64,000 bases of DNA from Bacteroidia bacterium (GTDB taxonomy: Bacteria; Bacteroidota; Bacteroidia; 2-12-FULL-35-15): positions 62,001 to 126,000 of the forward strand of contig JAURXZ010000042.1 in the NCBI GenBank assembly GCA_030654175.1, written 5' to 3'. The position numbers were made by a program, and so were the translations under genes. The notes beneath the pieces were generated by a model. The model was given only the letters and a program-made list of their open reading frames with translations. It did no database searches and was not told the DNA's origin. This document shows positions 1 to 64,000 of the stretch, piece by piece (the first letter of the stretch is position 1; each line of letters starts with the position of its first letter).

Positions 1-911
<911 letters not shown>

Positions 912-940
912 TTCTTTTATTTGAAGATTGAATATCTTGA

Positions 941-972
941 ACGGACGCATCTAACAGGTGCGTCCGTTTTTT
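941..972 (+). terminator. Rho-independent terminator of dnaK
   Basis: Nine-base perfect stem (ACGGACGCA at 941-949 with TGCGTCCGT at 959-967), nine-base loop, then a T run. It lies 30 bases after the dnaK stop codon, and the -7 element of the next gene follows it closely. Confidence 0.9.
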
Positions 973-988
973 GTTGTAGAAAAATCCC

Positions 989-996
989 TATTTTTG
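989..996 (+). promoter_or_regulatory. -7 promoter element (TAnnTTTG) of the endonuclease I gene
   Basis: TATTTTTG matches the Bacteroidota primary-sigma -7 consensus TAnnTTTG. A TTG lies 15 bases upstream. The ATG at 1003 is only six bases downstream, so the transcript would be leaderless or nearly so. A chance match is possible in AT-rich DNA, but the position is apt. Confidence 0.55.
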
Positions 997-1002
997 CACA
1001 CT

Positions 1003-2088
1003 ATGAAAAATAAAAAACTTGCCCTTTTCGGCATATATTGTCTATTAACATTAAACATTAGTGCTCAAATTCCGGCAGGATATTATAATTCAGCACAAGG
1101 ATTAACCGGTGCTTCCTTAAAAACAGCCTTACACAATATAATTAAAAACCACACTACAGTAAGCTATACCAGCTTATGGAATCATTTTCAAAATACAGAT
1201 AAAAAATCAAATGGAAAGGTTTGGGACATCTACAGTGATTTACCAAGCGGAACGCCTCCTTATGTTTTTACTTTTTCTACGGATCAGTGCGGTTCTTATA
1301 ATGGTGAAGCCGATTGTTATAATCGTGAACATACCTGGCCCCAAAGCTGGTTTAATTCACAAAGTGGACCAACTTCTGACCTGTTCCATGTTTATCCCAC
1401 CGATGGTTATGTAAACAACATTCGCAGTAACTACCCCTATGGAGATGTAACAACAGCCAGCTGGACCTCACAAAATGGCAGTAAGCTTGGGCCCTGTGCC
1501 GATGCAGGATACAGCCAAACTGTTTTTGAACCTATTGACGAATACAAAGGGGACTTAGCGCGCAACTATTTTTATATGAGTACACGTTACCAGGGGGAAG
1601 ATGCCTCTTGGACTTCATCCGGAGCAACCAATAAATCAGTTATTTTGCCATGGCAAGTGGATGTATTATTGCAGTGGAATCAGCTGGATCCCGTAAGTAC
1701 GAAAGAAATTGACAGAAATAATGCTGTTTACCAAATCCAAAACAATCGCAACCCATTTATTGATAATCCTCAATGGGCGGATAGTGTGTGGACAATGACA
1801 TTTACCGGTATCAAGCCGGCATTTGCTTTAGAGTCTGATGTATCGGTTTATCCGAATCCGGCAAACGGTCAATTTTCTATTAGTAATCAAGGAAAAAAAG
1901 AAGTCATCGCAAAATTATCTGTTCATTCAATTTTAGGACAAGAGATAGCTCATTACGAAGGGGTAAGATTAATCACCAACGGAACACCTGATTTTACTAT
2001 CGATTGCAGCACCTGGAATAAAGGGATCTATTATGTAACGATATTAGAAACAGAAAAAATCAAGGTCATCAAATTGATAAAAGAATAA
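1003..2088 (+). CDS. Secreted endonuclease I family nuclease with T9SS sorting domain
   Basis: This is a 361-residue exported nuclease. Residues 1-22 are a signal peptide ending in NISAQ. The endonuclease I domain follows, with the catalytic motif REHTWPQSWF at about 108-117; the histidine belongs to the beta-beta-alpha-metal active site of the EndA/NucM family, which cuts DNA and RNA outside the cell. Residues from about 285 (SVYPNPANGQFSI to the end) form a type A T9SS C-terminal sorting domain, so the protein should cross the outer membrane and be released or anchored at the surface. The frame extends upstream to a GTG at 958, but that would bury the signal peptide and overlap the dnaK terminator, so ATG 1003 is chosen. 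Likely role is scavenging extracellular nucleic acid (inference). Confidence 0.9.
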   Translation: MKNKKLALFGIYCLLTLNISAQIPAGYYNSAQGLTGASLKTALHNIIKNHTTVSYTSLWNHFQNTDKKSNGKVWDIYSDLPSGTPPYVFTFSTDQCGSYNGEADCYNREHTWPQSWFNSQSGPTSDLFHVYPTDGYVNNIRSNYPYGDVTTASWTSQNGSKLGPCADAGYSQTVFEPIDEYKGDLARNYFYMSTRYQGEDASWTSSGATNKSVILPWQVDVLLQWNQLDPVSTKEIDRNNAVYQIQNNRNPFIDNPQWADSVWTMTFTGIKPAFALESDVSVYPNPANGQFSISNQGKKEVIAKLSVHSILGQEIAHYEGVRLITNGTPDFTIDCSTWNKGIYYVTILETEKIKVIKLIKE

Positions 2089-2120
2089 ATTTCTTGATTT
2101 GAAACCAGGCCCTTTTCAAA

Positions 2121-2300
2121 CTATCCGCCCATACTCGGAGCCATTCTTCTTACTTTTTTAGCACGCGCCTTATGCTGACGTTTGTTACCGCAACCGGGTT
2201 TTGATGCACAACCCATTTCTGACATAACAATTACTCCGGCTGTAAGCATCAATGCTAATGTGATGGTTGTAAAACGGGGGAGAAAGAATATTCTTTTCAT
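2121..2300 (-). CDS. Small lipoprotein-like protein, 59 residues, unknown function
   Basis: A 59-codon frame on the minus strand, too short for many gene callers. It has a basic start (MKRIFFLPRF), a hydrophobic stretch (TTITLALMLTAGVIVM), then MGCAS, which could be a lipobox with Cys at about residue 31. The rest is strongly basic and glycine-rich: PGCGNKRQHKARAKKVRRMA, ending in PSMGG. I do not recognise a named family. It sits alone between the endonuclease I gene and the OsmC gene, and no clear promoter element is visible. The signal-like start followed by a basic tail argues for a real gene rather than a chance frame. Confidence 0.6.
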   Translation of the reverse strand: MKRIFFLPRFTTITLALMLTAGVIVMSEMGCASKPGCGNKRQHKARAKKVRRMAPSMGG

Positions 2301-2438
2301 GATTATTTTAATATTGTAATTTGGTGAAAAACGGTTCTATTGCGCCAAAATACTACTTTTTTTTGCTGGATAAAAATACAAAAAAGAAGAAATATCCACA
2401 ATCTAAATAAAGGCAGTATTCAGAATTCGCCCCCGTTG

Positions 2439-2843
2439 CTAATAATTAAAAATCACTGTTTGAATTAGTTCTGAACTTAAACTTTTGGCCACAGGGCAGG
2501 TATGAGCGGCATTCAAAAGCAAATCTTTTTCTTTATCGGAATAATTGTTTTTAGGCATATTAAATTCCACTATTATTTCGCCCACCCTTCTTGGGTTTGA
2601 TTCCATTATTTTTGTGACCTGAATAGTGGTTCCTTCAATGTCAATAGCATGTCGCTGGGCAACAATTCCCATAATAGTTAGCATACAGCATCCAAGAGAT
2701 GTTGATAACAGATCAGTAGGAGAAAAAGCTTCTCCTTTGCCATTATTATCAATTGGAGCATCCGTAATAATAGTATTTCCGGATTGCAAATGAACGGCCG
2801 ATGTGCGAAGGTTGCCGATGTAAGTTATTTCAGATGTTTTCAT
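2439..2843 (-). CDS. OsmC/Ohr family protein (YhfA-like)
   Basis: A 134-residue protein of the OsmC superfamily. It shows FSPTDLLSTSLGCCMLT at about 40-56 with the first reactive cysteine region, and HTCPVAKSL at about 114-122 with the second. OsmC proteins are small cytosolic thiol-dependent peroxidases that reduce organic hydroperoxides; the YhfA branch is less well characterised, and this sequence (LQSGNTIITDAP, GKGEAFSPTDLL) fits that branch. The length is normal for the family and both cysteines are present. It is transcribed alone; the neighbouring plus-strand gene at 2995 is divergent. Confidence 0.88.
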   Translation of the reverse strand: MKTSEITYIGNLRTSAVHLQSGNTIITDAPIDNNGKGEAFSPTDLLSTSLGCCMLTIMGIVAQRHAIDIEGTTIQVTKIMESNPRRVGEIIVEFNMPKNNYSDKEKDLLLNAAHTCPVAKSLSSELIQTVIFNY

Positions 2844-2968
2844 GGATTTAAATTATTGATTGGCAGATAGGAGAATTAGAAATTCGCTGATGTATTACTA
2901 AAATGCTTGAATTCTTGTGATAGATAACACACATTCTCTAATTCTATAAATCTCTAATCTTTTATTCG

Positions 2969-2976
2969 TATATTTG
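2969..2976 (+). promoter_or_regulatory. -7 promoter element (TATATTTG) upstream of gene 2995
   Basis: Exact TAnnTTTG match 18 bases before ATG 2995. It probably drives the 2995 gene and lipA as one transcript. Confidence 0.6.
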
Positions 2977-2994
2977 TGTATCAAAAGTAATGCA

Positions 2995-3759
2995 ATGTAT
3001 AAAACAATTTTTAGTTTCCTGTTAGTTTCTGTTTTTTCTTTTCAACTGTCTGCACAGCAGTTAAAGGATGACTTAACCCGTTTGCAAAGTGGCGAAGATG
3101 TGAAAGTTCTTTACAGGCACGAGGCAAGTTTCGGTTTGTTTATGCACTCTGCGGGAGGATTTGGTATGGCCTACAGAAGAGGTGAGCATGTTACCGCCAA
3201 AAGAAAAAGAATGTTTGAAATTGAATTATCAAATTTCAAACACCCGAAAGAGGTTAAAAGTGTAAATTCCTATTATTCGAATTCAAAGGGTTTTGTTTAC
3301 GGTAAATTAAATTCCATTTTACTAGTTCGCCCGGGAATAGGCCTTCAAAATGTGCTTTATCAGAAAAGCGATAAAAAAAGTGTGGAAATACGTTACTCTT
3401 ATTTTGTGGGCGCTACCTTAGCATTTGCCAAGCCTGTATATCTTGAAATTAAAAAGGGCACCTTTTCTTCAATGCCTACCACAGAAAGATACAATCCCGA
3501 GATCCATAAGCAGGAAGACATTTTTGGTAAAGCATCTTTTTTTAAAGGCATCAACAAAACAATAATTTACCCTGCTGCTTATGCAAAACTTGCCTTGAGT
3601 TTTGAATATGCCGATCGTTATAACGCTCTTAAAGCAATTGAAACAGGGGTTGTTTTAGATGTATACCCCAAAGCATTGCCAATGATCGCATACAACAAAA
3701 AGCAACAAGCATACATTTCATTATACCTCAAAATAATATGGGGTAAAAAGTGGTTTTAA
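2995..3759 (+). CDS. Exported protein of unknown function, probably outer-membrane barrel-like
   Basis: A 254-residue protein with a signal peptide ([22 protein letters not shown]). The mature part alternates short beta-strand-like segments with aromatic ends, such as [20 protein letters not shown] and [16 protein letters not shown], and ends in [13 protein letters not shown], a C-terminal phenylalanine as in outer-membrane barrels. I recognise it only as a conserved Bacteroidota exported protein with no assigned role. ATG 2995 is preferred over an upstream TTG at 2974 because it starts directly with the signal peptide and leaves the -7 element outside the gene. It lies 28 bases before lipA and is probably cotranscribed with it, although no functional link is apparent. 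Confidence 0.75.
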
Positions 3760-3787
3760 TTACCTCTCCAAAGAAGAAAAATCTAAA

Positions 3788-4714
3788 ATGCCAAATAATA
3801 GCAATCCATTAACAGTCAACAATACTGACGTGTCGCAGCCAACACCTCTTTCCAGTGGAGAAGTATTACGGGAGAAAACCCGCAAACCCGACTGGTTAAG
3901 GGTAAAACTTCCAATAGGAAAAGAATACGCTGAGGTTCGGAAAATAGTATCCACCCATAAGTTACATACCATCTGCGAAAGCGGTAATTGCCCAAATATG
4001 GGGGAATGCTGGGGAGCAGGTACTGCAACCTTTATGATCCTTGGAAATGTTTGTACGCGCTCTTGCGGATTTTGTAATGTAGCCACGGGAAGACCCAAAG
4101 CTGTGGATCTATTAGAACCGGAGCGTGTAGCAGAATCTGTGAAGTTGATGAATGTAAAACATTGTGTAATTACTTCGGTTGACCGTGATGATCTAAAAGA
4201 TGGAGGTTCAATCATTTGGGCGGAGACCATCACTGCAATAAGAAGACTGAACCCTCAAACAAAATTTGAAACCCTTATTCCTGATTTTCAGGGTAAATGG
4301 GAAAACTTACAACGCATCATCGATGTAAAACCCGATATTGTTTCTCATAATACAGAGACCGTAAGAAGGCTCACAAAACAAGTTCGTATTCAAGCCAAAT
4401 ATGACAGAAGCCTGGAAGTATTAAAACGATTGAAAGATGCCGGATTAAAAACAAAATCGGGTATTATGCTTGGGTTAGGCGAAACAGAACAGGAGATATA
4501 CGAAACAATGGACGATCTGCGGGCAGTGGGCTGCGATGTGCTAACATTGGGGCAATACCTGCAGCCTACTCCAAAACATTTGCCTGTAAGTGAATTTATT
4601 CGCCCCGAAGTATTTGAAAAATACAAACAGGTGGGGCTTGAAAAAGGCTTCCGTTTTGTTGAAAGTGGACCTCTTGTCCGCTCCTCCTATCACGCTGAAA
4701 AGCATATTTTTTAA
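3788..4714 (+). CDS. lipA: Lipoyl synthase (radical SAM, two 4Fe-4S clusters)
   Basis: LipA inserts two sulfur atoms at C6 and C8 of the octanoyl group attached to lipoyl domains of 2-oxoacid dehydrogenases and the glycine cleavage H protein. Both cluster motifs are intact: the auxiliary cluster cysteines C63, C68 and C74 ([12 protein letters not shown]) and the radical SAM cysteines C89, C93 and C96 (CTRSCGFC). The C-terminal [11 protein letters not shown] carries the RSSY serine that ligates the auxiliary cluster. Its 308 residues are a normal length. The first 30 residues look like an unstructured extension; ATG 3788 is the first available start. A cytosolic housekeeping enzyme, placed behind the 2995 gene. 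Confidence 0.98.
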
Positions 4715-4742
4715 TAAATTTTGTGATTCATTATTTTATATT

Positions 4743-4750
4743 TACCTTTG
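4743..4750 (+). promoter_or_regulatory. -7 promoter element (TACCTTTG) of the 4784 gene
   Basis: Exact TAnnTTTG match 33 bases before ATG 4784. The same TACCTTTG variant occurs before recQ and before the DEAD-box helicase. Confidence 0.6.
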
Positions 4751-4783
4751 ATATATCCCCTTTAACTAAATTTTTTTATTGTC

Positions 4784-7700
4784 ATGAAAAATAACAAATT
4801 ACTATTAGGTTCAGCATTACTGGCTGGGTCGATCTTATCCTTTGCCCACGTCTACATAAAAAATACTCAAAATACAACCGGAACAACTAACGAAACAACT
4901 GTTGACAGAAGAACTGCAAAAGGTTCTGCTAAATGGCTTTTTAATATGCAAAAGAACCCATTGACAGGCACAATTGATCCGATGGATGTATTAAAGTCGA
5001 GAGAAGAAGCTTATCAAATGTTCACTAACAGAGCCAGCAGCGCTTTGGGTTTAGAATGGTCGGAATTAGGGCCTGACAATGTAGGCGGACGTACAAGAGC
5101 AATTTTAATTGACAAAAACAACCCCGAAAAAATGTTTGCCGGTAGTGTTTCCGGTGGTTTGTGGGTTTCAAATAACGGAGGTTCCAACTGGAGCACTGTT
5201 GCAGGTTTTGATCAGCAACCCAATCTTGCTATTGTTTCCATTACACAAGCTGCAAACGGAGATATTTACGCAGGAACAGGTGAAGGTGATTTTTATTTTT
5301 ATACAGGTTCCGGTTCAGCAGGTATCTTAGGAGCAGGTATTTATAAATCAACGGATGGTGGTAATACATTTTCCAGAATTACTTCTACAATCCCCTCTGC
5401 GCTTAACAATAGTGGAGCATCCGCTGCAACAGCTTTTTGCTCTGTTCACGAATTAGGCGCTGACCCTGTAAATGCAAACAGAATATATGCTGCAACAAAA
5501 TACGGTTTACAATCGTCTGAAGATGGCGGAACAACCTGGGCTCACCCTATCCGTCAAAACAATGGAACTGCTAATACCAATGGTGCTTTAGATGTTGATG
5601 TAGCAAGTGATGGTACTGTTATTGCCAATATCAATAATAAATTATATCGTTCGCCAAATGGTGATTACGGTACATTTACCCTGGTAACTGCCGGCCTTCC
5701 TGCCAGCGGTGTAAGCCGTATAGAATTTGCTATCGCTCCGAGTGACCCTAATTACATGTATGCCTTAGCCGGTAAAACATCCAATGGTTTATTGTTAGGC
5801 GTTTACCAATCTATTGACAAAGGCCTTACATGGTCAACAATAGGTAATGGAGGAAGTTCACAATTTGAAATGTTTGGAACAGGTCAGTCTGATTATGATA
5901 ATGCAATTGGTGTATTTCCATCAGATAAAACCAGGATCATTGTTGGTGGTGTTGGTATATGGTCATGGAAACAAACAAATCCTTCAGTACCCGGTATTGG
6001 TCAATGGAATTTAGCAGCAACACAAGGCGAAAGCCCTAATAATCCTTTTTATGTTCATTCCGATGTACATGATTTTAAGTTTCATCCTACCAATCCTGAT
6101 GTGTTCTTTATTGGTTGCGATGGTGGTATTTTTAGAGGATACACCGGTAGCGGCTTTGGTGACATCGTTTATCAACCTATGAACAACGGTTATAACATCA
6201 CTCAATATTATTCAATAGCCTTTGCAGGTGACGACCCATACAGAAGAGCTTTTATTGCAGGTGCCCAGGATAATGGAACTAATTATGTTAGCGGACAGGG
6301 AAATACAAACAGAACTGCTTCTGATATCGGTGGTGGTGACGGAGCAGAATGTGAAACATCTTTTTTAAGTCCGAATGTATCTTTTAGCACAGTATATTAT
6401 GGTACACTTAACCGTCATTCCGCTAAAGGTGGGTTCGGAAGCAGTTTTTATCCTGATAAATTTGCTACACTATTTCCTACTTTAGGGGATCAGGGGTTTG
6501 CATCATTTGTTACTCCAATAGCATTGTATGAAACAAAAACGGCAACAAACAGCCCTGATTTTTATAGATTTGTCAATCAGCCGATATCACAAACGGTTGG
6601 AATAGGTGATGGAATTAAGAAAAATTTTACCGGTACTTTAACGTTGCCATATCCTGCAGCCACTATTGTACCTGATTCTATTTCATTTAATTCGGGCTTG
6701 CAAATTATTACTGATAATGGAGCTGGTACCCTTCAGGGTTCTGTTGACATCACTAAAACCAATTCTATTAATTACATTACCGGTGCATTTGATTTTTATT
6801 TTAATACTGCTCCGGCAAACGGTGCTACTGTAAATTTATCATTTGACGTGATCTATGCTTCGGGCTCAAATATGAGCATCACCCGTCCGGAGTATGCTTA
6901 CCCTTTGAACTTTACCACTACCTCTCAAATTGAGCCAGGTGATACTTTGATGGTACCGGATCCATTCCAGGCCAAGATCGCTGTAGGGTTTAATGGTGCT
7001 AATGGTGTTTGGATGACAAAAGGAGCCTTAAACTTTTCAACCACACCGGTTTGGGTGAAACTTGGAATACTTTCAGGAGAAGCTGAAGAGCTTGCATGGT
7101 CTGATGATGGAGATATCTTATATGTTGGAACCTCAGCCGGTACTTTATATAGATTTTCAAATCTGGCAGCTATTACCGATTCAGCTAATGGTGACATAGC
7201 CAGCCCTAATACTGTGGTTGTAAAAACTCAAATTGGCGGTTTCAGCGGAAATTTTATTACCGGCTTATCCGTGCATCCTACCGATGCTAATAAACTGGCG
7301 GTTTCATTAGGAGGTTATGGAACAGGAACCCCTACGCATGTGTATTATTCTACTACAGCTGCAACGTGTGCATCCTCCACCACAACAGCCAATTTTGCTG
7401 CAAAACAAGGTACAGGTGCGAGCAAATTACCTGCGATGCCGGTATATACAGTAATGATCGAACAAAATGACCCAAAACGTTTAATTATTGGAACAGAATC
7501 CGGTGTTTATTCTACTCCTGATATTACGGTTACAAACCCTGTGTGGAGCTCAGAAAATGGGTCATCTGGTTTATTCCCAAATGTTCCGGTATTTAAAATC
7601 CGTCAGCAAAGACGTGCCGGAAATGAGGTATATAACCCGTTTGTAATTTACGCAGCTACACATGGCCGTGGTGCATGGAAAAGTGAAAGTTATTTAGGAG

Positions 7701-8005
7701 CAGTTGGTATTAAAGAAGACAATGCTAATGCTATTAATTCAATCAGCAATTCTGGTATTAGTGTGTATCCTAACCCAATGAACGAACGTGGTACTATCGC
7801 ATTTAATTTAGGATCAGCTGCCGATTTAACTATTTCTATTTATAGTTTGGAAGGACGATTGGTAAAAACAATCAAAACCGGAAAATTAAATTCCGGAGAT
7901 CAAAAAATACAAATTTCAACAGAGGAGTTTTCAAAAGGTACTTACCTTGTAAGTATTGATGGAAGTGCTATTCATGCTACTTCAAAATTTGTTGTTGTAA
8001 AGTAA
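4784..8005 (+). CDS. Large secreted BNR/sortilin-like beta-propeller protein with T9SS sorting domain
   Basis: A 1073-residue exported protein. It starts with a signal-like helix (MKNNKLLLGSALLAGSILSF). Several BNR/Asp-box or VPS10-type motifs follow: LWVSNNGGSNWSTV, IYKSTDGGNTFSRI, LQSSEDGGTTWAHP and VYQSIDKGLTWSTI, which mark blades of a seven- or ten-bladed propeller. The middle (about 600-710) is a different beta-rich insert. The last about 80 residues (ISVYPNPMNERGTIAFNLG to KFVVVK) are a type A T9SS sorting domain. Such propellers occur in surface glycosidases and in adhesins or protein-binding proteins; no catalytic residues can be assigned, so the substrate is unknown. Monocistronic, with its own promoter and a strong terminator. 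Confidence 0.85.
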   Translation: MKNNKLLLGSALLAGSILSFAHVYIKNTQNTTGTTNETTVDRRTAKGSAKWLFNMQKNPLTGTIDPMDVLKSREEAYQMFTNRASSALGLEWSELGPDNVGGRTRAILIDKNNPEKMFAGSVSGGLWVSNNGGSNWSTVAGFDQQPNLAIVSITQAANGDIYAGTGEGDFYFYTGSGSAGILGAGIYKSTDGGNTFSRITSTIPSALNNSGASAATAFCSVHELGADPVNANRIYAATKYGLQSSEDGGTTWAHPIRQNNGTANTNGALDVDVASDGTVIANINNKLYRSPNGDYGTFTLVTAGLPASGVSRIEFAIAPSDPNYMYALAGKTSNGLLLGVYQSIDKGLTWSTIGNGGSSQFEMFGTGQSDYDNAIGVFPSDKTRIIVGGVGIWSWKQTNPSVPGIGQWNLAATQGESPNNPFYVHSDVHDFKFHPTNPDVFFIGCDGGIFRGYTGSGFGDIVYQPMNNGYNITQYYSIAFAGDDPYRRAFIAGAQDNGTNYVSGQGNTNRTASDIGGGDGAECETSFLSPNVSFSTVYYGTLNRHSAKGGFGSSFYPDKFATLFPTLGDQGFASFVTPIALYETKTATNSPDFYRFVNQPISQTVGIGDGIKKNFTGTLTLPYPAATIVPDSISFNSGLQIITDNGAGTLQGSVDITKTNSINYITGAFDFYFNTAPANGATVNLSFDVIYASGSNMSITRPEYAYPLNFTTTSQIEPGDTLMVPDPFQAKIAVGFNGANGVWMTKGALNFSTTPVWVKLGILSGEAEELAWSDDGDILYVGTSAGTLYRFSNLAAITDSANGDIASPNTVVVKTQIGGFSGNFITGLSVHPTDANKLAVSLGGYGTGTPTHVYYSTTAATCASSTTTANFAAKQGTGASKLPAMPVYTVMIEQNDPKRLIIGTESGVYSTPDITVTNPVWSSENGSSGLFPNVPVFKIRQQRRAGNEVYNPFVIYAATHGRGAWKSESYLGAVGIKEDNANAINSISNSGISVYPNPMNERGTIAFNLGSAADLTISIYSLEGRLVKTIKTGKLNSGDQKIQISTEEFSKGTYLVSIDGSAIHATSKFVVVK

Positions 8006-8037
8006 ATTTGGAACAATTGTTCAATCTTACAATTTTG

Positions 8038-8170
8038 CAGTAGGCAATAAAAACAACTTAAGTTCATTCCCCCGATTCGCTAAAAAGCTTTCGGGGGAAT
8101 TTTTTTATCTATGATAAATGCGTGCTAATTTTTTTTAGAATTGCCTGAATTTGGGCAAAATTGCCTACTG
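8038..8170. repeat. Inverted pair of CAGTAGGCAAT repeats flanking a terminator
   Basis: CAGTAGGCAAT at 8038-8048 is repeated in inverted orientation, with extra matching bases, at 8155-8170. The pair brackets the terminator between two converging genes. Further copies lie at 23590-23600, 26713-26726 and 26732-26742, always in intergenic DNA near gene ends. Confidence 0.6.
8066..8107 (+). terminator. Rho-independent terminator of the 4784 gene
   Basis: Perfect ten-base stem (ATTCCCCCGA 8066-8075 with TCGGGGGAAT 8091-8100), 15-base loop, then seven T. It lies between converging genes, and the stem starts with the A/T pairs needed for a partial A run on the other strand. Confidence 0.85.
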
Positions 8171-8189
8171 AAGAATTGCTGAATTAATT

Positions 8190-10301
8190 TTAGGAGATCC
8201 TGCTCCAATTGGTCCTGCTATTGTTGGTAATTGCAAATTGATATGCAATATTGCTATTTTCAGGGTTTTCAAGGTTTGGGTCCTCTGATAACAATTCGAT
8301 TGCCATATTACGTGCGGCATGCAATATTTGGGCATCTTTTGCCAGATCAGCAATATTCAGGTCCAGTACTCCACTTTGTATGGTTCCTGACATATCCCCG
8401 GGACCGCGCAATTTCAAATCAACATCAGCGATCTCAAAACCATCATTTGTCCGAACCATTGTATCCATGCGCAATTTACCATCATGACTTAATTTAAAGG
8501 AGGTCATTAAAATACAATAGGATTGCTCAGCCCCTCTTCCCACTCGTCCGCGCAACTGATGCAGTTGTGACAGGCCAAAACGTTCAGCGCTTTCTATCAC
8601 CATGGCGCTTGCATTCGGGACATCCACCCCTACTTCAATTACTGTAGTAGCTACCATTATATTTGTTTCACCTCTTACAAAACGTTGCATTTCAAAGTCT
8701 TTTGCATCAGCCTTCATTTGCCCGTGCACAACGCTTACATTATATTTCGGCAACGGGAATGCACGTGATATACTTTCAAAACCATCCATCAGATCCTTAT
8801 AATCCATTTTCTCGGATTCTTTGATAAGCGGATATACCACATAGATCTGTCTGCCAATAGCTATTTGATCTTTCATAAAACCAAACACTCTATCCCTGTG
8901 TGTATCGAAACGATGCACCGTTTGTATGGGTTTACGTCCGGGAGGCAATTCATCAATAACAGATACATCCAGATCACCGTACAAGGTCATTGCTAATGTA
9001 CGCGGGATAGGTGTTGCCGACATGATAAGCATGTGTGGTGATTGTGTGTTCTTATTCCACATTTTAGCGCGTTGTGCCACACCAAAACGATGCTGCTCAT
9101 CAATTACTACCAATCCGATATTTTTAAACTGAACAACGTCCTCTAAAAGTGCATGCGTACCAATTAAAATCTGCATCTCCCCATTTTGCAATTGCTCATG
9201 TATCACTCTGCGTTCCTTTACTTTTTTAGAACCGGTGAGTAATCCAACATTAATATTCAGGGGTTTTAACAATTTAGAAATCGTCTCAAAATGTTGATTG
9301 GCGAGGATTTCAGTTGGTGCCATCAAACAGGCCTGAAAACCGTTATCCATACAAATAAGAATATTCATGAGCGCAACCAATGTTTTACCACTACCAACAT
9401 CACCTTGCAACAAGCGGTTCATCTGTTTGCCGGAACCCATATCCAAACGAATTTCTTTGATCACCCTTTTTTGGGCATTGGTTAATTGGAAGGGTAAATA
9501 ATTGTTGTAAAAATTATTGAAATAATCCCCTACTTTGGAAAACACAAAACCTCGGAATGTTTTTTCCCGCAAGCCTTTTTGCTTTAATAATTTTAGCTGA
9601 ATAAAAAACAGTTCTTCGAATTTCAAACGGAACTCAGCTTTCTTAAGCATTTCGGGGTTCTGTGGAAAATGAATTTGTTTGACCGCTTCTTCACGCGAGA
9701 GCATTTGAAAGCGCTCAATTATGGCATTAGAAAGGGTTTCAGGAATATTGTTTTTGATCAAAAGAACCAATGATTTTTGCAAACGCGCAATACCTTTGGA
9801 ATCTAAACTTCGTGATTTTAATTTTTCGGTACTGTTATATACCGCCTGGAGTGTACTTGCAAACGTGGTGTTTTCAGCACTTACGGGATCTATTTCGGGA
9901 TGTGAAATATTAAAAATGCCATTAAAAACAGAAGGTCTTCCAAACACGATGTATTCATTGGTAACATGTGGTTTTATTTTTTCAGCGATCCATTTTGCTC
10001 CCTGGAACCAAACCAACTCAAGACTACCTGTTTCATCAGTAAAAGTGGCAACAAAACGCTGCGCGCGTTTCACACCCACCATTTTTGTATTCGTTATTTT
10101 TCCTCTCAACTGAACAAAAGGCAGATCGGCATTAATTTCTTTTACTTTATAAAACTTTGTTCGGTCAACGTAACGGAAAGGATAAAATGCAAGCAGATCG
10201 GCATACTTAAAAATACGTAATTCTTTTTTCAAGATCTCCGCTTTTTGCGGACCAACGCTCTTGAGGTATTCGATAGGGGTATTTAAAAAAGTGCTCGACA
10301 T
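8190..10301 (-). CDS. recG: ATP-dependent DNA helicase RecG
   Basis: RecG is a monomeric superfamily 2 helicase that reverses stalled forks and migrates branched DNA. The 703 residues show the N-terminal wedge/OB region (FVQLRGKITNTKMVGVKRAQ), Walker A GDVGSGKTLVAL near residue 300, the diagnostic VIDEQHRFGVAQR near 400, SATPIPRTLAM, motif V VATTVIEVGVDVPNA, and motif VI QLHQLRGRVGRGAEQSYC. Length is usual for the family. The 5' side has TAAATTCG, one base off the -7 consensus, a variant also seen before the DUF2723 gene. Cytosolic genome maintenance; recQ and polA lie nearby but are transcribed separately. Confidence 0.97.
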   Translation of the reverse strand: MSSTFLNTPIEYLKSVGPQKAEILKKELRIFKYADLLAFYPFRYVDRTKFYKVKEINADLPFVQLRGKITNTKMVGVKRAQRFVATFTDETGSLELVWFQGAKWIAEKIKPHVTNEYIVFGRPSVFNGIFNISHPEIDPVSAENTTFASTLQAVYNSTEKLKSRSLDSKGIARLQKSLVLLIKNNIPETLSNAIIERFQMLSREEAVKQIHFPQNPEMLKKAEFRLKFEELFFIQLKLLKQKGLREKTFRGFVFSKVGDYFNNFYNNYLPFQLTNAQKRVIKEIRLDMGSGKQMNRLLQGDVGSGKTLVALMNILICMDNGFQACLMAPTEILANQHFETISKLLKPLNINVGLLTGSKKVKERRVIHEQLQNGEMQILIGTHALLEDVVQFKNIGLVVIDEQHRFGVAQRAKMWNKNTQSPHMLIMSATPIPRTLAMTLYGDLDVSVIDELPPGRKPIQTVHRFDTHRDRVFGFMKDQIAIGRQIYVVYPLIKESEKMDYKDLMDGFESISRAFPLPKYNVSVVHGQMKADAKDFEMQRFVRGETNIMVATTVIEVGVDVPNASAMVIESAERFGLSQLHQLRGRVGRGAEQSYCILMTSFKLSHDGKLRMDTMVRTNDGFEIADVDLKLRGPGDMSGTIQSGVLDLNIADLAKDAQILHAARNMAIELLSEDPNLENPENSNIAYQFAITNNSRTNWSRIS

Positions 10302-10424
10302 ATTGTACTGCGAATTTACGAATAAATAGATTGTAGATGGTGGATATTAGATGATAGATGGTGATGATCCATTTTTGTTTTGCAGCATACTTCCACAGTT
10401 TAATTTTTCAAATCAAATTTTCAG

Positions 10425-10432
10425 TAATTTTG
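10425..10432 (+). promoter_or_regulatory. -7 promoter element (TAATTTTG) of the pseudouridine synthase gene
   Basis: Exact TAnnTTTG match that ends six bases before ATG 10439, which implies an essentially leaderless mRNA. It supports choosing 10439 over the upstream in-frame codon at 10358. Confidence 0.6.
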
Positions 10433-10438
10433 AATACA

Positions 10439-11185
10439 ATGCAAAAGCGAATAAATAAATTCATTAGTGAAACAGGGTTTTGTTCCAGAAGGGAAGCTGA
10501 TAAACTTATTGAGGCGGGAAGAGTAACTATTAACGGAAAGAAACCGGAAATGGGAACAAAAGTTAATCCGGAAGATAGCGTTGAAATTGATGGCAAACCT
10601 TTAAAAGCCAAAGAAAAATCAATTTATTTAGCGTTTAATAAACCCATAGGCATTACCTGCACCACTGATTTGAAGGATAAAGACAATATCATCGATTTCA
10701 TCAATCACCCGAAACGAATTTTTCCAATTGGCAGATTAGACAAGCCTTCGGAAGGGTTAATATTTTTAACCAATGATGGTGATATTGTAAATAAAATTTT
10801 GCGTGCCGGGAATAATCACGAAAAAGAATATGTGGTTACTGTTGATAAGCTCCTAAGTACAGAATTTATAAAAAAAATGGGGAATGGAGTAGCGATATTA
10901 GAAACAGTAACACAAAAATGTTTTATCGAACAGTTGGATAAAAACAGGTTCCGAATAATTTTGACACAAGGACTAAATCGCCAGATCAGAAGAATGTGCG
11001 AAGTGCTGGGATACACTGTTATAAAGCTAAAGCGAACACGAATAATGAATATTAAATTAGAAGGCATCGCAGTTGGGAAGTGGCGGAATTTAACAAACGA
11101 TGAAATTAACACTATCAATAATTTAGTTTCTACATCTCTCAAAACAGAAGAGGCTTCTTATTTACAGGATAATATTGAGGAGTAA
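10439..11185 (+). CDS. rluF: RluF-like pseudouridine synthase (RsuA/RluB family)
   Basis: A 248-residue RNA-modifying enzyme. Residues 3-50 form an S4 RNA-binding domain (RINKFISETGFCSRREADKL). The catalytic block is FPIGRLDKPSEGLIFLTNDG at about 100-119, where the aspartate of GRLD is the nucleophile. The segment AGNNHEKEYVV followed by LTQGLNRQIRRMCE resembles RluF, which isomerises U2604 (and makes U35 in tRNA-Tyr) in E. coli; RluB or RsuA activity cannot be excluded from sequence alone. The frame stays open 81 bases upstream, but the -7 element there and the S4 start favour ATG 10439. The next gene starts seven bases after the stop, so they form an operon. Confidence 0.85.
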   Translation: MQKRINKFISETGFCSRREADKLIEAGRVTINGKKPEMGTKVNPEDSVEIDGKPLKAKEKSIYLAFNKPIGITCTTDLKDKDNIIDFINHPKRIFPIGRLDKPSEGLIFLTNDGDIVNKILRAGNNHEKEYVVTVDKLLSTEFIKKMGNGVAILETVTQKCFIEQLDKNRFRIILTQGLNRQIRRMCEVLGYTVIKLKRTRIMNIKLEGIAVGKWRNLTNDEINTINNLVSTSLKTEEASYLQDNIEE

Positions 11186-11192
11186 AGAAACA

Positions 11193-12395
11193 ATGAAAAG
11201 AGCTATCGCAATAATTGGCGGAGGACCTGCCGCGATGATGCTGGCAGCAAGTCTGGATGAACTAAAGTTTGACGTTACTATTTATGAAAAGAACAATGCT
11301 TTAGGAAGAAAATTTTTAGTGGCCGGTGATGGTGGTTTTAATCTAACACATTCAGAAAACACAGAAGAATTTATTTCACGATATACTCCTGCTTCATTCT
11401 TTTCAAGTATTATTTCTTCTTTTACAAATACAGATCTAAGAAACTGGCTTAACAACATTGGTATTGAAACGTTTGTTGGGAGCAGCAAACGAGTGTTTCC
11501 TGTAAAAGGAATAAAACCGATTGATGTACTCAACACTATTTTAGATGTATTGAAGAAAAAAAATGTTTCAATAAAAACCCGTCACAACTGGAAAGGCTGG
11601 AATAACAATGAACTTATTTTTGAAACGGCTATTGAATCAATAAATGTAAAAGCTGACATTACCATATTTGCATTAGGCGGTGGCAGCTGGCAAGTGACCG
11701 GCTCCGATGGAAAGTGGACAAATTATTTTTCAGAAAAAGGAATTGACATTATTCCATTTCAGGCATCCAATTGTGCTTATGAAATAAAATGGGAAAATGA
11801 ATTTATTAAAATTGCAGAGGGCACATCATTAAAAAACATTTCTTTAAAATGCAGTAAAAAAGAAAAAAAAGGTGAACTCGTGATCACTAAATTTGGTTTG
11901 GAAGGCGGCTCAATATATGCTTTAAGCCCCGAAATAAGGCAACAATTGAATTCCAACAATACAGCAAAAATATTTTTAGATCTTAAACCTTCTCTTACTG
12001 TTGAGGAAATAAAAAACAAAATTTCAAACAAAGGAAATAAGTCATTGAGCAAACATCTGGAAAATGAATTGAACCTAAATCAGGTGCAATTGGCATTATT
12101 AAAAACGGTTTTGAGTAAAACAGATTTTACAAATATTGCAATGCTTTCCGAAAAAATTAAAAACCTTCCACTTATCATCACCTCTGCAGCACCTGTTGAT
12201 GAAGCCATTTCAACTGTTGGTGGTATTTCATTAAATGAAATTGACAATACTTTTCAATTAAAAAAATTATCGAATCATTTTGTTATCGGGGAAATGCTGG
12301 ATTGGGATGCACCAACAGGTGGCTATTTATTACAAGGATGTTTTAGTATGGGGTACTGTTTGGCAAAGAGCTTGAATGAGATTAAATCTGAATAA
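11193..12395 (+). CDS. BaiN/RdsA (HI0933/YhiN) family FAD flavoprotein
   Basis: A 400-residue flavoprotein. An FAD dinucleotide fold begins at residue 5 (IIGGGPAAMMLAASL), followed by the family signature FLVAGDGGFNLTHSEN, the GGGSWQVTGSDGKW block near 160, and the C-terminal FAD loop WDAPTGGYLLQGCFSMGYCLA. The family (HI0933, YhiN, BaiN) comprises NAD(P)H-linked oxidoreductases whose physiological substrate is mostly unknown; some reduce bile-acid intermediates. ATG 11193 is preceded by a GAGGAG stretch that overlaps the end of the upstream gene, one of the few Shine-Dalgarno-like sites in the window. It is cotranscribed with the pseudouridine synthase. Confidence 0.88.
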   Translation: MKRAIAIIGGGPAAMMLAASLDELKFDVTIYEKNNALGRKFLVAGDGGFNLTHSENTEEFISRYTPASFFSSIISSFTNTDLRNWLNNIGIETFVGSSKRVFPVKGIKPIDVLNTILDVLKKKNVSIKTRHNWKGWNNNELIFETAIESINVKADITIFALGGGSWQVTGSDGKWTNYFSEKGIDIIPFQASNCAYEIKWENEFIKIAEGTSLKNISLKCSKKEKKGELVITKFGLEGGSIYALSPEIRQQLNSNNTAKIFLDLKPSLTVEEIKNKISNKGNKSLSKHLENELNLNQVQLALLKTVLSKTDFTNIAMLSEKIKNLPLIITSAAPVDEAISTVGGISLNEIDNTFQLKKLSNHFVIGEMLDWDAPTGGYLLQGCFSMGYCLAKSLNEIKSE

Positions 12396-12413
12396 AGCGG
12401 TTCAAACCATATA

Positions 12414-12593
12414 CCCTGACAGGGTTTCAAACCCTGTTAGGGTTCAATGAACTCCACATTTAGAGGTTCAACTTTGTAGAGATAATTACTCCTATTTGTG
12501 CTATAACCTTTTAAAGCTGATTATGCTTAATTTCTTACCTTTGATATGGCTTCTGCTACAATAACCCTAACAGGGTTTAAAACCCTGTCAGGG
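12414..12593. repeat. Pair of CCCTGACAGGG palindromes in inverted orientation in the recQ leader
   Basis: A 29-base palindromic unit (CCCTGACAGGGTTT, then AAACCCTGTTAGGG with one G:T exception) lies at 12414-12442, and its reverse complement at 12565-12593. A third copy is at 23612-23640, after polA. The two copies here bracket about 120 bases that contain the recQ -7 element, and the second copy would lie in the recQ 5' leader as a strong hairpin. No transposase is present, so these behave as extragenic palindromes rather than IS ends. Confidence 0.75.
12536..12543 (+). promoter_or_regulatory. -7 promoter element (TACCTTTG) of recQ
   Basis: Exact TAnnTTTG match 94 bases before ATG 12638. 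The implied long leader contains the palindrome at 12565-12593. Confidence 0.5.
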
Positions 12594-12637
12594 CGCAAAT
12601 AAATAGTTTTATTTACCTATACTGAAGCAAATTAATC

Positions 12638-14779
12638 ATGATTTTACAAGCGGCATCCTTACTAAAAAAACATTACGGTTATGATCAGTTTCGGCCAATG
12701 CAGGCTGAAGTGATCCAGTGTGTAATGGATAAGAAAGATGTTGTGGTTCTGATGCCTACCGGTGGCGGAAAATCAATCTGTTTCCAGATCCCTTCACTTT
12801 TGTTGCCGGGATTATGTGTTGTGGTTTCTCCATTGATATCATTGATGAAAGATCAGGTGGATGCGCTTAATTCTAATGACATTCCGGCCGCATACCTAAA
12901 TAGCAGTTTAAGTTCAGGAGAGGAAGAAAATATTATTACCAAATGCCTTAAGGGGCAAATTAAATTACTTTACATTTCACCGGAACGACTGGTACAGGAA
13001 ATGAATCGCCTCCTTACCAAGTTACCTATTCAGTTGTTTGCGATTGATGAAGCACATTGTATCTCATCGTGGGGGCATGATTTCAGGCCTGAATACACGC
13101 AGTTGAAATTTCTGAAAGAACATTTTCCTTCTATTCCCGTAATTGCATTAACAGCAACAGCTGATAAAACTACGCGCAGAGATATTGTTAAACAACTTAA
13201 TTTACTTAACCCGGAAGTATTTGTTGCTTCTTTTAATCGTCCTAATTTAAGTCTTTCTGTAAAGTCAGGTATAAAGCCAAAAGAACGTATTAAAGATATT
13301 ATTGAATTTATTGCGGATCGTGAAAACGAAGCTGGAATTATTTATTGCCTGAGCCGAGCAACCACCGAAAAATTAAGAGATGCCTTGAAAGCAAAAGGAA
13401 TTAAGGCAGGTTGTTATCATGCTGGATTGCCAAGTGAGGAGCGGAATAAAACACAAGACGATTTTATAAATGATAAATTACAAGTGGTATGTGCTACTGT
13501 GGCTTTTGGTATGGGAATCGACAAATCCAATGTGCGATGGGTGATCCACTTTAACTTGCCAAAAAACATTGAAGGATATTACCAGGAAATAGGGCGTGCG
13601 GGACGAGATGGATTAAACAGCGATACAATTTTGTATTATAACATTGCTGATCTGATCATGTTAACCAAGTTTGCGCAGGAAGGAAATCTGGCAAAAATAA
13701 ATCTGGAGAAACTAAGGCGGATGCAGCAATTTGCGGAAGCGGATATGTGCCGCAGAAAAATTTTATTGAGTTATTTTGGTGAAACACCACAGGAAAACTG
13801 CGGCAATTGTGATGTGTGTGAAAATCCACGTCAGCATTTTGATGGAACATTATTGGTTCAAAAAGCATTATCCGCTTTGATGCGAATGGAAGAAAAGGTT
13901 GGAACCACCATGTTGATAGATGTATTGAGAGGTTCATCAAAAGGTGAACTTATTGAGCATGGTTATAATAAAATAAAAACATACGGTGCCGGAGCTGATC
14001 TGAGTTTTGCCATCTGGGAGCAATATATTTTGCAGATGTTAAATCTTGGATTGATTGAAATAGCCTACGATGAAGGTTTTTCTTTAAAGATAACAGAATC
14101 CGGTAAAGAAGTGTTGTATAGCAAGCGTAAAGCGGATCTGGTACAACCTCAGATCAAAATTGCTGAACCAATTGAGCGTAAAGCAAAACGTGGCAAGTAT
14201 GCTGAACAAAGTACCGGAAATGACCTGTTTGAAGCCTTACGTAAATTACGTAAGCAATTTGCGGATTCGGAAAAACTGCCTGCATATATTATTTTTAATG
14301 ATGCCACATTGCGTGAAATGGCTTCGGAGAAGCCATTAACAGAGGAAGAAATGCTTACCATTTCCGGAGTGGGACAACATAAATTTGAAAAATACGGACA
14401 AGCTTTTTTAACTATTATACATGAAATGTGTTATGGTATTTCGGCAAAAACGCCTAAAGTAAACACGTACGAGGAAACATTAATACTCTACAAACAAAAT
14501 AGTTCGCCAAAGGATATTGCCTTAAAACGGAATTTAAGTGTAACTACTATTTATTCGCATATAGCGCAGTTGTATTTGAAAGGCGATATAAGTTCCATTG
14601 AACACTTTGTAAGCATTGAGGAAGTTGATCGTGTAAAAACAGCTGTGAATGCTATTGGAAAAATTGAAAAACTAAAGGAGGTTTTCGATTTTTTAAATGC
14701 TGAGCTTGACTATTCTAAAATACGGATGGCCTTGGCTTGCCTTGAAAAGAATGGAGAATACAATACAGGTAAAAATTGA
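12638..14779 (+). CDS. recQ: ATP-dependent DNA helicase RecQ
   Basis: A 713-residue 3'-5' helicase of recombinational repair. Walker A MPTGGGKSICFQIP is near residues 37-50, DEAH with FAIDEAHCISSWGHDF near 136, and motif VI GRAGRDG near 330. The zinc site follows (CRRKILLSYFGE, then CGNCDVC). An HRDC domain occupies about 535-605 (ADSEKLPAYIIFNDATLREM). The last about 90 residues form an extra HTH_40-like domain (TYEETLILYKQNSSPKDIAL), typical of long Bacteroidota RecQ and absent in E. coli RecQ. All helicase motifs are intact. The 14802 gene converges on it. Confidence 0.97.
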   Translation: MILQAASLLKKHYGYDQFRPMQAEVIQCVMDKKDVVVLMPTGGGKSICFQIPSLLLPGLCVVVSPLISLMKDQVDALNSNDIPAAYLNSSLSSGEEENIITKCLKGQIKLLYISPERLVQEMNRLLTKLPIQLFAIDEAHCISSWGHDFRPEYTQLKFLKEHFPSIPVIALTATADKTTRRDIVKQLNLLNPEVFVASFNRPNLSLSVKSGIKPKERIKDIIEFIADRENEAGIIYCLSRATTEKLRDALKAKGIKAGCYHAGLPSEERNKTQDDFINDKLQVVCATVAFGMGIDKSNVRWVIHFNLPKNIEGYYQEIGRAGRDGLNSDTILYYNIADLIMLTKFAQEGNLAKINLEKLRRMQQFAEADMCRRKILLSYFGETPQENCGNCDVCENPRQHFDGTLLVQKALSALMRMEEKVGTTMLIDVLRGSSKGELIEHGYNKIKTYGAGADLSFAIWEQYILQMLNLGLIEIAYDEGFSLKITESGKEVLYSKRKADLVQPQIKIAEPIERKAKRGKYAEQSTGNDLFEALRKLRKQFADSEKLPAYIIFNDATLREMASEKPLTEEEMLTISGVGQHKFEKYGQAFLTIIHEMCYGISAKTPKVNTYEETLILYKQNSSPKDIALKRNLSVTTIYSHIAQLYLKGDISSIEHFVSIEEVDRVKTAVNAIGKIEKLKEVFDFLNAELDYSKIRMALACLEKNGEYNTGKN

Positions 14780-14801
14780 AACAAAACCTCGGACAGCAAA
14801 T

Positions 14802-15152
14802 TTATAAAATATCCTTCTTAGTGTTTTTAGTTAATAAACGTATTTTATAAAAATAGGCCACTGAAATCATACCTGCCACAAAAGGAAAGCCTGCATAATT
14901 TTTAATTTCTTCGTGATGAAAAAACTCACATAACATCCAATAGGAATTAGCGAAGATCCAAAATAGAACAGCCAGATTTACCCAGAATTCATCATTTTTT
15001 TCACGCCAGGTTTTTATCGTAATAATTAAGGCAACTATAATGGTAGGTATTATCATTATAGTGCCCAGCATTCGAAATTGAAGCATCCAGAAGGTGTCTT
15101 TCAATAACCAAAGGGGGATGTGAAGGTTTTCGTAATGGCGGGTTTTAAACAT
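14802..15152 (-). CDS. Small integral membrane protein, unknown function
   Basis: A 116-residue protein with three clear membrane segments: MLGTIMIIPTIIVALIITI (about 28-46), FWVNLAVLFWIFANSYWML (about 56-74) and FPFVAGMISVAYFYKI (about 88-103). It has a basic tail (RLLTKNTKKDIL) and no catalytic motif. I do not recognise the family. It stands alone between the converging recQ gene and a long non-coding stretch. The regular hydrophobic pattern and good coding character support it as a real gene. Confidence 0.65.
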   Translation of the reverse strand: MFKTRHYENLHIPLWLLKDTFWMLQFRMLGTIMIIPTIIVALIITIKTWREKNDEFWVNLAVLFWIFANSYWMLCEFFHHEEIKNYAGFPFVAGMISVAYFYKIRLLTKNTKKDIL

Positions 15153-15462
15153 GTAGCAAATTTAGAAACTATTTTATACTATTTACATTCTTTCATTGTT
15201 CCAGAAGACAAGTCCCCATCCTTTGATCTACAAACGGCATCAATCCATGCAATTAAATTAAAATCTTGCGCTAAATGATATAATTTTTATAAAGTCTAAT
15301 TCCCCCAATTATTAGCTGTTCAAAATTTATTCTAAACTACCAATTTTCCTTTTTTAGCTATTCAAAACACAATATTATCGAATACAGATATAATTCTTCA
15401 TCAAGACTGGATAGATTTGAATTATAAATTAAATTAATCATTATTCAATTAAAAATAAAAAA
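15153..15462. other. Intergenic stretch without recognised content
   Basis: About 310 bases, very AT-rich, without a coding frame or a clear hairpin on either strand. It presumably holds the promoters of the 14802 gene and the small 15463 gene, but no exact TAnnTTTG site is well placed for either. Confidence 0.5.
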
Positions 15463-15615
15463 ATGAGAACTAAACCAAAAACAGTATTGCCGGCCTTAAA
15501 CCCTAAGTCAATAAAAGTACAATTAGATTACAAGACTATAATCACAATTCCACGCATGGAGGCTCTTAAGGCATGGTTACTTAGATTTCCGGATGCAAAA
15601 GTATTGGCTTCTTAA
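15463..15615 (+). CDS. Small protein of 50 residues, unknown function
   Basis: A 50-residue frame: basic start MRTKPKTVLPALNPKSIKVQ, then a strand-like LDYKTIITI and a helix-like MEALKAWLLRFPDAKVLAS. It is preceded by an AT-only leader (AATTAAAAATAAAAAA before the ATG), a type of initiation region common in Bacteroidota, which lack strong Shine-Dalgarno use. No family is recognised. It is followed by the 90-residue gene at 15701, which has its own -7 element. It is judged probable from its amphipathic composition and leader. Confidence 0.5.
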   Translation: MRTKPKTVLPALNPKSIKVQLDYKTIITIPRMEALKAWLLRFPDAKVLAS

Positions 15616-15636
15616 AAAGCACTTAAAGCAAACGGA

Positions 15637-15644
15637 TAGTTTTG
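15637..15644 (+). promoter_or_regulatory. -7 promoter element (TAGTTTTG) of the 15701 gene
   Basis: Exact TAnnTTTG match 56 bases before ATG 15701 and 21 bases after the stop of the 50-residue gene. Confidence 0.5.
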
Positions 15645-15700
15645 CAATAATAATATTTATTGAAGGCGTTCAAATTTGCACTGCTCTAAAATAACCGATT

Positions 15701-15973
15701 ATGATTCAGTTAAAAGAAGAAAAGATAAAAATAATTGTTAATGCCGATGGTTCCAAATCGGTGGAGATTATTATTAATGAAGCAATTTGGGATATGCAGG
15801 CCGGAGGGGTTGTTGACGATGTGATAATGGAGTTTATTCAAAAACTTGACCTTTCTCTGATGCTTTACAAAATTGACGAAAATTCTGTAACGGAGTTAAA
15901 CAACATAAAATTAGCCCGGGAAATACTAATGAACAAGATTCTTAACGGAATTGATGCTCATTATTCGTTTTAA
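15701..15973 (+). CDS. Small cytosolic protein of 90 residues, unknown function
   Basis: A 90-residue acidic protein with an N-terminal beta hairpin-like part (EEKIKIIVNADGSKSVEIII), a central helix (IWDMQAGGVVDDVIMEFIQK) and a C-terminal helix (NIKLAREILMNKILNGIDA). There is no signal peptide, membrane segment or recognised motif. It is transcribed from its own probable promoter, between the 50-residue gene and the TPR protein. The codon pattern looks genuine, but the family is unknown to me. Confidence 0.6.
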   Translation: MIQLKEEKIKIIVNADGSKSVEIIINEAIWDMQAGGVVDDVIMEFIQKLDLSLMLYKIDENSVTELNNIKLAREILMNKILNGIDAHYSF

Positions 15974-15997
15974 GGAAAGAATTAATGCTGACTCTGA

Positions 15998-16016
15998 TAA
16001 TTTTGCATTAATTTTG
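15998..16016 (+). promoter_or_regulatory. Two tandem -7 promoter elements before the TPR gene
   Basis: TAATTTTG occurs twice, at 15998-16005 and 16009-16016, 11 bases apart (about one helical turn). Either could serve the gene at 16070, giving leaders of roughly 45-60 bases. Confidence 0.5.
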
Positions 16017-16069
16017 TGCCTTATTTAACCAGAAACAGCTTTAGGCCATTTCCTTAATTGCATTTTTTT

Positions 16070-16723
16070 ATGAAAGTTTTACGTTTTTACATTTTGTATC
16101 GTTTACCGATCAGCATCATTTTAATCGGATTAGGTGTTCTCTCTCATATTTATGATGATGCCATTACCGCCTGGATCTGTTACATACTTGCCGCAATTTC
16201 ATTGTTACTTTATTTTATGTTAGGAACCATGCGCCTTGTGCAGGAAGCTGTGGCAGAAGGCGATGTAGAAAAAGCCACCCGATACATTAAAAAAATCAAA
16301 TTCCCCCGTTTATTATTCAAACCTGTACGTTCGGGATATTATATGTTGCAAAGTAATCTTGCAATGGCATCTGACGACTTGACCACTGCTGAAAGCAATA
16401 TCCGCAAGAGCCTGAACACCAAATCATCAATTGTAGGTAATGTAAAAGGCGAAAACCTGTTACAGTTAGGTTTTATTCAGTTGAAAAAGGGTAATCATAA
16501 GGAAGCTCGTTTAACCTTAATGGAAGCTGTAAAATCAGGCATTTCTGACAAAGAAGCACTGGCTGCAGCGTATATGCAATTATGTTCTTTGGAAATACAA
16601 CGTACACAAAACAGAATTGCAAAAGATTATTTCAGAAAAGCAAAAGCACTAAAGCCTAAATCGGAGGAATTGGTAAAACAAATAAAAACGATGGAGAAGC
16701 AGCTTGCCCGTATGCCGGGGTAG
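16070..16723 (+). CDS. TPR protein with two N-terminal membrane segments
   Basis: A 217-residue inner-membrane protein. Two hydrophobic helices come first (LPISIILIGLGVLSHIY and AITAWICYILAAISLLLYF, about 10-50). A soluble part with tetratricopeptide-type helix pairs follows: VAEGDVEKATRYIKKI, NLAMASDDLTTAESNIRKSL, QLGFIQLKKGNHKEARLTLM and YMQLCSLEIQRTQNRIAKDY. TPR domains hold protein partners, so it probably scaffolds something at the membrane; no partner is evident from the neighbours. ATG 16070 is chosen over 16058 because MKVLRFYILYRLP begins the membrane region directly. Confidence 0.75.
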   Translation: MKVLRFYILYRLPISIILIGLGVLSHIYDDAITAWICYILAAISLLLYFMLGTMRLVQEAVAEGDVEKATRYIKKIKFPRLLFKPVRSGYYMLQSNLAMASDDLTTAESNIRKSLNTKSSIVGNVKGENLLQLGFIQLKKGNHKEARLTLMEAVKSGISDKEALAAAYMQLCSLEIQRTQNRIAKDYFRKAKALKPKSEELVKQIKTMEKQLARMPG

Positions 16724-16730
16724 TTTTTAG

Positions 16731-16819
16731 TTGATAGTTGTTGGTTGATAGTTGTTGGTTGATAGTTGTTGGTTGATAGTTGTTGGTTGGTAGTTGATAG
16801 TTATTGGTTGATAGTTGTT
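16731..16819. repeat. 14-bp tandem repeat
   Basis: The unit TTGATAGTTGTTGG is repeated four times without change from 16731 to 16786, then continues in degenerate form to about 16819. It lies between the stop codons of two converging genes and overlaps neither. A short frame across it has no coding character. Confidence 0.9.
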
Positions 16820-16827
16820 ACAGGAGG

Positions 16828-17046
16828 CTACCTCGTTATTTCCAGATATAAATTTTCTACTTTTTTGCGTGCCCAAGGGGTTTTTCTAAGAAATGTTAAG
16901 CTTGACTTAACACTTGGATTATCAGTAAAGCATTTGATGTTAATGTGATACCCCAATTGTTCCCAGCCGTAAAAAGCAACCAAATGATCTATGATCATTT
17001 CCAATGTTTTACCATGTAATGGATTATTGGTTTGCTCAGTTTTCAT
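16828..17046 (-). CDS. VF530 family DNA-binding protein (DUF2132)
   Basis: A 72-residue protein that matches the VF530 family along its whole length: [20 protein letters not shown], then [20 protein letters not shown] and [15 protein letters not shown]. The family forms a small helical fold described as DNA-binding from its structure; the cellular role is not settled. Length is normal. It is transcribed alone and converges on the TPR gene across the tandem repeat. A copy of the two-hairpin repeat lies just upstream. Confidence 0.92.
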
Positions 17047-17122
17047 TTAATTCCTATTATATTTTAAAATTTTAAGTTCGAATTTTTTTAATGCAAAAGC
17101 CCTTGATGGCAAGATGGATGCT

Positions 17123-17219
17123 GCGTTAGGGATTGCAACGTAAATCCTTCTCCGATTTTTATCGGAGAAGATTGAAGTGAAAAGCCCGCCCCTTTCTCTT
17201 TAGAAAGGGGAACGCCCAA
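17123..17219 (+). repeat. Two-hairpin extragenic repeat, copy A
   Basis: Conserved start GCGTTAGGGATTGCAACG, first hairpin (stem CTTCTCCGAT/ATCGGAGAAG, ten pairs, loop TTTT), conserved linker GATTGAAGTGAAAAGCCC, second hairpin (CCCCTTTCT/AGAAAGGGG, nine pairs) and conserved end AACGCCCAA. The other copies are at 18754-18846, 26577-26671 and 28905-29006. It lies just after the end of the DEAD-box helicase gene. Confidence 0.85.
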
Positions 17220-17248
17220 AGAACTTAAACCCTTAACAAAAAAAACAA

Positions 17249-18580
17249 TTATCGTCTTCTCTTGCTGTTATCTTTACGTGTTGATTTACCTTTTTTAGGA
17301 TCTAACACACTTGGCCCACCGAGATTTACCTTTTTGTTTTTCTCTTTCTTCTCATGGAAAGCACCTTGACCGATAGGAATTTTGATAGCATTTATCCTTT
17401 TAAGATTTTTATCTATTATTGACGGCTTTTCTTCTTCGGTATAAATTTTTGAAATTTGCACAGCCGCAGGAAAGGGTTGAATAGGAATTTCCTTATTCAT
17501 CAGGTTTTCAATTTCAAATTGATATTCCTGTTCTGCTTCATTGATGAAGGAAATGGCAACTCCGGCCTTATTTGCCCTTCCGGTACGCCCTATACGATGG
17601 ATATAATCTTCAGGCAAACGAGACGTATCAAAATTTATAACGTGCGTTACGTCCGAAATATCCAAACCACGGGCGATAATATCTGTTGCAATTAAAACAC
17701 GTTTACGTCCGTCATGAAAATTTTTCAAGGCACTTATTCTGTTATTCTGCGATAAACTTGAATGAATCACCCCAACCTGATCGACCAATTTTTTTTCTAA
17801 AAGTTCGAATAATCGGTCGGCTAATTTTTTATTTTCCACAAAAACCAGCACTTTACCTAATTCTGCATCATTAAGCAAATATTCCAACAGGTTTACTTTT
17901 GTATGAAAGTTAGGAACATGATATCCTTTCTGAATGATCTTATCAAGCGGAGTGCCGTGTGCAGCTATTTCTATTTTGAATGGTTCATAAAAATATTTAG
18001 CGATCACTTTCTCCACATCTTCGGTCATAGTTGCCGAAAACATAAGGTTTTGCCTTTTTGCAGGTAAGGTCTCTAAAAAACTGATCAATTGCTGACGAAA
18101 ACCAAGGCTTAGCATCTGATCGACCTCATCAATTACTAGTTTTTGAATATCTTTTAATCGCAATAGTCCGGTAAGGGCCAGATCGACCAATCGCCCGGGG
18201 GTAGCCACTAAAATATCCAGGCCATCGTATACCAATTGTTTTTGAGTATTGATATTGGTTCCTCCATAAACGCCCTGATAGCGGACATTCATGTAGGACG
18301 TAAGTTTTTCAATTTCACGTACAATTTGCAAAACCAATTCGCGGGTAGGAACCACAATTAAGATCCTTGGATGTTTTTTATCGGAATATTTCAACTGCCT
18401 GAGCATGGGCAATAAATAAGCAAATGTTTTACCTGTACCTGTTTGGGCAATGGCCACCACATCTTTTCCCGACATGATCACAGGAAACGCTTTTTCCTGA
18501 ATGGGGGTTGGATTGATATACCCTAAGTCGTCCAATGCGCTTATCAGGGGTTTATTTAAATTTAGTTCGTCAAAAGTCAC
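17249..18580 (-). CDS. DEAD-box family RNA helicase (DEVD variant)
   Basis: A 443-residue RNA helicase. The Q motif FDELNLNKPLISALDDLG is at the start, Walker A AQTGTGKT near 46-53, PTREL near 90, motif II as DEVD rather than DEAD near 149, SAT at about 181, and motif VI HRIGRTGRA near 325. The tail is strongly basic (KKNKKVNLGG, then KKGKSTRKDNSKRRR), as in ribosome-assembly helicases such as RhlE and CsdA. The start codon is GTG; no in-frame ATG lies near. A -7 element TACCTTTG sits 21 bases before it. Likely role is rRNA folding or mRNA turnover (family inference). Confidence 0.93.
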   Translation of the reverse strand: MTFDELNLNKPLISALDDLGYINPTPIQEKAFPVIMSGKDVVAIAQTGTGKTFAYLLPMLRQLKYSDKKHPRILIVVPTRELVLQIVREIEKLTSYMNVRYQGVYGGTNINTQKQLVYDGLDILVATPGRLVDLALTGLLRLKDIQKLVIDEVDQMLSLGFRQQLISFLETLPAKRQNLMFSATMTEDVEKVIAKYFYEPFKIEIAAHGTPLDKIIQKGYHVPNFHTKVNLLEYLLNDAELGKVLVFVENKKLADRLFELLEKKLVDQVGVIHSSLSQNNRISALKNFHDGRKRVLIATDIIARGLDISDVTHVINFDTSRLPEDYIHRIGRTGRANKAGVAISFINEAEQEYQFEIENLMNKEIPIQPFPAAVQISKIYTEEEKPSIIDKNLKRINAIKIPIGQGAFHEKKEKNKKVNLGGPSVLDPKKGKSTRKDNSKRRR

Positions 18581-18601
18581 AATAATGGTTTTAATGGATT
18601 A

Positions 18602-18609
18602 CAAAGGTA
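18602..18609 (-). promoter_or_regulatory. -7 promoter element (TACCTTTG) of the DEAD-box helicase
   Basis: On the minus strand, an exact TAnnTTTG match 21 bases before the GTG start at 18580. It supports the GTG start. Confidence 0.6.
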
Positions 18610-18753
18610 AAGAATCCGCTTAAGCTTAACGGCTTTTATATTAATATTTATATTATTGAACTTCACAATTCTGCGAAATATATAGGATCGTATTCTCAGA
18701 ATTATAATTGCAGATTTAATAAAGATGTTCCTACAGCTCAGTTAAATAATCAT

Positions 18754-18846
18754 TTGGGCGTCACACTTTCTTAAAAGAGAAAGTGTCGGGCTTTTCGCTG
18801 CAATCTTTTCTAAAAAGAAAAGGATTTACGCTGCAATCCCTAACGC
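18754..18846 (-). repeat. Two-hairpin extragenic repeat, copy B, overlapping a stop codon
   Basis: Read on the minus strand, it has the same layout as copy A: GCGTTAGGGATTGCAGCG, a seven-pair first hairpin (CTTTTCT/AGAAAAG), GATTGCAGCGAAAAGCCC, a second hairpin with ACACTTTCT/AGAAAGTGT (nine pairs) and end GACGCCCAA. The second stem differs from the CCCC/GGGG stems of the other copies at paired positions, so pairing is kept. The first bases overlap the last codons of the L,D-transpeptidase gene and supply its TAG stop. Confidence 0.85.
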
Positions 18847-20555
18847 AAATAATACAGTGATTTCAACATCTTTTCATCCTTTTTATATACGTCAATAAAA
18901 AAGAATAGTTCATCATTATCATCCACTTCGTTAGTAAAGTAATTGATGTATATCGGGATCGGATGTTTGATATAAACATATTTCTGTTCTTCTTTTAAAA
19001 AATCCATTTTCAGTGAATCTAACGGATAGTTCTTTTCATCATCACGAATAAGGAATTTGGCAAAATCAATAAACCTTTCCAATCGCACACAGCCATGACT
19101 CATGGCACGCATTTCCCGCTTAAACAACCTGCGATTGTCAGTATCGTGCAAATAAACGCCATATTTATTTTCGAAATTAAATTTTAAAATACCCAATGAA
19201 TTTTCATCACCCATCCGTTGACGCAGTTTAAAAGGAAAATAATTTTTATTGTATTTTTTCCAGTTAATAGGTGTTTCAACCACCCTGTTGCGATAGTCAA
19301 GCACTTCAAAATTTTTCCTGCGTAAATATGTGGTATCACGTTTTAAGATAGGTAAAATCTCTTTAGTAGCGATACTAAGCGGAACAGTCCAATAGGGATA
19401 TATTAAAAAATATCGAATGGTGCTTTTCAAGATAGGTGTTTTATGGTCGGGTTGACCAACAATTACGCGGGATTTCATAACCAATGTATCGGCTTCAACC
19501 ACGCGCATTTCATATTTCGGAATATTTACCCAAACAAATTGTTTTTCATAAGGAGAATAATAATTTCGCCAACGCTCCATATTCATTTGAATCTGGTGCA
19601 CATAATCCCGCTTTGAACGCTGTAAGGCTTTAAAAGTAAGTTTTCCTATTTTTCCATCTTCTGTGAGATTATGACGGCACTGGAAATTTTTGATGGCTTT
19701 TACCAACTTTATAGAATCGGAATCTTCAATGATTTCTGCATAATCATGGCTGGCGATCAGGCGTTTTTTTAAGCGTTCGTTAAAAGTGGTACTGTCGGAT
19801 TCGCGGGTAGCAAGGCTATCCCATTCAGAATCTCTGAACTCGAATTTAAAATTTTTCAGAGCAAATTTCAAAGCCTGATATTGACTATTTTGGGGCTCTA
19901 AGGATTCTATTGACGAGCGAATTTTATTTTGTTTGATCGCATCATTTAAAACAGCAACCAGATCGGTTTCAATCTCGCTTTCACCTATGGTACGTGGCAG
20001 TATAAATCTGGCAATTTTCCATTCGCGGACCAAACTATCTATATTCAACCTTCCTTTATTAACATGAACAGCAAATGTAAAGAAGGCATCTGTTAAAAGC
20101 ATATCTACTTCTGAAATTTTTACCGCATCATATTTTTTTGTTTTACTGTCTCTTTCTTTTTTAATCAAACTTTCAATTTTACTGAAATGATAATCACTTG
20201 AGATCAATCCGTAGTCGTCTGAATTTTTTAATAGTGAGAAAAGGGAATCGCTTTGCGCACTGTGTTTACCTTTGTCGCTCCAAATAACATTGAACTTATT
20301 TATTTTGTAAAATTCAATAATTAATTTGGTTGCAAAAAGACTGTCATCAGCGATAAAAAGAGTTTTTAAAGTGTCGAAATTACTGAGTTGTTTCTTTATC
20401 AATTCAACAACTTCTTCATTCACATATTCAGGTTCCGCAACCAACACCACAGGCTTCGTTTTTTCCGGAGAACACCTGCTGAATGTAAATACCCAGAATA
20501 CGGCTAATAAAAGAAAATGGAAGTATTTTTTCAAAGGGAAATTATTATTTATCAA
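18840..20555 (-). CDS. Murein L,D-transpeptidase (YcbB-like) with peptidoglycan-binding domain
   Basis: A cell-wall enzyme that joins or remodels peptide stems through 3-3 cross-links. A hydrophobic export signal comes first (KKYFHFLLLAVFWVFTFSRC; the Cys could be lipidated). A scaffold domain follows, then a peptidoglycan-binding helix set near 290-315 (FQCRHNLTEDGKIGKLTFKA), and the YkuD catalytic domain with VIVGQPDHKTP and the HGCVRLER cysteine motif near 485, all intact. Size (571) fits YcbB. No ATG is available at the front; TTG 20555 or TTG 20534 must serve, the latter giving the neater signal peptide MKKYFHF. Its stop codon lies inside repeat copy B. Divergent from polA. Confidence 0.9.
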   Translation of the reverse strand: MINNNFPLKKYFHFLLLAVFWVFTFSRCSPEKTKPVVLVAEPEYVNEEVVELIKKQLSNFDTLKTLFIADDSLFATKLIIEFYKINKFNVIWSDKGKHSAQSDSLFSLLKNSDDYGLISSDYHFSKIESLIKKERDSKTKKYDAVKISEVDMLLTDAFFTFAVHVNKGRLNIDSLVREWKIARFILPRTIGESEIETDLVAVLNDAIKQNKIRSSIESLEPQNSQYQALKFALKNFKFEFRDSEWDSLATRESDSTTFNERLKKRLIASHDYAEIIEDSDSIKLVKAIKNFQCRHNLTEDGKIGKLTFKALQRSKRDYVHQIQMNMERWRNYYSPYEKQFVWVNIPKYEMRVVEADTLVMKSRVIVGQPDHKTPILKSTIRYFLIYPYWTVPLSIATKEILPILKRDTTYLRRKNFEVLDYRNRVVETPINWKKYNKNYFPFKLRQRMGDENSLGILKFNFENKYGVYLHDTDNRRLFKREMRAMSHGCVRLERFIDFAKFLIRDDEKNYPLDSLKMDFLKEEQKYVYIKHPIPIYINYFTNEVDDNDELFFFIDVYKKDEKMLKSLYYLR

Positions 20556-20676
20556 ATTTAATAAAGATTCAGCACAACCTTTGTTAATTAATTAAAATGT
20601 TTTCGGCTGAAAAAATAATAATGAGTAAATTTATATTCCCGAAAAAAATTCGGATCATCATAATATCAAAAACACA

Positions 20677-23568
20677 ATGTCAGAAAACAATAAAAAACTT
20701 TTTTTACTGGATGCCTTTGCACTCATTTACCGTGCTTATTTTGCATTCAGCAACAATCACCGGATCAATTCAAAAGGCGTAAACACATCGGCTGTATTGG
20801 GCTTTACAAATACCTTGCTGGAGGTTCTTAAAAAAGAAAAGCCATCTCACATCGCGGTTGTATTCGACACATCGGAACCGACAGTGCGTCACGTTGAATT
20901 TGCTGAATATAAAGCAGGCCGTGAAGCAATGCCTGAAGATCTTTCCGCATCTATTCCGTATATCATTAAATTGATTGAAGGTTTTAATATTCCCGTTTTA
21001 TATTCAAATGGCTATGAAGCGGATGATGTGATCGGAACACTTGCAAAAAAAGCGGAACTGCAAGGCTTTACAACGTATATGATGACCCCGGATAAAGATT
21101 TTGGGCAGCTGGTTTCCGATAATATCTTTATTTACAAACCAGCCCGTTTAGGAAATGGAATGGAAATAATGGGTGTAAAGGAGGTTTGTAAAAAATGGGA
21201 TATCCAAAATGTAAATCAATTGATTGACATTTTAGGCTTGATGGGAGATAAGGTGGATAATATTTCAGGTATCCCCGGAGTTGGCGAAAAGACCGCTATT
21301 CAGCTTGTGAAGGATTTTGGAAGCATCGAAAATTTAATACAGAATACTGATAAACTAAAAGGTAAACTCAAAGAAAAAGTAGAAGAACATAAAGAAAAAG
21401 CAATTCAATCAAAATGGCTTGCAACCATTATCTGCGATGTGCCAATAGAATTCAATGAAGAGGCATTGAAGATGGAAGAGCCTAACAGAGAGGTGTTGAA
21501 AGAACTTTTCACTGAACTTGAGTTCAGAAGACTGGCGGAACAAATGGGACTCGGTTTTAGTCCGATCAACTCCTCTCCTGCACTTCCTGTAGTGGAGGGG
21601 ACAGCGCTTAAAAGCCCGGCACCGAAAAAAACAAATCCAAATCAGGTGGATATGTTTGCTGTTGAAGAGGCTGTAATAACTCTTGAACAGGAGGTAGTCA
21701 CTGAAATTTATGTTGATGAAACAGGGACAGGGGCTCAGGCTGGTGCTTCTCTTTTAAAAATTGACCAGGTACCTCATACCTATCATTTGATTGATTCAAA
21801 AGAAAAAAGAGAGCTACTGACCGCAGAGCTAAATAAGCAATCGGAGATCTGTTTTGATACAGAAACTACCGGACTTGATGTTAATCAGGCGGAGCTAGTA
21901 GGTTTATCATTCGCTTTTAAAACTTCAGAAGCGTATTATATCCCCTTTCCGGAAGATTTTAATGAAGCACTAATTTTAGTAAATGAGTTTAAACTTTTGC
22001 TTGAAAATGAGAACATCACTAAGATCGGACAAAATATAAAATATGATCTGGCAATTTTAAAACGGTACGACATTGAGATAAAAGGAAAATTGTTTGACAC
22101 CATGGTAGCGCATTTCCTTATTCAGCCGGACATGCGACACAATATGAATGTACTGGCCGAAACCTATTTGAATTATTCTCCTGTATCTATCGAAACACTG
22201 ATCGGTAAAAAAGGGAAAGAACAATTAGGGATGCGGAGTGTGCCAATTGAAGAAATTAAAGAATATGCCGGTGAAGATGCAGATATAACCTTGCAGCTAA
22301 AAAACATATTTGATCCGATGTTAGAGGATGCACAAATAAAAAAATTATTTGATGAAATTGAGATCCCGCTTATCCCTGTTTTAGCTGCTATGGAAGCGGA
22401 AGGCATTGCATTGGATAAAAATGCCTTAAACGAATTATCGGTTGAATTAAAAAAAGATATTTTAATTATGGAGACCGAAATCCAGCAGCTGGCGGGGACT
22501 TCGTTTAATGTATCCTCACCCAAACAAGTAGGTCAGATCTTATTTGAGGTATTAAAGATCGTTGAAAAACCAAAGAAAACAAAAACAGGGCAGTATGCAA
22601 CCGGTGAAGATGTATTGATCAAGTTAGTTGCTAAGCACGAAATAGTCGGGAAGATATTAGATTATCGCGAGTTAGTAAAACTAAAAAACACATACGTAGA
22701 TACCTTACCGGAACTGGTGAATCCGCGAACAGGACGCATACATACCTCTTACAATCAGGTGGTGGCAGTTACCGGACGTTTAAGTTCTGATAATCCGAAT
22801 TTGCAAAACATCCCCATTCGTACCGAACGCGGAAGGGAGATCAGAAAAGCTTTTATCCCGAGAGATGAAAATTATATTTTACTCTCAGCCGATTATTCAC
22901 AAATTGAATTACGCATCATTGCAGAGTTAAGTAAAGATGCAGGAATGATCGAAGCATTCCTTTCAGGACAGGATATCCACAAAGCCACGGCAGCAAAGGT
23001 GTATAACGTAAGTTTGGAAGAAGTTACTCCTGATATGCGGAGGAATGCTAAAATGGTAAACTTCGGGATCATCTATGGAATATCGGCTTTCGGTCTTGCA
23101 GAGCGATTAAATATTCCACGTAAAGAAGCAGGAGCGATCATCGAAAATTATTTTTCAAAATATCCCGGCATCAAAACGTATATGGATGAAAGCATTGAAA
23201 TTGCAAGGGAAAGAGGGTATGTAGAAACAATAATGGGACGCAGAAGATACCTGCGGGATATTAATTCCAGTAATCATACAGTTAGAGGTTACGCAGAGCG
23301 TAATGCTATCAACGCCCCCATCCAGGGCAGCGCAGCAGATATGATCAAAATTGCAATGATCAACATTCATAAGGATTTTAAAGACAAAAATTTAAGATCA
23401 AAAATGCTGTTACAGGTGCATGACGAATTGGTGTTTGATGTGTGGAAAGAAGAATTAGATATGGTAAAATCGATTGTTGAAAACCGAATGAAAAACGCTA
23501 TCACTTCTTTAAATGTTCCAATGGAAGTGGGAATGGGAGTTGGAAGGAATTGGCTGGAAGCACATTAA
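20677..23568 (+). CDS. polA: DNA polymerase I
   Basis: A 963-residue repair and Okazaki-fragment polymerase. The 5'-nuclease domain covers about 1-300 (FLLDAFALIYRAYFAF, GYEADDVIGTLAKKA, GDKVDNISGIPGVGEKTA). After a linker comes a 3'-5' exonuclease that looks active: CFDTETTGLD near 390 keeps both acidic residues, and QNIKYDLAIL follows. The polymerase domain has motif A SADYSQIELRI near 737, motif B RRNAKMVNFGIIYG near 790 and motif C LQVHDELVFDV near 911. All three activities are predicted. ATG 20677 directly precedes SENNKKLFLLDAFAL. Divergent from the L,D-transpeptidase gene with a 121-base gap. Confidence 0.98.
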   Translation: MSENNKKLFLLDAFALIYRAYFAFSNNHRINSKGVNTSAVLGFTNTLLEVLKKEKPSHIAVVFDTSEPTVRHVEFAEYKAGREAMPEDLSASIPYIIKLIEGFNIPVLYSNGYEADDVIGTLAKKAELQGFTTYMMTPDKDFGQLVSDNIFIYKPARLGNGMEIMGVKEVCKKWDIQNVNQLIDILGLMGDKVDNISGIPGVGEKTAIQLVKDFGSIENLIQNTDKLKGKLKEKVEEHKEKAIQSKWLATIICDVPIEFNEEALKMEEPNREVLKELFTELEFRRLAEQMGLGFSPINSSPALPVVEGTALKSPAPKKTNPNQVDMFAVEEAVITLEQEVVTEIYVDETGTGAQAGASLLKIDQVPHTYHLIDSKEKRELLTAELNKQSEICFDTETTGLDVNQAELVGLSFAFKTSEAYYIPFPEDFNEALILVNEFKLLLENENITKIGQNIKYDLAILKRYDIEIKGKLFDTMVAHFLIQPDMRHNMNVLAETYLNYSPVSIETLIGKKGKEQLGMRSVPIEEIKEYAGEDADITLQLKNIFDPMLEDAQIKKLFDEIEIPLIPVLAAMEAEGIALDKNALNELSVELKKDILIMETEIQQLAGTSFNVSSPKQVGQILFEVLKIVEKPKKTKTGQYATGEDVLIKLVAKHEIVGKILDYRELVKLKNTYVDTLPELVNPRTGRIHTSYNQVVAVTGRLSSDNPNLQNIPIRTERGREIRKAFIPRDENYILLSADYSQIELRIIAELSKDAGMIEAFLSGQDIHKATAAKVYNVSLEEVTPDMRRNAKMVNFGIIYGISAFGLAERLNIPRKEAGAIIENYFSKYPGIKTYMDESIEIARERGYVETIMGRRRYLRDINSSNHTVRGYAERNAINAPIQGSAADMIKIAMINIHKDFKDKNLRSKMLLQVHDELVFDVWKEELDMVKSIVENRMKNAITSLNVPMEVGMGVGRNWLEAH

Positions 23569-23580
23569 AATTTAATTTTG

Positions 23581-23640
23581 CAATTTTGCAGTAGGCAATT
23601 TTAAACTAGCCCCCTGACAGGGTTTCAAACCCTGTTAGGG
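23581..23640. repeat. CAGTAGGCAATT repeat and CCCTGACAGGG palindrome after polA
   Basis: One copy of the CAGTAGGCAATT repeat (about 23590-23601) is followed at 23612-23640 by a 29-base palindrome nearly identical to the one at 12414. The palindrome would form a 14-pair hairpin with one G:U pair and could act as the polA transcript end, although no T run follows. Confidence 0.7.
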
Positions 23641-23681
23641 GTTAAGCAGCATTAAGTACGAAACATATTTATATTCGAATT

Positions 23682-23701
23682 ACCTGCTTTAGTAAGCAGG
23701 T
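23682..23701. other. Palindrome in the gap before the HerA-like gene
   Basis: Eight-base perfect inverted repeat ACCTGCTT-TAGT-AAGCAGGT, 57 bases before ATG 23759. It could be an operator or a leader hairpin; nothing decides between them. Confidence 0.4.
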
Positions 23702-23758
23702 TAAAATATTCATCGATCATTATTTTTCAAACATTTTTAGATTAAAAAATATAAAATT

Positions 23759-25309
23759 ATGTCAGCAGAAAAATTTAAAGAACAGATTCAAAAAGCTTTT
23801 TCCTTTTCAGGTAAAAGTATATTACTTGGCGGACCTGTTTATAATGGTGAAAACATTGCAGGTGTGCATGTAAAGCTTCCTTTAAGCACTGTTAATCGTC
23901 ATGGTTTGATTGCAGGAGCAACCGGTACAGGAAAAACAAAAACGATACAACGTTTTGCAGAGGCCCTGTCCGAACAAGGTGTAAATGTTTTGCTGATGGA
24001 TATTAAAGGCGATATCAGCGGAATTGCAAAAGCCGGTTCTGAAAACCCTAAGATCAAAGAACGCATGGATCTAATTGGTATCCCTTGGGTTCCGAGCGAA
24101 TATCCTACCGAATTAATGACCATCTCCAATGAAAAAGGAATACGTTTGAGAGCAACCGTATCTGAATTCGGACCTGTGCTGTTATCTAAAATATTGGAAT
24201 TGAACGAAAACCAGGAAGGGGCTCTTGCCATTGTTTTTAAATATTGTGATGATAAAAAAATGCCTTTGCTTGATATCAAGGACATTCGTGCAGTGCTTCA
24301 ACACCTGGCGGACGGAGAAGGCAAAAAAGAAATTGAAAAAAAATATGGTACAATTTCTCCTGCTTCTTCGGGTGTAATTATGCGTAAACTATTGGAACTA
24401 GAACAACAGGGAGGTGATAAGTTTTTTGGAGAAAAATCATTTGATGTAGAGGACCTTTTGCAAAAAGACAAGGATGGTAAGGCATTCATAAATATTTTAC
24501 GACTTGCCGATATACAGGACCGGCCAAAATTATTTTCTACTTTTATGCTTTGCCTGCTTGCTGAGATATACAATACATTCCCTGAAATGGGTGATAAAGG
24601 GGATCCTAAATTGGTGATCTTTATTGACGAGGCCCATCTTATTTTCAGAGAGGCTTCTAAAGCATTGATGCAGCAACTTGAAACGATCATTAAGCTTATC
24701 AGAAGTAAAGGCGTTGGTATTTATTTTTGTACACAAGCACCTACTGATATTCCTGATGTAATTTTAAGTCAGTTGGGAACAAAGATCCAACACGCATTAC
24801 GTGCCTTTACTGCAAAAGACAGAAAAGATATTAAATTGGTGGCCGAGAATTTCCCATCAACCGAATTTTATAAAACGGATCAATTGATCACAGAACTGGG
24901 CATTGGTGAAGCATTAGTAACTGTGCTAAGTGAAAAAGGCATTCCAACGCCATTAGTTCATACAATGATGTGTGCTCCTCAATCACGCATGGATATTCTT
25001 ACTCCATCTGAACAGGATCAACAGGTTGCTGCTTCTTCCATTGCAAGAATGTATAATGAAGAAATTGATAGAGAAAGTGCTTATGAGATCTTAAATAAAA
25101 AAATCATTGCTTCCGAAAAAGTAGCAGAAGAAATTTCACAACAAGAAGAAAAAACTATTGAGGAAAAAACCTCAGGTATTGGCGATACCCTGAAAAGTAT
25201 GGCGAACAGCAGTATAGCTAAAACCATTTTTCGTGAAGTAACAAGGGGACTTTTGGGAGTGTTGATCGGAAAGCCAAGCCGTTCAACTAAAAGAAAAAGT
25301 TTTTTTTAA
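23759..25309 (+). CDS. HerA-like ATPase (DUF853/YjgR family)
   Basis: A 516-residue P-loop ATPase of the HerA-FtsK superfamily. Walker A is GATGTGKTK near residues 52-60, Walker B is VIFIDEAHLIF near 285-295, followed by the sensor-type IRSKGVGIYFCTQAPTDIPD. This is the HerA_C (DUF853) layout of E. coli YjgR. HerA pumps DNA together with NurA, but no NurA-like nuclease is nearby and YjgR-type proteins have no settled role. The C-terminal about 90 residues are a charged helix region (EKVAEEISQQEEKTIEEKTS) with a basic end. Monocistronic. Confidence 0.9.
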   Translation: MSAEKFKEQIQKAFSFSGKSILLGGPVYNGENIAGVHVKLPLSTVNRHGLIAGATGTGKTKTIQRFAEALSEQGVNVLLMDIKGDISGIAKAGSENPKIKERMDLIGIPWVPSEYPTELMTISNEKGIRLRATVSEFGPVLLSKILELNENQEGALAIVFKYCDDKKMPLLDIKDIRAVLQHLADGEGKKEIEKKYGTISPASSGVIMRKLLELEQQGGDKFFGEKSFDVEDLLQKDKDGKAFINILRLADIQDRPKLFSTFMLCLLAEIYNTFPEMGDKGDPKLVIFIDEAHLIFREASKALMQQLETIIKLIRSKGVGIYFCTQAPTDIPDVILSQLGTKIQHALRAFTAKDRKDIKLVAENFPSTEFYKTDQLITELGIGEALVTVLSEKGIPTPLVHTMMCAPQSRMDILTPSEQDQQVAASSIARMYNEEIDRESAYEILNKKIIASEKVAEEISQQEEKTIEEKTSGIGDTLKSMANSSIAKTIFREVTRGLLGVLIGKPSRSTKRKSFF

Positions 25310-25367
25310 GCATTTATAAATTTCACCACAAACTAAATTACGAAGAGGGTATCTCAAAAAAATAAAT

Positions 25368-25437
25368 GTCAATCTGAGCGGAGCCGAAGCATCTTGCTAA
25401 TCAAGCAAAAAGATTTCTCGACTCCGCTCGAAATGAC
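25368..25437. repeat. Extragenic hairpin repeat of the GAGCGGAG/CTCCGCTC type
   Basis: GTCA and GAGCGGAG at 25368-25383 pair with CTCCGCTC and TGAC at 25422-25437; a shorter hairpin (ATCTTG / CAAG with AAGAT) lies inside. It separates the converging HerA-like and 25476 genes. Similar hairpins with a GAGCGNAGNCGAA core are widespread in Bacteroidota genomes. Confidence 0.65.
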
Positions 25438-25475
25438 TTAGAGAAAGACTTTGGTGGGGCTTTTTTTAATAGAAT

Positions 25476-26510
25476 CTAATTTTTCACAAACTTCCCTCTG
25501 GTAATGCTGGTTTTGTCAGAGACAATTTCATAATTGTAAAAACCTCTCCTAAGTTCTAATACTTCAACTTCCGCAGAACTAGAACTGTCCGATAAAAAAA
25601 CGGTTTTAATCAATCTCCCTGTTAAATCGTAGATAAATAAAGTGTTTCTGAATTCACTATTTAATTTTGAAATGAAAATTTTATCTGTTACGGGATTTGG
25701 GTAAAGCAAAATTTTTCCCTCATTTTTAGAAGATTCATCTATGCCAGTATAAGCAACAGTACAAATTTGAAATTCGCGAATCACATCACCAATCGTTGCT
25801 CCATTTCTCCACTTTCTAACTTTAACTGCAAAATTATATTTACATATGATTGATGGGGAGTTCCATATAATTTCTCCACTTAAGCTATCAATAGAAAAAC
25901 CCGTAGGGTGGGTATTACCAATTATTGGAGTTCCGTACCCCATGCATGGAATAAGCTCGTAGGTTAATATATCACCATCAGAATCGTAAGCGGTTAAATT
26001 TTGAGCGTAAGGAACATTCACAGCTGCATAAAAAACAGGGGTAGCAGTAAACTGTGGTGAATTGTTTGGTGTTATTGAAGGGTCAATTAATATAGTTGTT
26101 CTAATAAAAAATGACTGATCAACTGAATTGGGAATATTGCAAATTCCGGCTTCACGGTTTGGGTCTTCCATAGTAATTATATAAAGCCCATTCCCCGAAT
26201 AAGTGTGTGTTGTTTCATAAATATTTTTTTTCGAATACGTTGCAAACATCTCACCATCCGCACTTGTACACAAAAGAGAAGGTCCATTAACCCGAGGTGC
26301 CATAGTACTGTCTCCATCACCAAAATAGACTATTAAATAGCAGCGATCAGCTTGAGTCGTAAGCGGATCAGTATTCGTATAAACGTTTACGTTGATCTTA
26401 TAAGTAAGTCCTGTAAGCTGAGTATAGGTGATTTCACCGGCTTTTACATGTGTAGCAAATAGGTTGCTACTCAATATCGAAAACAGAAATAAAACATATA
26501 TTTTTTTCAT
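25476..26510 (-). CDS. Secreted protein with gliding-type N-terminal domain and T9SS sorting domain
   Basis: A 344-residue exported protein. The signal peptide MKKIYVLFLFSILSSNLFA is followed by THVKAGEITYTQLTGLTYK, a start shared by many large Bacteroidota surface proteins annotated as gliding-motility associated. The middle contains a cadherin-like Ig block (LTAYDSDGDILTYEL, SIDSLSGEIIWNSP). The end (ILLYPNPVTDKIFISKLNSE to KFVKN) is a type A T9SS sorting domain. No enzymatic motif is seen. A second in-frame ATG four codons upstream (26522) is possible; 26510 gives the better signal peptide. Probably an adhesive surface protein. Confidence 0.8.
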   Translation of the reverse strand: MKKIYVLFLFSILSSNLFATHVKAGEITYTQLTGLTYKINVNVYTNTDPLTTQADRCYLIVYFGDGDSTMAPRVNGPSLLCTSADGEMFATYSKKNIYETTHTYSGNGLYIITMEDPNREAGICNIPNSVDQSFFIRTTILIDPSITPNNSPQFTATPVFYAAVNVPYAQNLTAYDSDGDILTYELIPCMGYGTPIIGNTHPTGFSIDSLSGEIIWNSPSIICKYNFAVKVRKWRNGATIGDVIREFQICTVAYTGIDESSKNEGKILLYPNPVTDKIFISKLNSEFRNTLFIYDLTGRLIKTVFLSDSSSSAEVEVLELRRGFYNYEIVSDKTSITRGKFVKN

Positions 26511-26576
26511 AGCTTGATTCATAAAAATAGTTAGTAAGCAAAAAAAATATAATCGAGACCTTTCATTTTAAACCCT

Positions 26577-26671
26577 GCGTTAGGGATTGCAGCGTAAATC
26601 CTTTTCTGTTTAGAAAAGATTGAAGCGGAAAGCCCGCCCCTTTCTCCTTTTAAAGAAAGGGGAACGCCCAA
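26577..26671 (+). repeat. Two-hairpin extragenic repeat, copy C
   Basis: GCGTTAGGGATTGCAGCG, first hairpin CTTTTCT/AGAAAAG with loop GTTT, linker GATTGAAGCGGAAAGCCC, second hairpin CCCCTTTCT/AGAAAGGGG, end AACGCCCAA. It lies upstream of the 25476 gene and downstream of hmgA. Confidence 0.85.
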
Positions 26672-26712
26672 AAACTAATTATTCAATTTGCAATAATCAA
26701 TTCTTCAATTAA

Positions 26713-26742
26713 CAAAATTGCCTACTGATAAATTGCCTACTG
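26713..26742 (-). repeat. Two direct CAGTAGGCAATT repeats after hmgA
   Basis: On the minus strand, CAGTAGGCAATTT occurs twice in tandem directly behind the hmgA stop codon. The same motif ends the 4784, recG and polA regions. Confidence 0.6.
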
Positions 26743-26744
26743 AC

Positions 26745-27902
26745 CTACTCTACCCAACTTTTATAATACATCCCATCATCAATCCCCATAGCTTCTTCAG
26801 TAACCATTAATGGACGGAAGGTATCCACCATCACCGCTAATTCCTGTGTTTCTTTTTGTCCGATGCTTCGTTCCATAGCTCCGGGTGCAGGTCCATGAGG
26901 AATGCCTTTTGGATGTAATGTAATATGTCCTTGCTCAATATTATTACGGCTCATAAAATCTCCATCCACATAATACAACACCTCATCACTATCAATATTA
27001 CTGTGGTTATAAGGAGCAGGGATCGCTTTCGGATGATAATCATATAAGCGGGGAACAAATGAGCACACCACAAATGTTGATGTTTCAAATGTCTGGTGCA
27101 CCGGTGGTGGCTGATGTACGCGGCCCGTTATGGGTTCAAAATTATGAATGCTGAAACCATAAGGAAAATTGTATCCATCCCAACCAATTACATCAAAAGG
27201 ATGTGTTGCATAAACGAATTCATGCATCATTCCTTCTTTTTTTATCTTGATCATAAAATCACCTTTCTCATCATGTGTTTCCTGATCCTGAGGTAATTTA
27301 TAATCCCGTTCACAAAAAGGAGAATGCTCTAACAGTTGTCCTGATGAGCTTTTGTAACGTTGTGGCGTATAAAAAGGCGAATGTGACTCCATATAAAATA
27401 AACGGTTTTCGGTGGTATCAAACTCCATCTGATAGATCATACCACGAGGGATAATGAGGTAATCGCCATATTCAAAAGGAATGTTACCCATAAAGGTGCG
27501 CAGGGTTCCTTTGCCTTTGTGAACAAAGATCATTTCATCGGAATCGGCATTTTTATAAAAATAATTTTTCATCGAATGACGTGGTGCCGCCAAACCGATA
27601 ATACAATCAGCATTTACAAGCATTGCTTTGCGACTGTCTAAAAAATCATCGGCAGGTTTAATATCGAAACCTTTTAATAATAATGATTTGATATTTTTAT
27701 CGATCGCAATTTTAGGTGCTACATTATAAGAGGTAATAATTTCTTTTACCTGTGTAGGGCGGTGAACATGGTATAACAAGGATGAATGCCCATTAAAACC
27801 TTCGGTGCCAAACAATTGTTCGTAATAGTAACCGCCTTTTGGTTTTTCAAAAATAGTATGTCGTTTTTGAGGAAAGCTTCCCAGTTTATGATAAATAGGC
27901 AT
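26745..27902 (-). CDS. hmgA: Homogentisate 1,2-dioxygenase
   Basis: A 385-residue cupin enzyme that opens the ring of homogentisate to maleylacetoacetate in tyrosine and phenylalanine breakdown, using Fe(II) and O2. It starts with the Bacteroidota-type MPIYHKLGSFPQKRHTIFEK; later segments PFEYGDYLIIPRGMIYQMEF, HPFDVIGWDGYNFPYGFSIH and HPKGIPHGPAPGAMERSIG are the core cupin strands, with histidine and glutamate residues of the iron site in the last two. Slightly shorter than the mammalian enzyme, as usual for this clade. The rest of the tyrosine pathway is not in the window. It has its own promoter. Confidence 0.93.
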   Translation of the reverse strand: MPIYHKLGSFPQKRHTIFEKPKGGYYYEQLFGTEGFNGHSSLLYHVHRPTQVKEIITSYNVAPKIAIDKNIKSLLLKGFDIKPADDFLDSRKAMLVNADCIIGLAAPRHSMKNYFYKNADSDEMIFVHKGKGTLRTFMGNIPFEYGDYLIIPRGMIYQMEFDTTENRLFYMESHSPFYTPQRYKSSSGQLLEHSPFCERDYKLPQDQETHDEKGDFMIKIKKEGMMHEFVYATHPFDVIGWDGYNFPYGFSIHNFEPITGRVHQPPPVHQTFETSTFVVCSFVPRLYDYHPKAIPAPYNHSNIDSDEVLYYVDGDFMSRNNIEQGHITLHPKGIPHGPAPGAMERSIGQKETQELAVMVDTFRPLMVTEEAMGIDDGMYYKSWVE

Positions 27903-27939
27903 AGTTGAAGGAATTAATTATTTTAATTACGATGTTCAA

Positions 27940-27947
27940 CAAATCTA
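27940..27947 (-). promoter_or_regulatory. -7 promoter element (TAGATTTG) of hmgA
   Basis: Minus-strand exact TAnnTTTG match 37 bases before the hmgA ATG. Confidence 0.5.
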
Positions 27948-28105
27948 ATACTATTTAAAGAAAATAAAAAATGATTTTTATCAGTTGGGAAATTCGGATG
28001 TTGAAAGATCTGACACTAATTACACGAATTTTAAACTATTTTTTTTTGTTTAATTCGTGAAATTAGTAGCTTATAACTCTAACAGTCGATTAATAACAAA
28101 TTTTG

Positions 28106-28113
28106 TAATTTTG
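28106..28113 (+). promoter_or_regulatory. -7 promoter element (TAATTTTG) of the TatD gene
   Basis: Exact TAnnTTTG match that ends four bases before ATG 28118, implying a leaderless mRNA. Confidence 0.6.
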
Positions 28114-28117
28114 TACT

Positions 28118-28888
28118 ATGATTTTAACTGATACACATACCCACCTTTATTCCAAAGATTTTGATCCAGACAGATCTGAGCTGATTGAAACCGCCATAAA
28201 AAATGGCATAAAACGATTTTTTTTACCAAACGTAGACAGTGAATCCATTCCCGGAATGTTTCAGATGGAAAAACAATTCCCTGATAATTGTTTTGCAATG
28301 ATGGGCTTACACCCCTGTTCGGTAAATGCTATGTATCAGGATGAATTACAAGTGGTAAAACATTGGTTGAGCAAACGTAAATTTATTGGGATCGGAGAAA
28401 TAGGAATTGATCTGTATTGGGACAAAACTTTTCTGGTGCAGCAACAGGACGCTTTCAGAACCCAGATACAATTAGCCAAAGAATACAACCTGCCTTATGT
28501 GATCCATTCACGCAATTCATTTAACGAAGTAATGGAGATAGTAGGTGAATTTAAAAATGATGCCATAAAAGCCATTTTTCATTGTTTCAGCGGCAATGTG
28601 CAGCAGGCTGAAGAGGTAATAAGTGCAGGTAATTTTAAATTAGGCATTGGTGGTGTGGTAACATTTAAAAATTCGGGGCTGGATAAAGTGGTAGAGGCAA
28701 TTGACCTGAAACATTTGGTGTTAGAAACCGATGCCCCTTACCTGGCGCCAATGCCGCATCGTGGCAAACGTAACGAACCTGATTATTTAATGTTAACCGC
28801 AAAAAAAATTGCTGAAATAAAAAATATAAGTGTTGAAGAAGTCGCTGCAGTTACCACTCAAAATTCCATTGAAGTATTCGGGTTTTGA
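28118..28888 (+). CDS. TatD family metal-dependent deoxyribonuclease
   Basis: A 256-residue TIM-barrel hydrolase. The metal ligands are in place: H7 and H9 (DTHTHLYS), E in GEIGIDLYWD near 92, H in PYVIHSRNSF near 130, H in IFHCFSGN near 154, and D in LETDAPYLAP near 204. TatD proteins are 3'-5' DNases acting in DNA repair and decay; the YcfH/YjjV/TatD subgroups cannot be told apart here. Transcribed alone; a two-hairpin repeat follows directly. Confidence 0.93.
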   Translation: MILTDTHTHLYSKDFDPDRSELIETAIKNGIKRFFLPNVDSESIPGMFQMEKQFPDNCFAMMGLHPCSVNAMYQDELQVVKHWLSKRKFIGIGEIGIDLYWDKTFLVQQQDAFRTQIQLAKEYNLPYVIHSRNSFNEVMEIVGEFKNDAIKAIFHCFSGNVQQAEEVISAGNFKLGIGGVVTFKNSGLDKVVEAIDLKHLVLETDAPYLAPMPHRGKRNEPDYLMLTAKKIAEIKNISVEEVAAVTTQNSIEVFGF

Positions 28889-28904
28889 GTTTATGGGTAA
28901 TGCC

Positions 28905-29006
28905 GCGTTAGGGATTGCAACGTAAATCCTTCCCTTCCGCTAATTAGCGGAAGGGAAGATTGAAGTGTAAAGCCCGTCCTTTCTTTTTCAGAAAGGGAAC
29001 GCCCAA
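28905..29006 (+). repeat. Two-hairpin extragenic repeat, copy D
   Basis: GCGTTAGGGATTGCAACG, first hairpin with a 13-pair stem (CTTCCCTTCCGCT/AGCGGAAGGGAAG, loop AATT), linker GATTGAAGTGTAAAGCCC, second hairpin TCCTTTCT/AGAAAGGA, end AACGCCCAA. It sits between the converging TatD and DUF2723 genes. Confidence 0.85.
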
Positions 29007-29024
29007 ATGATCAATTAGATTAAA

Positions 29025-32000
29025 CTACTGACGCTCCCTCATTTTAGGGCTTAGCCCGTAAGCTTCGGTAAGGGCTTTATAACGCAGCTCAAGTTCTTTT
29101 GATAGTACAGTCTGTTTGAAATTATCGCTAAAATAAATCAAACGCTCACAAATATCCTGAGCCTGCTCTATATCGTTTTGATAAGATCCGAGATCCTTCC
29201 TGTCTAAGGAATAGTAGTATTTGATATTACTTTCAAAATTATTGAATAGCTTTTTAGCTACTGCATTGGCTTTATCAAAAGCACCTGCCTGGTAATAACC
29301 CATTACAATAGAATACATTGTTGCATCGTAAGGAACATTCTCCTGTGGAGTAACTTCGATCACCTTATCAAGAACTTTGATGGCTTTATCTTTTTTGCCT
29401 TCATCAATTAATGCATTTGCCAATGCACCAAAGCGCTGACGGATATTCAAAGCGCATGAACGAATGAATACATCATCCAGATAAACACCTTGCTTCTCCA
29501 TTCCGCCCCAGGCAAATTTCATTACCTTATCATACATAATATCGGCAGCGATGCGGGTTTCCTGAGTTTCCTGCTCATTTTTCTTGATAGGAACCAGACG
29601 GTATGCCAAACCTTCTAATTGTAAGTATGGCCCAAGATTCAAGTAAGAGCTGGCAGGTGCTGTTGCAGCAAAATAAATTGGTCGTTCCCAATTATTATTT
29701 GCCAACAGGTCAATAACCATCAGATCATTTTTTTGAACATAATTTCCGGTAACAGTCCAATCGATATTTTTCACGATTCTGTTAGCAAGCTCCTTAGGAA
29801 CGGTACCATTATTAACTACTGTGGCACTATCCACAGGAACGCGCATGTTTTTGGTTGGGAAATAATTGTAGTAGGTCTCTTTTGCCACTTGCACGGTATG
29901 GTCCTTATCATCCATCTTCACAAAATTCATCAGGTCCTTTACAGGAATAAATCCTTGAACCTTTGTTTCGTGATAATCATGGAAAAGTACTACATCGCGT
30001 GTTCCCTGACGGTACTGATCTCTTCTCAATGAAAAAGGAACAGGCTCTGAATCATACGCTTTATGTACCATTTGGTCGATATACCAATCCGTGTTCAAAA
30101 GTTCCAGACAAATTACACGCACATCGGTACGTATACCTTCCACTTCCTGGGCGTACCAAAGAGGGAACGTATCATTATCACCATTGGTAAAGAGAATAGC
30201 ATTTGGCGCGCAGGAATTTAAATAATTAGCTGCAAAATCACGTGCTATAGTACGGTTTGAACGATCGTGATCATCCCATCCTTCTCTTGCCATGATAGTT
30301 GGTACAGCCAGTAAACAAACGGCAGTAGCTGCAAGAGCACTTGTTGTCTGATTCATTTTCTTTTCAAGGAAATCATAGATAGCCAATACACCTAATCCGA
30401 TCCAGAAAGCAAAAGCATAAAAAGAACCTGCATAGGCATAATCCCTTTCACGTGGTTCAAAAGGCTTTTGATTCAGATAAATTACAATGGCTATTCCTGT
30501 GAAGAAAAACAACATACCAACAACAGCAGCATTTTTATTGTCTTTTTTGATGTGATAAAACAATCCGATTAGCCCTAATATCAAAGGAAGTCCGTAAAAA
30601 GCATTTTTTGCTTTGTTGTTATCTGCACCATCAGGTAATCCAACCTGTGGCCCTAATCGGGATTCATCCAATCCTGAGATACCACTGATCCAGTTACCAT
30701 CCGAATTATTTCCATGTCCCTGAATGTCATTTTGGCGACCAACGAAGTTCCATAAAAAATAACGCACATACATCTGACCCATCTGATAGTTGAAGAAAAA
30801 ACCTAAGTTTTGAGAAAATGTAGGTTTATCAATCGTTGTAGGTTCTCCTGTTTGAGGATCTGTAGTATTAATATGCTTGTATTTCCGTGGATCCGTCCAG
30901 TTCTTATATCCTGCAATGTGGTTGGATTGGCTGCTCCACATACGTGGGAAAGGGGTGCAGAAACGGGGGTCATAATTCGGAATAGAGTTTTTACGGTCAT
31001 CTGTAATAACGTATTTCCCTAATTTTTCATCTTGCGTATAAACGGGGTTTCCATCATCGTAAGGCTTTTTAGGGTCAACTGGAGCCGAAAAATACTGACC
31101 ATATAAAACAGGCCATGAACCGTATTGTTCACGATTCAGGTAAGACAATAAATTAACCGCATTTTCAGGATTGTTTTCATCCATTGGGGTATTTGCCTGT
31201 GAACGGATCACCAAAATCAAAAAGGATGAATAACCAATTAAAATTACTGTAAAACAAAGTATTACCGTGTTTAAAATAGGTTTTACTTTTTGAGCCGTGT
31301 AACGTAATCCGAAAACAATGCCTCCTATAAGTAATATGGCATAAATAATGGTTCCGCTGTTAAATGGCATACCCAATGTATTAACAGCAAACAACTCTAT
31401 TTTAGCTGCCAGCTTCACGATCATTGGAATAATACCACCTTGGATCCCGCCCAGGATCAAAACAGCTAAAGCAGAAGTAAAAATTAAACCTTTGCGTGTT
31501 ACAGTTTCATACTTTTTAAAATAATAAATAAATACAATTGCAGGGATGGCCAATAAATTCAATAAATGGACACCAATTGAAAGTCCGATCAAATAAGCTA
31601 TTAATATGATCCAGCGGTCGGCATGAGGGTTATCAGCTTCACGTTCCCACTTTAAAATAGCCCAGAAAACAATAGCAGTAAAGAAACTCGACATTGCATA
31701 TACCTCGCCTTCAACAGCTGAAAACCAAAAAGAATCAGTAAATGTATAAGCCAATCCGCCAACAGCACCTGCTCCGAATATTGCATACATTCTACCTGTA
31801 GTTAATTCCCCTTTTTTACCCATGATCTTACGCGCCAAGGCGGTGATGGACCAGAATAAAAACAAAACAGAGAATGCACTGGATAATGCGGACACGGCAT
31901 TGATCATCATTCCAACTTTAGCGGTATCGCCAAATGCAAACAAACTAAAGAAACGACCGATCAACAAAAACACAGGAGCTCCGGGAGGGTGCCCAACTTC

Positions 32001-32147
32001 CAACTTATAAGCGCAGGCAATATATTCACCACAATCCCAAAATGATGCAGTAGCCTCCATCGTACTCAGGAAAACAAAGGCCGAAATTGCAAAAACAAAC
32101 CAACCAATAATGTTGTTAAAGCGTTGATAATTAGAAGTATTATTCAT
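29025..32147 (-). CDS. DUF2723 multi-pass membrane protein (protein O-mannosyltransferase-like)
   Basis: A 1040-residue inner-membrane protein. The N-terminal half has at least ten membrane helices (for example IIGWFVFAISAFVFLSTM and GLIFTSALAVLILGGIQGGI) and the DUF2723 start FLSTMEATASFWDCGEYIAC with HPPGAPVFLLIGRFFSLFA, where the acidic D in the first loop matches the catalytic position of GT-C mannosyltransferases. The C-terminal part is soluble, with TPR-like helices (KDKAIKVLDKVIEVTPQENV). The family is widespread in Bacteroidota and is thought to glycosylate exported proteins; the donor and substrate are unproven. A TAAATTCG promoter-like site lies upstream. Confidence 0.88.
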   Translation of the reverse strand: MNNTSNYQRFNNIIGWFVFAISAFVFLSTMEATASFWDCGEYIACAYKLEVGHPPGAPVFLLIGRFFSLFAFGDTAKVGMMINAVSALSSAFSVLFLFWSITALARKIMGKKGELTTGRMYAIFGAGAVGGLAYTFTDSFWFSAVEGEVYAMSSFFTAIVFWAILKWEREADNPHADRWIILIAYLIGLSIGVHLLNLLAIPAIVFIYYFKKYETVTRKGLIFTSALAVLILGGIQGGIIPMIVKLAAKIELFAVNTLGMPFNSGTIIYAILLIGGIVFGLRYTAQKVKPILNTVILCFTVILIGYSSFLILVIRSQANTPMDENNPENAVNLLSYLNREQYGSWPVLYGQYFSAPVDPKKPYDDGNPVYTQDEKLGKYVITDDRKNSIPNYDPRFCTPFPRMWSSQSNHIAGYKNWTDPRKYKHINTTDPQTGEPTTIDKPTFSQNLGFFFNYQMGQMYVRYFLWNFVGRQNDIQGHGNNSDGNWISGISGLDESRLGPQVGLPDGADNNKAKNAFYGLPLILGLIGLFYHIKKDNKNAAVVGMLFFFTGIAIVIYLNQKPFEPRERDYAYAGSFYAFAFWIGLGVLAIYDFLEKKMNQTTSALAATAVCLLAVPTIMAREGWDDHDRSNRTIARDFAANYLNSCAPNAILFTNGDNDTFPLWYAQEVEGIRTDVRVICLELLNTDWYIDQMVHKAYDSEPVPFSLRRDQYRQGTRDVVLFHDYHETKVQGFIPVKDLMNFVKMDDKDHTVQVAKETYYNYFPTKNMRVPVDSATVVNNGTVPKELANRIVKNIDWTVTGNYVQKNDLMVIDLLANNNWERPIYFAATAPASSYLNLGPYLQLEGLAYRLVPIKKNEQETQETRIAADIMYDKVMKFAWGGMEKQGVYLDDVFIRSCALNIRQRFGALANALIDEGKKDKAIKVLDKVIEVTPQENVPYDATMYSIVMGYYQAGAFDKANAVAKKLFNNFESNIKYYYSLDRKDLGSYQNDIEQAQDICERLIYFSDNFKQTVLSKELELRYKALTEAYGLSPKMRERQ

Positions 32148-32193
32148 ATATAATTAAAAGTTTTGTTTGTAAACCTGTTCTCCTTTTTTAGTG

Positions 32194-32207
32194 CCGATAG
32201 CTATCGG
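32194..32207. other. Palindrome CCGATAGCTATCGG in the DUF2723 leader
   Basis: Perfect 14-base palindrome between the probable promoter (TAAATTCG on the minus strand) and the start codon of the DUF2723 gene. It may be an operator or simply a widespread extragenic palindrome. Confidence 0.4.
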
Positions 32208-32286
32208 GATGCGAATTTAGAAAAATAATTGATTGGTAATCTTTAAAAAAACATAAGATTTCTATTGCTCTTAAAAATATATTTAT

Positions 32287-32294
32287 TAGTTTTG
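32287..32294 (+). promoter_or_regulatory. -7 promoter element (TAGTTTTG) of tRNA-Gln
   Basis: Exact TAnnTTTG match 31 bases before the tRNA 5' end. Confidence 0.6.
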
Positions 32295-32325
32295 CAGCCC
32301 CAATCAATAATTATTGATTGTAAAT

Positions 32326-32398
32326 TGTCCGATGGTGTAATTGGCAACACGTCTGTTTTTGGTACAGAAGAGTCTAGGTTCGAGACCTAGTCGGACAA
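32326..32398 (+). tRNA. tRNA-Gln, anticodon UUG
   Basis: A 73-base cloverleaf: acceptor TGTCCGA/TCGGACA, D arm, anticodon stem TCTGT/ACAGA around the loop TTTTGGT (anticodon TTG, reading CAA), variable loop, T stem CTAGG/CCTAG with loop TTCGAGA, and discriminator A at 32398. CCA is not encoded in full (the DNA continues CAGAG). All stems pair. The integrase island begins immediately downstream, so the 3' half of this gene is the probable integration site. Confidence 0.95.
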
Positions 32399-32430
32399 CA
32401 GAGAGGAAAACTCACAACAACAAAAAGCAA

Positions 32431-32466
32431 ACAAAAGCCCCTTAATTAGGGGCTTTTGTCGTTTTT
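32431..32466 (+). terminator. Terminator of tRNA-Gln
   Basis: Eleven-pair stem (ACAAAAGCCCC/GGGGCTTTTGT) with a seven-base loop TTAATTA, followed by CGTTTTT. It lies between the tRNA and the integrase promoter. Confidence 0.85.
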
Positions 32467-32488
32467 GACTTATTTTAAGTTTTGGTAG

Positions 32489-32552
32489 TTTGTGATACTT
32501 TTTCTATATTTGTGATACCAGCAAGGTACTAACTAAAATGGGGTATCACAAA
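32489..32552. promoter_or_regulatory. Integrase promoter with three TTTGTGATAC operator-like repeats
   Basis: TTTGTGATAC occurs at 32489-32498 and 32509-32519 (direct, exactly 20 bases apart, two helical turns) and inverted as GGTATCACAAA at 32542-32552, ending two bases before the integrase ATG. The -7 element TATATTTG (32505-32512) runs into the second copy, and a TTTG 20 bases upstream (32481-32484) fits the -33 position. The arrangement suggests repression by a bound regulator, or integrase arm sites (inference). Confidence 0.6.
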
Positions 32553-32554
32553 AT

Positions 32555-33739
32555 ATGAAAGCAAACTTCACTCCCGTCTTCAACAGGAAAGATAAACTCA
32601 ATAAACACGGTAAGGCTCCAATTGAGATTCGTATGTATCAAAATCGGCAAAGAAGGTTCATTTCAACAGGTGTTTTTGTCACTCCGGTTGAATGGGATAA
32701 AAAAAGGCTGGAAATAAACAGTAAGTGCAGTGATTACGAGCTACTTAACTATCAAATTAGAGAATTGATAAGTAAATACGAAAAAGCTCAGGTAGAGCAT
32801 TCATTAAAAGGCAAATCGTTCTCAATCAACACCTTAGAAAACAAGAATGAGGTTTTCTTTAATGGATCATTTGTTGAATTTGTGAGAGAAGAAATCAAAA
32901 GCAATCTAACCTTAGGAGCGAAAACTAAAGTTAGCCATACAAATACAGTCAATAAGTTAGTGGAGTTCACAAAAACAGGAGACATCAAATTTGAGCAAGT
33001 GAATTATACGTTTGTGGATAATTTTCTAAACCACCTCAGGAAAGAAAAACTTGCTATAAATACGGTTCACAAACAACACAAAACCCTAAGAAAGTATATT
33101 GAGATAGCCATTAAAAAAGGTTATTACGATTTGCCTAACCCATGCAAAGACATAAAAGTAAAAACGGAGCAAAAAAAGAGGGAAGTTTTAACTTTAGAAG
33201 AAATGCAACAGCTTGAAAAACTGGATTTGCATAAATTTGTGGATAAGGTATCAATTGTAAGGGATATGTTTATTTTTTCGTGTTATACCGGATTGCGTAT
33301 TTCAGATGCTACCAATTTAAAAACTGAATACGTAAAAAAAGGAAAAGAAGGGTACGAATTGGAGTTTGTTACTATTAAAGTAAACAAAAGAGCCGAAATC
33401 CCTTTGTATAACTTGTTTAAAAAAACAAAGGCCAAATTATCCTCTCCTGAAGCTATTTTGGAAAAATATTACGATAAAAAAAATGAATTTGTTTTTCCAA
33501 GATTAACGGAACCTTTTATTAATAGTCACTTAAAGGTAATTGCGGAAGAAGCTAAAATTCTCATTAAGGTGACATTTCACACTGCACGCCATAGCTTTGG
33601 AACCTACATGGCAAACAAGATTCCAGTGCCTCAATTGATGCACCTGATGCAACATTCCGATATTAAAACAACAATGATGTACGTACACATGAATCAAGAG
33701 TTAGTTAAACAAGGATTATTAAAGGTTGATTGGAAATAA
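32555..33739 (+). CDS. Tyrosine recombinase / integrase
   Basis: A 394-residue site-specific recombinase of the Bacteroidota type. An Arm-DNA-binding N-terminus (KANFTPVFNRKDKLNKHGKA, then FISTGVFVTPVEWDKKRLEI) is followed by a SAM-like core-binding domain and the catalytic domain, with Arg in CYTGLRISDATNL near 247, HTARHSFGTYMA near 341-351, and His and Tyr in MQHSDIKTTMMYVHM near 366-377. All catalytic residues are present. It directs integration and excision, presumably at the adjacent tRNA-Gln 3' end. Two genes follow in the same direction with small gaps. Confidence 0.95.
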   Translation: MKANFTPVFNRKDKLNKHGKAPIEIRMYQNRQRRFISTGVFVTPVEWDKKRLEINSKCSDYELLNYQIRELISKYEKAQVEHSLKGKSFSINTLENKNEVFFNGSFVEFVREEIKSNLTLGAKTKVSHTNTVNKLVEFTKTGDIKFEQVNYTFVDNFLNHLRKEKLAINTVHKQHKTLRKYIEIAIKKGYYDLPNPCKDIKVKTEQKKREVLTLEEMQQLEKLDLHKFVDKVSIVRDMFIFSCYTGLRISDATNLKTEYVKKGKEGYELEFVTIKVNKRAEIPLYNLFKKTKAKLSSPEAILEKYYDKKNEFVFPRLTEPFINSHLKVIAEEAKILIKVTFHTARHSFGTYMANKIPVPQLMHLMQHSDIKTTMMYVHMNQELVKQGLLKVDWK

Positions 33740-33755
33740 TTAAAAAAATAAAATA

Positions 33756-34490
33756 ATGGAAAGGAATTTTGAAATAAATATTGAACAAATTATTTCTGAA
33801 GATTTTGTTGAATTTAATGAGGGAAACTTCCCTTATTGTTCAAATTTACAACAAAGCTTATACATTATCATTATGAATCTATCTTTTGAAAGAAAGCTTG
33901 GTGAGAGGTTAGAAGATGTTTTAGAAAGTACAGGAATCAAAACCCAAAAAAGTAAAAAAGCAATTCCATTATTAAATGGAAATTTACTCCAAGAATTAAA
34001 AAACCACAGCTATATTCCGGCAGTTAATATGGGCTATGTTTATTCATTGTTCCCTGATATCACTTTAATGCCTAAAGATAAAGATTACCCATTGTTTTTT
34101 TCTTTAAAATTGAATCAATTAGCTTTAGATGATATTGATGATTATTTATCATATCATTTAAAGACCACCTTTAATGATGATTTTAAAAAATTCAAACGAT
34201 TTTTAGAATTGCGCTTTAGAGGGGAAAAGGACATTATTTCAACTTTAAATATAGAAACTGCACAAGAGTGGATTAAAAATGAAAGTGGAGAAATAGAAAA
34301 CAAAATTATTGAAAAAACATCTCAAACCAAAGGGACTGTAAAACCAAAAACAAAAGAACGATATAAAAAATATTTTAGAGAATATCAAGAACTTACTAAA
34401 CAGGGTAAACTTCACAACCAAATTCTAAAAGATTTAAGCACCAAATATTCTGTTTCAATTAAAACAATTGAACGGGCGATTAATTCTTAA
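33756..34490 (+). CDS. Unknown protein with C-terminal HTH-like segment
   Basis: A 244-residue protein not recognised as a named family. It is acidic and helical at the start, with LERKLGERLEDVLESTG-like helices, and ends in a segment with the form of a helix-turn-helix: ILKDLSTKYSVSIKTIERAI. A basic linker (KGTVKPKTKERYKKYFREY) precedes it. It begins 16 bases after the integrase stop and is probably cotranscribed with it, which suggests an accessory role in element control. Low G+C composition is like the rest of the island. Confidence 0.6.
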   Translation: MERNFEINIEQIISEDFVEFNEGNFPYCSNLQQSLYIIIMNLSFERKLGERLEDVLESTGIKTQKSKKAIPLLNGNLLQELKNHSYIPAVNMGYVYSLFPDITLMPKDKDYPLFFSLKLNQLALDDIDDYLSYHLKTTFNDDFKKFKRFLELRFRGEKDIISTLNIETAQEWIKNESGEIENKIIEKTSQTKGTVKPKTKERYKKYFREYQELTKQGKLHNQILKDLSTKYSVSIKTIERAINS

Positions 34491-34523
34491 CAACTTATAA
34501 CTAGACAATTTGTTTTTTGTCTT

Positions 34524-34542
34524 GGACAAAATGTTTTTGTCC
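34524..34542. promoter_or_regulatory. Inverted repeat before the excisionase-like gene
   Basis: GGACAAAA (34524-34531) and TTTTGTCC (34535-34542) form an eight-base perfect inverted repeat in the only sizeable gap between 33.7 and 37.0 kb, about 70 bases before ATG 34614. It could be an operator, or a weak terminator for the upstream genes. Confidence 0.45.
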
Positions 34543-34613
34543 TTTGTAATTATTGTTTTAAGTTATTTTTACTTACTCTCTTTGCGGTCTCAACCAATAA
34601 CAATTGACGACCC

Positions 34614-34886
34614 ATGACTGAAATAATAATTACTTCAAAAACTGAATTATCAGAGATAGTTCAAGCATCTGTTCGTAAAGTTTTAAGCGAACAAACACAA
34701 TCCCAACCCGAACTCCAAGATCTCATTCCTATTGACGAAGCAATGAAGATTACAAACTTAGCACGCCAAACAATCTATGGCTTAGTCTATAATCGGAAAA
34801 TACCCTTCATCAAACGCACAGGTTCACGTAAATTATGTTTTTCTCGTAAGGCTCTTTTAGCATGGATTCAAGAAGGAGGTAAATAA
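34614..34886 (+). CDS. Excisionase-like helix-turn-helix protein (HTH_17)
   Basis: A 90-residue DNA-binding protein. After a helical lead (EIVQASVRKVLSEQTQSQPE) comes a MerR/Xis-type winged helix: LIPIDEAMKITNLARQTIYG, then LVYNRKIPFIKRTGSRKLCF and SRKALLAWIQEG. Such proteins in Bacteroidota integrative elements act as recombination directionality factors or as regulators of the replication genes. It is followed after two bases by the 34889 gene. Confidence 0.85.
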   Translation: MTEIIITSKTELSEIVQASVRKVLSEQTQSQPELQDLIPIDEAMKITNLARQTIYGLVYNRKIPFIKRTGSRKLCFSRKALLAWIQEGGK

Positions 34887-34888
34887 AA

Positions 34889-35260
34889 ATGCTCCCCTTT
34901 CATCAACTGGAGGATTACAACCATCACCTCCAATGTGCAGCGCAAGCATTAAATAAAATGCAAATTAAAATTGCTACAATGAAACGCAATCCTGCTATTC
35001 CTTTGGCAAAAAGAAAAGAAAACGAAGCCGCCTATTATGCGCTTAGAGAGTTTGTTGGGATTTCTGAAAGAACCTTAAACGATTTGATTAAAGGCAATGG
35101 AGAATTGGCTAACGAACAATTTTCAAAAGGTTATTTAAAAGAAAAAAAAGACAAAAGAGAAAGTGCAATGGGTGGTATTCCAAATTGTTATCTTGACAGG
35201 GAGGGCTACCGTGCATACCACGAATTAGAAGTAAAAAACAAATGGGGTAATTTATATTAA
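34889..35260 (+). CDS. Unknown element protein of 123 residues
   Basis: A cytosolic, helical, basic protein. LQCAAQALNKMQIKIATMKR is a probable coiled helix, followed by ALREFVGISERTLNDLIKGN, and the end GYRAYHELEVKNKWGNLY is aromatic. No family is recognised. The ATG follows the upstream stop by two bases, with AAGGAGG inside the upstream gene's end acting as a possible Shine-Dalgarno site. Its position between an Xis-like gene and the ATPase suggests a part in element replication or maintenance (inference). Confidence 0.6.
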   Translation: MLPFHQLEDYNHHLQCAAQALNKMQIKIATMKRNPAIPLAKRKENEAAYYALREFVGISERTLNDLIKGNGELANEQFSKGYLKEKKDKRESAMGGIPNCYLDREGYRAYHELEVKNKWGNLY

Positions 35261-35267
35261 AAAAAAA

Positions 35268-35298
35268 TCGGGACTGATGCGCTAACATCAAATCCCGA
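35268..35298 (+). other. Bulged hairpin in the leader of the AAA ATPase gene
   Basis: TCGGGA (35268-35273) and TGATG (35275-35279) pair with CATCA (35286-35290) and TCCCGA (35293-35298) around the loop CGCTAA. It lies 19 bases before ATG 35318, so it could act as an attenuator or control translation of the ATPase; no full T run follows. Confidence 0.45.
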
Positions 35299-35317
35299 AA
35301 AAATAATCTTAATTGGT

Positions 35318-36394
35318 ATGGACAAAATTAATAAAAATAGTTTTAACGAACTAACGCAAATACGTAACTCTAAACAACGCATGGAAGACGCTAAAAACCA
35401 GCCCAAAATAAATCAACTACTCGGATATATATGGCAAACGAATGAGCTTCACATATTGTTTGCCGATACCGGAATTGGTAAAAGTATAATAGCTGTGGCA
35501 TCTATTGATGCTTTAACAAAAGGTGCAAGATTTTTGTTTTTAGAAAATGAAAATGCCCCATTAACAGCACTATACTACGATTTTGAATTATCCGACAGGC
35601 AATTTAAAAAAAGATATTCAAATGATTACGATCAGGATCACGATTTTAGCCATAGCTTTTATATTGATACGATAGACTTTGCTGAACTTATAAATATGGA
35701 TCCTACCGCTTTATTTGTTGATTTATTATTTGAGCGCTTCAAGTATGATATTGAAAAGACAGGGACAAATATTTTAGTAATAGATAATTTAACTTTTTTA
35801 AGTACTCAAAGCTCGCAGGACACACAGGTAGCATTGGAAGTAATGAGAAGATTAAATGAACTAAAAAAACAATTTAACCTATCCATCTTAGTATTGGCAC
35901 ATACACCAAAACGTTTTTCAAGTGCTCCAATTACAATAAATGATCTGGCGGGAAGCAAACACCTAAGCAATTTTGCTGATAGTGTTTCAGCGATTGGAAA
36001 AAGCACCCAGGGTAAAAATATTAGATATTGGAAGCAGATAAAGCCAAGCAGAAGCGGGGAGTTAATATTTGATACGGGTAATGTTCTCATTCTGGAAATT
36101 GAAAAACAAGATGCTTTTTTAACAATGAAGCATAAGGGCTTTTCAAGCGAGTGGGATCATTTAAAAGAGGAAACAGGAAACGAGGAAACGCCACCACCAG
36201 TTTTTGAGGTAGTTGAATTATTAAAACAAAATTTAACTTATGGAGAGATTGCAGCAAAATTAGGCATTTCAAAAGGTACTATAACAAAATGGAAAAACAG
36301 GTATCCTCAACTATTCGTTTCCGTTTCCACCGTTTCCGAAGGTGGTGGTGTTGGAAACGGGGAAACATGGAAACAGGAAACAATAAAAATTTAA
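35318..36394 (+). CDS. RepA/RecA-like AAA ATPase with C-terminal HTH
   Basis: A 358-residue ATPase of the AAA_25/RepA type. Walker A DTGIGKSIIAVA lies near residues 49-61, a RecA-type core follows (TALYYDFELSDRQFKKRYSN), and Walker B is ILVIDNLTFLS near 152. The C-terminus carries a helix-turn-helix, TYGEIAAKLGISKGTITKWK (about 305-324). This architecture resembles plasmid RepA hexameric helicases, with an added DNA-binding domain that could recognise an origin. The iteron-like repeats that begin 0.65 kb downstream would be a natural target. A replication role for the excised element is inferred. Confidence 0.8.
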   Translation: MDKINKNSFNELTQIRNSKQRMEDAKNQPKINQLLGYIWQTNELHILFADTGIGKSIIAVASIDALTKGARFLFLENENAPLTALYYDFELSDRQFKKRYSNDYDQDHDFSHSFYIDTIDFAELINMDPTALFVDLLFERFKYDIEKTGTNILVIDNLTFLSTQSSQDTQVALEVMRRLNELKKQFNLSILVLAHTPKRFSSAPITINDLAGSKHLSNFADSVSAIGKSTQGKNIRYWKQIKPSRSGELIFDTGNVLILEIEKQDAFLTMKHKGFSSEWDHLKEETGNEETPPPVFEVVELLKQNLTYGEIAAKLGISKGTITKWKNRYPQLFVSVSTVSEGGGVGNGETWKQETIKI

Positions 36395-36404
36395 TATCAC
36401 AACT

Positions 36405-37025
36405 ATGAAAACTAAAACCAAACAATGTGAATACTGCTCCAAAGAATTTGAAGCCGTAAGATCAGATCAAAAATATTGTGCCCCCAATTGTAAACAAAAC
36501 GCCTACAATGAAAGATTAAGAGGTCAAAATGAAAATGTGAGAGACAAGGAACAATCACAACAAGCCGAATTCCATACAAATAGACTCCTGTTGCCAGTGG
36601 AATATTCTGCGGAGCAAAAAAGTATGGATAAACAGGCTGAAATACTTCCTAATGAAAGAGAAGAAAGACTTGCCATTGATGAATTCTTGAAACAACTTGA
36701 AAACGATACAATTAAAAGAAAAACTGATTCGGCAAACAAAATTTTAAAAAATTGGCTTCAGCGATTATTAGAATTTGACGAAGAAAAGGAAGTTCCTTTA
36801 TATAAAGCAAGATCTTTATATGAAGATATTGTTAGATCCACTTCTTATGCCCTTTATGGCATATCTAAAGATTATAAATATCTTCCGTTTATCAATAATT
36901 TACTAATTCCAAAAGTTGAAAATCTGCACAAGGCCATCAAACATTCAAGAGAACGGCATACAACCCTGAACATATCAAGTGATCTAAAAAGAAAATTTAT
37001 GGATATATTATCTGAAATTGATTGA
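36405..37025 (+). CDS. Zinc-ribbon protein of unknown function
   Basis: A 206-residue protein. The first 30 residues hold a four-cysteine zinc site: CEYCSKEFEAVRSDQKYCAP plus NCKQNAYN, of the kind found in small DNA-binding zinc ribbons. The rest is helical and charged (EEKEVPLYKARSLYEDIVRS), without a known domain. It starts ten bases after the ATPase stop, so the two are cotranscribed. Similar cysteine-ribbon proteins accompany the RepA-like ATPase in Bacteroidota elements, but no function is established. Confidence 0.65.
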   Translation: MKTKTKQCEYCSKEFEAVRSDQKYCAPNCKQNAYNERLRGQNENVRDKEQSQQAEFHTNRLLLPVEYSAEQKSMDKQAEILPNEREERLAIDEFLKQLENDTIKRKTDSANKILKNWLQRLLEFDEEKEVPLYKARSLYEDIVRSTSYALYGISKDYKYLPFINNLLIPKVENLHKAIKHSRERHTTLNISSDLKRKFMDILSEID

Positions 37026-37050
37026 TTTCTATGCCTTCCCTATTAGTCTT

Positions 37051-37175
37051 TTACTGATAGTTCATTCTTTTTTTACGGTTTAGGACTGTTTTTTACGGAT
37101 ACTTTTACGTCTAACATCGTTTCTTTACGGATACTTTACTGATATCATCTTTTTTTTACGGATACTTTACGGTTA
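37051..37175. repeat. Iteron-like cluster of TTTAC(G/T)GATA repeats
   Basis: Eight related sites: TTTACTGATA 37051 and 37135; TTTACGGATA 37092, 37124 and 37155; TTTACGGT 37073; TTTACGTC 37104; TTTACGGTTA 37166. The three exact TTTACGGATACTTT(T)AC copies are 32 and 31 bases apart, three helical turns. The cluster follows directly after the ATPase and zinc-ribbon genes. It resembles iterons of a replication origin or a multi-site operator. Confidence 0.75.
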
Positions 37176-37498
37176 AAAAGGTTTTTATTACTAACAATTA
37201 GAGTTAAGTCTTGTTTTTACAAAAAAACGAAAAAAATCTTATCCTAAGATACCGATTTACATTTGTTGTGCTTGCAAATAATTGTGAAATTAGGCCATAA
37301 ATCCATGTAATGCTAAGTTTCCAAAAACAATTGATAAATTTTGACAAAATCCAAGTTGGTTTTGACAGAAACACAATTGATTTCGGAAGTTTTAGTTTAG
37401 GTTTGCCAGACAAGAGTTTAGTCAGGGTGTATCCTTTTCAATATTCTTTCAATATTTTTCGTTATTTTTATTTTAGTAAATGATAATCCCTTTATTGT
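37176..37498. other. AT-rich non-coding region behind the repeat cluster
   Basis: About 320 bases without a credible gene. Short minus-strand frames have no coding character. The AT-rich make-up beside an iteron-like cluster would suit a DNA-unwinding region. No exact promoter element is well placed before the 37499 gene. Confidence 0.4.
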
Positions 37499-38449
37499 AT
37501 GTTATTTAATAAAACAGAGTTTGCGCTTTCTGATATAGAATCATTAATAAGTAATAATGCAGAGGAAGGTATCCATCTGGAATTTAAGGATGCAAAAGCA
37601 TTCTTTAAGGGGCAGTCAGAAAAAAAGGATTGTAAACATGAAATAGGAAAGGATGTTTCTGCTTTTGCTAATTCAGATGGTGGTATTTTGATATATGGTC
37701 TTACCGAGGATAATAATAGGCAAGCCTCAGCTATTAGTTATATTGATAGTTCAATTTATTCTAAAGATTGGTTACAACAAGTAATTGAAAGCAATATAGA
37801 AAGACCTATACCTGACATTTTCATTCATATTATTCAGAACCCTAAGAACCCAACGGAACAAATATATGTAGTTAAAATACCCGAAAGTGCTAATGCCCCT
37901 CACATGGCAATGGATAAGAAATTTCATAGAAGAAATAACCAAGGAAATGTTGTGATGGAAGAATATGAAGTGAGACGTTTATATAATCAAACAGGTAGGA
38001 CAAATCTTGAAATTATAGAACCCACGGTTATATCTTATGGCCCTACGATCAATAGCAATAATAGAATAACGGATCTATTATTTGAGTTGCATTTAGAGGT
38101 TCAAAATATTGGAAATTCTATTGAGCATCACTATAAATTAGAAATTCACATTTCAGGAATTATTGTCTATTCACACTATGGGCAGCCGATACTTATAAAC
38201 AAAGATCTACAAAGAGAATCAAACGGGTTTAAAATATTTTCTGTTGGAAATACAAAACCTGTTTTTCAAAATGAAACAAACAAAGTCGCTAGTATCCCGT
38301 TAAAAATATCTAACCATTCATTAAGTTCCTTAGAATCTGATATGCTATTAAAGTTATATTATACCAATGGGATAAAAGAAAAAAGCATTTCTCTAAAAGA
38401 ACTGTTGACATATAATTCTCAACCCATAACAATAGATACCTTTCGATAA
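37499..38449 (+). CDS. AlbA_2 / Schlafen-like domain protein
   Basis: A 316-residue protein. Residues about 20-160 form an AlbA_2 domain (also called the Schlafen AlbA-2 fold): GIHLEFKDAK, KDVSAFANSDGGILIYGL, HRRNNQGNVVMEEYEVRRLY. The C-terminal about 150 residues are a beta-rich unknown domain (ITDLLFELHLEVQNIGNSIE). The fold occurs in transcription regulators and in RNA-cleaving defence proteins, so either role is possible. Its position between the replication-like genes and the type I restriction locus suggests defence (inference). Transcribed alone. Confidence 0.75.
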   Translation: MLFNKTEFALSDIESLISNNAEEGIHLEFKDAKAFFKGQSEKKDCKHEIGKDVSAFANSDGGILIYGLTEDNNRQASAISYIDSSIYSKDWLQQVIESNIERPIPDIFIHIIQNPKNPTEQIYVVKIPESANAPHMAMDKKFHRRNNQGNVVMEEYEVRRLYNQTGRTNLEIIEPTVISYGPTINSNNRITDLLFELHLEVQNIGNSIEHHYKLEIHISGIIVYSHYGQPILINKDLQRESNGFKIFSVGNTKPVFQNETNKVASIPLKISNHSLSSLESDMLLKLYYTNGIKEKSISLKELLTYNSQPITIDTFR

Positions 38450-38623
38450 TTTTGTCTATTACCTTACATTCGCACTACCATTTATCTGATTTTTTATGAA
38501 ATAGTTACTGTAAGTACGCTTTGGAGACTATTTATACTGGTAATTGTGCAGACAATGAGGCAAATCCGATAAGGCATCATTAATTTCTTACCTTAGCCAT
38601 CCAAATTTACTTTGAAAATACCA

Positions 38624-40198
38624 ATGGCAAAAACCAAAAAAGAAGCAGTAGAAGAACCTTTAGAGAAAAAACTTTGGGCAGCAGCCGATAAGCTCCGTAA
38701 AAACATGGACGCTTCCGAATACAAACACGTTGCTTTAGGTTTGATATTTTTAAAATACATTTCTGATGCGTTTGAAGAACTATTTCAGAAACTTACAGCA
38801 GAAAAAAGTGAGGGCGCTGATCCTGAAGACAAAAACGAATATACTGCCGAGAAAGTTTTTTTTGTTCCTCCTACTGCTCGTTGGTCGTACATACAAGGCA
38901 GAGCCAAACTCCCCACCATCGGCAAAGATATTGACGATGCTATGGATGCTATTGAGAAAGACAACCCTTCATTAAAAGGTGTTTTGCCGAAAGTATTTGC
39001 TCAGGAAAAATTAGATAAAGCCAGTTTAGGCGGTTTGGTTGATTTGGTTAGCACAGCCACACTTGGTACTAAAGAAGCTCAAAGCAAAGATTTATTGGGT
39101 AGAGTGTTTGAATACTTCTTAGGTGAATTTGCTTTGGCAGAAGGAAAAAAGGGCGGGCAATTTTATACACCGGGAAGTGTTGTTAAAATGCTGGTTGAAA
39201 TGTTAGAGCCTTATGAAGGCAGAGTATTTGACCCATGCTGTGGCAGCGGTGGAATGTTTGTGCAGAGTGAAAAATTTATTAAACACCACCAAGACCATTA
39301 CAAAAAGAATAACGGCAAAAAACTTTCATTGAACCCTGCCGACCATATTTCTATATACGGACAGGAAAGCAACCAAACCACTTGGCGTTTGGCCAAAATG
39401 AACCTTGCCATACGAGGAATTGACAGCAGCAATGTGAAATGGAACAACGAGGGCAGTTTTTTGAACGATGCACACAAAGACCTGAAAGCCGATTACATTA
39501 TTGCCAACCCACCTTTTAATGATAGCGACTGGAGCGGAGAACTCCTTCAAAAAGATGCAAGGTGGACTTATGGTATCCCACCTGCCGGAAATGCAAACTA
39601 CGCATGGATACAACATTTTCTTTATCATACTGCTGCTAATGGAAAGGCTGGTTTTGTTTTGGCAAAAGGATCACTAACTACCAAAGCAAGCAACGAAGGT
39701 GAAATACGAAAAGCTTTGATTGAAAACGATTTGATTGATTGTATTGTAAACCTACCATCAAAATTATTTTTGAATACTCAGATACCAGCGTGCCTTTGGT
39801 TTCTAAGCCGTAATAAACAAAAACGCAAAAAGGAAATACTGTTTATTGATGCCCGTAATCTTGGGTTTTTAAAGAATAGAAAAAATCTTGATTTTACGGA
39901 TGAAGATATTGCAAAAGTAGCAGGCACCTATCACAACTGGCGGACAAGTGAAGCTGCTTATGAAGACATACAGGGCTTTTGCAAAAGTGTAAGTATTGAA
40001 GAAGTAAAAGCATTAAACTATGTTGTTACACCCGGCAGATTTGTAGGTTTGCCCGATGATGAGGATGACTTCAATTTTGCTGAACGCTTTAGCAGTCTGA
40101 AAGCGGAATTAGAAAAACAAATTGCTGAAGAAGCTGAACTAAATAAACGCATACAAAATAATTTAAAGAAAATACAGTATGAGTCTGTTGCAAACTAA
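38624..40198 (+). CDS. hsdM: Type I restriction-modification DNA methyltransferase subunit HsdM
   Basis: A 524-residue N6-adenine methyltransferase subunit. The N-terminal helical HsdM_N domain ([20 protein letters not shown]) is followed by [11 protein letters not shown] near 177-187, the SAM-binding [10 protein letters not shown] near 202-211 and the catalytic NPPF at 295-298. It works with HsdS to methylate host sites, and with HsdR to cut unmodified DNA. A TTG codon at 38612 is in frame, but ATG 38624 (MAKTKKEA) is the natural start. The last 20 bases overlap the YhcG-type gene, showing translational coupling. Confidence 0.96.
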
Positions 40199-41810
40199 TT
40201 ACATAAACATATTTGATGGCTTAAAAGAAAAAATTAGGCACGCTCGGATAAGAGCAGCGGTTAGCGTTAATGTTGAACTTCTTAAATTGTATTGGGAAAT
40301 TGGGAATACTATTTTAGAACAACAAAACATAGAAGGTTGGGGTGCTAAAATTATCGACAAACTCGCTATTGACTTTAAAGTAGAGTTTCCTGATTTTAAA
40401 GGCTTATCCGTTAGAAACCTTAAATACATGAGAGCCTTTGCAGAGGCTTATCCGGCATTTTTTACAATTGTGCAACCATTGGTTGCACAATTACAAAACG
40501 GAGCAAATCAGGAAGCGGTATTTGTGCAGCCTGCGGTTGCACAAATACCGTGGACACACCATACAATCATTCTTGACAAGGTTAAAACTCCTGAAGAACG
40601 GTTGTTTTACATTGAAAAAACAGCCCAAAATGGTTGGAGTAAGGCTATTTTATCAATACAAATTGATAGTAAACTACATCAAAGACAAGGAAATGCTATT
40701 ACTAATTTTGACACAACACTACCGGCTCACCAATCAGATCTTGCCAACGAAACATTAAAAAACCCTTACATATTTGACTTTTTAAGTTATTCAGAAGAGA
40801 TGAAAGAACGTGAGCTGGAAAAAGCGTTGATACAGCATCTTAAAAAGTTTATGCTTGAACTTGGGCGTGGCTTTGCTTATGTGGGAAATCAAAAAAATAT
40901 TAATGTACAGGGAGATGATTTTTTCTTAGACCTGCTTTTCTACAATTACCATTTACAGTGCTTTGTAGTATTTGAACTAAAAGTGGGTGATTTTAAACCT
41001 GAATTTGCGGGCAAACTCAATTTTTATGTTAACACCGTTAACGAACAAATAAAAGGAATACACGATAAACCCACCATTGGAATATTATTGTGCAAAACAC
41101 CTAATGAAACTGTAATAAAATACTCTCTAAAAGGTATAGAAAGTCCAATTGGGGTAGCGGATTATGAATTAGCCCAGGCATTGCCTAAACAACTGAAGGG
41201 AGAAATACCAAGCATAGCAGAATTGGAGGCAGAGATTGACAAGGAATATGAAGAATTAAAAAGTCCTTCACAAAAAAAATTCGATGCTTTAAAAGAAAAA
41301 CTATCACAACTGAAAGGCGAAGAAATTCAGCAAGAAGCAACGCCTGAAATACTGATTGAAATAGTTGATAAAAGTTTGATACCGCTTTACGAATCAATAA
41401 GAAAACGCATAGAAGATTTTAAAGAATGGTTCATATCCATTAATTATAACTGGCAAGGCAAAAACACAAACTACATCGACACAGCAAAAAATATAGCAAA
41501 TTTTGCAGAAAAGTGGAAAAATGATGAGTTTAGAAAAGGTACTACAAGCTTTTATTTTTCATACCAACTTAATGGTTTTAAAAAGGCGGGAACTGAAGCA
41601 TTCAATATAGGATTTCAGTTGAATTATAGAATTGACACGTATTGGTATGGGTTCACTTTAGCAAATTACAACAATCAACAACCCTTTATCAAAAAGCTAT
41701 ACCACGAACAACTCACATCCAATGAAATAGAGAGCATAGTTGATATAGTTTCCAATCAACTAATGGATGATATGGAAAGTCAAATTGAACGAATAAGTAG
41801 ACAAAAATGA
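40179..41810 (+). CDS. YhcG/DUF1016 PD-(D/E)XK nuclease family protein with C-terminal extension
   Basis: A 543-residue protein. Residues 1-90 are the DUF1016 N-terminal helical domain ([20 protein letters not shown], then [13 protein letters not shown]). The nuclease-like domain follows ([20 protein letters not shown], then [16 protein letters not shown]), with D and E-x-K of the PD-(D/E)XK fold present. The last about 180 residues, after a coiled coil ([20 protein letters not shown]), are an extra domain not usual for YhcG. YhcG genes often sit inside type I loci and are suspected nuclease or accessory factors. It overlaps hsdM by 20 bases and hsdS by four. Two palindromes lie in frame within the coding sequence. 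Confidence 0.85.
40466..40550. repeat. Two adjacent palindromes inside the YhcG-type coding sequence
   Basis: A 12-pair palindrome (AATTGTGCAACC 40466-40477 with GGTTGCACAATT 40481-40492, loop ATT) and a 13-pair one (CGGTATTTGTGCA 40516-40528 with TGCACAAATACCG 40538-40550) share the core TTGTGCA. They encode [20 protein letters not shown] followed by QPAVAQI, that is, two VQPxVAQ units, in the loop after the DUF1016 N-terminal domain. Confidence 0.8.
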
Positions 41811-42964
41811 TTGAGTGGACAGAATATAAATTTTCTGATTTTGTAAAAATAAATCCAACCGTTAGTTTGAGTGGAAAGGAAGAATATTCTTTTGTGGAAA
41901 TGAAAGACTTGAAGGATGGAAATAAATTTTGTTCTCCAAACGCGAAAAGAAAAACATCAAGTGGTTCAAGGTTTCAAGAAATGGACACTTTATTTGCACG
42001 AATCACACCTTGCCTACAAAATGGAAAAATTTCTCAGGTTAGGCGATTAGAAAATGGACTTGGTTTTGGCTCAACTGAATTTTTAGTTTTCAGAGGTAAG
42101 GAGAATATTTCTGAAAATGATTTTGTTTTCTATTTATCAAGATGGGATGAGGTAAGAAGTTTTGCAGAAGGTAATTTTGAAGGTTCATCAGGCAGACAAA
42201 GAGTAAATAAAAATTGTTTTGATAATTTGTTTCTAAAATTACCAGATTACAAAGAGCAAATCCAAATCGCTTCCATTCTTAGCTGCTTAGATGATAAAAT
42301 AGATTTACTGCACCGCCAAAACAAAACCCTTGAGCAATTAGCTGAAACGCTTTTTAGGCAGTGGTTTGTTGAAGAAATTAATGAGAGTTGGAGTTCGAGC
42401 AGGTTAGAAGATTGGGTATTATTTGATCCAAGAGAGAAAATGGATAAGCAAAAATCTTATCAAATGTTTGAAATGAAATGTTTGTCAAATACTGATATGA
42501 GCATTGGTGAAGGTGTTTTTAGAGAGGTGACATCTGCAACTACATTTAGAAATGGAGATACTCTTTTGGCGAAGATTACTCCATGTTTAGAGAATGGAAA
42601 AACAGGATTTGTAATGCACTTAGACGGAAATGAAATTGCACGTGGCTCCACCGAATTTATAGTAATGAGAACGAAAGGGCAAGCAAGTCCTTATTGGATA
42701 TATTGTTTAGCCCGTTATAAAGACTTTCACGATTCAGCTGTATTGTCAATGACTGGAACATCAGGTAGGCAAAGAGTTCAAATAGATTTACTCAGAAGTT
42801 ATGAAGTTAAAGTAGATACAGAAAGAATGAAAGAATTTCATAAATCGGTTGAACCATATTTTCAAAAAATAAAACAAAATACAACCCAAATCCGTACCCT
42901 TACCAAACTGCGAGATACACTATTGCCAAAGCTGATGAGTGGTGAGGTGAGGGTGGCAAATTAA
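41807..42964 (+). CDS. hsdS: Type I restriction specificity subunit HsdS
   Basis: A 385-residue DNA-recognition subunit with two target-recognition domains, each ending in a similar block: FGSTEFLVFRGKENISENDF with GSSGRQRVNKNCFDNL, and RGSTEFIVMRTKGQASPYWI with GTSGRQRVQIDLLRSY. Helical spacers follow each half (QIQIASILSCLDDKIDLLHR and the C-terminal QIRTLTKLRDTLLPKLMSGE). The two TRDs are similar to each other in layout, so the recognised site is bipartite. It begins inside the stop of the YhcG-type gene (ATGA). A degraded copy of its 3' end lies 1.3 kb downstream. Confidence 0.93.
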   Translation: MIEWTEYKFSDFVKINPTVSLSGKEEYSFVEMKDLKDGNKFCSPNAKRKTSSGSRFQEMDTLFARITPCLQNGKISQVRRLENGLGFGSTEFLVFRGKENISENDFVFYLSRWDEVRSFAEGNFEGSSGRQRVNKNCFDNLFLKLPDYKEQIQIASILSCLDDKIDLLHRQNKTLEQLAETLFRQWFVEEINESWSSSRLEDWVLFDPREKMDKQKSYQMFEMKCLSNTDMSIGEGVFREVTSATTFRNGDTLLAKITPCLENGKTGFVMHLDGNEIARGSTEFIVMRTKGQASPYWIYCLARYKDFHDSAVLSMTGTSGRQRVQIDLLRSYEVKVDTERMKEFHKSVEPYFQKIKQNTTQIRTLTKLRDTLLPKLMSGEVRVAN

Positions 42965-42982
42965 ACTATTAGTTGTAAAACA

Positions 42983-43399
42983 ATGAAAATTATTGCATTA
43001 AAAGGAGGCGTAAATTCAGGTAAATCACATACCATTAATATTGTTTATCATTTTTTACTTCGAGATGGTTACACTCAATTACCCGGACATTTCCGAATAC
43101 TTGGAAATCCTAAATTTGAAGATGTTATAGACATCTTAATAAAAAAGGGAATTAAGATAGGATTAATTGGAATGGGGGATTATCAAAAAGGAATAGACAG
43201 TTTAGCTTCATTGATTATGGAACTTGAAATTAAAGGATGCGATGTTGTTATTTGCTCTTGTAGAAATATTCCTAAAATCGAAATGGCTGTAACCAACTAT
43301 CCCAATCATTTTTTTGTAGATAAAACTCCTTCTTCTGGTGATGATAATAATAGAATTGTAAATGTGTTTGATGCAGAAAGAGTTGTTACCTTAATTTAA
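42983..43399 (+). CDS. Small P-loop NTPase-like protein
   Basis: A 138-residue protein with a clear Walker A at the start, ALKGGVNSGKSHTINIVYHF, and a hydrophobic strand before acidic or neutral residues at LIGMGDYQKG and DVVICSCRN, as in small nucleotide-binding folds. No further family can be assigned. It starts 18 bases after hsdS and is followed by the Abi_C-like gene, both between hsdS and its displaced 3' remnant, so it is part of inserted cargo. Possible role is an NTPase switch of a defence pair (inference). Confidence 0.65.
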   Translation: MKIIALKGGVNSGKSHTINIVYHFLLRDGYTQLPGHFRILGNPKFEDVIDILIKKGIKIGLIGMGDYQKGIDSLASLIMELEIKGCDVVICSCRNIPKIEMAVTNYPNHFFVDKTPSSGDDNNRIVNVFDAERVVTLI

Positions 43400-43485
43400 A
43401 CCAATAAGCCATACGCATCAATAATGCGAAGCGGTATTGCTAAACCTGATTAATCGAGAAGTAAGAATTAGAAACAGTTAAAAAT

Positions 43486-44259
43486 ATGGATAAGTTCGTT
43501 TCCCCAAGTTATGCAATGAAGCTGATAAAGAATATTGCTGTTGCAATTTTGGCTGAATATTCATCATCTAAGGATGTTCTATATTATATTAAAAAATGGC
43601 ATAAGTCAGAAGGGGATAATTTTAGTGGCTGGTGGGAAAATTTTTCAATATGCATCAATAATGGGAACATTGAATTAGATGATACATTGCATAATATAGA
43701 TGAAGAAACCTTAATAAAAATTGCAATTGATTTAGGGATTGATACTCCTGATTTTATTCCATGCGTAGCCTCATTCAGGAACGAAATTAAATCTGATTAT
43801 AAAACTGCCAGTTTAACATTTGAAAAAGCATTTAAACAAATAGAAACTCATCCTGATATAGCTATTGGTTTGGCAAACGCAGCATTGGAAAGCATTATTA
43901 AAGAAATCTTTAAAGACGAAAGAATAGAAACTAAACCTAAAACAGGAAAAACACTGTATGACTTAACAAGTGAATTGTTGAAGGAATTTCAACTCTTCCC
44001 AAATTCAGATATGCCGATAGAAATGAAAACAATTGGAAGTTCCTTGTTAACAGCGAATCAAAGCATAGAAAAATTAAGAAGTGAAAAAACAAATGCTCAC
44101 GGAAAAACTTCTGAAGATTATATCATTGAAGATTCATTATATACTTATTTTATTGTAAACAGTGTGTCAACAGTTGGTCTGTTTTTAAACTCTTTTTACA
44201 AGAAAAAATTTTTAAAACTTAAAATAAATAATGTAGTAGATGACGGTTTGCCATTTTAA
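43486..44259 (+). CDS. Abortive-infection (Abi_C-like) family protein
   Basis: A 257-residue protein. The C-terminal half matches the Abi_C pattern: AIGLANAALESIIKEIFKDE, GKTLYDLTSELLKEFQL, SLLTANQSIEKLRSEKTNAH, the last with the Arg-Asn-Ala-His-Gly type motif (EKTNAHGK). The first 130 residues are a variable domain with WWENFSICINNG. Abi_C-containing proteins occur in phage-exclusion loci; the effector reaction is unknown. It lies after the P-loop gene with an 86-base gap. Confidence 0.7.
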   Translation: MDKFVSPSYAMKLIKNIAVAILAEYSSSKDVLYYIKKWHKSEGDNFSGWWENFSICINNGNIELDDTLHNIDEETLIKIAIDLGIDTPDFIPCVASFRNEIKSDYKTASLTFEKAFKQIETHPDIAIGLANAALESIIKEIFKDERIETKPKTGKTLYDLTSELLKEFQLFPNSDMPIEMKTIGSSLLTANQSIEKLRSEKTNAHGKTSEDYIIEDSLYTYFIVNSVSTVGLFLNSFYKKKFLKLKINNVVDDGLPF

Positions 44260-44288
44260 TTAGTAAACTTAACACTGAAAATATCAGA

Positions 44289-44366
44289 ATGCAAATCTGC
44301 GCCCTTGCACAACTTCGTGATACTCTATTGCCAAAGTTGATGAGTGCTGAAATAAGGATAAAATAA
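44289..44366 (+). pseudogene. Remnant of a second hsdS 3' end
   Basis: Twenty-five codons and a stop encode MQICALAQLRDTLLPKLMSA followed by EIRIK, the universal C-terminal helix of HsdS. The functional hsdS at 41807 ends in the paralogous TLTKLRDTLLPKLMSGEVRV. The nucleotide match continues across synonymous changes, so this is a diverged paralogue tail and not a recent duplication. The rest of the gene is absent. It shows that a second hsdS once stood here or that the cargo between the two tails entered by recombination at hsdS 3' ends. Confidence 0.85.
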
Positions 44367-44374
44367 AATTTATC

Positions 44375-44899
44375 ATGGAAATTAATTATAATTCCGAATG
44401 GTTTGAATCAGGATATTATGTTTATGTTTTAATCATTGAACATCACAAAAAAGGAAGGTATTATTATGTTGGAATGACTGGTGATAGAAACCATATATCA
44501 GCCCGTTCTCCATTTTACAGAATGATGGGACATTTTAATACTTATAATTTAAATAATAGCTCACATGACAGCCAATTAGTAGCAGGTTTGAGGGATAAAA
44601 AATTAATTGATATACCACAAGGAAAGGAAAATATAAGGGTATGTGTGGAAAGAGCGATCACAAATAAAATTATCGAAGTAAGAGCGAAATTCAATAAAAT
44701 AAGAGATTTTGATCCGGAAAATCATAAAGTAAATAGAATATATCTTGAAAGTGTTGAACTAAATCTGATAAAAATATTTGAGGATAATGAGCTTGAAATA
44801 TTTAATAAAGATACAGAGATAACTGATTACCAAAAGAACAACAAAGAAGCTCTAATAAAAGCAAAAGAAATTTTTAATAATTTGAATATAAAGAAATAA
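44375..44899 (+). CDS. GIY-YIG-like nuclease domain protein
   Basis: A 174-residue protein. The start resembles a GIY-YIG domain: SGYYVYVLIIEHHKKGRYYY then VGMTGDRNHISAR, with YVYVL in the GIY position, YYVGMTG in the YIG position, and an Arg 7-8 residues later. A glutamate that could bind metal is in YLESVELNLIKIFEDNELEI. Middle FYRMMGHFNTYNL is unusual. GIY-YIG domains cut DNA in homing, repair and restriction. It begins nine bases after the hsdS remnant and is followed after 18 bases by the DUF262 gene, so the two probably act together. Confidence 0.6.
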   Translation: MEINYNSEWFESGYYVYVLIIEHHKKGRYYYVGMTGDRNHISARSPFYRMMGHFNTYNLNNSSHDSQLVAGLRDKKLIDIPQGKENIRVCVERAITNKIIEVRAKFNKIRDFDPENHKVNRIYLESVELNLIKIFEDNELEIFNKDTEITDYQKNNKEALIKAKEIFNNLNIKK

Positions 44900-44917
44900 A
44901 AAATAATTAATAAAATC

Positions 44918-46711
44918 ATGGAAGAACCATTTAAACCATTAAGTTTATCAATCAGAGAATTGTTTGGCAATGCTGATGCTCTATACAAAATCCCTCAGTA
45001 TCAACGCCCTTACAAGTGGGAAGATGAACAAGTTGAAAAGCTTTGGGAAGATATTTTTGATGCTTTTGAAAACAAGGAAGAAAATTATTTTTTGGGTTCA
45101 ATAATCACTGCAAAGCCAAGAGATAACGAAAAATCTGCTTATATAGATGTTGTAGATGGACAACAACGATTAACTACGTTGATGATTCTCTTTTGTGTTA
45201 TTAGAGACCTTTATCCGAAAGTAAACACGGGCAAGTCTGATGAAAACCCATTTGCAGTGGACATTGATACTATTTCATCTTCAATTTCACTTTTCGGAAA
45301 ATCAAAACGCTTAAAACTTTTCACGCATCGCCAACACCAAAGCGATTTTGAAACAATTATTTTGGATGGTAATACTAACAATTTACAAAAGCCATACAAG
45401 TATCAGATAAGAACGGATGAAGAGCCTAAATTCAAATTCATAAACACCGCAGTTATTTTTAGAACAAAATTAGTTGAGCTTGGTGAATTGCAATCGGAAG
45501 AATTAATAAACTATTTGTTTAATCAGGTAAAAATCATTCGTATAGATTGTAAAAACCGGGAGTTTGCAATCAAACTTTTTCAAGTATTGAATGATCGAGG
45601 CATGGATTTAACAGCTGCCGATTTAATAAAAAGCTATTTATTAGAAAAACTTTACACCAAATACAAAGATGATGCAGATACTTCAAAAATAAAAGAAGAG
45701 CAATTCATAGCTGATTGGCGAGACATGGAGCAAACCATTAAAACCTGCGATATTAACCTCAATGAATTATTTATCATTTATGAATATTACATCTTAGGGC
45801 AGAATCCAAAAAAATCTTTGTATGACGAATTACAAGCTGCATTTGAAAATTTAGATCCTAATTGGGTAATTGGCGATATTAAAAAGTTTGCAAACACATA
45901 CTATACGCAGATCTATGAAGGAAGAGACAAAGTCCTTTATTCATTTTGGTATATACGGTGGAATATGTATTGGAAAAGCATTTTACTCACAGCTTTACAC
46001 ACAGATTATGCAAAATTTGATGAACTTAAAAAAGAATTAAGACGATTTTACTACTTGTATTGGATTGGAGGCAAAACACTTTCTCAGATTAAACAAACCT
46101 CATTTAATCTGATGAAATGGGTAAGAGAAAAAAAATCTATTGATGAAATAAGGTTAGAGTTAAATGAAAAATTAAATAAAGACAATATTATAAATTTAGC
46201 TATTTACAATCTTACATCAGAACAAATTGCCTCCGAAGTATGGTGCAAGCCACTATTACTAATGATGGAATATAATGTCACTGATAACAGTAAACTTTCT
46301 TTTATCGAATTAGACCAAGATCTTCACTTAGAGCATATTTTACCTGTGAAATATGAAAAGTTTGCGGAATGGAACCATATTACTAAAGATGTTTCTGCAA
46401 AATGGCTAAACAGTGCAGGAAATCTGACACTTTTGGGTGGAGCCAAAAATATTGAAGCAAGTAATAATCCTTTCAAAGTTAAGATGGAAGTTTATAAAGG
46501 AAAAGGGAAGTATGACCATAAGAATGATAAGATTACAGCTTTTCAAATAACTCAACACATTCTTAATGATTACGAAGCGCAAAAATACAATCAGGACTGG
46601 AAGCTTGATTCCATTATAGATAGATGGAAATGGTTTTTTAGCGAAGTTGGTGAATTATTGGAAATTGATGTAAAAGAAGCAATTGATAAACACGAACCAA
46701 TTTTGATTTAG
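44918..46711 (+). CDS. DUF262/DUF1524 protein (GmrSD-like, type IV restriction)
   Basis: A 597-residue protein with the GmrSD layout. The N-terminal DUF262 domain has IPQYQRPYKWEDEQVEKLWE near 25-44 and VDGQQRLTTL near 78-88, a ParB-like nucleotide-binding and hydrolysing fold. The C-terminal DUF1524 HNH-type part has LHLEHILPVKYEKFAEW near 468-484 and NSAGNLTLLGGAKNIEASNN, the metal-binding histidine and asparagine region. GmrSD and BrxU cut DNA with modified cytosines; this protein may guard against phages with modified genomes. The full fused form, not a split pair, is present. Neighbours suggest a three-gene set with the genes before and after. Confidence 0.88.
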   Translation: MEEPFKPLSLSIRELFGNADALYKIPQYQRPYKWEDEQVEKLWEDIFDAFENKEENYFLGSIITAKPRDNEKSAYIDVVDGQQRLTTLMILFCVIRDLYPKVNTGKSDENPFAVDIDTISSSISLFGKSKRLKLFTHRQHQSDFETIILDGNTNNLQKPYKYQIRTDEEPKFKFINTAVIFRTKLVELGELQSEELINYLFNQVKIIRIDCKNREFAIKLFQVLNDRGMDLTAADLIKSYLLEKLYTKYKDDADTSKIKEEQFIADWRDMEQTIKTCDINLNELFIIYEYYILGQNPKKSLYDELQAAFENLDPNWVIGDIKKFANTYYTQIYEGRDKVLYSFWYIRWNMYWKSILLTALHTDYAKFDELKKELRRFYYLYWIGGKTLSQIKQTSFNLMKWVREKKSIDEIRLELNEKLNKDNIINLAIYNLTSEQIASEVWCKPLLLMMEYNVTDNSKLSFIELDQDLHLEHILPVKYEKFAEWNHITKDVSAKWLNSAGNLTLLGGAKNIEASNNPFKVKMEVYKGKGKYDHKNDKITAFQITQHILNDYEAQKYNQDWKLDSIIDRWKWFFSEVGELLEIDVKEAIDKHEPILI

Positions 46712-46730
46712 TTATATATAAAATCCAAGT

Positions 46731-47417
46731 ATGAAGGGCAAATCAACCTTTACACAAAGTGAAGCAAATTCAATAATTGCATTAATAAGGGAAAAATCAA
46801 TTGCAACCCCAAATGCACAAAAAAGGATTAGAGATAAAATAAGAGCCATTGGCTTTTATGCTTCGGACTTTGGCATTGGTGATGGTTATAAAGAGCAGGA
46901 TTTTTTAAGTGTGGTAAAAATTATAAAGGATGGTACAAAACCAACAAAGTCTTTGCAGAAGGAATTATCGGGCACTAATTACCTGATTAAGAAAACACGC
47001 AACTCAAAAAGACAAAATAGTGATGAAGCATATATCATAGATTTGTGTGATTATGCTTTAAAAGCGGAAGCAGAAAGGCAACATCGATTTGATTTTTTAA
47101 GAGGTGATGCTGGAACAAAATTACCCGTGGATGCCTATTATTCATCATTTTGTTTGGTGATAGAATATTGTGAAAGACAACATACTGAGGATGTGAATTT
47201 TTTTAACAGAAGGCAAACGGTTAGTGGAATGAACCGAGGTGAGCAAAGAAAAAAGTATGACCAATTAAGAAGAGATGAGTTGCCCAAGCATAAAATTGTA
47301 TTAATAGAATTTGGTTCTGAAGAATTTGAACACAACCGTTCAAAACAGCTAATCAGAAATAAGGAAAATGATATGAAAATAATTAGAAACAAATTGAAAG
47401 CATTTATCAAAAAGTAA
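46731..47417 (+). CDS. Unknown protein with PD-(D/E)XK-like nuclease pattern
   Basis: A 228-residue protein. The first about 90 residues form a helical, probably DNA-binding part (IRDKIRAIGFYASDFGIGDG). The second half has FDFLRGDAGTKLPVDAYYSS, then FCLVIEYCERQHTEDVNFF: Asp near 134 followed by a strand and Glu-x-x-Glu-Arg-Gln near 144-150, the order of a PD-(D/E)XK active site with a variant last residue. A later RRDELPKHKIVLIEFGSEEF could be the following helix and strand. I know no named family. It starts 19 bases after the DUF262 gene and ends the cargo set. Confidence 0.6.
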   Translation: MKGKSTFTQSEANSIIALIREKSIATPNAQKRIRDKIRAIGFYASDFGIGDGYKEQDFLSVVKIIKDGTKPTKSLQKELSGTNYLIKKTRNSKRQNSDEAYIIDLCDYALKAEAERQHRFDFLRGDAGTKLPVDAYYSSFCLVIEYCERQHTEDVNFFNRRQTVSGMNRGEQRKKYDQLRRDELPKHKIVLIEFGSEEFEHNRSKQLIRNKENDMKIIRNKLKAFIKK

Positions 47418-47715
47418 CACACCAAACCGCAATCAAATCGTGATAAATTGTTGTCAATTTTGAGAGAAAAGGTGAAAAATCTTGCTTAACTTGAAAACGG
47501 AAAACACATCTAACTAACTGAATATGAGTGTTATTTTTGCTTAACTTGAAAACGGAATGATTAAAAATTGGATAAATAGAGCCATTGCATTATTAGAACA
47601 TAGTTTACAACCAAATGCCAATTTTGAGAAACAAAATTGAAAAAGCGACTGAGCCGGGAAGTAAGGCACAGTTAAAGAATTTTTAATTTACACTTGATGT
47701 TAGCTAAAATATTTA
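47418..47715. other. Gap with a 21-bp direct repeat
   Basis: Between the PD-(D/E)XK-like gene and the toxin promoter lies about 300 bases without a credible gene. A 21-base direct repeat (GCTTAACTTGAAAACGGAA with two further T in front) occurs at 47482-47502 and 47537-47557, 55 bases apart. Only two units are present, so it is not a CRISPR array. It may be a regulatory pair or the scar of a deletion. Confidence 0.6.
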
Positions 47716-47723
47716 TATCTTTG
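47716..47723 (+). promoter_or_regulatory. -7 promoter element (TATCTTTG) of the toxin-antitoxin-hsdR operon
   Basis: Exact TAnnTTTG match only two bases before ATG 47726. Transcription from it would start at or inside the first codons, so the toxin gene would be read from a leaderless mRNA or a shorter start. Confidence 0.5.
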
Positions 47724-47725
47724 CA

Positions 47726-48067
47726 ATGAAAATTACTTTTACAGATAAAAAACTGGAAAAAATTGTTAACGATGACCGTAAACTGCTAAAGGAGTTTGGT
47801 AAGCTCCGGGCAGAAAAAACCAAGACAAGACTGGCACAATTAAGGTTTGCCAACACTCTTGAAGATGTAAGACACTTACCGGGTAATTATCACGAACTCA
47901 TAAACAACAGGAAAGGGCAATGGGCTTGCGACTTAGATCAACCATACAGATTGATTTTCACGCCTCACGAATCACCCATCCCTACTAACGAACACAACCA
48001 GTACATTTGGCTGGAAATATCAGGTGTAGAAATAATTGAGATTATCAACTACCACAAAGAAAAATAA
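47726..48067 (+). CDS. RelE/HigB-like toxin
   Basis: A 113-residue mRNA-interferase-type protein. It has the RelE/ParE fold pattern: helical start (KKLEKIVNDDRKLLKEFGKL), then RLAQLRFANTLEDVRHLPGN, YHELINNRKGQWACDLDQPY and RLIFTPHE, with the terminal strand YIWLEISGVEIIEIINYH. HigB-type toxins cut mRNA on the ribosome. It begins directly behind a -7 element and is followed two bases later by an HTH-metallopeptidase protein that most likely acts as its antitoxin. Toxin first, antitoxin second is the HigBA order. Confidence 0.85.
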   Translation: MKITFTDKKLEKIVNDDRKLLKEFGKLRAEKTKTRLAQLRFANTLEDVRHLPGNYHELINNRKGQWACDLDQPYRLIFTPHESPIPTNEHNQYIWLEISGVEIIEIINYHKEK

Positions 48068-48069
48068 CA

Positions 48070-49158
48070 ATGGATAAGCAAAATCAATATTTTCCTCAGT
48101 CGGTGCCGCACCCCGGAACAACACTGGAAGAAAAATTGGAGGAAATGGGAATGGGGCCAAAGGAGTTTGCCATTCGTACAGCCAAGCCGGAGAAAACAAT
48201 TATTGCCATTATCAAAGGCAATAGCTCCATAACTCCCGATATGGCGATGCAGTTTGAAAATGTTACCAAAATACCTGCTCATTTTTGGATGAATCACCAA
48301 TTGGGATATGATGAATATTTAGCACGTGAAAAACATAAATCAGTTATAGAAGAAGCGGTAGCGTGGGCAAAACGATTTCCAGTTACAGAAATGGTTAAAA
48401 AAGGATGGCTGCCCCAGTTGACTACTATTCAGGAAAAAGCAGCTGCTATGTTATCTTTCTTTGGCTTTGCAAGTCATGCAGCATGGGAAGACTATTATTT
48501 CAAACAACAACTAAAAGTTGCTTTCCGAATTTCGTTGGCTCACACAAAAGAACCTTATGCAATTTCTGCATGGTTGAGAAAAGGTGAATTGCAGGCCGCA
48601 GAACTTTCAGCAAAAAATTATTCTGATAAAGATTTCAAAGATGCTTTGCCAGAAATAAAATCGGTAATGGCAAAACATCCAAAAGATTTTTTCAAACAAT
48701 TACAGGAAATTTGTTTGGAAGCCGGAGTGAAAGTGGTGCATACTCCTTGTTTACCAAAAGCTCCAATTAGTGGATCTACAAGATGGGTGAATGACACTCC
48801 CCTTATTCAATTAACAGGAAGATTTAAGCGCAACGATAGTTTTTGGTTTACTTTTTTCCATGAAGCAGGGCACATACTTTTACATGGTAAGAAAGACATT
48901 TTCCTTGAAAAGGTTGATTATCCCGATTACGACAAAGAAAAGGAAAAACAAGCGGATGATTTTGCCATTAAATGGACACTGACTGAGGAAGAAGAAAAGG
49001 AAATTATTAACGCTGCACCTTTAAATGAATCCATCATTAAAGCTTTTGCAAAAAAATTCAATACACACCCTGCAATTATCATTGGCAGATTGCAGTATGA
49101 TAAATTAATTCCATATTCATTAGGAAGACATTTTTTTGAACCAATTGATTTCTTTTGA
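48070..49158 (+). CDS. HTH-ImmA/IrrE metallopeptidase, HigA-like antitoxin
   Basis: A 362-residue fusion. The N-terminus (about 10-80) is a HigA-like helix-turn-helix with VPHPGTTLEEKLEEMGMGPK then EFAIRTAKPEKTIIAIIKGN. The C-terminal domain is an ImmA/IrrE-type zinc peptidase with FHEAGHILLHGK near 262-273 (HEAGH zinc motif) and an acidic third ligand in EKEKQADDFAIKWTL. ImmA enzymes cut phage or element repressors when DNA is damaged; a HigA fused to ImmA could therefore release or degrade the partner toxin block on signal. The stop codon TGA overlaps the TTG start of hsdR by three bases. Confidence 0.88.
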   Translation: MDKQNQYFPQSVPHPGTTLEEKLEEMGMGPKEFAIRTAKPEKTIIAIIKGNSSITPDMAMQFENVTKIPAHFWMNHQLGYDEYLAREKHKSVIEEAVAWAKRFPVTEMVKKGWLPQLTTIQEKAAAMLSFFGFASHAAWEDYYFKQQLKVAFRISLAHTKEPYAISAWLRKGELQAAELSAKNYSDKDFKDALPEIKSVMAKHPKDFFKQLQEICLEAGVKVVHTPCLPKAPISGSTRWVNDTPLIQLTGRFKRNDSFWFTFFHEAGHILLHGKKDIFLEKVDYPDYDKEKEKQADDFAIKWTLTEEEEKEIINAAPLNESIIKAFAKKFNTHPAIIIGRLQYDKLIPYSLGRHFFEPIDFF

Positions 49159-52100
49159 AACCCATCACCGAAAATATCATAGAAGAATCAGCGATTGAAC
49201 TATTGCAGTCGCAAGGATGGGAATATGCCAATGGCAAAGAACTTTCACCTGAAGGTTTATTTTGCGAAAGGGAGAATTACCAACAAATTATCCTTACTAA
49301 TCGCTTGAGAAATGCCATTGCAAAAATAAACCCTCATATACCGGCAGAGGCTCAGGAAGCAGCAGTTCAAAAAGTATTGCGTATTTATTCGCCAGTATTG
49401 TTGCATAACAATGAGGAGTTTCACCGTTTGCTTATAGAAAAAGTGAAAATCCCTTATCAGCAAAATGGTTATGAGCGCAGCTATGAAGTGGCTTTGATTG
49501 ATTTTGAAAACACAAGTAACAATCAATTTCTTATAGTCAATCAATACACCATCATTGAAAACAATCAGAATAAACGACCTGATGTTTTGCTTTTCGTAAA
49601 CGGTATTCCACTGGTAGTAGTTGAACTAAAAAATGCTACTGATGAAAACGCCAATATTCTGAGTGCCTACAAACAAATTCAAACATATAAAGCCATCATT
49701 CCAAGTTTGTTTACATACAATGCCATCTGTATTGTTTCAGACGGACTTGAATGTAAAGCAGGAAGCGTTTCAGCCGACCTAAGCCGATACATGACATGGA
49801 AAACATCGGATGGATTGAAAGAAGCATCACGATTCAAACCGCAAATGGAAACCTTGCTAAAAGGAATGTTGCAGCCTTCTACGCTTTTGGATTTGGTTCG
49901 CAATTTTATTGTGTTTGAAAAAACAAAAAAAGAAGATGCTGAAACAGGATTGATACAAATTTTCACTGAAAAGAAATTGGCTGCCTATCATCAATATTAT
50001 GCAGTAAATAAAGCGGTACAATCTTCTATTACAGCTTCGGGAGTGAACGGAGATAAACGAGGTGGTGTAGTGTGGCATACACAAGGTTCCGGCAAAAGTT
50101 TGAGTATGGTATTCTATTCAGGCAAGCTCATCACGGCTCCAGAAATGTGTAACCCTACTATTCTTGTTATTACCGACCGCAATGATTTAGATGACCAATT
50201 GTTTGACACTTTTGCCGCATCTGTTCAACTACTCAGACAAGAGCCGGTGCAAGCTGAAAACAGAGAGCATTTGAAAGAATTGTTGAAAGTGGCAAGTGGT
50301 GGAATTGTTTTTACAACCATTCAGAAATTTATGCCCGAAGGCAACAAATCAATTTACGATCAGCTCTCCGACAGAAAAAATGTTGTAGTGATTGCTGATG
50401 AAGCCCATAGGACTCAATACGGATTTGAAGCAAAATTAGTTGATGAAAAAGATAAAGAAACCAAGGAAATAATAGGCAAACGCATTGCTTACGGTTTTGC
50501 AAAATACATGAGGGATGCTTTGCCGAATGCCACCTATATAGGTTTTACAGGAACTCCCATTGAAGGAACGGATGTAAATACTCCTCAAGTTTTCGGAAAT
50601 TACATTGACCGTTATGATATTAAAGATGCGGTTACCGATGGGGCAACGGTAAGAATATTTTATGAAAGTCGTTTGGCAAAAGTGAATTTAGACGAGGATG
50701 GCAAACGCTTGATTGAGGAATTTGATGCGGATTTAGAGCAGGATGAAGAAGTTACCGAAAAACAAAAAGCAAAAGCTAAATGGACAAAACTGGAAGCGAT
50801 TGTTGGAAATAAAGAAAGAGTAAAAAACCTTGCAAATGATATTGTCACTCATTTTGAAAAACGCCAAACAGTTTTTGAAGGCAAAGCATTGGTTGTAGCA
50901 ATGAGCCGTAGAATTGCAGCTGACCTTTTTAAAGAAATTATTGCACTTCGTCCTGAATGGTATAGCAATGATGTGACAAAAGGTGTGATTAAAGTAGTAA
51001 TGACCACCAACAGTGCAGATGGTCCCGAAATAGCAAAACACCATACTACTAAACAACAGCGTAGAGATTTATCCGACCGAATGAAAGACCCGAATGATGA
51101 ATTAAAAATTGTAATCGTTCGGGATATGTGGCTCACAGGATTTGATGCTCCTTGTTTGAATACGATGTATGTGGATAAGCCAATGCGAGGCCATAACCTG
51201 ATGCAAGCAATAGCAAGGGTAAATAGGGTTTTTAAAGACAAAACTGGTGGATTGGTAGTTGATTATTTAGGTATTGGTATTGATCTTAAAAAAGCACTTT
51301 CGTTTTACAGTGAGGCTGGAGGAAAAGGTGATCCTGCCGAAAATATTTCAAAAGCTGTTGAAGTGTTTATGGAAAAAATGGAAGTGGTGCAGCAAATGTT
51401 CAATGATAGCAGCACAACACGAGAAGATATTTTGGTAGAAGAGCCAGAAGCCTATTACGAAAACAGTTTAAAATTTAATTATAAAAGATTTTTTGCGGTT
51501 GATTCAAGAGAAAAACTCTCTATCATCCTACAAGCTGAAGAACATATTTTTGGATTGCAGGAAGGCAAAGAAAGATTTATTCGGGAAGTGAGTTTATTAA
51601 GTCAGGCACTATCTCTTTGTATTACAAGAGACGAAGTTCAAATTCATTTGCCTGAGGTGGCGTTTTTTCAGGCTGTGAAAGCACGATTGGTAAAATTTGA
51701 GGGGACAGGCTCAGGCAAATCAGATCTTCAAATTGAGACCGCTATTAAGCAAATTGTTGATGAAGCATTAAGTTCCGATAAAGTAATAGACATTTTTGAA
51801 GCAGCCGGAATAGATAAACCTGAGATTTCAATTTTATCAGATGAATTTCTTTTAGAAGTAAAAGACATGAAGCATAAGAATATTGCTTTAGAATTACTTA
51901 AGAAGGTATTGAACGATGAAATAAAAACCAGAGCTAAAACAAACCTTGTAAAGAGTAAGAAATTATTAGAGATGCTGGAAGGAGCCATAAAACGCTACCA
52001 AAATAACTTACTGACAACTGCTGAAATCATTCAGGAACTCATCAATATAGCAAAGGATATTAAAGAAGCCGATGCAGAAGGCGAAAGGCTTGGTTTAACT

Positions 52101-52376
52101 AAAGATGAAGTTGCTTTTTATAATGCCTTAGAAGTAAACGATAGTGCTGTGCAAGTTTTGGGTGACGATCAGTTAAAAGAAATAGCAAGAGAAATTACAG
52201 ACAAAGTAAGAGCTAATGCAACAATCGACTGGACAATCAGAGAGAGTGCAAGGGCAAAGTTGATGGTGATCGTAAAGCGAACACTCACTAAATGGGGCTA
52301 TCCTCCGGATAAACAACAAAAAGCAATTGATACGATATTGAAGCAGGCAGAATTAATGGCTGATAACTTGGTGTAA
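49155..52376 (+). CDS. hsdR: Type I restriction endonuclease subunit HsdR
   Basis: A 1073-residue restriction and translocation subunit. The N-terminal nuclease domain has RPDVLLFVNGIPLVVVELKN at about 140-159 (D and E-x-K of the PD-(D/E)XK site). The SF2 motor follows: Walker A HTQGSGKSLSMV near 310, VVIADEAHRTQYGF near 413, GFTGTPIEGTD near 465, and ARVNRVFKDK near 690. The C-terminal helical part binds HsdM. The start is TTG 49155, inside the stop of the ImmA-type gene (TTGA), so translation is coupled; ATG alternatives are far downstream. hsdM and hsdS lie 7-10 kb upstream with cargo in between. Confidence 0.96.
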   Translation: MKPITENIIEESAIELLQSQGWEYANGKELSPEGLFCERENYQQIILTNRLRNAIAKINPHIPAEAQEAAVQKVLRIYSPVLLHNNEEFHRLLIEKVKIPYQQNGYERSYEVALIDFENTSNNQFLIVNQYTIIENNQNKRPDVLLFVNGIPLVVVELKNATDENANILSAYKQIQTYKAIIPSLFTYNAICIVSDGLECKAGSVSADLSRYMTWKTSDGLKEASRFKPQMETLLKGMLQPSTLLDLVRNFIVFEKTKKEDAETGLIQIFTEKKLAAYHQYYAVNKAVQSSITASGVNGDKRGGVVWHTQGSGKSLSMVFYSGKLITAPEMCNPTILVITDRNDLDDQLFDTFAASVQLLRQEPVQAENREHLKELLKVASGGIVFTTIQKFMPEGNKSIYDQLSDRKNVVVIADEAHRTQYGFEAKLVDEKDKETKEIIGKRIAYGFAKYMRDALPNATYIGFTGTPIEGTDVNTPQVFGNYIDRYDIKDAVTDGATVRIFYESRLAKVNLDEDGKRLIEEFDADLEQDEEVTEKQKAKAKWTKLEAIVGNKERVKNLANDIVTHFEKRQTVFEGKALVVAMSRRIAADLFKEIIALRPEWYSNDVTKGVIKVVMTTNSADGPEIAKHHTTKQQRRDLSDRMKDPNDELKIVIVRDMWLTGFDAPCLNTMYVDKPMRGHNLMQAIARVNRVFKDKTGGLVVDYLGIGIDLKKALSFYSEAGGKGDPAENISKAVEVFMEKMEVVQQMFNDSSTTREDILVEEPEAYYENSLKFNYKRFFAVDSREKLSIILQAEEHIFGLQEGKERFIREVSLLSQALSLCITRDEVQIHLPEVAFFQAVKARLVKFEGTGSGKSDLQIETAIKQIVDEALSSDKVIDIFEAAGIDKPEISILSDEFLLEVKDMKHKNIALELLKKVLNDEIKTRAKTNLVKSKKLLEMLEGAIKRYQNNLLTTAEIIQELINIAKDIKEADAEGERLGLTKDEVAFYNALEVNDSAVQVLGDDQLKEIAREITDKVRANATIDWTIRESARAKLMVIVKRTLTKWGYPPDKQQKAIDTILKQAELMADNLV

Positions 52377-52520
52377 TAAATGTTTGGAAAAGACAAAACA
52401 AAAAGGGCGAACTATTCCGGTAGCTCTAATTGCCCAAGTAATAATTCACCCCTTTCCTGTAAGAAAAACCGTATAAAGTTAACAAATAAAAAAGGGAAGT
52501 CACTTTAGTTTCCTATTTGA

Positions 52521-53015
52521 TTAATTTATACACTTCATAATATCTTGAATTTTATCTGCTCCCCCACTTGAAATTTTATACACTTCTTTTTTGTACTCAC
52601 CTGTTTTAGCAGATGTAAAATAGTATTGGATCATAGATGCTTTTGATTTTAACAAACTATTTATTTGGCCTTTACTTATTGGATAGTTGTCTTTATCTGT
52701 TCCTCGTAGCAGTTTTATTTCAGTACCATCTTCTAAAGTAATTATAAATTCAGCATTTTTACTTACGACCATGTTTTTTCCACCAAAACCAGCATCGTAC
52801 AAACAGTTTATTGAACAATCATCTCCATTTTTTTGCCCCGAAATTTTTAAGGCGGACACTAAAGGATTATCAGCAACCATTTTACTTTTGGTTATCTTCA
52901 TAGTTTTACCACTAGCTTTATCTACTTCATTGGTTTTGTAACTGCAATCTTGTGATTTTACTTGTAAAAAGGACACAAAAAGGATCAACATGAGTATCGT
53001 AGTTTTAGTTTTCAT
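52521..53015 (-). CDS. Exported protein of unknown function
   Basis: A 164-residue protein with signal peptide MKTKTTILMLILFVSFLQVKSQ. The mature part has four cysteines (DCSYKTNEVD, DDCSINCLYD and the C-terminal KCIN), which could form disulfides in the periplasm. A beta-rich centre (FIITLEDGTEIKLLRGTDK) follows. No family is recognised. Its -7 element lies 35 bases upstream, and it is divergent from the Xre gene at 53160 with a shared regulatory gap. Within a defence island an immunity or signalling function is conceivable, but this is only a guess. Confidence 0.65.
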   Translation of the reverse strand: MKTKTTILMLILFVSFLQVKSQDCSYKTNEVDKASGKTMKITKSKMVADNPLVSALKISGQKNGDDCSINCLYDAGFGGKNMVVSKNAEFIITLEDGTEIKLLRGTDKDNYPISKGQINSLLKSKASMIQYYFTSAKTGEYKKEVYKISSGGADKIQDIMKCIN

Positions 53016-53049
53016 AGCGTTCTAAATTTTTTAGAGGTTTATATTGCTG

Positions 53050-53057
53050 CAAATATA
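53050..53057 (-). promoter_or_regulatory. -7 promoter element (TATATTTG) of the 52521 gene
   Basis: Minus-strand exact TAnnTTTG match 34 bases before the start codon at 53015. It lies next to the GTGCTAA repeats that precede the divergent Xre gene. Confidence 0.55.
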
Positions 53058-53085
53058 TAAATATATTTAGAAATAACACTTATTG

Positions 53086-53122
53086 GTGCTAATCTATTAA
53101 GTGCTAATACAAGAAGTGCTAA
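53086..53122. promoter_or_regulatory. Three GTGCTAA direct repeats before the Xre gene
   Basis: GTGCTAA occurs at 53086, 53101 and 53116, exactly 15 bases apart; the last two extend to AAGTGCTAA. An imperfect inverted counterpart AACACTTA lies at 53076. The array sits between the two divergent genes at 53015 and 53160 and is a good candidate operator for the Xre protein. Confidence 0.6.
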
Positions 53123-53159
53123 AACACTAAAATTGATGGTATTAAAAACTATCTGTTTT

Positions 53160-53426
53160 ATGAAAAAGAAATTGACCGTAACTAAGAAGCAAAAGCCTAC
53201 GGAGGTTCTATTATTAGGAAAAAGAATTAAACAATTGCGTCAGAATAAAGGGTATTCCTCCCAGGAAACTTTTGCGTATGATAATGATTATACCCTAAGC
53301 TATTATTCACGAATTGAAAGAGGAGAAGATATTAGATTTACAAGTTTAGTAAAGGTATCCAAAGCACTTGGTGTGGACTTGGAAATGTTATTTTCAGAAG
53401 GATTTGAAGGTTTAAACGATAAATAA
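53160..53426 (+). CDS. Xre family helix-turn-helix regulator
   Basis: An 88-residue regulator. After a basic arm (KKKLTVTKKQKP) the HTH_3 domain reads LLLGKRIKQLRQNKGYSSQE, then FAYDNDYTLSYYSRIERGED and LVKVSKALGVDLEMLF, the standard Cro/CI five-helix order. ATG 53160 is preferred over an upstream in-frame codon at 53133, since that would overlap the operator-like repeats. It probably represses itself and the divergent 52521 gene through the GTGCTAA array. Confidence 0.88.
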   Translation: MKKKLTVTKKQKPTEVLLLGKRIKQLRQNKGYSSQETFAYDNDYTLSYYSRIERGEDIRFTSLVKVSKALGVDLEMLFSEGFEGLNDK

Positions 53427-53560
53427 TTTTTTTTTAATAGCTAAAAATAATTGAAGGGAATGATACTTGTTAGCTAAACTTTGTTGGAGAAATATAATTG
53501 AAACTGATAAAGATTTAGTTCTTAAAATTGAATATTGAAATTTTCCTAAACATTCCTACA

Positions 53561-53842
53561 ATGCATAAAAACGCAACACTTATCCATGATGTATCCTATG
53601 AAGAACTTATATCTTTATTTGAAGGCTTGCAAAATCAAATAACCGAATTAAAACAAAAATTTGAGCCTAAGACTCCTACTGAGTATCTAACCCGAAATGA
53701 ACTTGCTGAGTTACTTAAATGTGATATAAGCACAATACACAATTGGACCAAGAAGGGAAAACTAATATCTTATGGGATCGGAAACAGAGTTTATTATAAA
53801 CGTAATGAAGTTGAAAAAGCTCTTTTACGATTTAACCAATAA
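53561..53842 (+). CDS. Excisionase-like helix-turn-helix protein (HTH_17), second copy
   Basis: A 93-residue protein. A coiled helix first (YEELISLFEGLQNQITELKQ) then a MerR/Xis-type winged helix: PTEYLTRNELAELLKCDIST, IHNWTKKGKLISYGIGNRVY, YKRNEVEKALLRF. The layout is the same as in the 34614 protein, so the island carries two such factors, which could mean two merged elements. ATG 53561 gives the natural start; the codon at 53528 would add 11 odd residues. It converges on the reverse-transcriptase set. Confidence 0.85.
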   Translation: MHKNATLIHDVSYEELISLFEGLQNQITELKQKFEPKTPTEYLTRNELAELLKCDISTIHNWTKKGKLISYGIGNRVYYKRNEVEKALLRFNQ

Positions 53843-54001
53843 ATAAAGAGGTTGAGTTGTTAGATAATCTTTCCTTTCCAAATATCCATTTCATTTTCTT
53901 TAAAAAAATTATCCAGTGTATTTGCCATTACTGGTTTTTTTTCATAAAAGGCTAAAGTCTAACGCCATGCCTGAGCTAATGATATTGTTTTTCATATTAA
54001 G

Positions 54002-54694
54002 CTAACATACATACTTACTTATTAAGTCAAAATCGTTTTCAAGTTTAAAAGAAAATTTTATTTTTTGCATGTCCAATGATTTTTTGTTTCCAATATGTTT
54101 TTCATTTTCAAAAGTTGCGATCCAACAGTCGAAAACATCTATTTTATTTTTATTAAATTTTGAGTAGCTGAATACAAGAAATTTTTTGTCTCCAATATTT
54201 TTGTAATAAAGAGGGTATGGAACCTTGTTCTTACTGAAGCCTCCCGCAATGTCAACACTTTTACTAAACCCCCATTTGTCAAATTTTGAAAGAAGATGTT
54301 GAGCTTCATAAATTGGGTCAGTTTGCAAACGAAGCTTATGAGTTTCATCTTCCGTTAAAGTGTCGGCTAGATAATGGTCAAACAGTCCATTCTCTTTGAT
54401 TCTATTTTTCATATAATACCATTCAAGAATATCTGAAGAATCAATGTTAGCCGGAATATTTATAAAACTTTTGGTTTTAAGCATATTCTTAAATGCGTCT
54501 TTAATGGACGATAAGCTTACTAATGTTAAGCCCATTTTGTCTCTATGGAAATAAATTCGTTTATTTTTCAGTTTGGTCTTGCTGTAACCAAGTTCATGTA
54601 GTAGTTTGTAAATATTTCCTTCTTTCTGAGTGATTTTTATTCGACCATTCTTTTGTCTAGCAAAGGTCATGAAGTCGTTTATGTCTCTTGTCAT
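54002..54694 (-). CDS. Unknown protein following the reverse transcriptase
   Basis: A 230-residue protein in the RT set. The N-terminus GNIYKLLHELGYSKTKLKNK, then RIYFHRDKMGLTLVSLSSIK DAF resembles the small first domain found in some Bacteroidota phage and element primase-helicases (weak likeness). The rest includes LLSKFDKWGFSKSVDIAGGF and a strand-rich end (FLVFSYSKFNKNKIDVFDCW). No motif is known to me. It starts 58 bases after the RT stop, same strand, and is likely cotranscribed, so it may be a partner or substrate-handling protein of the RT. Confidence 0.6.
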   Translation of the reverse strand: MTRDINDFMTFARQKNGRIKITQKEGNIYKLLHELGYSKTKLKNKRIYFHRDKMGLTLVSLSSIKDAFKNMLKTKSFINIPANIDSSDILEWYYMKNRIKENGLFDHYLADTLTEDETHKLRLQTDPIYEAQHLLSKFDKWGFSKSVDIAGGFSKNKVPYPLYYKNIGDKKFLVFSYSKFNKNKIDVFDCWIATFENEKHIGNKKSLDMQKIKFSFKLENDFDLISKYVC

Positions 54695-54752
54695 TGGGTT
54701 GATTTTATGTTTTTTTGTCTTTCTCAGAACGTAACAGTCATAATGCGCAACA

Positions 54753-56558
54753 TTACCTCCCTAGAACCTGATAATAATAGCTGAATGGTTTGTTGAAATG
54801 AATTAGTTGTCTAGGCTTAGGTTCTATTTTTTCGCTACCTTCAATAACAGGTTCCTTTAAATCTTTTAAAAGGTCATAATAAAGCTTATTCCTATTCCTG
54901 TCAAGTTGCTTAATTTGCTGAACAGAATATTTATTCATGGTCAATGCTTTAAACCCATTTTTCCAACATAAATCGTTAGAAACTGTATCAAAATTTTTAA
55001 TGGTCACTCTGCCAACCGACATACCAACAAGTCTATGAATTGCAGATTCAGTGACCGAACCTTTGGTTTTCCTCATGCCATATTTAACTGCTTTTCTTAT
55101 TTCGTCAATCACTTCCTCTTGCTTATTTAGCTCTTTATGAAGTGATTTTTTTCTAACACGAATATGTCCTTCATGGTGTAACTCATATCCAACGAAGCCT
55201 ATCCAAGGAAAGCCCTCATCATTAATTGAAGTCCATCTGTATGGCCCTTTTGATTTTCCTTTCCAAAAAGGTCGTAAGGTTTTGGTTGGTAATAGATTTG
55301 ATGTTTTCTCCCTATCAGTTATTAAGTTTGAATTGAAAGGGTGAGGAACTAACTTTAAACCTTTCAATGCTTCTAAATAATTATCTTTTGCAAGTTTACA
55401 AATATCAAATTCGGGATGAATAATTAGCATATCATCGCAGAAACGAACATAAAACACGTCTGTTTTTAAGACTTCCTTATCTGCAAAATTCATAACTATA
55501 TTAGCAATAAGGCCTGACAATGCGCCTCCTTGAGGAACACCAATTCTTTCTTCATCTATGTTATTATAATAATCTAGTTCCTTAAATCTATTTTCTATCC
55601 ATTCAAATTCTCCATTTGGTATTTTATAGCTTGCCCAATACGCCAAATCTGTTTTTGATGGCGCATTTTTATTAAAGGCGTAGCAGTCAAGGAATTCAAA
55701 GAATAGATGAGAAGATTTCTGAAAGTCTAAATTCGGAAAATCAATTTTTGCTAGTTCAAGCAGGTCGTTAAAGAGTTCTTTAATAATTTTATGGTTTACT
55801 GAATCATAAAACTTTTCCATGTCACATTCAACAACCCACAAAGGTTCATTTTGATGTTTCATTCTATAGTCCAAAACATCTTTTATACAATCATGGTGTG
55901 TAAGTACTGCGGTATTCTCTTTATTCTTTTTGGAACGGAACGCATACGAACAATCCTCAAAATAATTGTCGAATAGTCTTGTTAGATATTTGTTTGTGAG
56001 GCTTAGGATTATTCGGTCTTTTAACGTAAACAGTGAAATAGGCCGGCATTTATTAATCCCTTTTATATTGATTTCATCCTTCAATTTGGGATATAATACA
56101 GGAGAGTTAACCTTATATTCACCGCTTGAAATTGAATGTTGAATATCCAGAATGAATTTGTCAAGTTCAACAAGCCAAGGCTCATTTGGGGATTTCTTTC
56201 TGAAAAGTTTAATTGTTTTTATTAAAGAATAGTAATTTCTGTCACTTGAAGAGAGTGAATTATTCGTTTTCTTATCTTTCCTAGATTTACTTCCAAGCAC
56301 GACCCATTTCTTTCTGCTTGGGAAAAGTTTATTTAAATCATTTAAAAACTCGTTCTGATACTTTAAAAACTCATTTGAAGAGCCCTCATCAACTTCAGAA
56401 CACTTTTTTTTATCATTTACATGATAATTATATTTATTTGAAGCTGTTAAAAGATGAATAAGGTGCATCTTGTTTCGACTTTTCGCAACTTTAGCTCGTA
56501 GTTTACATAAGTATGAAACTATTGCATCATTGGAAAAATATTTTTCAAATTCTTTCAT
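54753..56558 (-). CDS. Reverse transcriptase (unclassified, FCDD catalytic box)
   Basis: A 601-residue RNA-dependent DNA polymerase. Fingers motifs: KCRPISLFTLKDRIILSLTN near 170-189 and FEDCSYAFRSK near 200-210. Palm A VVECDMEKFYDSVNHK near 242-257 (D246), motif B RIGVPQGGALSGLIANIVMN near 338-357, and motif C VRFCDDMLI near 371-379, where FCDD replaces the usual YADD; both aspartates are kept. The downstream FVGYELHHEGHIRVRKKSLH near 455-474 and a helical C-terminus stand where group II introns carry maturase. No HNH nuclease and no intron RNA are visible. It fits the broad defence-type (UG/Abi/DRT) RTs better than introns or retrons. Own promoter and structured leader. Confidence 0.9.
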   Translation of the reverse strand: MKEFEKYFSNDAIVSYLCKLRAKVAKSRNKMHLIHLLTASNKYNYHVNDKKKCSEVDEGSSNEFLKYQNEFLNDLNKLFPSRKKWVVLGSKSRKDKKTNNSLSSSDRNYYSLIKTIKLFRKKSPNEPWLVELDKFILDIQHSISSGEYKVNSPVLYPKLKDEINIKGINKCRPISLFTLKDRIILSLTNKYLTRLFDNYFEDCSYAFRSKKNKENTAVLTHHDCIKDVLDYRMKHQNEPLWVVECDMEKFYDSVNHKIIKELFNDLLELAKIDFPNLDFQKSSHLFFEFLDCYAFNKNAPSKTDLAYWASYKIPNGEFEWIENRFKELDYYNNIDEERIGVPQGGALSGLIANIVMNFADKEVLKTDVFYVRFCDDMLIIHPEFDICKLAKDNYLEALKGLKLVPHPFNSNLITDREKTSNLLPTKTLRPFWKGKSKGPYRWTSINDEGFPWIGFVGYELHHEGHIRVRKKSLHKELNKQEEVIDEIRKAVKYGMRKTKGSVTESAIHRLVGMSVGRVTIKNFDTVSNDLCWKNGFKALTMNKYSVQQIKQLDRNRNKLYYDLLKDLKEPVIEGSEKIEPKPRQLIHFNKPFSYYYQVLGR

Positions 56559-56590
56559 CGTTCAAATAAAAGGGAAGGGGTTCCTGTTAA

Positions 56591-56604
56591 TGGCCTTGCG
56601 GCCA
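56591..56604 (-). ncRNA. GCAA-tetraloop hairpin in the RT leader
   Basis: On the minus strand, TGGCC-GCAA-GGCCA makes a five-pair stem closed by a GNRA tetraloop; flanking T:A and G:U pairs can extend it. It lies between the -7 element and the RT start codon, within a leader of roughly 50 bases. Whether it is part of a separate RNA that the RT uses is not known. Confidence 0.45.
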
Positions 56605-56612
56605 CATATTGA

Positions 56613-56620
56613 CAAAGATA
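56613..56620 (-). promoter_or_regulatory. -7 promoter element (TATCTTTG) of the RT gene
   Basis: Minus-strand exact TAnnTTTG match between the primase-like gene stop and the RT start, so the RT (and the hairpin) could be transcribed apart from the primase-like gene. Confidence 0.5.
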
Positions 56621-56636
56621 CTGACATATAGTCGCA

Positions 56637-57752
56637 TCACCTTTTTAAGTCCTCTGGCAAGTGATTAGCCGTATTTGAGGATGAAACTTGCGATAGATTT
56701 CCATCTACCACCTCGGAACCCCTATCCCTTTGTTTTTTTGTTTTATATCCTTTTCCATTTGCAAAATAAACTATAGAGCTAAATTTTACTGCTCCGCTTC
56801 GTGATTCATAGCAATTAAGTAAAAAATTCCTACAGTTAATCTCATTATATTTTTCTTTATCCAGTGAACTAAGTTTTAAAAAACACTTCACACCCACATC
56901 ATAGGTAAATGTATTTGCAATAGCCATAGCTACTTTATACCATTCATCATACGATTGTGTAATTGAAAGTTTCTTTTTTTCAAGACATTTAATAATAGCA
57001 CTGATTGTATATCTGTCTCCCGGTTTGTTTCTATCCTTAGGATTATTTAGAGCATCTTGATTACTTGAATGATTAAGTTTTACAGTTTTGCTTTTCTCTT
57101 GATTTTCTGATACAGGAAATAAATCAATGTCATTTATTTCAAAAGGATTGTCTTCATTTTTTATAATTATTGTTGGGTCGTAAGAAAAAAAACAAAGCCG
57201 TGTTGTGTCGCTACCACTATTATCCAATTCAATATTATACTTCTCTTTGAAATGATTTGATAATTTTTGAAATGCGCTTTTGTGCGCCCTGTCAATATTG
57301 TCAATATTTAGTTCAAAATTGTATCGAAGCGAAACCAATCCTTTTAGGCCTTCTTTTGATGGTGATTCCCAATATACAAAAACATTTAGGTCGTTTTGAA
57401 AACAAGTTTTTGTTCTTGCCAATTCATTCGGATCAAGTTTATCAACATCTAAAACAATTATATAATTATAACTTTTGAGTTTTATTTTTTGCCTTTCTCC
57501 ATAAAATGTTCCGCAAAATGTTATTGCTGGTAGTGTTCTTTTATGACTTGAATATTTTTCATTGTCGCCACTTTTTAGGAAGTCACGAAGATAAATAACT
57601 TGTTGTTTATGTTTAGTTGATTGAATTTCAAGCAATGTTTCATAAATGGTAAGTTCTTTTGATATGGAAGACCAAGTATTCGCCTGATATGAAACTCTTT
57701 TGTTTAGAACTTCTAGTTTAGAATTTAATAAATTTTGACCTTGAGTTTCCAT
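56637..57752 (-). CDS. Primase-like protein: VirE_N (BT4734-type) plus PriCT-2 domains
   Basis: A 371-residue protein. Residues about 50-200 match the BT4734/VirE N-terminal domain, a relative of archaeo-eukaryotic primases: TLPAITFCGTFYGER, YIIVLDVDKLDPNEL with D102 and D104 as metal-ligand candidates, SPSKEGLKGLVSL near 130-142, and DTTRLCFFSYDP near 182-193. Residues about 268-335 form a PriCT-2 domain (DEWYKVAMAIANTFTYDVGV). In Bacteroidota this pair usually precedes a helicase; here no helicase follows, and an RT follows instead. The protein could prime or extend DNA for the RT. Own -7 element; 78 bases to the RT gene. Confidence 0.8.
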   Translation of the reverse strand: METQGQNLLNSKLEVLNKRVSYQANTWSSISKELTIYETLLEIQSTKHKQQVIYLRDFLKSGDNEKYSSHKRTLPAITFCGTFYGERQKIKLKSYNYIIVLDVDKLDPNELARTKTCFQNDLNVFVYWESPSKEGLKGLVSLRYNFELNIDNIDRAHKSAFQKLSNHFKEKYNIELDNSGSDTTRLCFFSYDPTIIIKNEDNPFEINDIDLFPVSENQEKSKTVKLNHSSNQDALNNPKDRNKPGDRYTISAIIKCLEKKKLSITQSYDEWYKVAMAIANTFTYDVGVKCFLKLSSLDKEKYNEINCRNFLLNCYESRSGAVKFSSIVYFANGKGYKTKKQRDRGSEVVDGNLSQVSSSNTANHLPEDLKR

Positions 57753-57777
57753 ATAATTTTGTTGACCTCAAACTACG

Positions 57778-57785
57778 CAAAATTA
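57778..57785 (-). promoter_or_regulatory. -7 promoter element (TAATTTTG) of the primase-like gene
   Basis: Minus-strand exact TAnnTTTG match 25 bases before the start codon at 57752. Confidence 0.6.
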
Positions 57786-57847
57786 ACCTAGCATCTGATG
57801 TTTTTGTTTGTTATTTGTAGTTATTGTCGAATTACTGTCCTGTTTTT

Positions 57848-57866
57848 ACAATGGCACACAACGTTT
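57848..57866 (+). repeat. Cassette-type boundary motif, copy 1
   Basis: ACAATGGCACACAACGTTT, matched at 58687-58705 by ACAATGACGCATAACGTTT (16 of 19 identical, same orientation). An inverted ACAACG...CGTTGT nearby makes a hairpin. The two copies bracket the PIN gene. Confidence 0.6.
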
Positions 57867-57901
57867 GAAAGATTTATGCGTTCGTTGTTTTTTCTCCATC
57901 A

Positions 57902-58630
57902 CTATTTACCACGCATTAAGTCAGAATAACGTTCAGCTTCGTTTTCAAGTTGGTCATCTAACCATTCCTCAAAGTCTTCAAAAAGTTCAGGTGCAAGCTT
58001 CAATGCTTCGCCTAATTCTGTTACAGTTTTTAGTCTAATCGGGGCAAGTCCTTCAAATAAACTTTCATAAACTTTCTCTGTTTGCTTATCAATGAAGTCT
58101 TCTGGATTATTTGAAACATAAATTAAATCATATAGAAAGGGAATTGTGTTTTCTACAAACTCACAGATATTCCTCATAATTAAGGCATCATTATAGTTGT
58201 TTTTATTGTGCTGAAAGGGAGGGAGTTTATTAATTGCCAGTTCTGCGACAAATAATTTTTGATTTTCGGTTACAGGTATAATAGTACAAGAATTCATAAA
58301 TGCTTCAACTTCCTCAACTTTTGCCTCTGCTTTGGCTATTCTATTTGTTTCGTCTTTGTATTGTGAAATAGTTTCAAGATACTTTTCTTTCACTTCTCCA
58401 GAAAGATAATTAGATAATTTTAAAGCTGATTTATATTCATTTTTAATATTCTCTGTTAGATTCTTTATAGTCTTTGGTTTGTTTCTTTTCCATTCTAAAA
58501 GAATAACATCATTAATTATTACACGAATAAGATTTTCTTCCTTTACTTGCTTGAATTTATTCCAAAGTTCTAATAGATTATCGTTTGTTAGATATATCCA
58601 TATGTTTGAGTCTAAAGCTATATTTGTCAT
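57902..58630 (-). CDS. PIN-domain protein (DUF4935-like)
   Basis: A 242-residue protein with a PIN-type nuclease pattern. The first acidic residue is in MTNIALDSNIWIYL (D8), the middle acidic site in LLEWKRNKPK with IINDV, and the last pair in NNYNDALIMRNICEFV near 145-160 (D149) and IYVSNNPEDF near 173. PIN domains are metal-dependent RNases, often toxins or tRNA cutters. A long charged helix region (AEAKVEEVEAFMNS) is inserted, as in DUF4935 proteins. No antitoxin adjoins it. It is bounded by the two 19-base repeats, so it may be an independent cassette beside the RT set. Confidence 0.75.
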   Translation of the reverse strand: MTNIALDSNIWIYLTNDNLLELWNKFKQVKEENLIRVIINDVILLEWKRNKPKTIKNLTENIKNEYKSALKLSNYLSGEVKEKYLETISQYKDETNRIAKAEAKVEEVEAFMNSCTIIPVTENQKLFVAELAINKLPPFQHNKNNYNDALIMRNICEFVENTIPFLYDLIYVSNNPEDFIDKQTEKVYESLFEGLAPIRLKTVTELGEALKLAPELFEDFEEWLDDQLENEAERYSDLMRGK

Positions 58631-58686
58631 TTGCTTTTATTAATTTCTTTTTTTCGTTGCTTTCAAGTTACGTTGCGTGCGTTCTC

Positions 58687-58705
58687 ACAATGACGCATAA
58701 CGTTT
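58687..58705 (+). repeat. Cassette-type boundary motif, copy 2
   Basis: ACAATGACGCATAACGTTT, with ACGTTGCG upstream (58672) able to pair imperfectly with CGCATAACGT. Between this and the 58932 gene are about 225 bases with no gene that can be supported. Confidence 0.6.
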
Positions 58706-58931
58706 CTCACTTACAAGATGTGCGGGTTTTAATTGCACAAAACTGTCTGTGCAACTAACATTATTGTTTTGAGCAGAAATATCTGTCCCTCTCCAAAGAA
58801 ATCAGGAGTAAAAAAGGAAAATCACAGAAAAGACGATGAGTTTTTTCATTGTAAAACAAATAACGGTCGTATTTCAAAAACTTCTTTATTGCCTTTTCAA
58901 CTTTTCCAAATCTATGTCTCCCGCTGCATCG

Positions 58932-59648
58932 CTATTTCTTACCAATATTATAATGAACTCCTAATTCAATCCCTGTAGAAAAAAAATTCTGTTGATAAGA
59001 ACTCCCATTCCATGCTTGCGGATTGGTAAGTGGAGTTAAAAAGTAATTAAAAAAAGGAGAGATTGAAAGAGAATATTTTTTCTCTATCTTATAATAGACA
59101 CCGGCAAAAACGAACACACTAAGATCATTGGTAGGTCGAAGATAGTCTATGTTTTTTCCTCCCCAATCGGTTGATCTTAACTGGTTTTGAAAATAATAGT
59201 TGATGCCGTTTTTAAAAAAAAAATACGTTTTGTCATTTAATTTTAATTTCTCTGTGCTGCTTAAGCTTAGTCCAAAATACCTGTAATTGTATACATTACT
59301 GGAATGTGAACCTGCTTGAAATTCTTTCGTTGTATAGCCTTGATTATCTATTATTACTCCAAGGTTCAAATCGAGCCACTGAGCTATTTTTTTTGCCCCA
59401 CTAATTGAAAAATGCCAGCTATACATATTATTTTCCTCGTTAACACGATATGGAGAGGTGCCTGTAATGCGGGCAGGGTCATCATTAATTCTTTTGGCGA
59501 TTCTGTACGCATAATTAGGGGCTATCTGAAAATTAATTTTCCAGTTTTCTGTTGAGTGGTTCTTAACGCTATCGTTTTGAGCCGCTATTCCCAGATTAAA
59601 AGAAAAAAAAACGACTATACTACAGAAAAAAAAAGGTCTTTTAAGCAT
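58932..59648 (-). CDS. Exported outer-membrane barrel-like protein
   Basis: A 238-residue protein with signal peptide MLKRPFFFCSIVVFFSFNLG (IAAQ). The mature part is composed of alternating beta-strands ending in aromatic residues: WKINFQIAPNYAYRIAKRIN, MYSWHFSISGAKKIAQWLDL, YRYFGLSLSSTEKLKLNDKT, SLSISPFFNYFLTPL, and the end FFSTGIELGVHYNIGKK, a typical outer-membrane barrel. No ligand can be named. It starts five bases after the stop of the 59654 gene and is the last gene of the surface operon. Confidence 0.78.
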   Translation of the reverse strand: MLKRPFFFCSIVVFFSFNLGIAAQNDSVKNHSTENWKINFQIAPNYAYRIAKRINDDPARITGTSPYRVNEENNMYSWHFSISGAKKIAQWLDLNLGVIIDNQGYTTKEFQAGSHSSNVYNYRYFGLSLSSTEKLKLNDKTYFFFKNGINYYFQNQLRSTDWGGKNIDYLRPTNDLSVFVFAGVYYKIEKKYSLSISPFFNYFLTPLTNPQAWNGSSYQQNFFSTGIELGVHYNIGKK

Positions 59649-59653
59649 CGCTA

Positions 59654-62464
59654 CTAATTTATGATTATTTTACCCACAATGTTTTTGTTACTAAGGGTAA
59701 CAAGCTTTATAAAATATATCCCTTTTTGCTTTCCAGTAAAATCAACAATATTTTCCTGTGTGCCCGGTAAAACAGGTGTTGTAAAAACCACGCGTCCAAG
59801 CATATCATAAATATATAGGTCGGCAGGTTCTTCCTGATCAGTTTGTATAATAAATGTTCCGTTATTAGGGTTGGGGAAAACCTTAATTTTATCCTTATTT
59901 ATTGTTGCTGGTGCTGTACTGTTACTATGAATAACAAGGGCTCTTGTTTGATTAGTATCACAGGCTAAAACAAGTATGGGCTGTATTAAAGTATCTGATA
60001 AACCCGAAGTATCTGAGACAATAAGTGTTGCAGTGTACGCCCCGGGTTGATAATACGTTTTAGGATGGGCTAAAACGGATGTTGTTCCGTTGCCTAAATT
60101 CCATAAATAATTATACCGGGTGCCGTTATAGTCATCTTCATATACCCCGTTAAAAGCAAGAGTATCAGGACAAGCTATCGTATCTGTTTCAAATGTATCG
60201 TCATTATCAAAAGACTTGCTATCTACTAAATACATTTTGTAAGCATATTCACCTGCAACCTGGAACATATCCCATACATCCGGTTTTAATTTACCAAATA
60301 ATGTAGTTTTTTTTGTTTCAGTTGCATATAACGAAACGGAACCGGCATGAGGAACGCTGTACCACTCAATATCATATTTTGCCCTGTGATGCTGATACCA
60401 CACTTTCAAACCGTGTATTTCAAGTTTTTCGGACGAATTCACTGCAAGCGGGCTATCAGAACCGCATGGAGCCGTAATTCCGAAGTAATAGGAGAAATTA
60501 TGCACCCAGCCTAAAACTTCATTTAAGTTGTTGTTAATTAAAGAGTAACTTTCAATCCCCTTACCCGTATTGGCACTGGATGGTACATCAGTAAACCGTT
60601 GTGGCTGATATTGATTATTTTCGAAATCATGTCCGGAGATAAAACTGTTTAGCGCTGTAAAATTTTCTCTAAGGCTATTATTATTCCAATTCCACCAGTC
60701 TAAACCGGCACCATAGCTGTTCATAAATGCTGTTGACCAGAGCGCATTATGAAAATCCCAGTCGTTACAATTGGCTCTTAAACTTTTACCTTTATCGTCT
60801 CCCATTTCTTCCATAATATAAGGCTTATTGTAATAATCTAAACCAACAAAAGAATTATTACCATCACTTTCGCTAACCAATGTGTGGTAACGTACAAAAT
60901 TAATTTTAGCCTCCTTATCAATATTAGGATCAGAATCATAAGCACCATATCGATGCCTGCTCGTTATATCAAGTGATTGAGTGCTATAAGCACTGAACGC
61001 ATATGGCCCTGGATCACCGGCATAACTTGTAGTTACTAAATGATTATTATCGCCCAAAGTTTGTTTAATGTAATTTGCCATCATCTCATGCCAAACCATT
61101 ATTGCCATTTTATTTGCAAAGGTGGCGTAATCATCTACATTATCTACTTCACTAAATAGTTCATAAGCAGAAAGATTTGAAGAATAGCCCCATCTTGCGA
61201 TAATGTAACGCAATCGTCTTTTAAAATAATCCTGGGCTCCGGGATTAGTGAAAAAATCAACTGGGTTGTTGATTCCCTGAATAACATTTTGATTTCCTGT
61301 TTTATATGGGTTAAAGTTCCAGCCATAAATAGTGTCATTTATTCTATATTGGTCATGCAATTCTAAACAAAGATGTACGAATAAATTATCAGCATGTGCC
61401 TGTTCGAAAATTTTATCAAGCTCCCAAAGATGCCCTTGGCGATCATTATAATCTCCCATTTTCCCCCATTCTATTGCACCGCTCCATGGGGCTGGAATAA
61501 CACGTGCATAATTGCCCCCGTTAGTAGATATATTGTGTATATTAGCTTTTTGAATGGCATAACTCATTGGTTTTCCTGCAAACCACCGACCTTCAGAATC
61601 CGGCATCCAGTCGCTCCAGGCAACGTTCTGCCCGATAGCAAAAAAAGATTCCTGGGTTCCGCTAAATCTTAACTGGCGTCTATATTGTCCCACTTGTAAA
61701 TAACCTTTATTACCAGAAGTTTGACACAAAAAATTTAAAGGATTAACATTTAAAGTAGCACTGCCAGGGATAATTACATTAATTGAACAGGTCCAATTTC
61801 CGGCTTCTGTTGGAGCAAAGCGTATGCGCCAAGGATAGGGAGTGTGTTGGTCATCCCATTTACCTCCGGGATCTGTATTTGTTGAATTCAAATCTTCCAC
61901 GTAATCTATATAGTAGAATCCATAAACAACTTTTGTGGCTCCGCTGGGTGCTGTAAAAGTTGCTTCAATACTAACTGAATTCGGATCGTAAGGATTAATG
62001 CCCGTGTTAGGATTTAAAATATAATTATTAATCTGATCGGTAACAGCTTGCGGCAATTTTATTCCCATTTCAAATTTTTCGAATTTACCAACAAGTGCCG
62101 GGAAATTATTATCTTCCGGATTTATGATAACAACATCAAAGTCATTGGGAACAATCTGAGCATGAAAGTAACCATTTCCGGTAAATCCTGATGCAGAAAA
62201 TCCCGGGCGTAACACAATAGCTTCCCCTGCTTTAAAATCAACCTGTGCTGTTCCTGAAACGCTAAAAGTGCCTGCGCCATAAGGAGCACCAATTGAAGTA
62301 GGGTTAGCGTAAGTTTCACTACCGCTATTTATTCCATTGGGGTTATTATTTATATTTATCCCCGGCCAAGGAACCTGAGCTATAATACTTTGAGTATAAC
62401 AACTAATTACGACTATGAATAAGATACGGATAATAGGTCCTTTTATTTTAAATAAGCTAATCAT
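59654..62464 (-). CDS. DUF5060 glycoside-hydrolase-like protein with PKD and T9SS domains
   Basis: A 936-residue secreted protein. The signal peptide (IRILFIVVISCYTQSIIAQ) is followed by a region shared with Bacteroidota surface proteins (INPEDNNFPALVGKFEKFEM), a DUF5060 sugar-binding fold (SIEATFTAPSGATKVVYGFY), then a TIM-barrel catalytic-type region: GGNYARVIPAPWSGAIEWGK, LFVHLCLELHDQYRIND, YELFSEVDNVDDYATFANKM (a possible acid/base Glu) and YIMEEMGDDKGKSL (a possible nucleophile Glu). A PKD domain (YNLLWNLGNGTTS-like, near 790) and a type A T9SS domain (VFPNPNNGTFIIQTDQEEPA) end it. Probably a surface polysaccharide-cutting enzyme. Between the fibre and barrel genes. Confidence 0.82.
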   Translation of the reverse strand: MISLFKIKGPIIRILFIVVISCYTQSIIAQVPWPGININNNPNGINSGSETYANPTSIGAPYGAGTFSVSGTAQVDFKAGEAIVLRPGFSASGFTGNGYFHAQIVPNDFDVVIINPEDNNFPALVGKFEKFEMGIKLPQAVTDQINNYILNPNTGINPYDPNSVSIEATFTAPSGATKVVYGFYYIDYVEDLNSTNTDPGGKWDDQHTPYPWRIRFAPTEAGNWTCSINVIIPGSATLNVNPLNFLCQTSGNKGYLQVGQYRRQLRFSGTQESFFAIGQNVAWSDWMPDSEGRWFAGKPMSYAIQKANIHNISTNGGNYARVIPAPWSGAIEWGKMGDYNDRQGHLWELDKIFEQAHADNLFVHLCLELHDQYRINDTIYGWNFNPYKTGNQNVIQGINNPVDFFTNPGAQDYFKRRLRYIIARWGYSSNLSAYELFSEVDNVDDYATFANKMAIMVWHEMMANYIKQTLGDNNHLVTTSYAGDPGPYAFSAYSTQSLDITSRHRYGAYDSDPNIDKEAKINFVRYHTLVSESDGNNSFVGLDYYNKPYIMEEMGDDKGKSLRANCNDWDFHNALWSTAFMNSYGAGLDWWNWNNNSLRENFTALNSFISGHDFENNQYQPQRFTDVPSSANTGKGIESYSLINNNLNEVLGWVHNFSYYFGITAPCGSDSPLAVNSSEKLEIHGLKVWYQHHRAKYDIEWYSVPHAGSVSLYATETKKTTLFGKLKPDVWDMFQVAGEYAYKMYLVDSKSFDNDDTFETDTIACPDTLAFNGVYEDDYNGTRYNYLWNLGNGTTSVLAHPKTYYQPGAYTATLIVSDTSGLSDTLIQPILVLACDTNQTRALVIHSNSTAPATINKDKIKVFPNPNNGTFIIQTDQEEPADLYIYDMLGRVVFTTPVLPGTQENIVDFTGKQKGIYFIKLVTLSNKNIVGKIIIN

Positions 62465-62485
62465 ATTAATTAATGAGATTAAAAA

Positions 62486-64000
62486 TTAATTTTTATTATT
62501 CTCCAAGGCTTCAATGCGTTTATTTTGCTCAATAATTTTTTTATTTTGTTCAATAATATAAAGTGTAAGCTCTTCCACCTTTTGTAATAATTTTGTTTGC
62601 ATTTCACCAACTAAAACACCATTCTCTTTTTTTACATTTTTCGCACTTGGTATATTTGGTAAATGCTTGTTCTTCTGTATATATTGTTCTAATTCATTGA
62701 GTGGCAATAAAGAATATTTTTTTTCAAAAACATAATCGGGCCATGTGGAGCTATTAATTTCAATCTTTAACTCCTTTGCTCCAATTATTCCGTTAACGGC
62801 TAACTTATAATTATTAGGATTGTTTGTTAACAGAGTTCCGATACCTACCGCGCCAACTACCCCATTCGATGGATCATTAATAGTATTACACATTAGTACA
62901 TTCCCCGATCCATCGCCTGTACACATAAAAACGTTCCCCCCATTTGTCCCATTTGGTCCTGTACACATATAAACATCTTTACCGCATTGATTATTTATGA
63001 GTAAATTTGCTGGAGCTGGGGCACCTGAAGTAGTAGTGTTGCCGCCTGTACCGGCAAGTTCAATTATCCCATTATTGCCGTTAAATCCCATTGATAATAC
63101 ACCTTCGTTTGCCCCTGATTTTTTAAATGATTGTAAAATCCCCGCAAACTCATTTACAGTTCCATAATGACTATAATCGGTGTTATAACATTGGTCAGGA
63201 ATAGGATCAAACCAAGATCCAACTTTGCCAAAAGCAAAAACCTCTGGGTTTCCTCCAGATGCGGGTAAATAACTTATTGTTTTATTTCCTGCAAAACTAA
63301 AATTTCCCCCAACAGTTAAATCATTTGCAATTTTTGCACTTCCATTCACATCTAATTTGGCAGATGGTGTCACTGTGCCTACACCTACATTACCCGCAAC
63401 ACTAATCATAAATTTAGGATTAGCAGCATCATCGCTGTGGTTTACTATCAATAAATTTCCGCCACCACCTGTATTAGCCGTTCCTGTGCTTAGCATCCTC
63501 CAACTTTTGGTGTTTTCTAAAAACAGGCTAGTCCCTCCAGTATTGGTGGAAGCAACGTGAAGTGTTTTCCCAATGGAGTTGGGAGTAGCAGTACCAATAC
63601 CAATATTACCCGCAGGAGTAATCATTAGTTTTGGATTGGCAGAGTCGTCCGTGTGGTTTACTATCATAAAAGATCCTGCTCCTCCGGTATTGTTAGTTGC
63701 ACAGCTCAACATTCTCCAGTTTTTTCCTCCGGATACTGAGTTTTCCAAAAACATACTGGTTCCGCTCGCATCGTTAGAAGAAACCTGAAAAACCTTTCCG
63801 ATAGCAACAGGAGTAGCAGTGCCTACGCCTATACTTCCCGAAGGTAATATCCTTATTCGTTCTATGTTGTTGGTTCGAAATGATAAGGCAGTAGCATCAG
63901 TAGTTCCTAAGAAATCAGTGGCGGGGTTTGTTCCTGCGGTGCCTCCTTTGCCCCATGCGCTTAGTGCGCCATCTGCACCAGTTGCTCCAGTTGCACCAAT
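62486..64000 (-). CDS. Collagen-like / tail-fibre-like protein with C-terminal chaperone-type domain; 5' end outside window
   Basis: The frame is open from the window edge, so the amino terminus is missing; at least 504 residues are visible. It begins in collagen-like GATGATGADGAL repeats. Several repeats of an Asn-Leu-type unit follow (SIGVGTATP, MFLENSVSGGKNWRML, MIVNHTDDSANPKLMI and near copies), as in phage-tail-like and adhesin stalks. The end, WPDYVFEKKYSLLPLNELEQ then YIQKNKHLPNIPSAKNVKKE and KLLQKVEELTLYIIEQNKKI, is the Bacteroidota endosialidase-chaperone-like C-terminus that trimerises. Surface or secreted fibre. It ends 21 bases before the next gene. Confidence 0.85.
   Translation of the reverse strand: MGATGATGADGALSAWGKGGTAGTNPATDFLGTTDATALSFRTNNIERIRILPSGSIGVGTATPVAIGKVFQVSSNDASGTSMFLENSVSGGKNWRMLSCATNNTGGAGSFMIVNHTDDSANPKLMITPAGNIGIGTATPNSIGKTLHVASTNTGGTSLFLENTKSWRMLSTGTANTGGGGNLLIVNHSDDAANPKFMISVAGNVGVGTVTPSAKLDVNGSAKIANDLTVGGNFSFAGNKTISYLPASGGNPEVFAFGKVGSWFDPIPDQCYNTDYSHYGTVNEFAGILQSFKKSGANEGVLSMGFNGNNGIIELAGTGGNTTTSGAPAPANLLINNQCGKDVYMCTGPNGTNGGNVFMCTGDGSGNVLMCNTINDPSNGVVGAVGIGTLLTNNPNNYKLAVNGIIGAKELKIEINSSTWPDYVFEKKYSLLPLNELEQYIQKNKHLPNIPSAKNVKKENGVLVGEMQTKLLQKVEELTLYIIEQNKKIIEQNKRIEALENNKN

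Follow-up and report, generated by a model that had tools for sequence, protein, structure and literature searches.

What might a reverse transcriptase (RT) gene and a primase-like gene standing side by side in a Bacteroidia genome do together, and which of the genes around them belong to the same unit? The window (the whole 64,000-nucleotide stretch of DNA that was analysed) holds the pair among four genes that a sequence-only reading had described, and an ORF check recovers all four in their places on the minus strand:

57902-58630, minus strand: PIN gene (Pfam PIN_12, E 2e-21)
56637..57752, minus strand: primase/PrimPol-like gene (BT4734-like_N, E 6e-25, and PriCT_2, E 4e-7)
57441..57449, minus strand: PrimPol motif D102-x-D104 (invariance in partners)
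54753..56558, minus strand: RT gene, UG39, 601 aa (RVT_1, E 3e-19; PADLOC RT_UG39)
55431..55442, minus strand: RT active-site box F373-C-D-D376 (A3 alignment)
54771..54782, minus strand: C-terminal S593-Y594-Y595-Y596, candidate protein-priming residues (conservation)
54002-54694, minus strand: 230-aa ORF (ORF call)

The RT matches the PADLOC model RT_UG39 at 666.5 bits against 89.4 for the next, the next-best models being Drt2, a general RT model, UG17 and Drt9; the UG numbering is said to originate from Mestre et al. 2022. All 63 of its aligned relatives are also RT_UG39 at E<=1e-60, this alignment (A3) comprising 63 of the 74 RTs listed from 82 loci, with near-copies and cut-off RTs left out. 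The FCDD box recognized earlier in the 601-residue protein lies at residues 373-376, and C374, D375 and D376 are present in 63/63 rows, residue 373 being F in 40 and Y in 23. At the C-terminus S593 is found in 62 and Y594 in 61 of the 63 rows, and one or other of them in every row. The earlier placement of the enzyme among RTs of the UG/DRT kind is borne out both by the RT_UG39 match and by its separation from the group II intron RTs in the tree: a branch (95/94) divides all 22 UG39 rows from the four group II rows, while the score with the group II model TIGR04416 is 100 bits (cut-off 300) and those with the retron models St85 and TIR-retron are 26.9 (cut-off 235) and 18.5 (cut-off 600). The references in this tree are few and long-branched, the sole DRT2 falling on the UG39 side and the UG17 row with the group II RTs; the DRT2 loci L102 and L103 were left out, having no open frame with the RT box and stops inside the matches. 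L101, retrieved through a Drt9 match, clusters with the group II RTs and is probably a group II RT itself.

The predicted structure of the RT (pLDDT 91.1) has DRT9-ncRNA complexes as its top Foldseek matches, over the whole RT, and reaches Z 22.9 in VIA over residues 6-601 (419 aligned, rmsd 3.8), level with a DGR and a group II RT. By profile the nearest solved RTs include group II/retron-type RTs, DRT9 (9ioa, named via Foldseek) and DRT2, and the PDB match lists contained no UG39 structure. Viral and phage origins were considered and rejected: a search of viral_contigs with the window RT gave no relative, one with the five-row alignment A1 gave nine partial, weak RT matches, and phages yielded two partial matches only. 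Among plasmids, one record covers at least 80% of the RT.

The primase-like protein matches the PADLOC model of an RT partner, RTasVirE-PriCT2, at 405 bits; it scores 88.5 bits with BT4734-like_N (Pfam, cut-off 22.4), 95 bits with the PADLOC PrimPol model and 67.5 bits, below the cut-off of 200, with NCBIfam PrimPol_Db. Pfam found no helicase domain in it, in agreement with its first description as a primase-like gene without a helicase. Residues D102, D104 and D177, which we read as the AEP catalytic triad, with D102-x-D104 presumably the metal-binding motif of AEP primases, are invariant in all 64 aligned partners (alignment A6, 64 of 72). The top VIA rows for its model are PrimPols (Z 8.6, rmsd 13.9, 183 aligned; Z 8.4, rmsd 4.1, 141 aligned), and Foldseek returned no match under E 0.001.

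A PrimPol gene adjoins the RT in 72/82 UG39 loci, co-directional in 55 and divergent in 17, and the association first seen in the window is thus a pairing far beyond chance. The RT stands without a PrimPol at nine of 81 testable loci, where, because it is absent, the PrimPol is not needed for the RT's role; no third gene recurs beside the two except in small local groups. The set of partners had been thought unlike any familiar DRT type, a view that has to be given up, since RT and primase are already the PADLOC models RT_UG39 and RTasVirE-PriCT2: the pair is not new but a candidate anti-virus system already listed. A literature search found no paper describing UG39 or the VirE-PriCT2 partner by name, and UG39 is thus a listed candidate defence family undescribed in the literature searched. 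In myRT, VirE_N adjoins 45-46% of UG28b RTs, a group that may not equal UG39 (PMC8934634).

What the sequence-only reading missed is a third part, a structured RNA of ~165 nt in front of the RT, on the primase side of it:

56567..56731, minus strand: structured non-coding RNA, ~165 nt (fold, covariation, covariance model R1)
56715..56735, minus strand: 5' arm of the RNA terminal stem (inverted repeat I5)
56617..56628, minus strand: loop motif UAUGUCAGUAUC, proposed template (or protein-binding) site (conserved columns of A2)
56564..56584, minus strand: 3' arm of the RNA terminal stem (inverted repeat I5; compensatory changes in relatives)

The fold comprises the terminal stem P1, hairpins P2, P3/P3b, P4 and P5, and a tentative pseudoknot; it is enclosed by inverted repeat I5 (21 nt, 81% complementary), and folding of 56559-56760 gives a z of -5.2. 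Within the window's clade both sides have changed in 27/47 pairs (shuffles mean 16.8, 0/500), and 79.8% of cells are paired against 45-53% when slid, P4 and the pseudoknot being weak at 40% and 60% of cells. Other clades show both-sided change in 12/18 pairs (8 RNAs) and 12/51 pairs (6 RNAs), and a clade with no primase shows little covariation (4/35 pairs, 5 RNAs). Rfam has no family at gathering score at the RNA's place. In the window the tail of the primase ORF runs into the 5' half of the RNA, and PrimPol residues 341-371, whose codons lie in the RNA segment, probably represent a read-through tail; the PrimPol model has pLDDT <50 at residues 347-371.

Covariance models find the RNA beyond the window. 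R1, of which the window RNA is a training member, scores it at 156 bits and has no other strong match in the same genome (150 of 2575 first-look candidates scored). Over 82 sources the held-out R1 matches lie directly upstream of RTs, 7/7 with E<0.01, three of the seven being near-copies of one another. Over 62 of the 82, held-out matches directly upstream of RTs were obtained with R2 in L038, L036, L049, L046 and L025 (E<0.01) and in L044 and L052 (E<0.05), and with R3 in L076, L068 and L077; elsewhere R2 or R3 matched the reverse strand in L034, and also L031 (E 0.008) and L065 (0.03). The RNA is found at loci with a divergent primase as well. A terminal stem is predicted in 80/81 loci, which is weak evidence on its own, and stems of at least 12 pairs occur in 66/80; the stem-pair count is weak because shuffles (35%) and other ORFs (74/300) also give many, and the uninterrupted-helix score was used in its place. 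By that score the longest helix exceeds the 95% shuffle level in 54/80 loci and fails to do so in 26. The gap between the end of the predicted stem and the start codon downstream measures 0-31 nt in 69/80 loci (search maximum 75 nt); stem lengths are rough, as the stem picked in the window and at a few other loci is an outer one, not P1.

The loop motif UAUGUCAGUAUC is nearly invariant in the window's clade (A2, 21 RNAs), and the loop may be a binding site instead of a template. Among 31 motif-bearing RNAs chosen by hand from 81 loci, 28 have flanks that share at least 3 nt, a number that shuffled letters (mean 20.6) reach in 2/1000 trials but that is not above what the swapped flanks of other loci give (mean 25.7, 156/1000); at least 4 nt are shared in 9, against 8.2 (shuffled) and 10.9 (swapped), with no excess. 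The strict test for a DRT10-type template repeat by flank covariation is thus negative. Direct repeats of at least 7 nt occur in the RNA 3' half in 9/46 against 2.8 expected (0/200), and the 5' half leans likewise (7 against 3.8, 19/200); some members carry perfect short repeats at the loop, as in L021 (GTATCAGTATCAGTATCA) and L071 (TCGATTCGATTCGA).

The analysis establishes the identity of the family, the linkage of RT and PrimPol, the existence and covariation of the RNA, and the intactness of the active sites. A conserved RNA before the RT suggests that the system makes DNA copies of its own small RNA, and on balance the locus is probably a three-part UG39 defence candidate made up of the ~165-nt cis-encoded RNA, the PrimPol and the RT. 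The RT would bind the RNA, would use its own Ser593/Tyr594 at the C-terminus to prime DNA synthesis, a role suggested by their conservation, and would copy the short RNA loop into DNA, probably repeatedly by analogy with DRT9 and DRT10. RNA templating and C-terminal priming are described for both DRT9 (PMC12483538) and DRT10 (PMC12632851), and the UG39 C-terminal Ser/Tyr is a candidate counterpart, by its resemblance, of the priming residue in these protein-primed RTs. The PrimPol, whose nearest studied relative is DbCAPP, an enzyme that uses dNTPs to prime and copy single-stranded DNA (PMC8211822), would probably prime on the cDNA and copy it into a second strand, and the product would be double-stranded repeat DNA, comparable to that of DRT3 with its two RTs. 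Such DNA would act in phage defence, as family and neighbourhood suggest; defence-type genes are found among the neighbours of many relatives, which is presence nearby and not enrichment (150 of 318 eligible neighbours scanned, no control). It is a tentative possibility that UG39 is a telomerase-like ribonucleoprotein, in which the RT makes protein-linked single-stranded repeats and the PrimPol turns them into repeat dsDNA.

Other explanations differ in what they take to be the unit and in what they assign to its parts. The shared strand and adjacency in the window might speak for a unit of four genes, with the PIN RNase and the 230-aa protein as members, and yet this is barely credible, for within the sequence stretches examined each of these genes occurs at 1/82 UG39 loci, the window itself (some of the 81 other stretches end soon after the RT). 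The 230-aa protein, for which Pfam has no family above cut-off, has a homologue in a genome of the same genus that yielded no UG39 RT, and the part of RT partner once proposed for it falls away. The PIN gene, whose membership had been left uncertain, is indeed bounded by repeats: copies of ACGTTRTGYGYCATTGT flank it (window 57848-57864 and 58687-58703), and six copies with at most one mismatch are present in the genome, against none in a reversed control. Both genes are passengers. An att site for an island was sought at the tRNA-Gln region; at 15 nt, the longest exact repeat that this region shares with the rest of the window gives no evidence of one. It is also quite improbable that the stem-loop is an element of the operon mRNA, controlling RT translation or serving as a processing site with no functional ncRNA released; its position in the RT gene leader, with the stem end so close to the start codon at most loci, would suit that role, but the size, the multi-branch fold, the 27/47 compensatory pairs and the presence of the RNA at loci with a divergent PrimPol are more in keeping with a DRT-type RNA.

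A primase that primes the RT had been suggested at the outset, and we consider it doubtful that the PrimPol provides the RT with a short primer to extend, made on either the RNA or a target nucleic acid. The tight RT-PrimPol pairing favours it, as do RT-PrimPol fusions in CRISPR-associated CAPP (PMC8211822) and in DRT7 (PMC13213688), and CRISPR-associated RT-PrimPol pairs may work in this way; priming by the PrimPol is thus possible, but it is not the favoured course, since a Ser/Tyr of the self-priming type is conserved at the C-terminus of UG39 RTs, nine of 81 testable loci have no PrimPol, and the activity of DbCAPP is much lower with RNA templates than with DNA (PMC8211822). Rather unlikely, too, is an RNA that acts as scaffold or regulator, its GUCAGUAU loop binding protein while the RT works template-free or copies some other RNA. 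The negative flank-swap test and the near-invariance of the loop in one clade, unlike the varying DRT10 templates (PMC12632851), point that way, whereas the DRT9 template is conserved too (PMC12483538), the loops of L021 and L071 carry perfect repeats, and the Class 2 UG systems studied to date reportedly rely on ncRNA templates (PMC13174585).

The conserved RNA turns an RT-primase pair of unclear purpose into a testable three-part machine, and names the RNA to pull down, the residues expected to carry DNA and the product to sequence. If the templated reading is true, the PrimPol would be a second way for antiviral RTs to obtain a complementary strand, RNA, RT and PrimPol together yielding a kind of product for which DRT3 employs two RTs, and UG39 would be a new natural system of RNA-programmed DNA synthesis close to telomerase-like mechanisms.

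Among known systems, the window locus belongs with RT_UG39 / RTasVirE-PriCT2 of PADLOC-DB, having the same RT family and the same partner family, and its computed structure and covariation match the structured cis-encoded RNA of Class 2 UG RTs with an ncRNA template. It resembles DRT9 (UG28) in its cis-encoded ncRNA and C-terminal-tail hydroxyl residues (PMC12483538), but the RT scores only 76 bits with the Drt9 model, the window's clade has no poly-U template, the loop being UAUGUCAGUAUC in the 21 A2 RNAs, and a PrimPol gene is added. With DRT10 (UG17) it shares an RT-adjacent ncRNA built of a large central stem plus side hairpins, and a C-terminal Ser/Tyr (PMC12632851); however, the RT reaches 81.7 bits with RT_UG17 against 666.5 with RT_UG39, the partner there is a SLATT protein (no SLATT match among the eight window proteins scanned with Pfam) and here a PrimPol, and as to the A-B-A' repeat of the DRT10 template loop, the RNAs here show mild repeat enrichment with no excess over swapped flanks. 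DRT3 likewise has two polymerases per system, one of them RNA-templated (PMC13174585), though both are RTs, where the present locus has an RT and a PrimPol. DRT7 (UG10) also combines an RT with a primase-polymerase, but as a fused protein described in a preprint as protein-templated (PMC13213688), whereas here the two are separate ORFs accompanied by an RNA. CAPP_B (DbCAPP) is of the same VirE_N/AEP type, of similar size and also from Bacteroidetes (PMC8211822); the window PrimPol differs in falling below the PrimPol_Db cut-off (67.5 against 200) and in being linked to an RT.

All four minus-strand ORFs proposed in the sequence-only reading are present in the window at the positions it gave, the genome being that of a member of the Bacteroidota, 5.1 Mb in size. 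The features of the window are as follows.

17121-17195, 18780-18854, 26567-26643 and 28897-28983: four Flavo-1 RNAs (RF01705, Rfam)
49155-52376: HsdR (Pfam)
53133-53842, plus strand: two small HTH genes (HTH_3 and excisionase-type HTH_17, Pfam), beside the 230-residue gene
54002-54694, minus strand: 230-residue ORF, with zero Pfam families above cut-off
54753-56558, minus strand: reverse transcriptase (RT) ORF, 601 residues, RVT_1 (Pfam)
56567-56731, minus strand: structured RNA
56637-57752, minus strand: primase-like ORF (PrimPol), BT4734-like_N and PriCT_2 with no helicase match (Pfam)
57902-58630, minus strand: PIN ORF, PIN_12 (Pfam)

The RT scores 666.5 bits against the RT_UG39 model of PADLOC-DB, the next models being Drt2 (89.4), a general RT model (88.2), UG17 (81.7) and Drt9 (76.2), and by these scores its assignment to UG39 is settled; the primase-like protein scores 404.9 bits against RTasVirE-PriCT2. 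In NCBIfam the RT falls under the cut-offs for group II maturases (100 bits against 300) and for Drt2 (75 against 390). In a small tree, too thin for placing UG39 among the UG classes, all 22 UG39 rows share one side of a branch (95/94), and the four group II RTs compared lie outside their group.

UG39 RTs are rare and patchy in occurrence: among 36 genomes from the window's family the window's own is the one that has it, and among 395 from its phylum five do, the window's genome counted. A genome_contigs scan with a five-sequence alignment found 133 relatives, and the best 80 of these, with the window and one plasmid, make up the 82 loci (L-numbers) compared here, which include near-copies such as L011/L012, L035/L036/L049, L059/L061/L066 and L084/L085. 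A search with a profile of the partner finds the PrimPol upstream of the RT, no more than 400 nt away, in 72 of the 82 loci, on the same strand in 55 and on the opposite strand in 17; one of the ten loci lacking it (L060) ends at a contig edge, giving 72 of 81 testable loci and establishing the linkage of RT and PrimPol. The 230-residue and PIN genes, which had been considered as further members of the unit, drop out, as they accompany the RT in the window alone (1/82), some loci being cut short downstream. When up to four neighbours per side are compared, a third gene is shared by small sets of loci at most, namely two upstream genes common to six Pedobacter/Sphingobacterium loci, genes reading as type I restriction common to four or five loci, and a small HTH gene common to five. 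In an uncontrolled PADLOC scan of 150 of the 318 neighbours, 298 models were matched (E<=1e-10), foremost AriA, AbiLi, mad3, GajA and type I methyltransferases.

Individual loci show some variety of arrangement. The two shared Pedobacter/Sphingobacterium genes adjoin the PrimPol upstream (L035, L036, L040, L042, L045, L049), and one is nucleotidyltransferase-like, judged by reading alone. On plasmid pSpe of Thiospirochaeta perfilievii (L006:8001-9760) a BT4734-family gene adjoins the UG39 RT, which is annotated as two ORFs. The RT stands without a PrimPol in L071, L074, L078, L080, L081, L086 and L088, and likewise in L087 and L090; ATPase-like genes (GxxxxGKS, by reading) lie near it in L071, L074, L078 and L081.

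Immediately upstream of the window RT, a 21-nt inverted repeat (56564-56584 and 56715-56735) encloses a folded stretch (fold z -5.2), and the same element is found at this place in 21 loci, the window counted. Aligned, these 21 RNAs share a terminal stem P1, hairpins P2, P3/P3b, P4 and P5, and a tentative pseudoknot, with 79.8% standard pairs against 45-53% when the structure is slid, a comparison biased in its favour since the structure was drawn by hand from the window's fold. Both sides have changed in 27 of 47 pairs, as against 16.8 in shuffles (0/500). P3 is the cleanest helix (95% paired, both-side changes in 5/5 pairs), and P4 (40% paired) and the pseudoknot (60%) are weak. From this covariation across sequences we take the existence of the RNA as established.

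R1, the covariance model built on these RNAs, was searched over 1.1 Mb from the 82 sources; besides the 21 RNAs on which it was trained, it detected seven others at E<0.01 (L054, L023, L027, L050, and L035, L036 and L049, which are near-copies), each immediately in front of a UG39 RT. Two models from other clades were run against 62 of the 82 sources. R2 matched held-out loci at the RT-upstream place (L038, L036, L049, L046 and L025 at E<0.01; L044 and L052 at E<0.05), its one off-place match being on the reverse strand of a training RNA (L034), while R3 matched held-out L076, L068 and L077, with two further matches at unrelated sites, one in L031 (E 0.008) and one in L065 (E 0.03). Since R1 matches L035 and L050, and R2 matches L025, the clades are linked. 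Alignments of these other clades retain the terminal stem, with both-side changes in 12/18 pairs (8 RNAs) and 12/51 pairs (6 RNAs); five loci without primase show such changes in just 4/35. In 80 of 81 loci a terminal stem is predicted whose end lies close to the start of the RT (L074 has none); its presence is weak evidence alone because stems of at least 12 pairs, found in 66/80 loci, arise in 35% of shuffles and at 74/300 other ORFs. The longest uninterrupted helix exceeds the 95% shuffle level in 54/80 loci and the 99% level in 41/80. Rfam gives zero families at gathering score at the RNA's place, and in the window's genome the sole strong match of R1 is the window locus (next E 0.11).

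Residues 341-371 of the window's primase-like ORF are read from the 5' half of the RNA, and because of such overlap the 5' arm of P1 is partly coding in the 21 aligned loci, in most of which the rest of the RNA is mostly non-coding. Partner stop points vary among these relatives, the overlap spanning about 10 to 100 nt, and in the AlphaFold model residues 347-371 have pLDDT below 50; the tail is probably read-through rather than functional.

Both enzymes have intact active sites. In 63 aligned RTs C374, D375 and D376 are invariant and preceded by F or Y, and a C-terminal S-Y is conserved (S593 in 62/63, Y594 in 61/63, one or the other in all 63); the priming residues of DRT9 are described as C-terminal tyrosines (PMC12483538) and that of DRT10 as a C-terminal serine or tyrosine (PMC12632851). 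The predicted RT model (pLDDT 91.1, pTM 0.90) has DRT9-RNA complexes as its best Foldseek matches, and by VIA it aligns with the DRT9 hexamer over residues 6-601 (Z 22.9, rmsd 3.8, 419 aligned), a score that DGR and group II RTs share. L032, L033, L034, L038, L041, L046 and L052 have added residues before the C-terminal KPFSYY relative to the window RT, and an insert is visible in the L003 RT too. In 64 partners D102, D104, D177, D182 and R185 are invariant. Foldseek gives the partner model zero matches below E 0.001; VIA leans towards an AEP PrimPol (Z 8.6, rmsd 13.9), the S-2L PrimPol (Z 8.4, rmsd 4.1 over 141) and CAPP (5.8). Given also what Pfam, NCBIfam and PADLOC match, the partner is taken as an AEP.

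A near-invariant UAUGUCAGUAUC lies in the loop preceding the last hairpin in the window's clade, the complement of the loop in the window type being 5'-GATACTGACATA-3', and this loop is a reasonable candidate for a template. DRT10 templates are reported to carry an A-B-A' repeat (PMC12632851). Here direct repeats of at least 7 nt outnumber expectation in the 3' half of the RNA (9/46 against 2.8; 0/200), with the same leaning in the 5' half (7 against 3.8; 19/200), and clear short repeats occur in the loop zone of L021 (six-base unit) and of L071, L078 and L080 (five-base unit). In a stricter test, the motif's flanks share at least 3 nt in 28 of 31 RNAs that bear it, against 20.6 with shuffled letters (2/1000); since this does not exceed flanks swapped between loci (25.7; 156/1000), repeat addition is something that we infer. 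In L071, L074, L078, L080, L081, L086 and L088 (7/7) the five-base repeat TCGATTCGATT lies in the 300 nt preceding the RT, an interval from which it is absent in L087 and L090, both without PrimPol; in the latter, a Dolichospermum (cyanobacterial) locus, TACCCTACCCTACC lies upstream of the RT (L090:5851-5864), partly inside the predicted terminal stem.

The region 32326-59000 looks like an island at a tRNA-Gln, which is followed by a tyrosine-recombinase-like ORF (32555, by reading), genes reading as type I restriction and then the UG39 locus; the tRNA-Gln region has no exact repeat longer than 15 nt elsewhere in the window. With at most one mismatch, ACGTTRTGYGYCATTGT has six copies in the genome and none in a reversed control, and copies at 57848-57864 and 58687-58703 flank the PIN gene in the manner of cassette boundaries. 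A same-genus genome (G006) has a homologue of the 230-residue protein, 43-48% identical and in two neighbouring pieces, and no UG39 RT was found there. Small HTH genes similar to those of the window lie near the RT in L033, L039, L052, L068 and L079.

By analogy with DRT9, DRT10 and DRT3 (PMC13174585), our preferred reading is that the RT would bind the RNA, use it as template and prime DNA synthesis from its own C-terminal residues, the PrimPol would make the second strand, and the unit may serve in defence. DbCAPP, a CRISPR-associated VirE_N PrimPol of the Bacteroidetes, is reported to prime and polymerise on DNA using dNTPs, and to be much weaker on RNA (PMC8211822). The pairing of RT and primase genes, which had seemed new, is already known from the PADLOC-DB models, and VirE_N is reported beside 45-46% of UG28b RTs (PMC8934634). 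No description of this RNA was found in the literature searched by title and start of abstract, which comprised open-access papers and a minority of preprints, and the words 'UG39' and 'primase' are both absent from the DRT10 preprint text as available (PMC12632851). As far as these searches reach, the family itself is known and its RNA and three-part architecture are undescribed; the same preprint suggests as possible that further Class 2 UG systems use non-coding RNAs.
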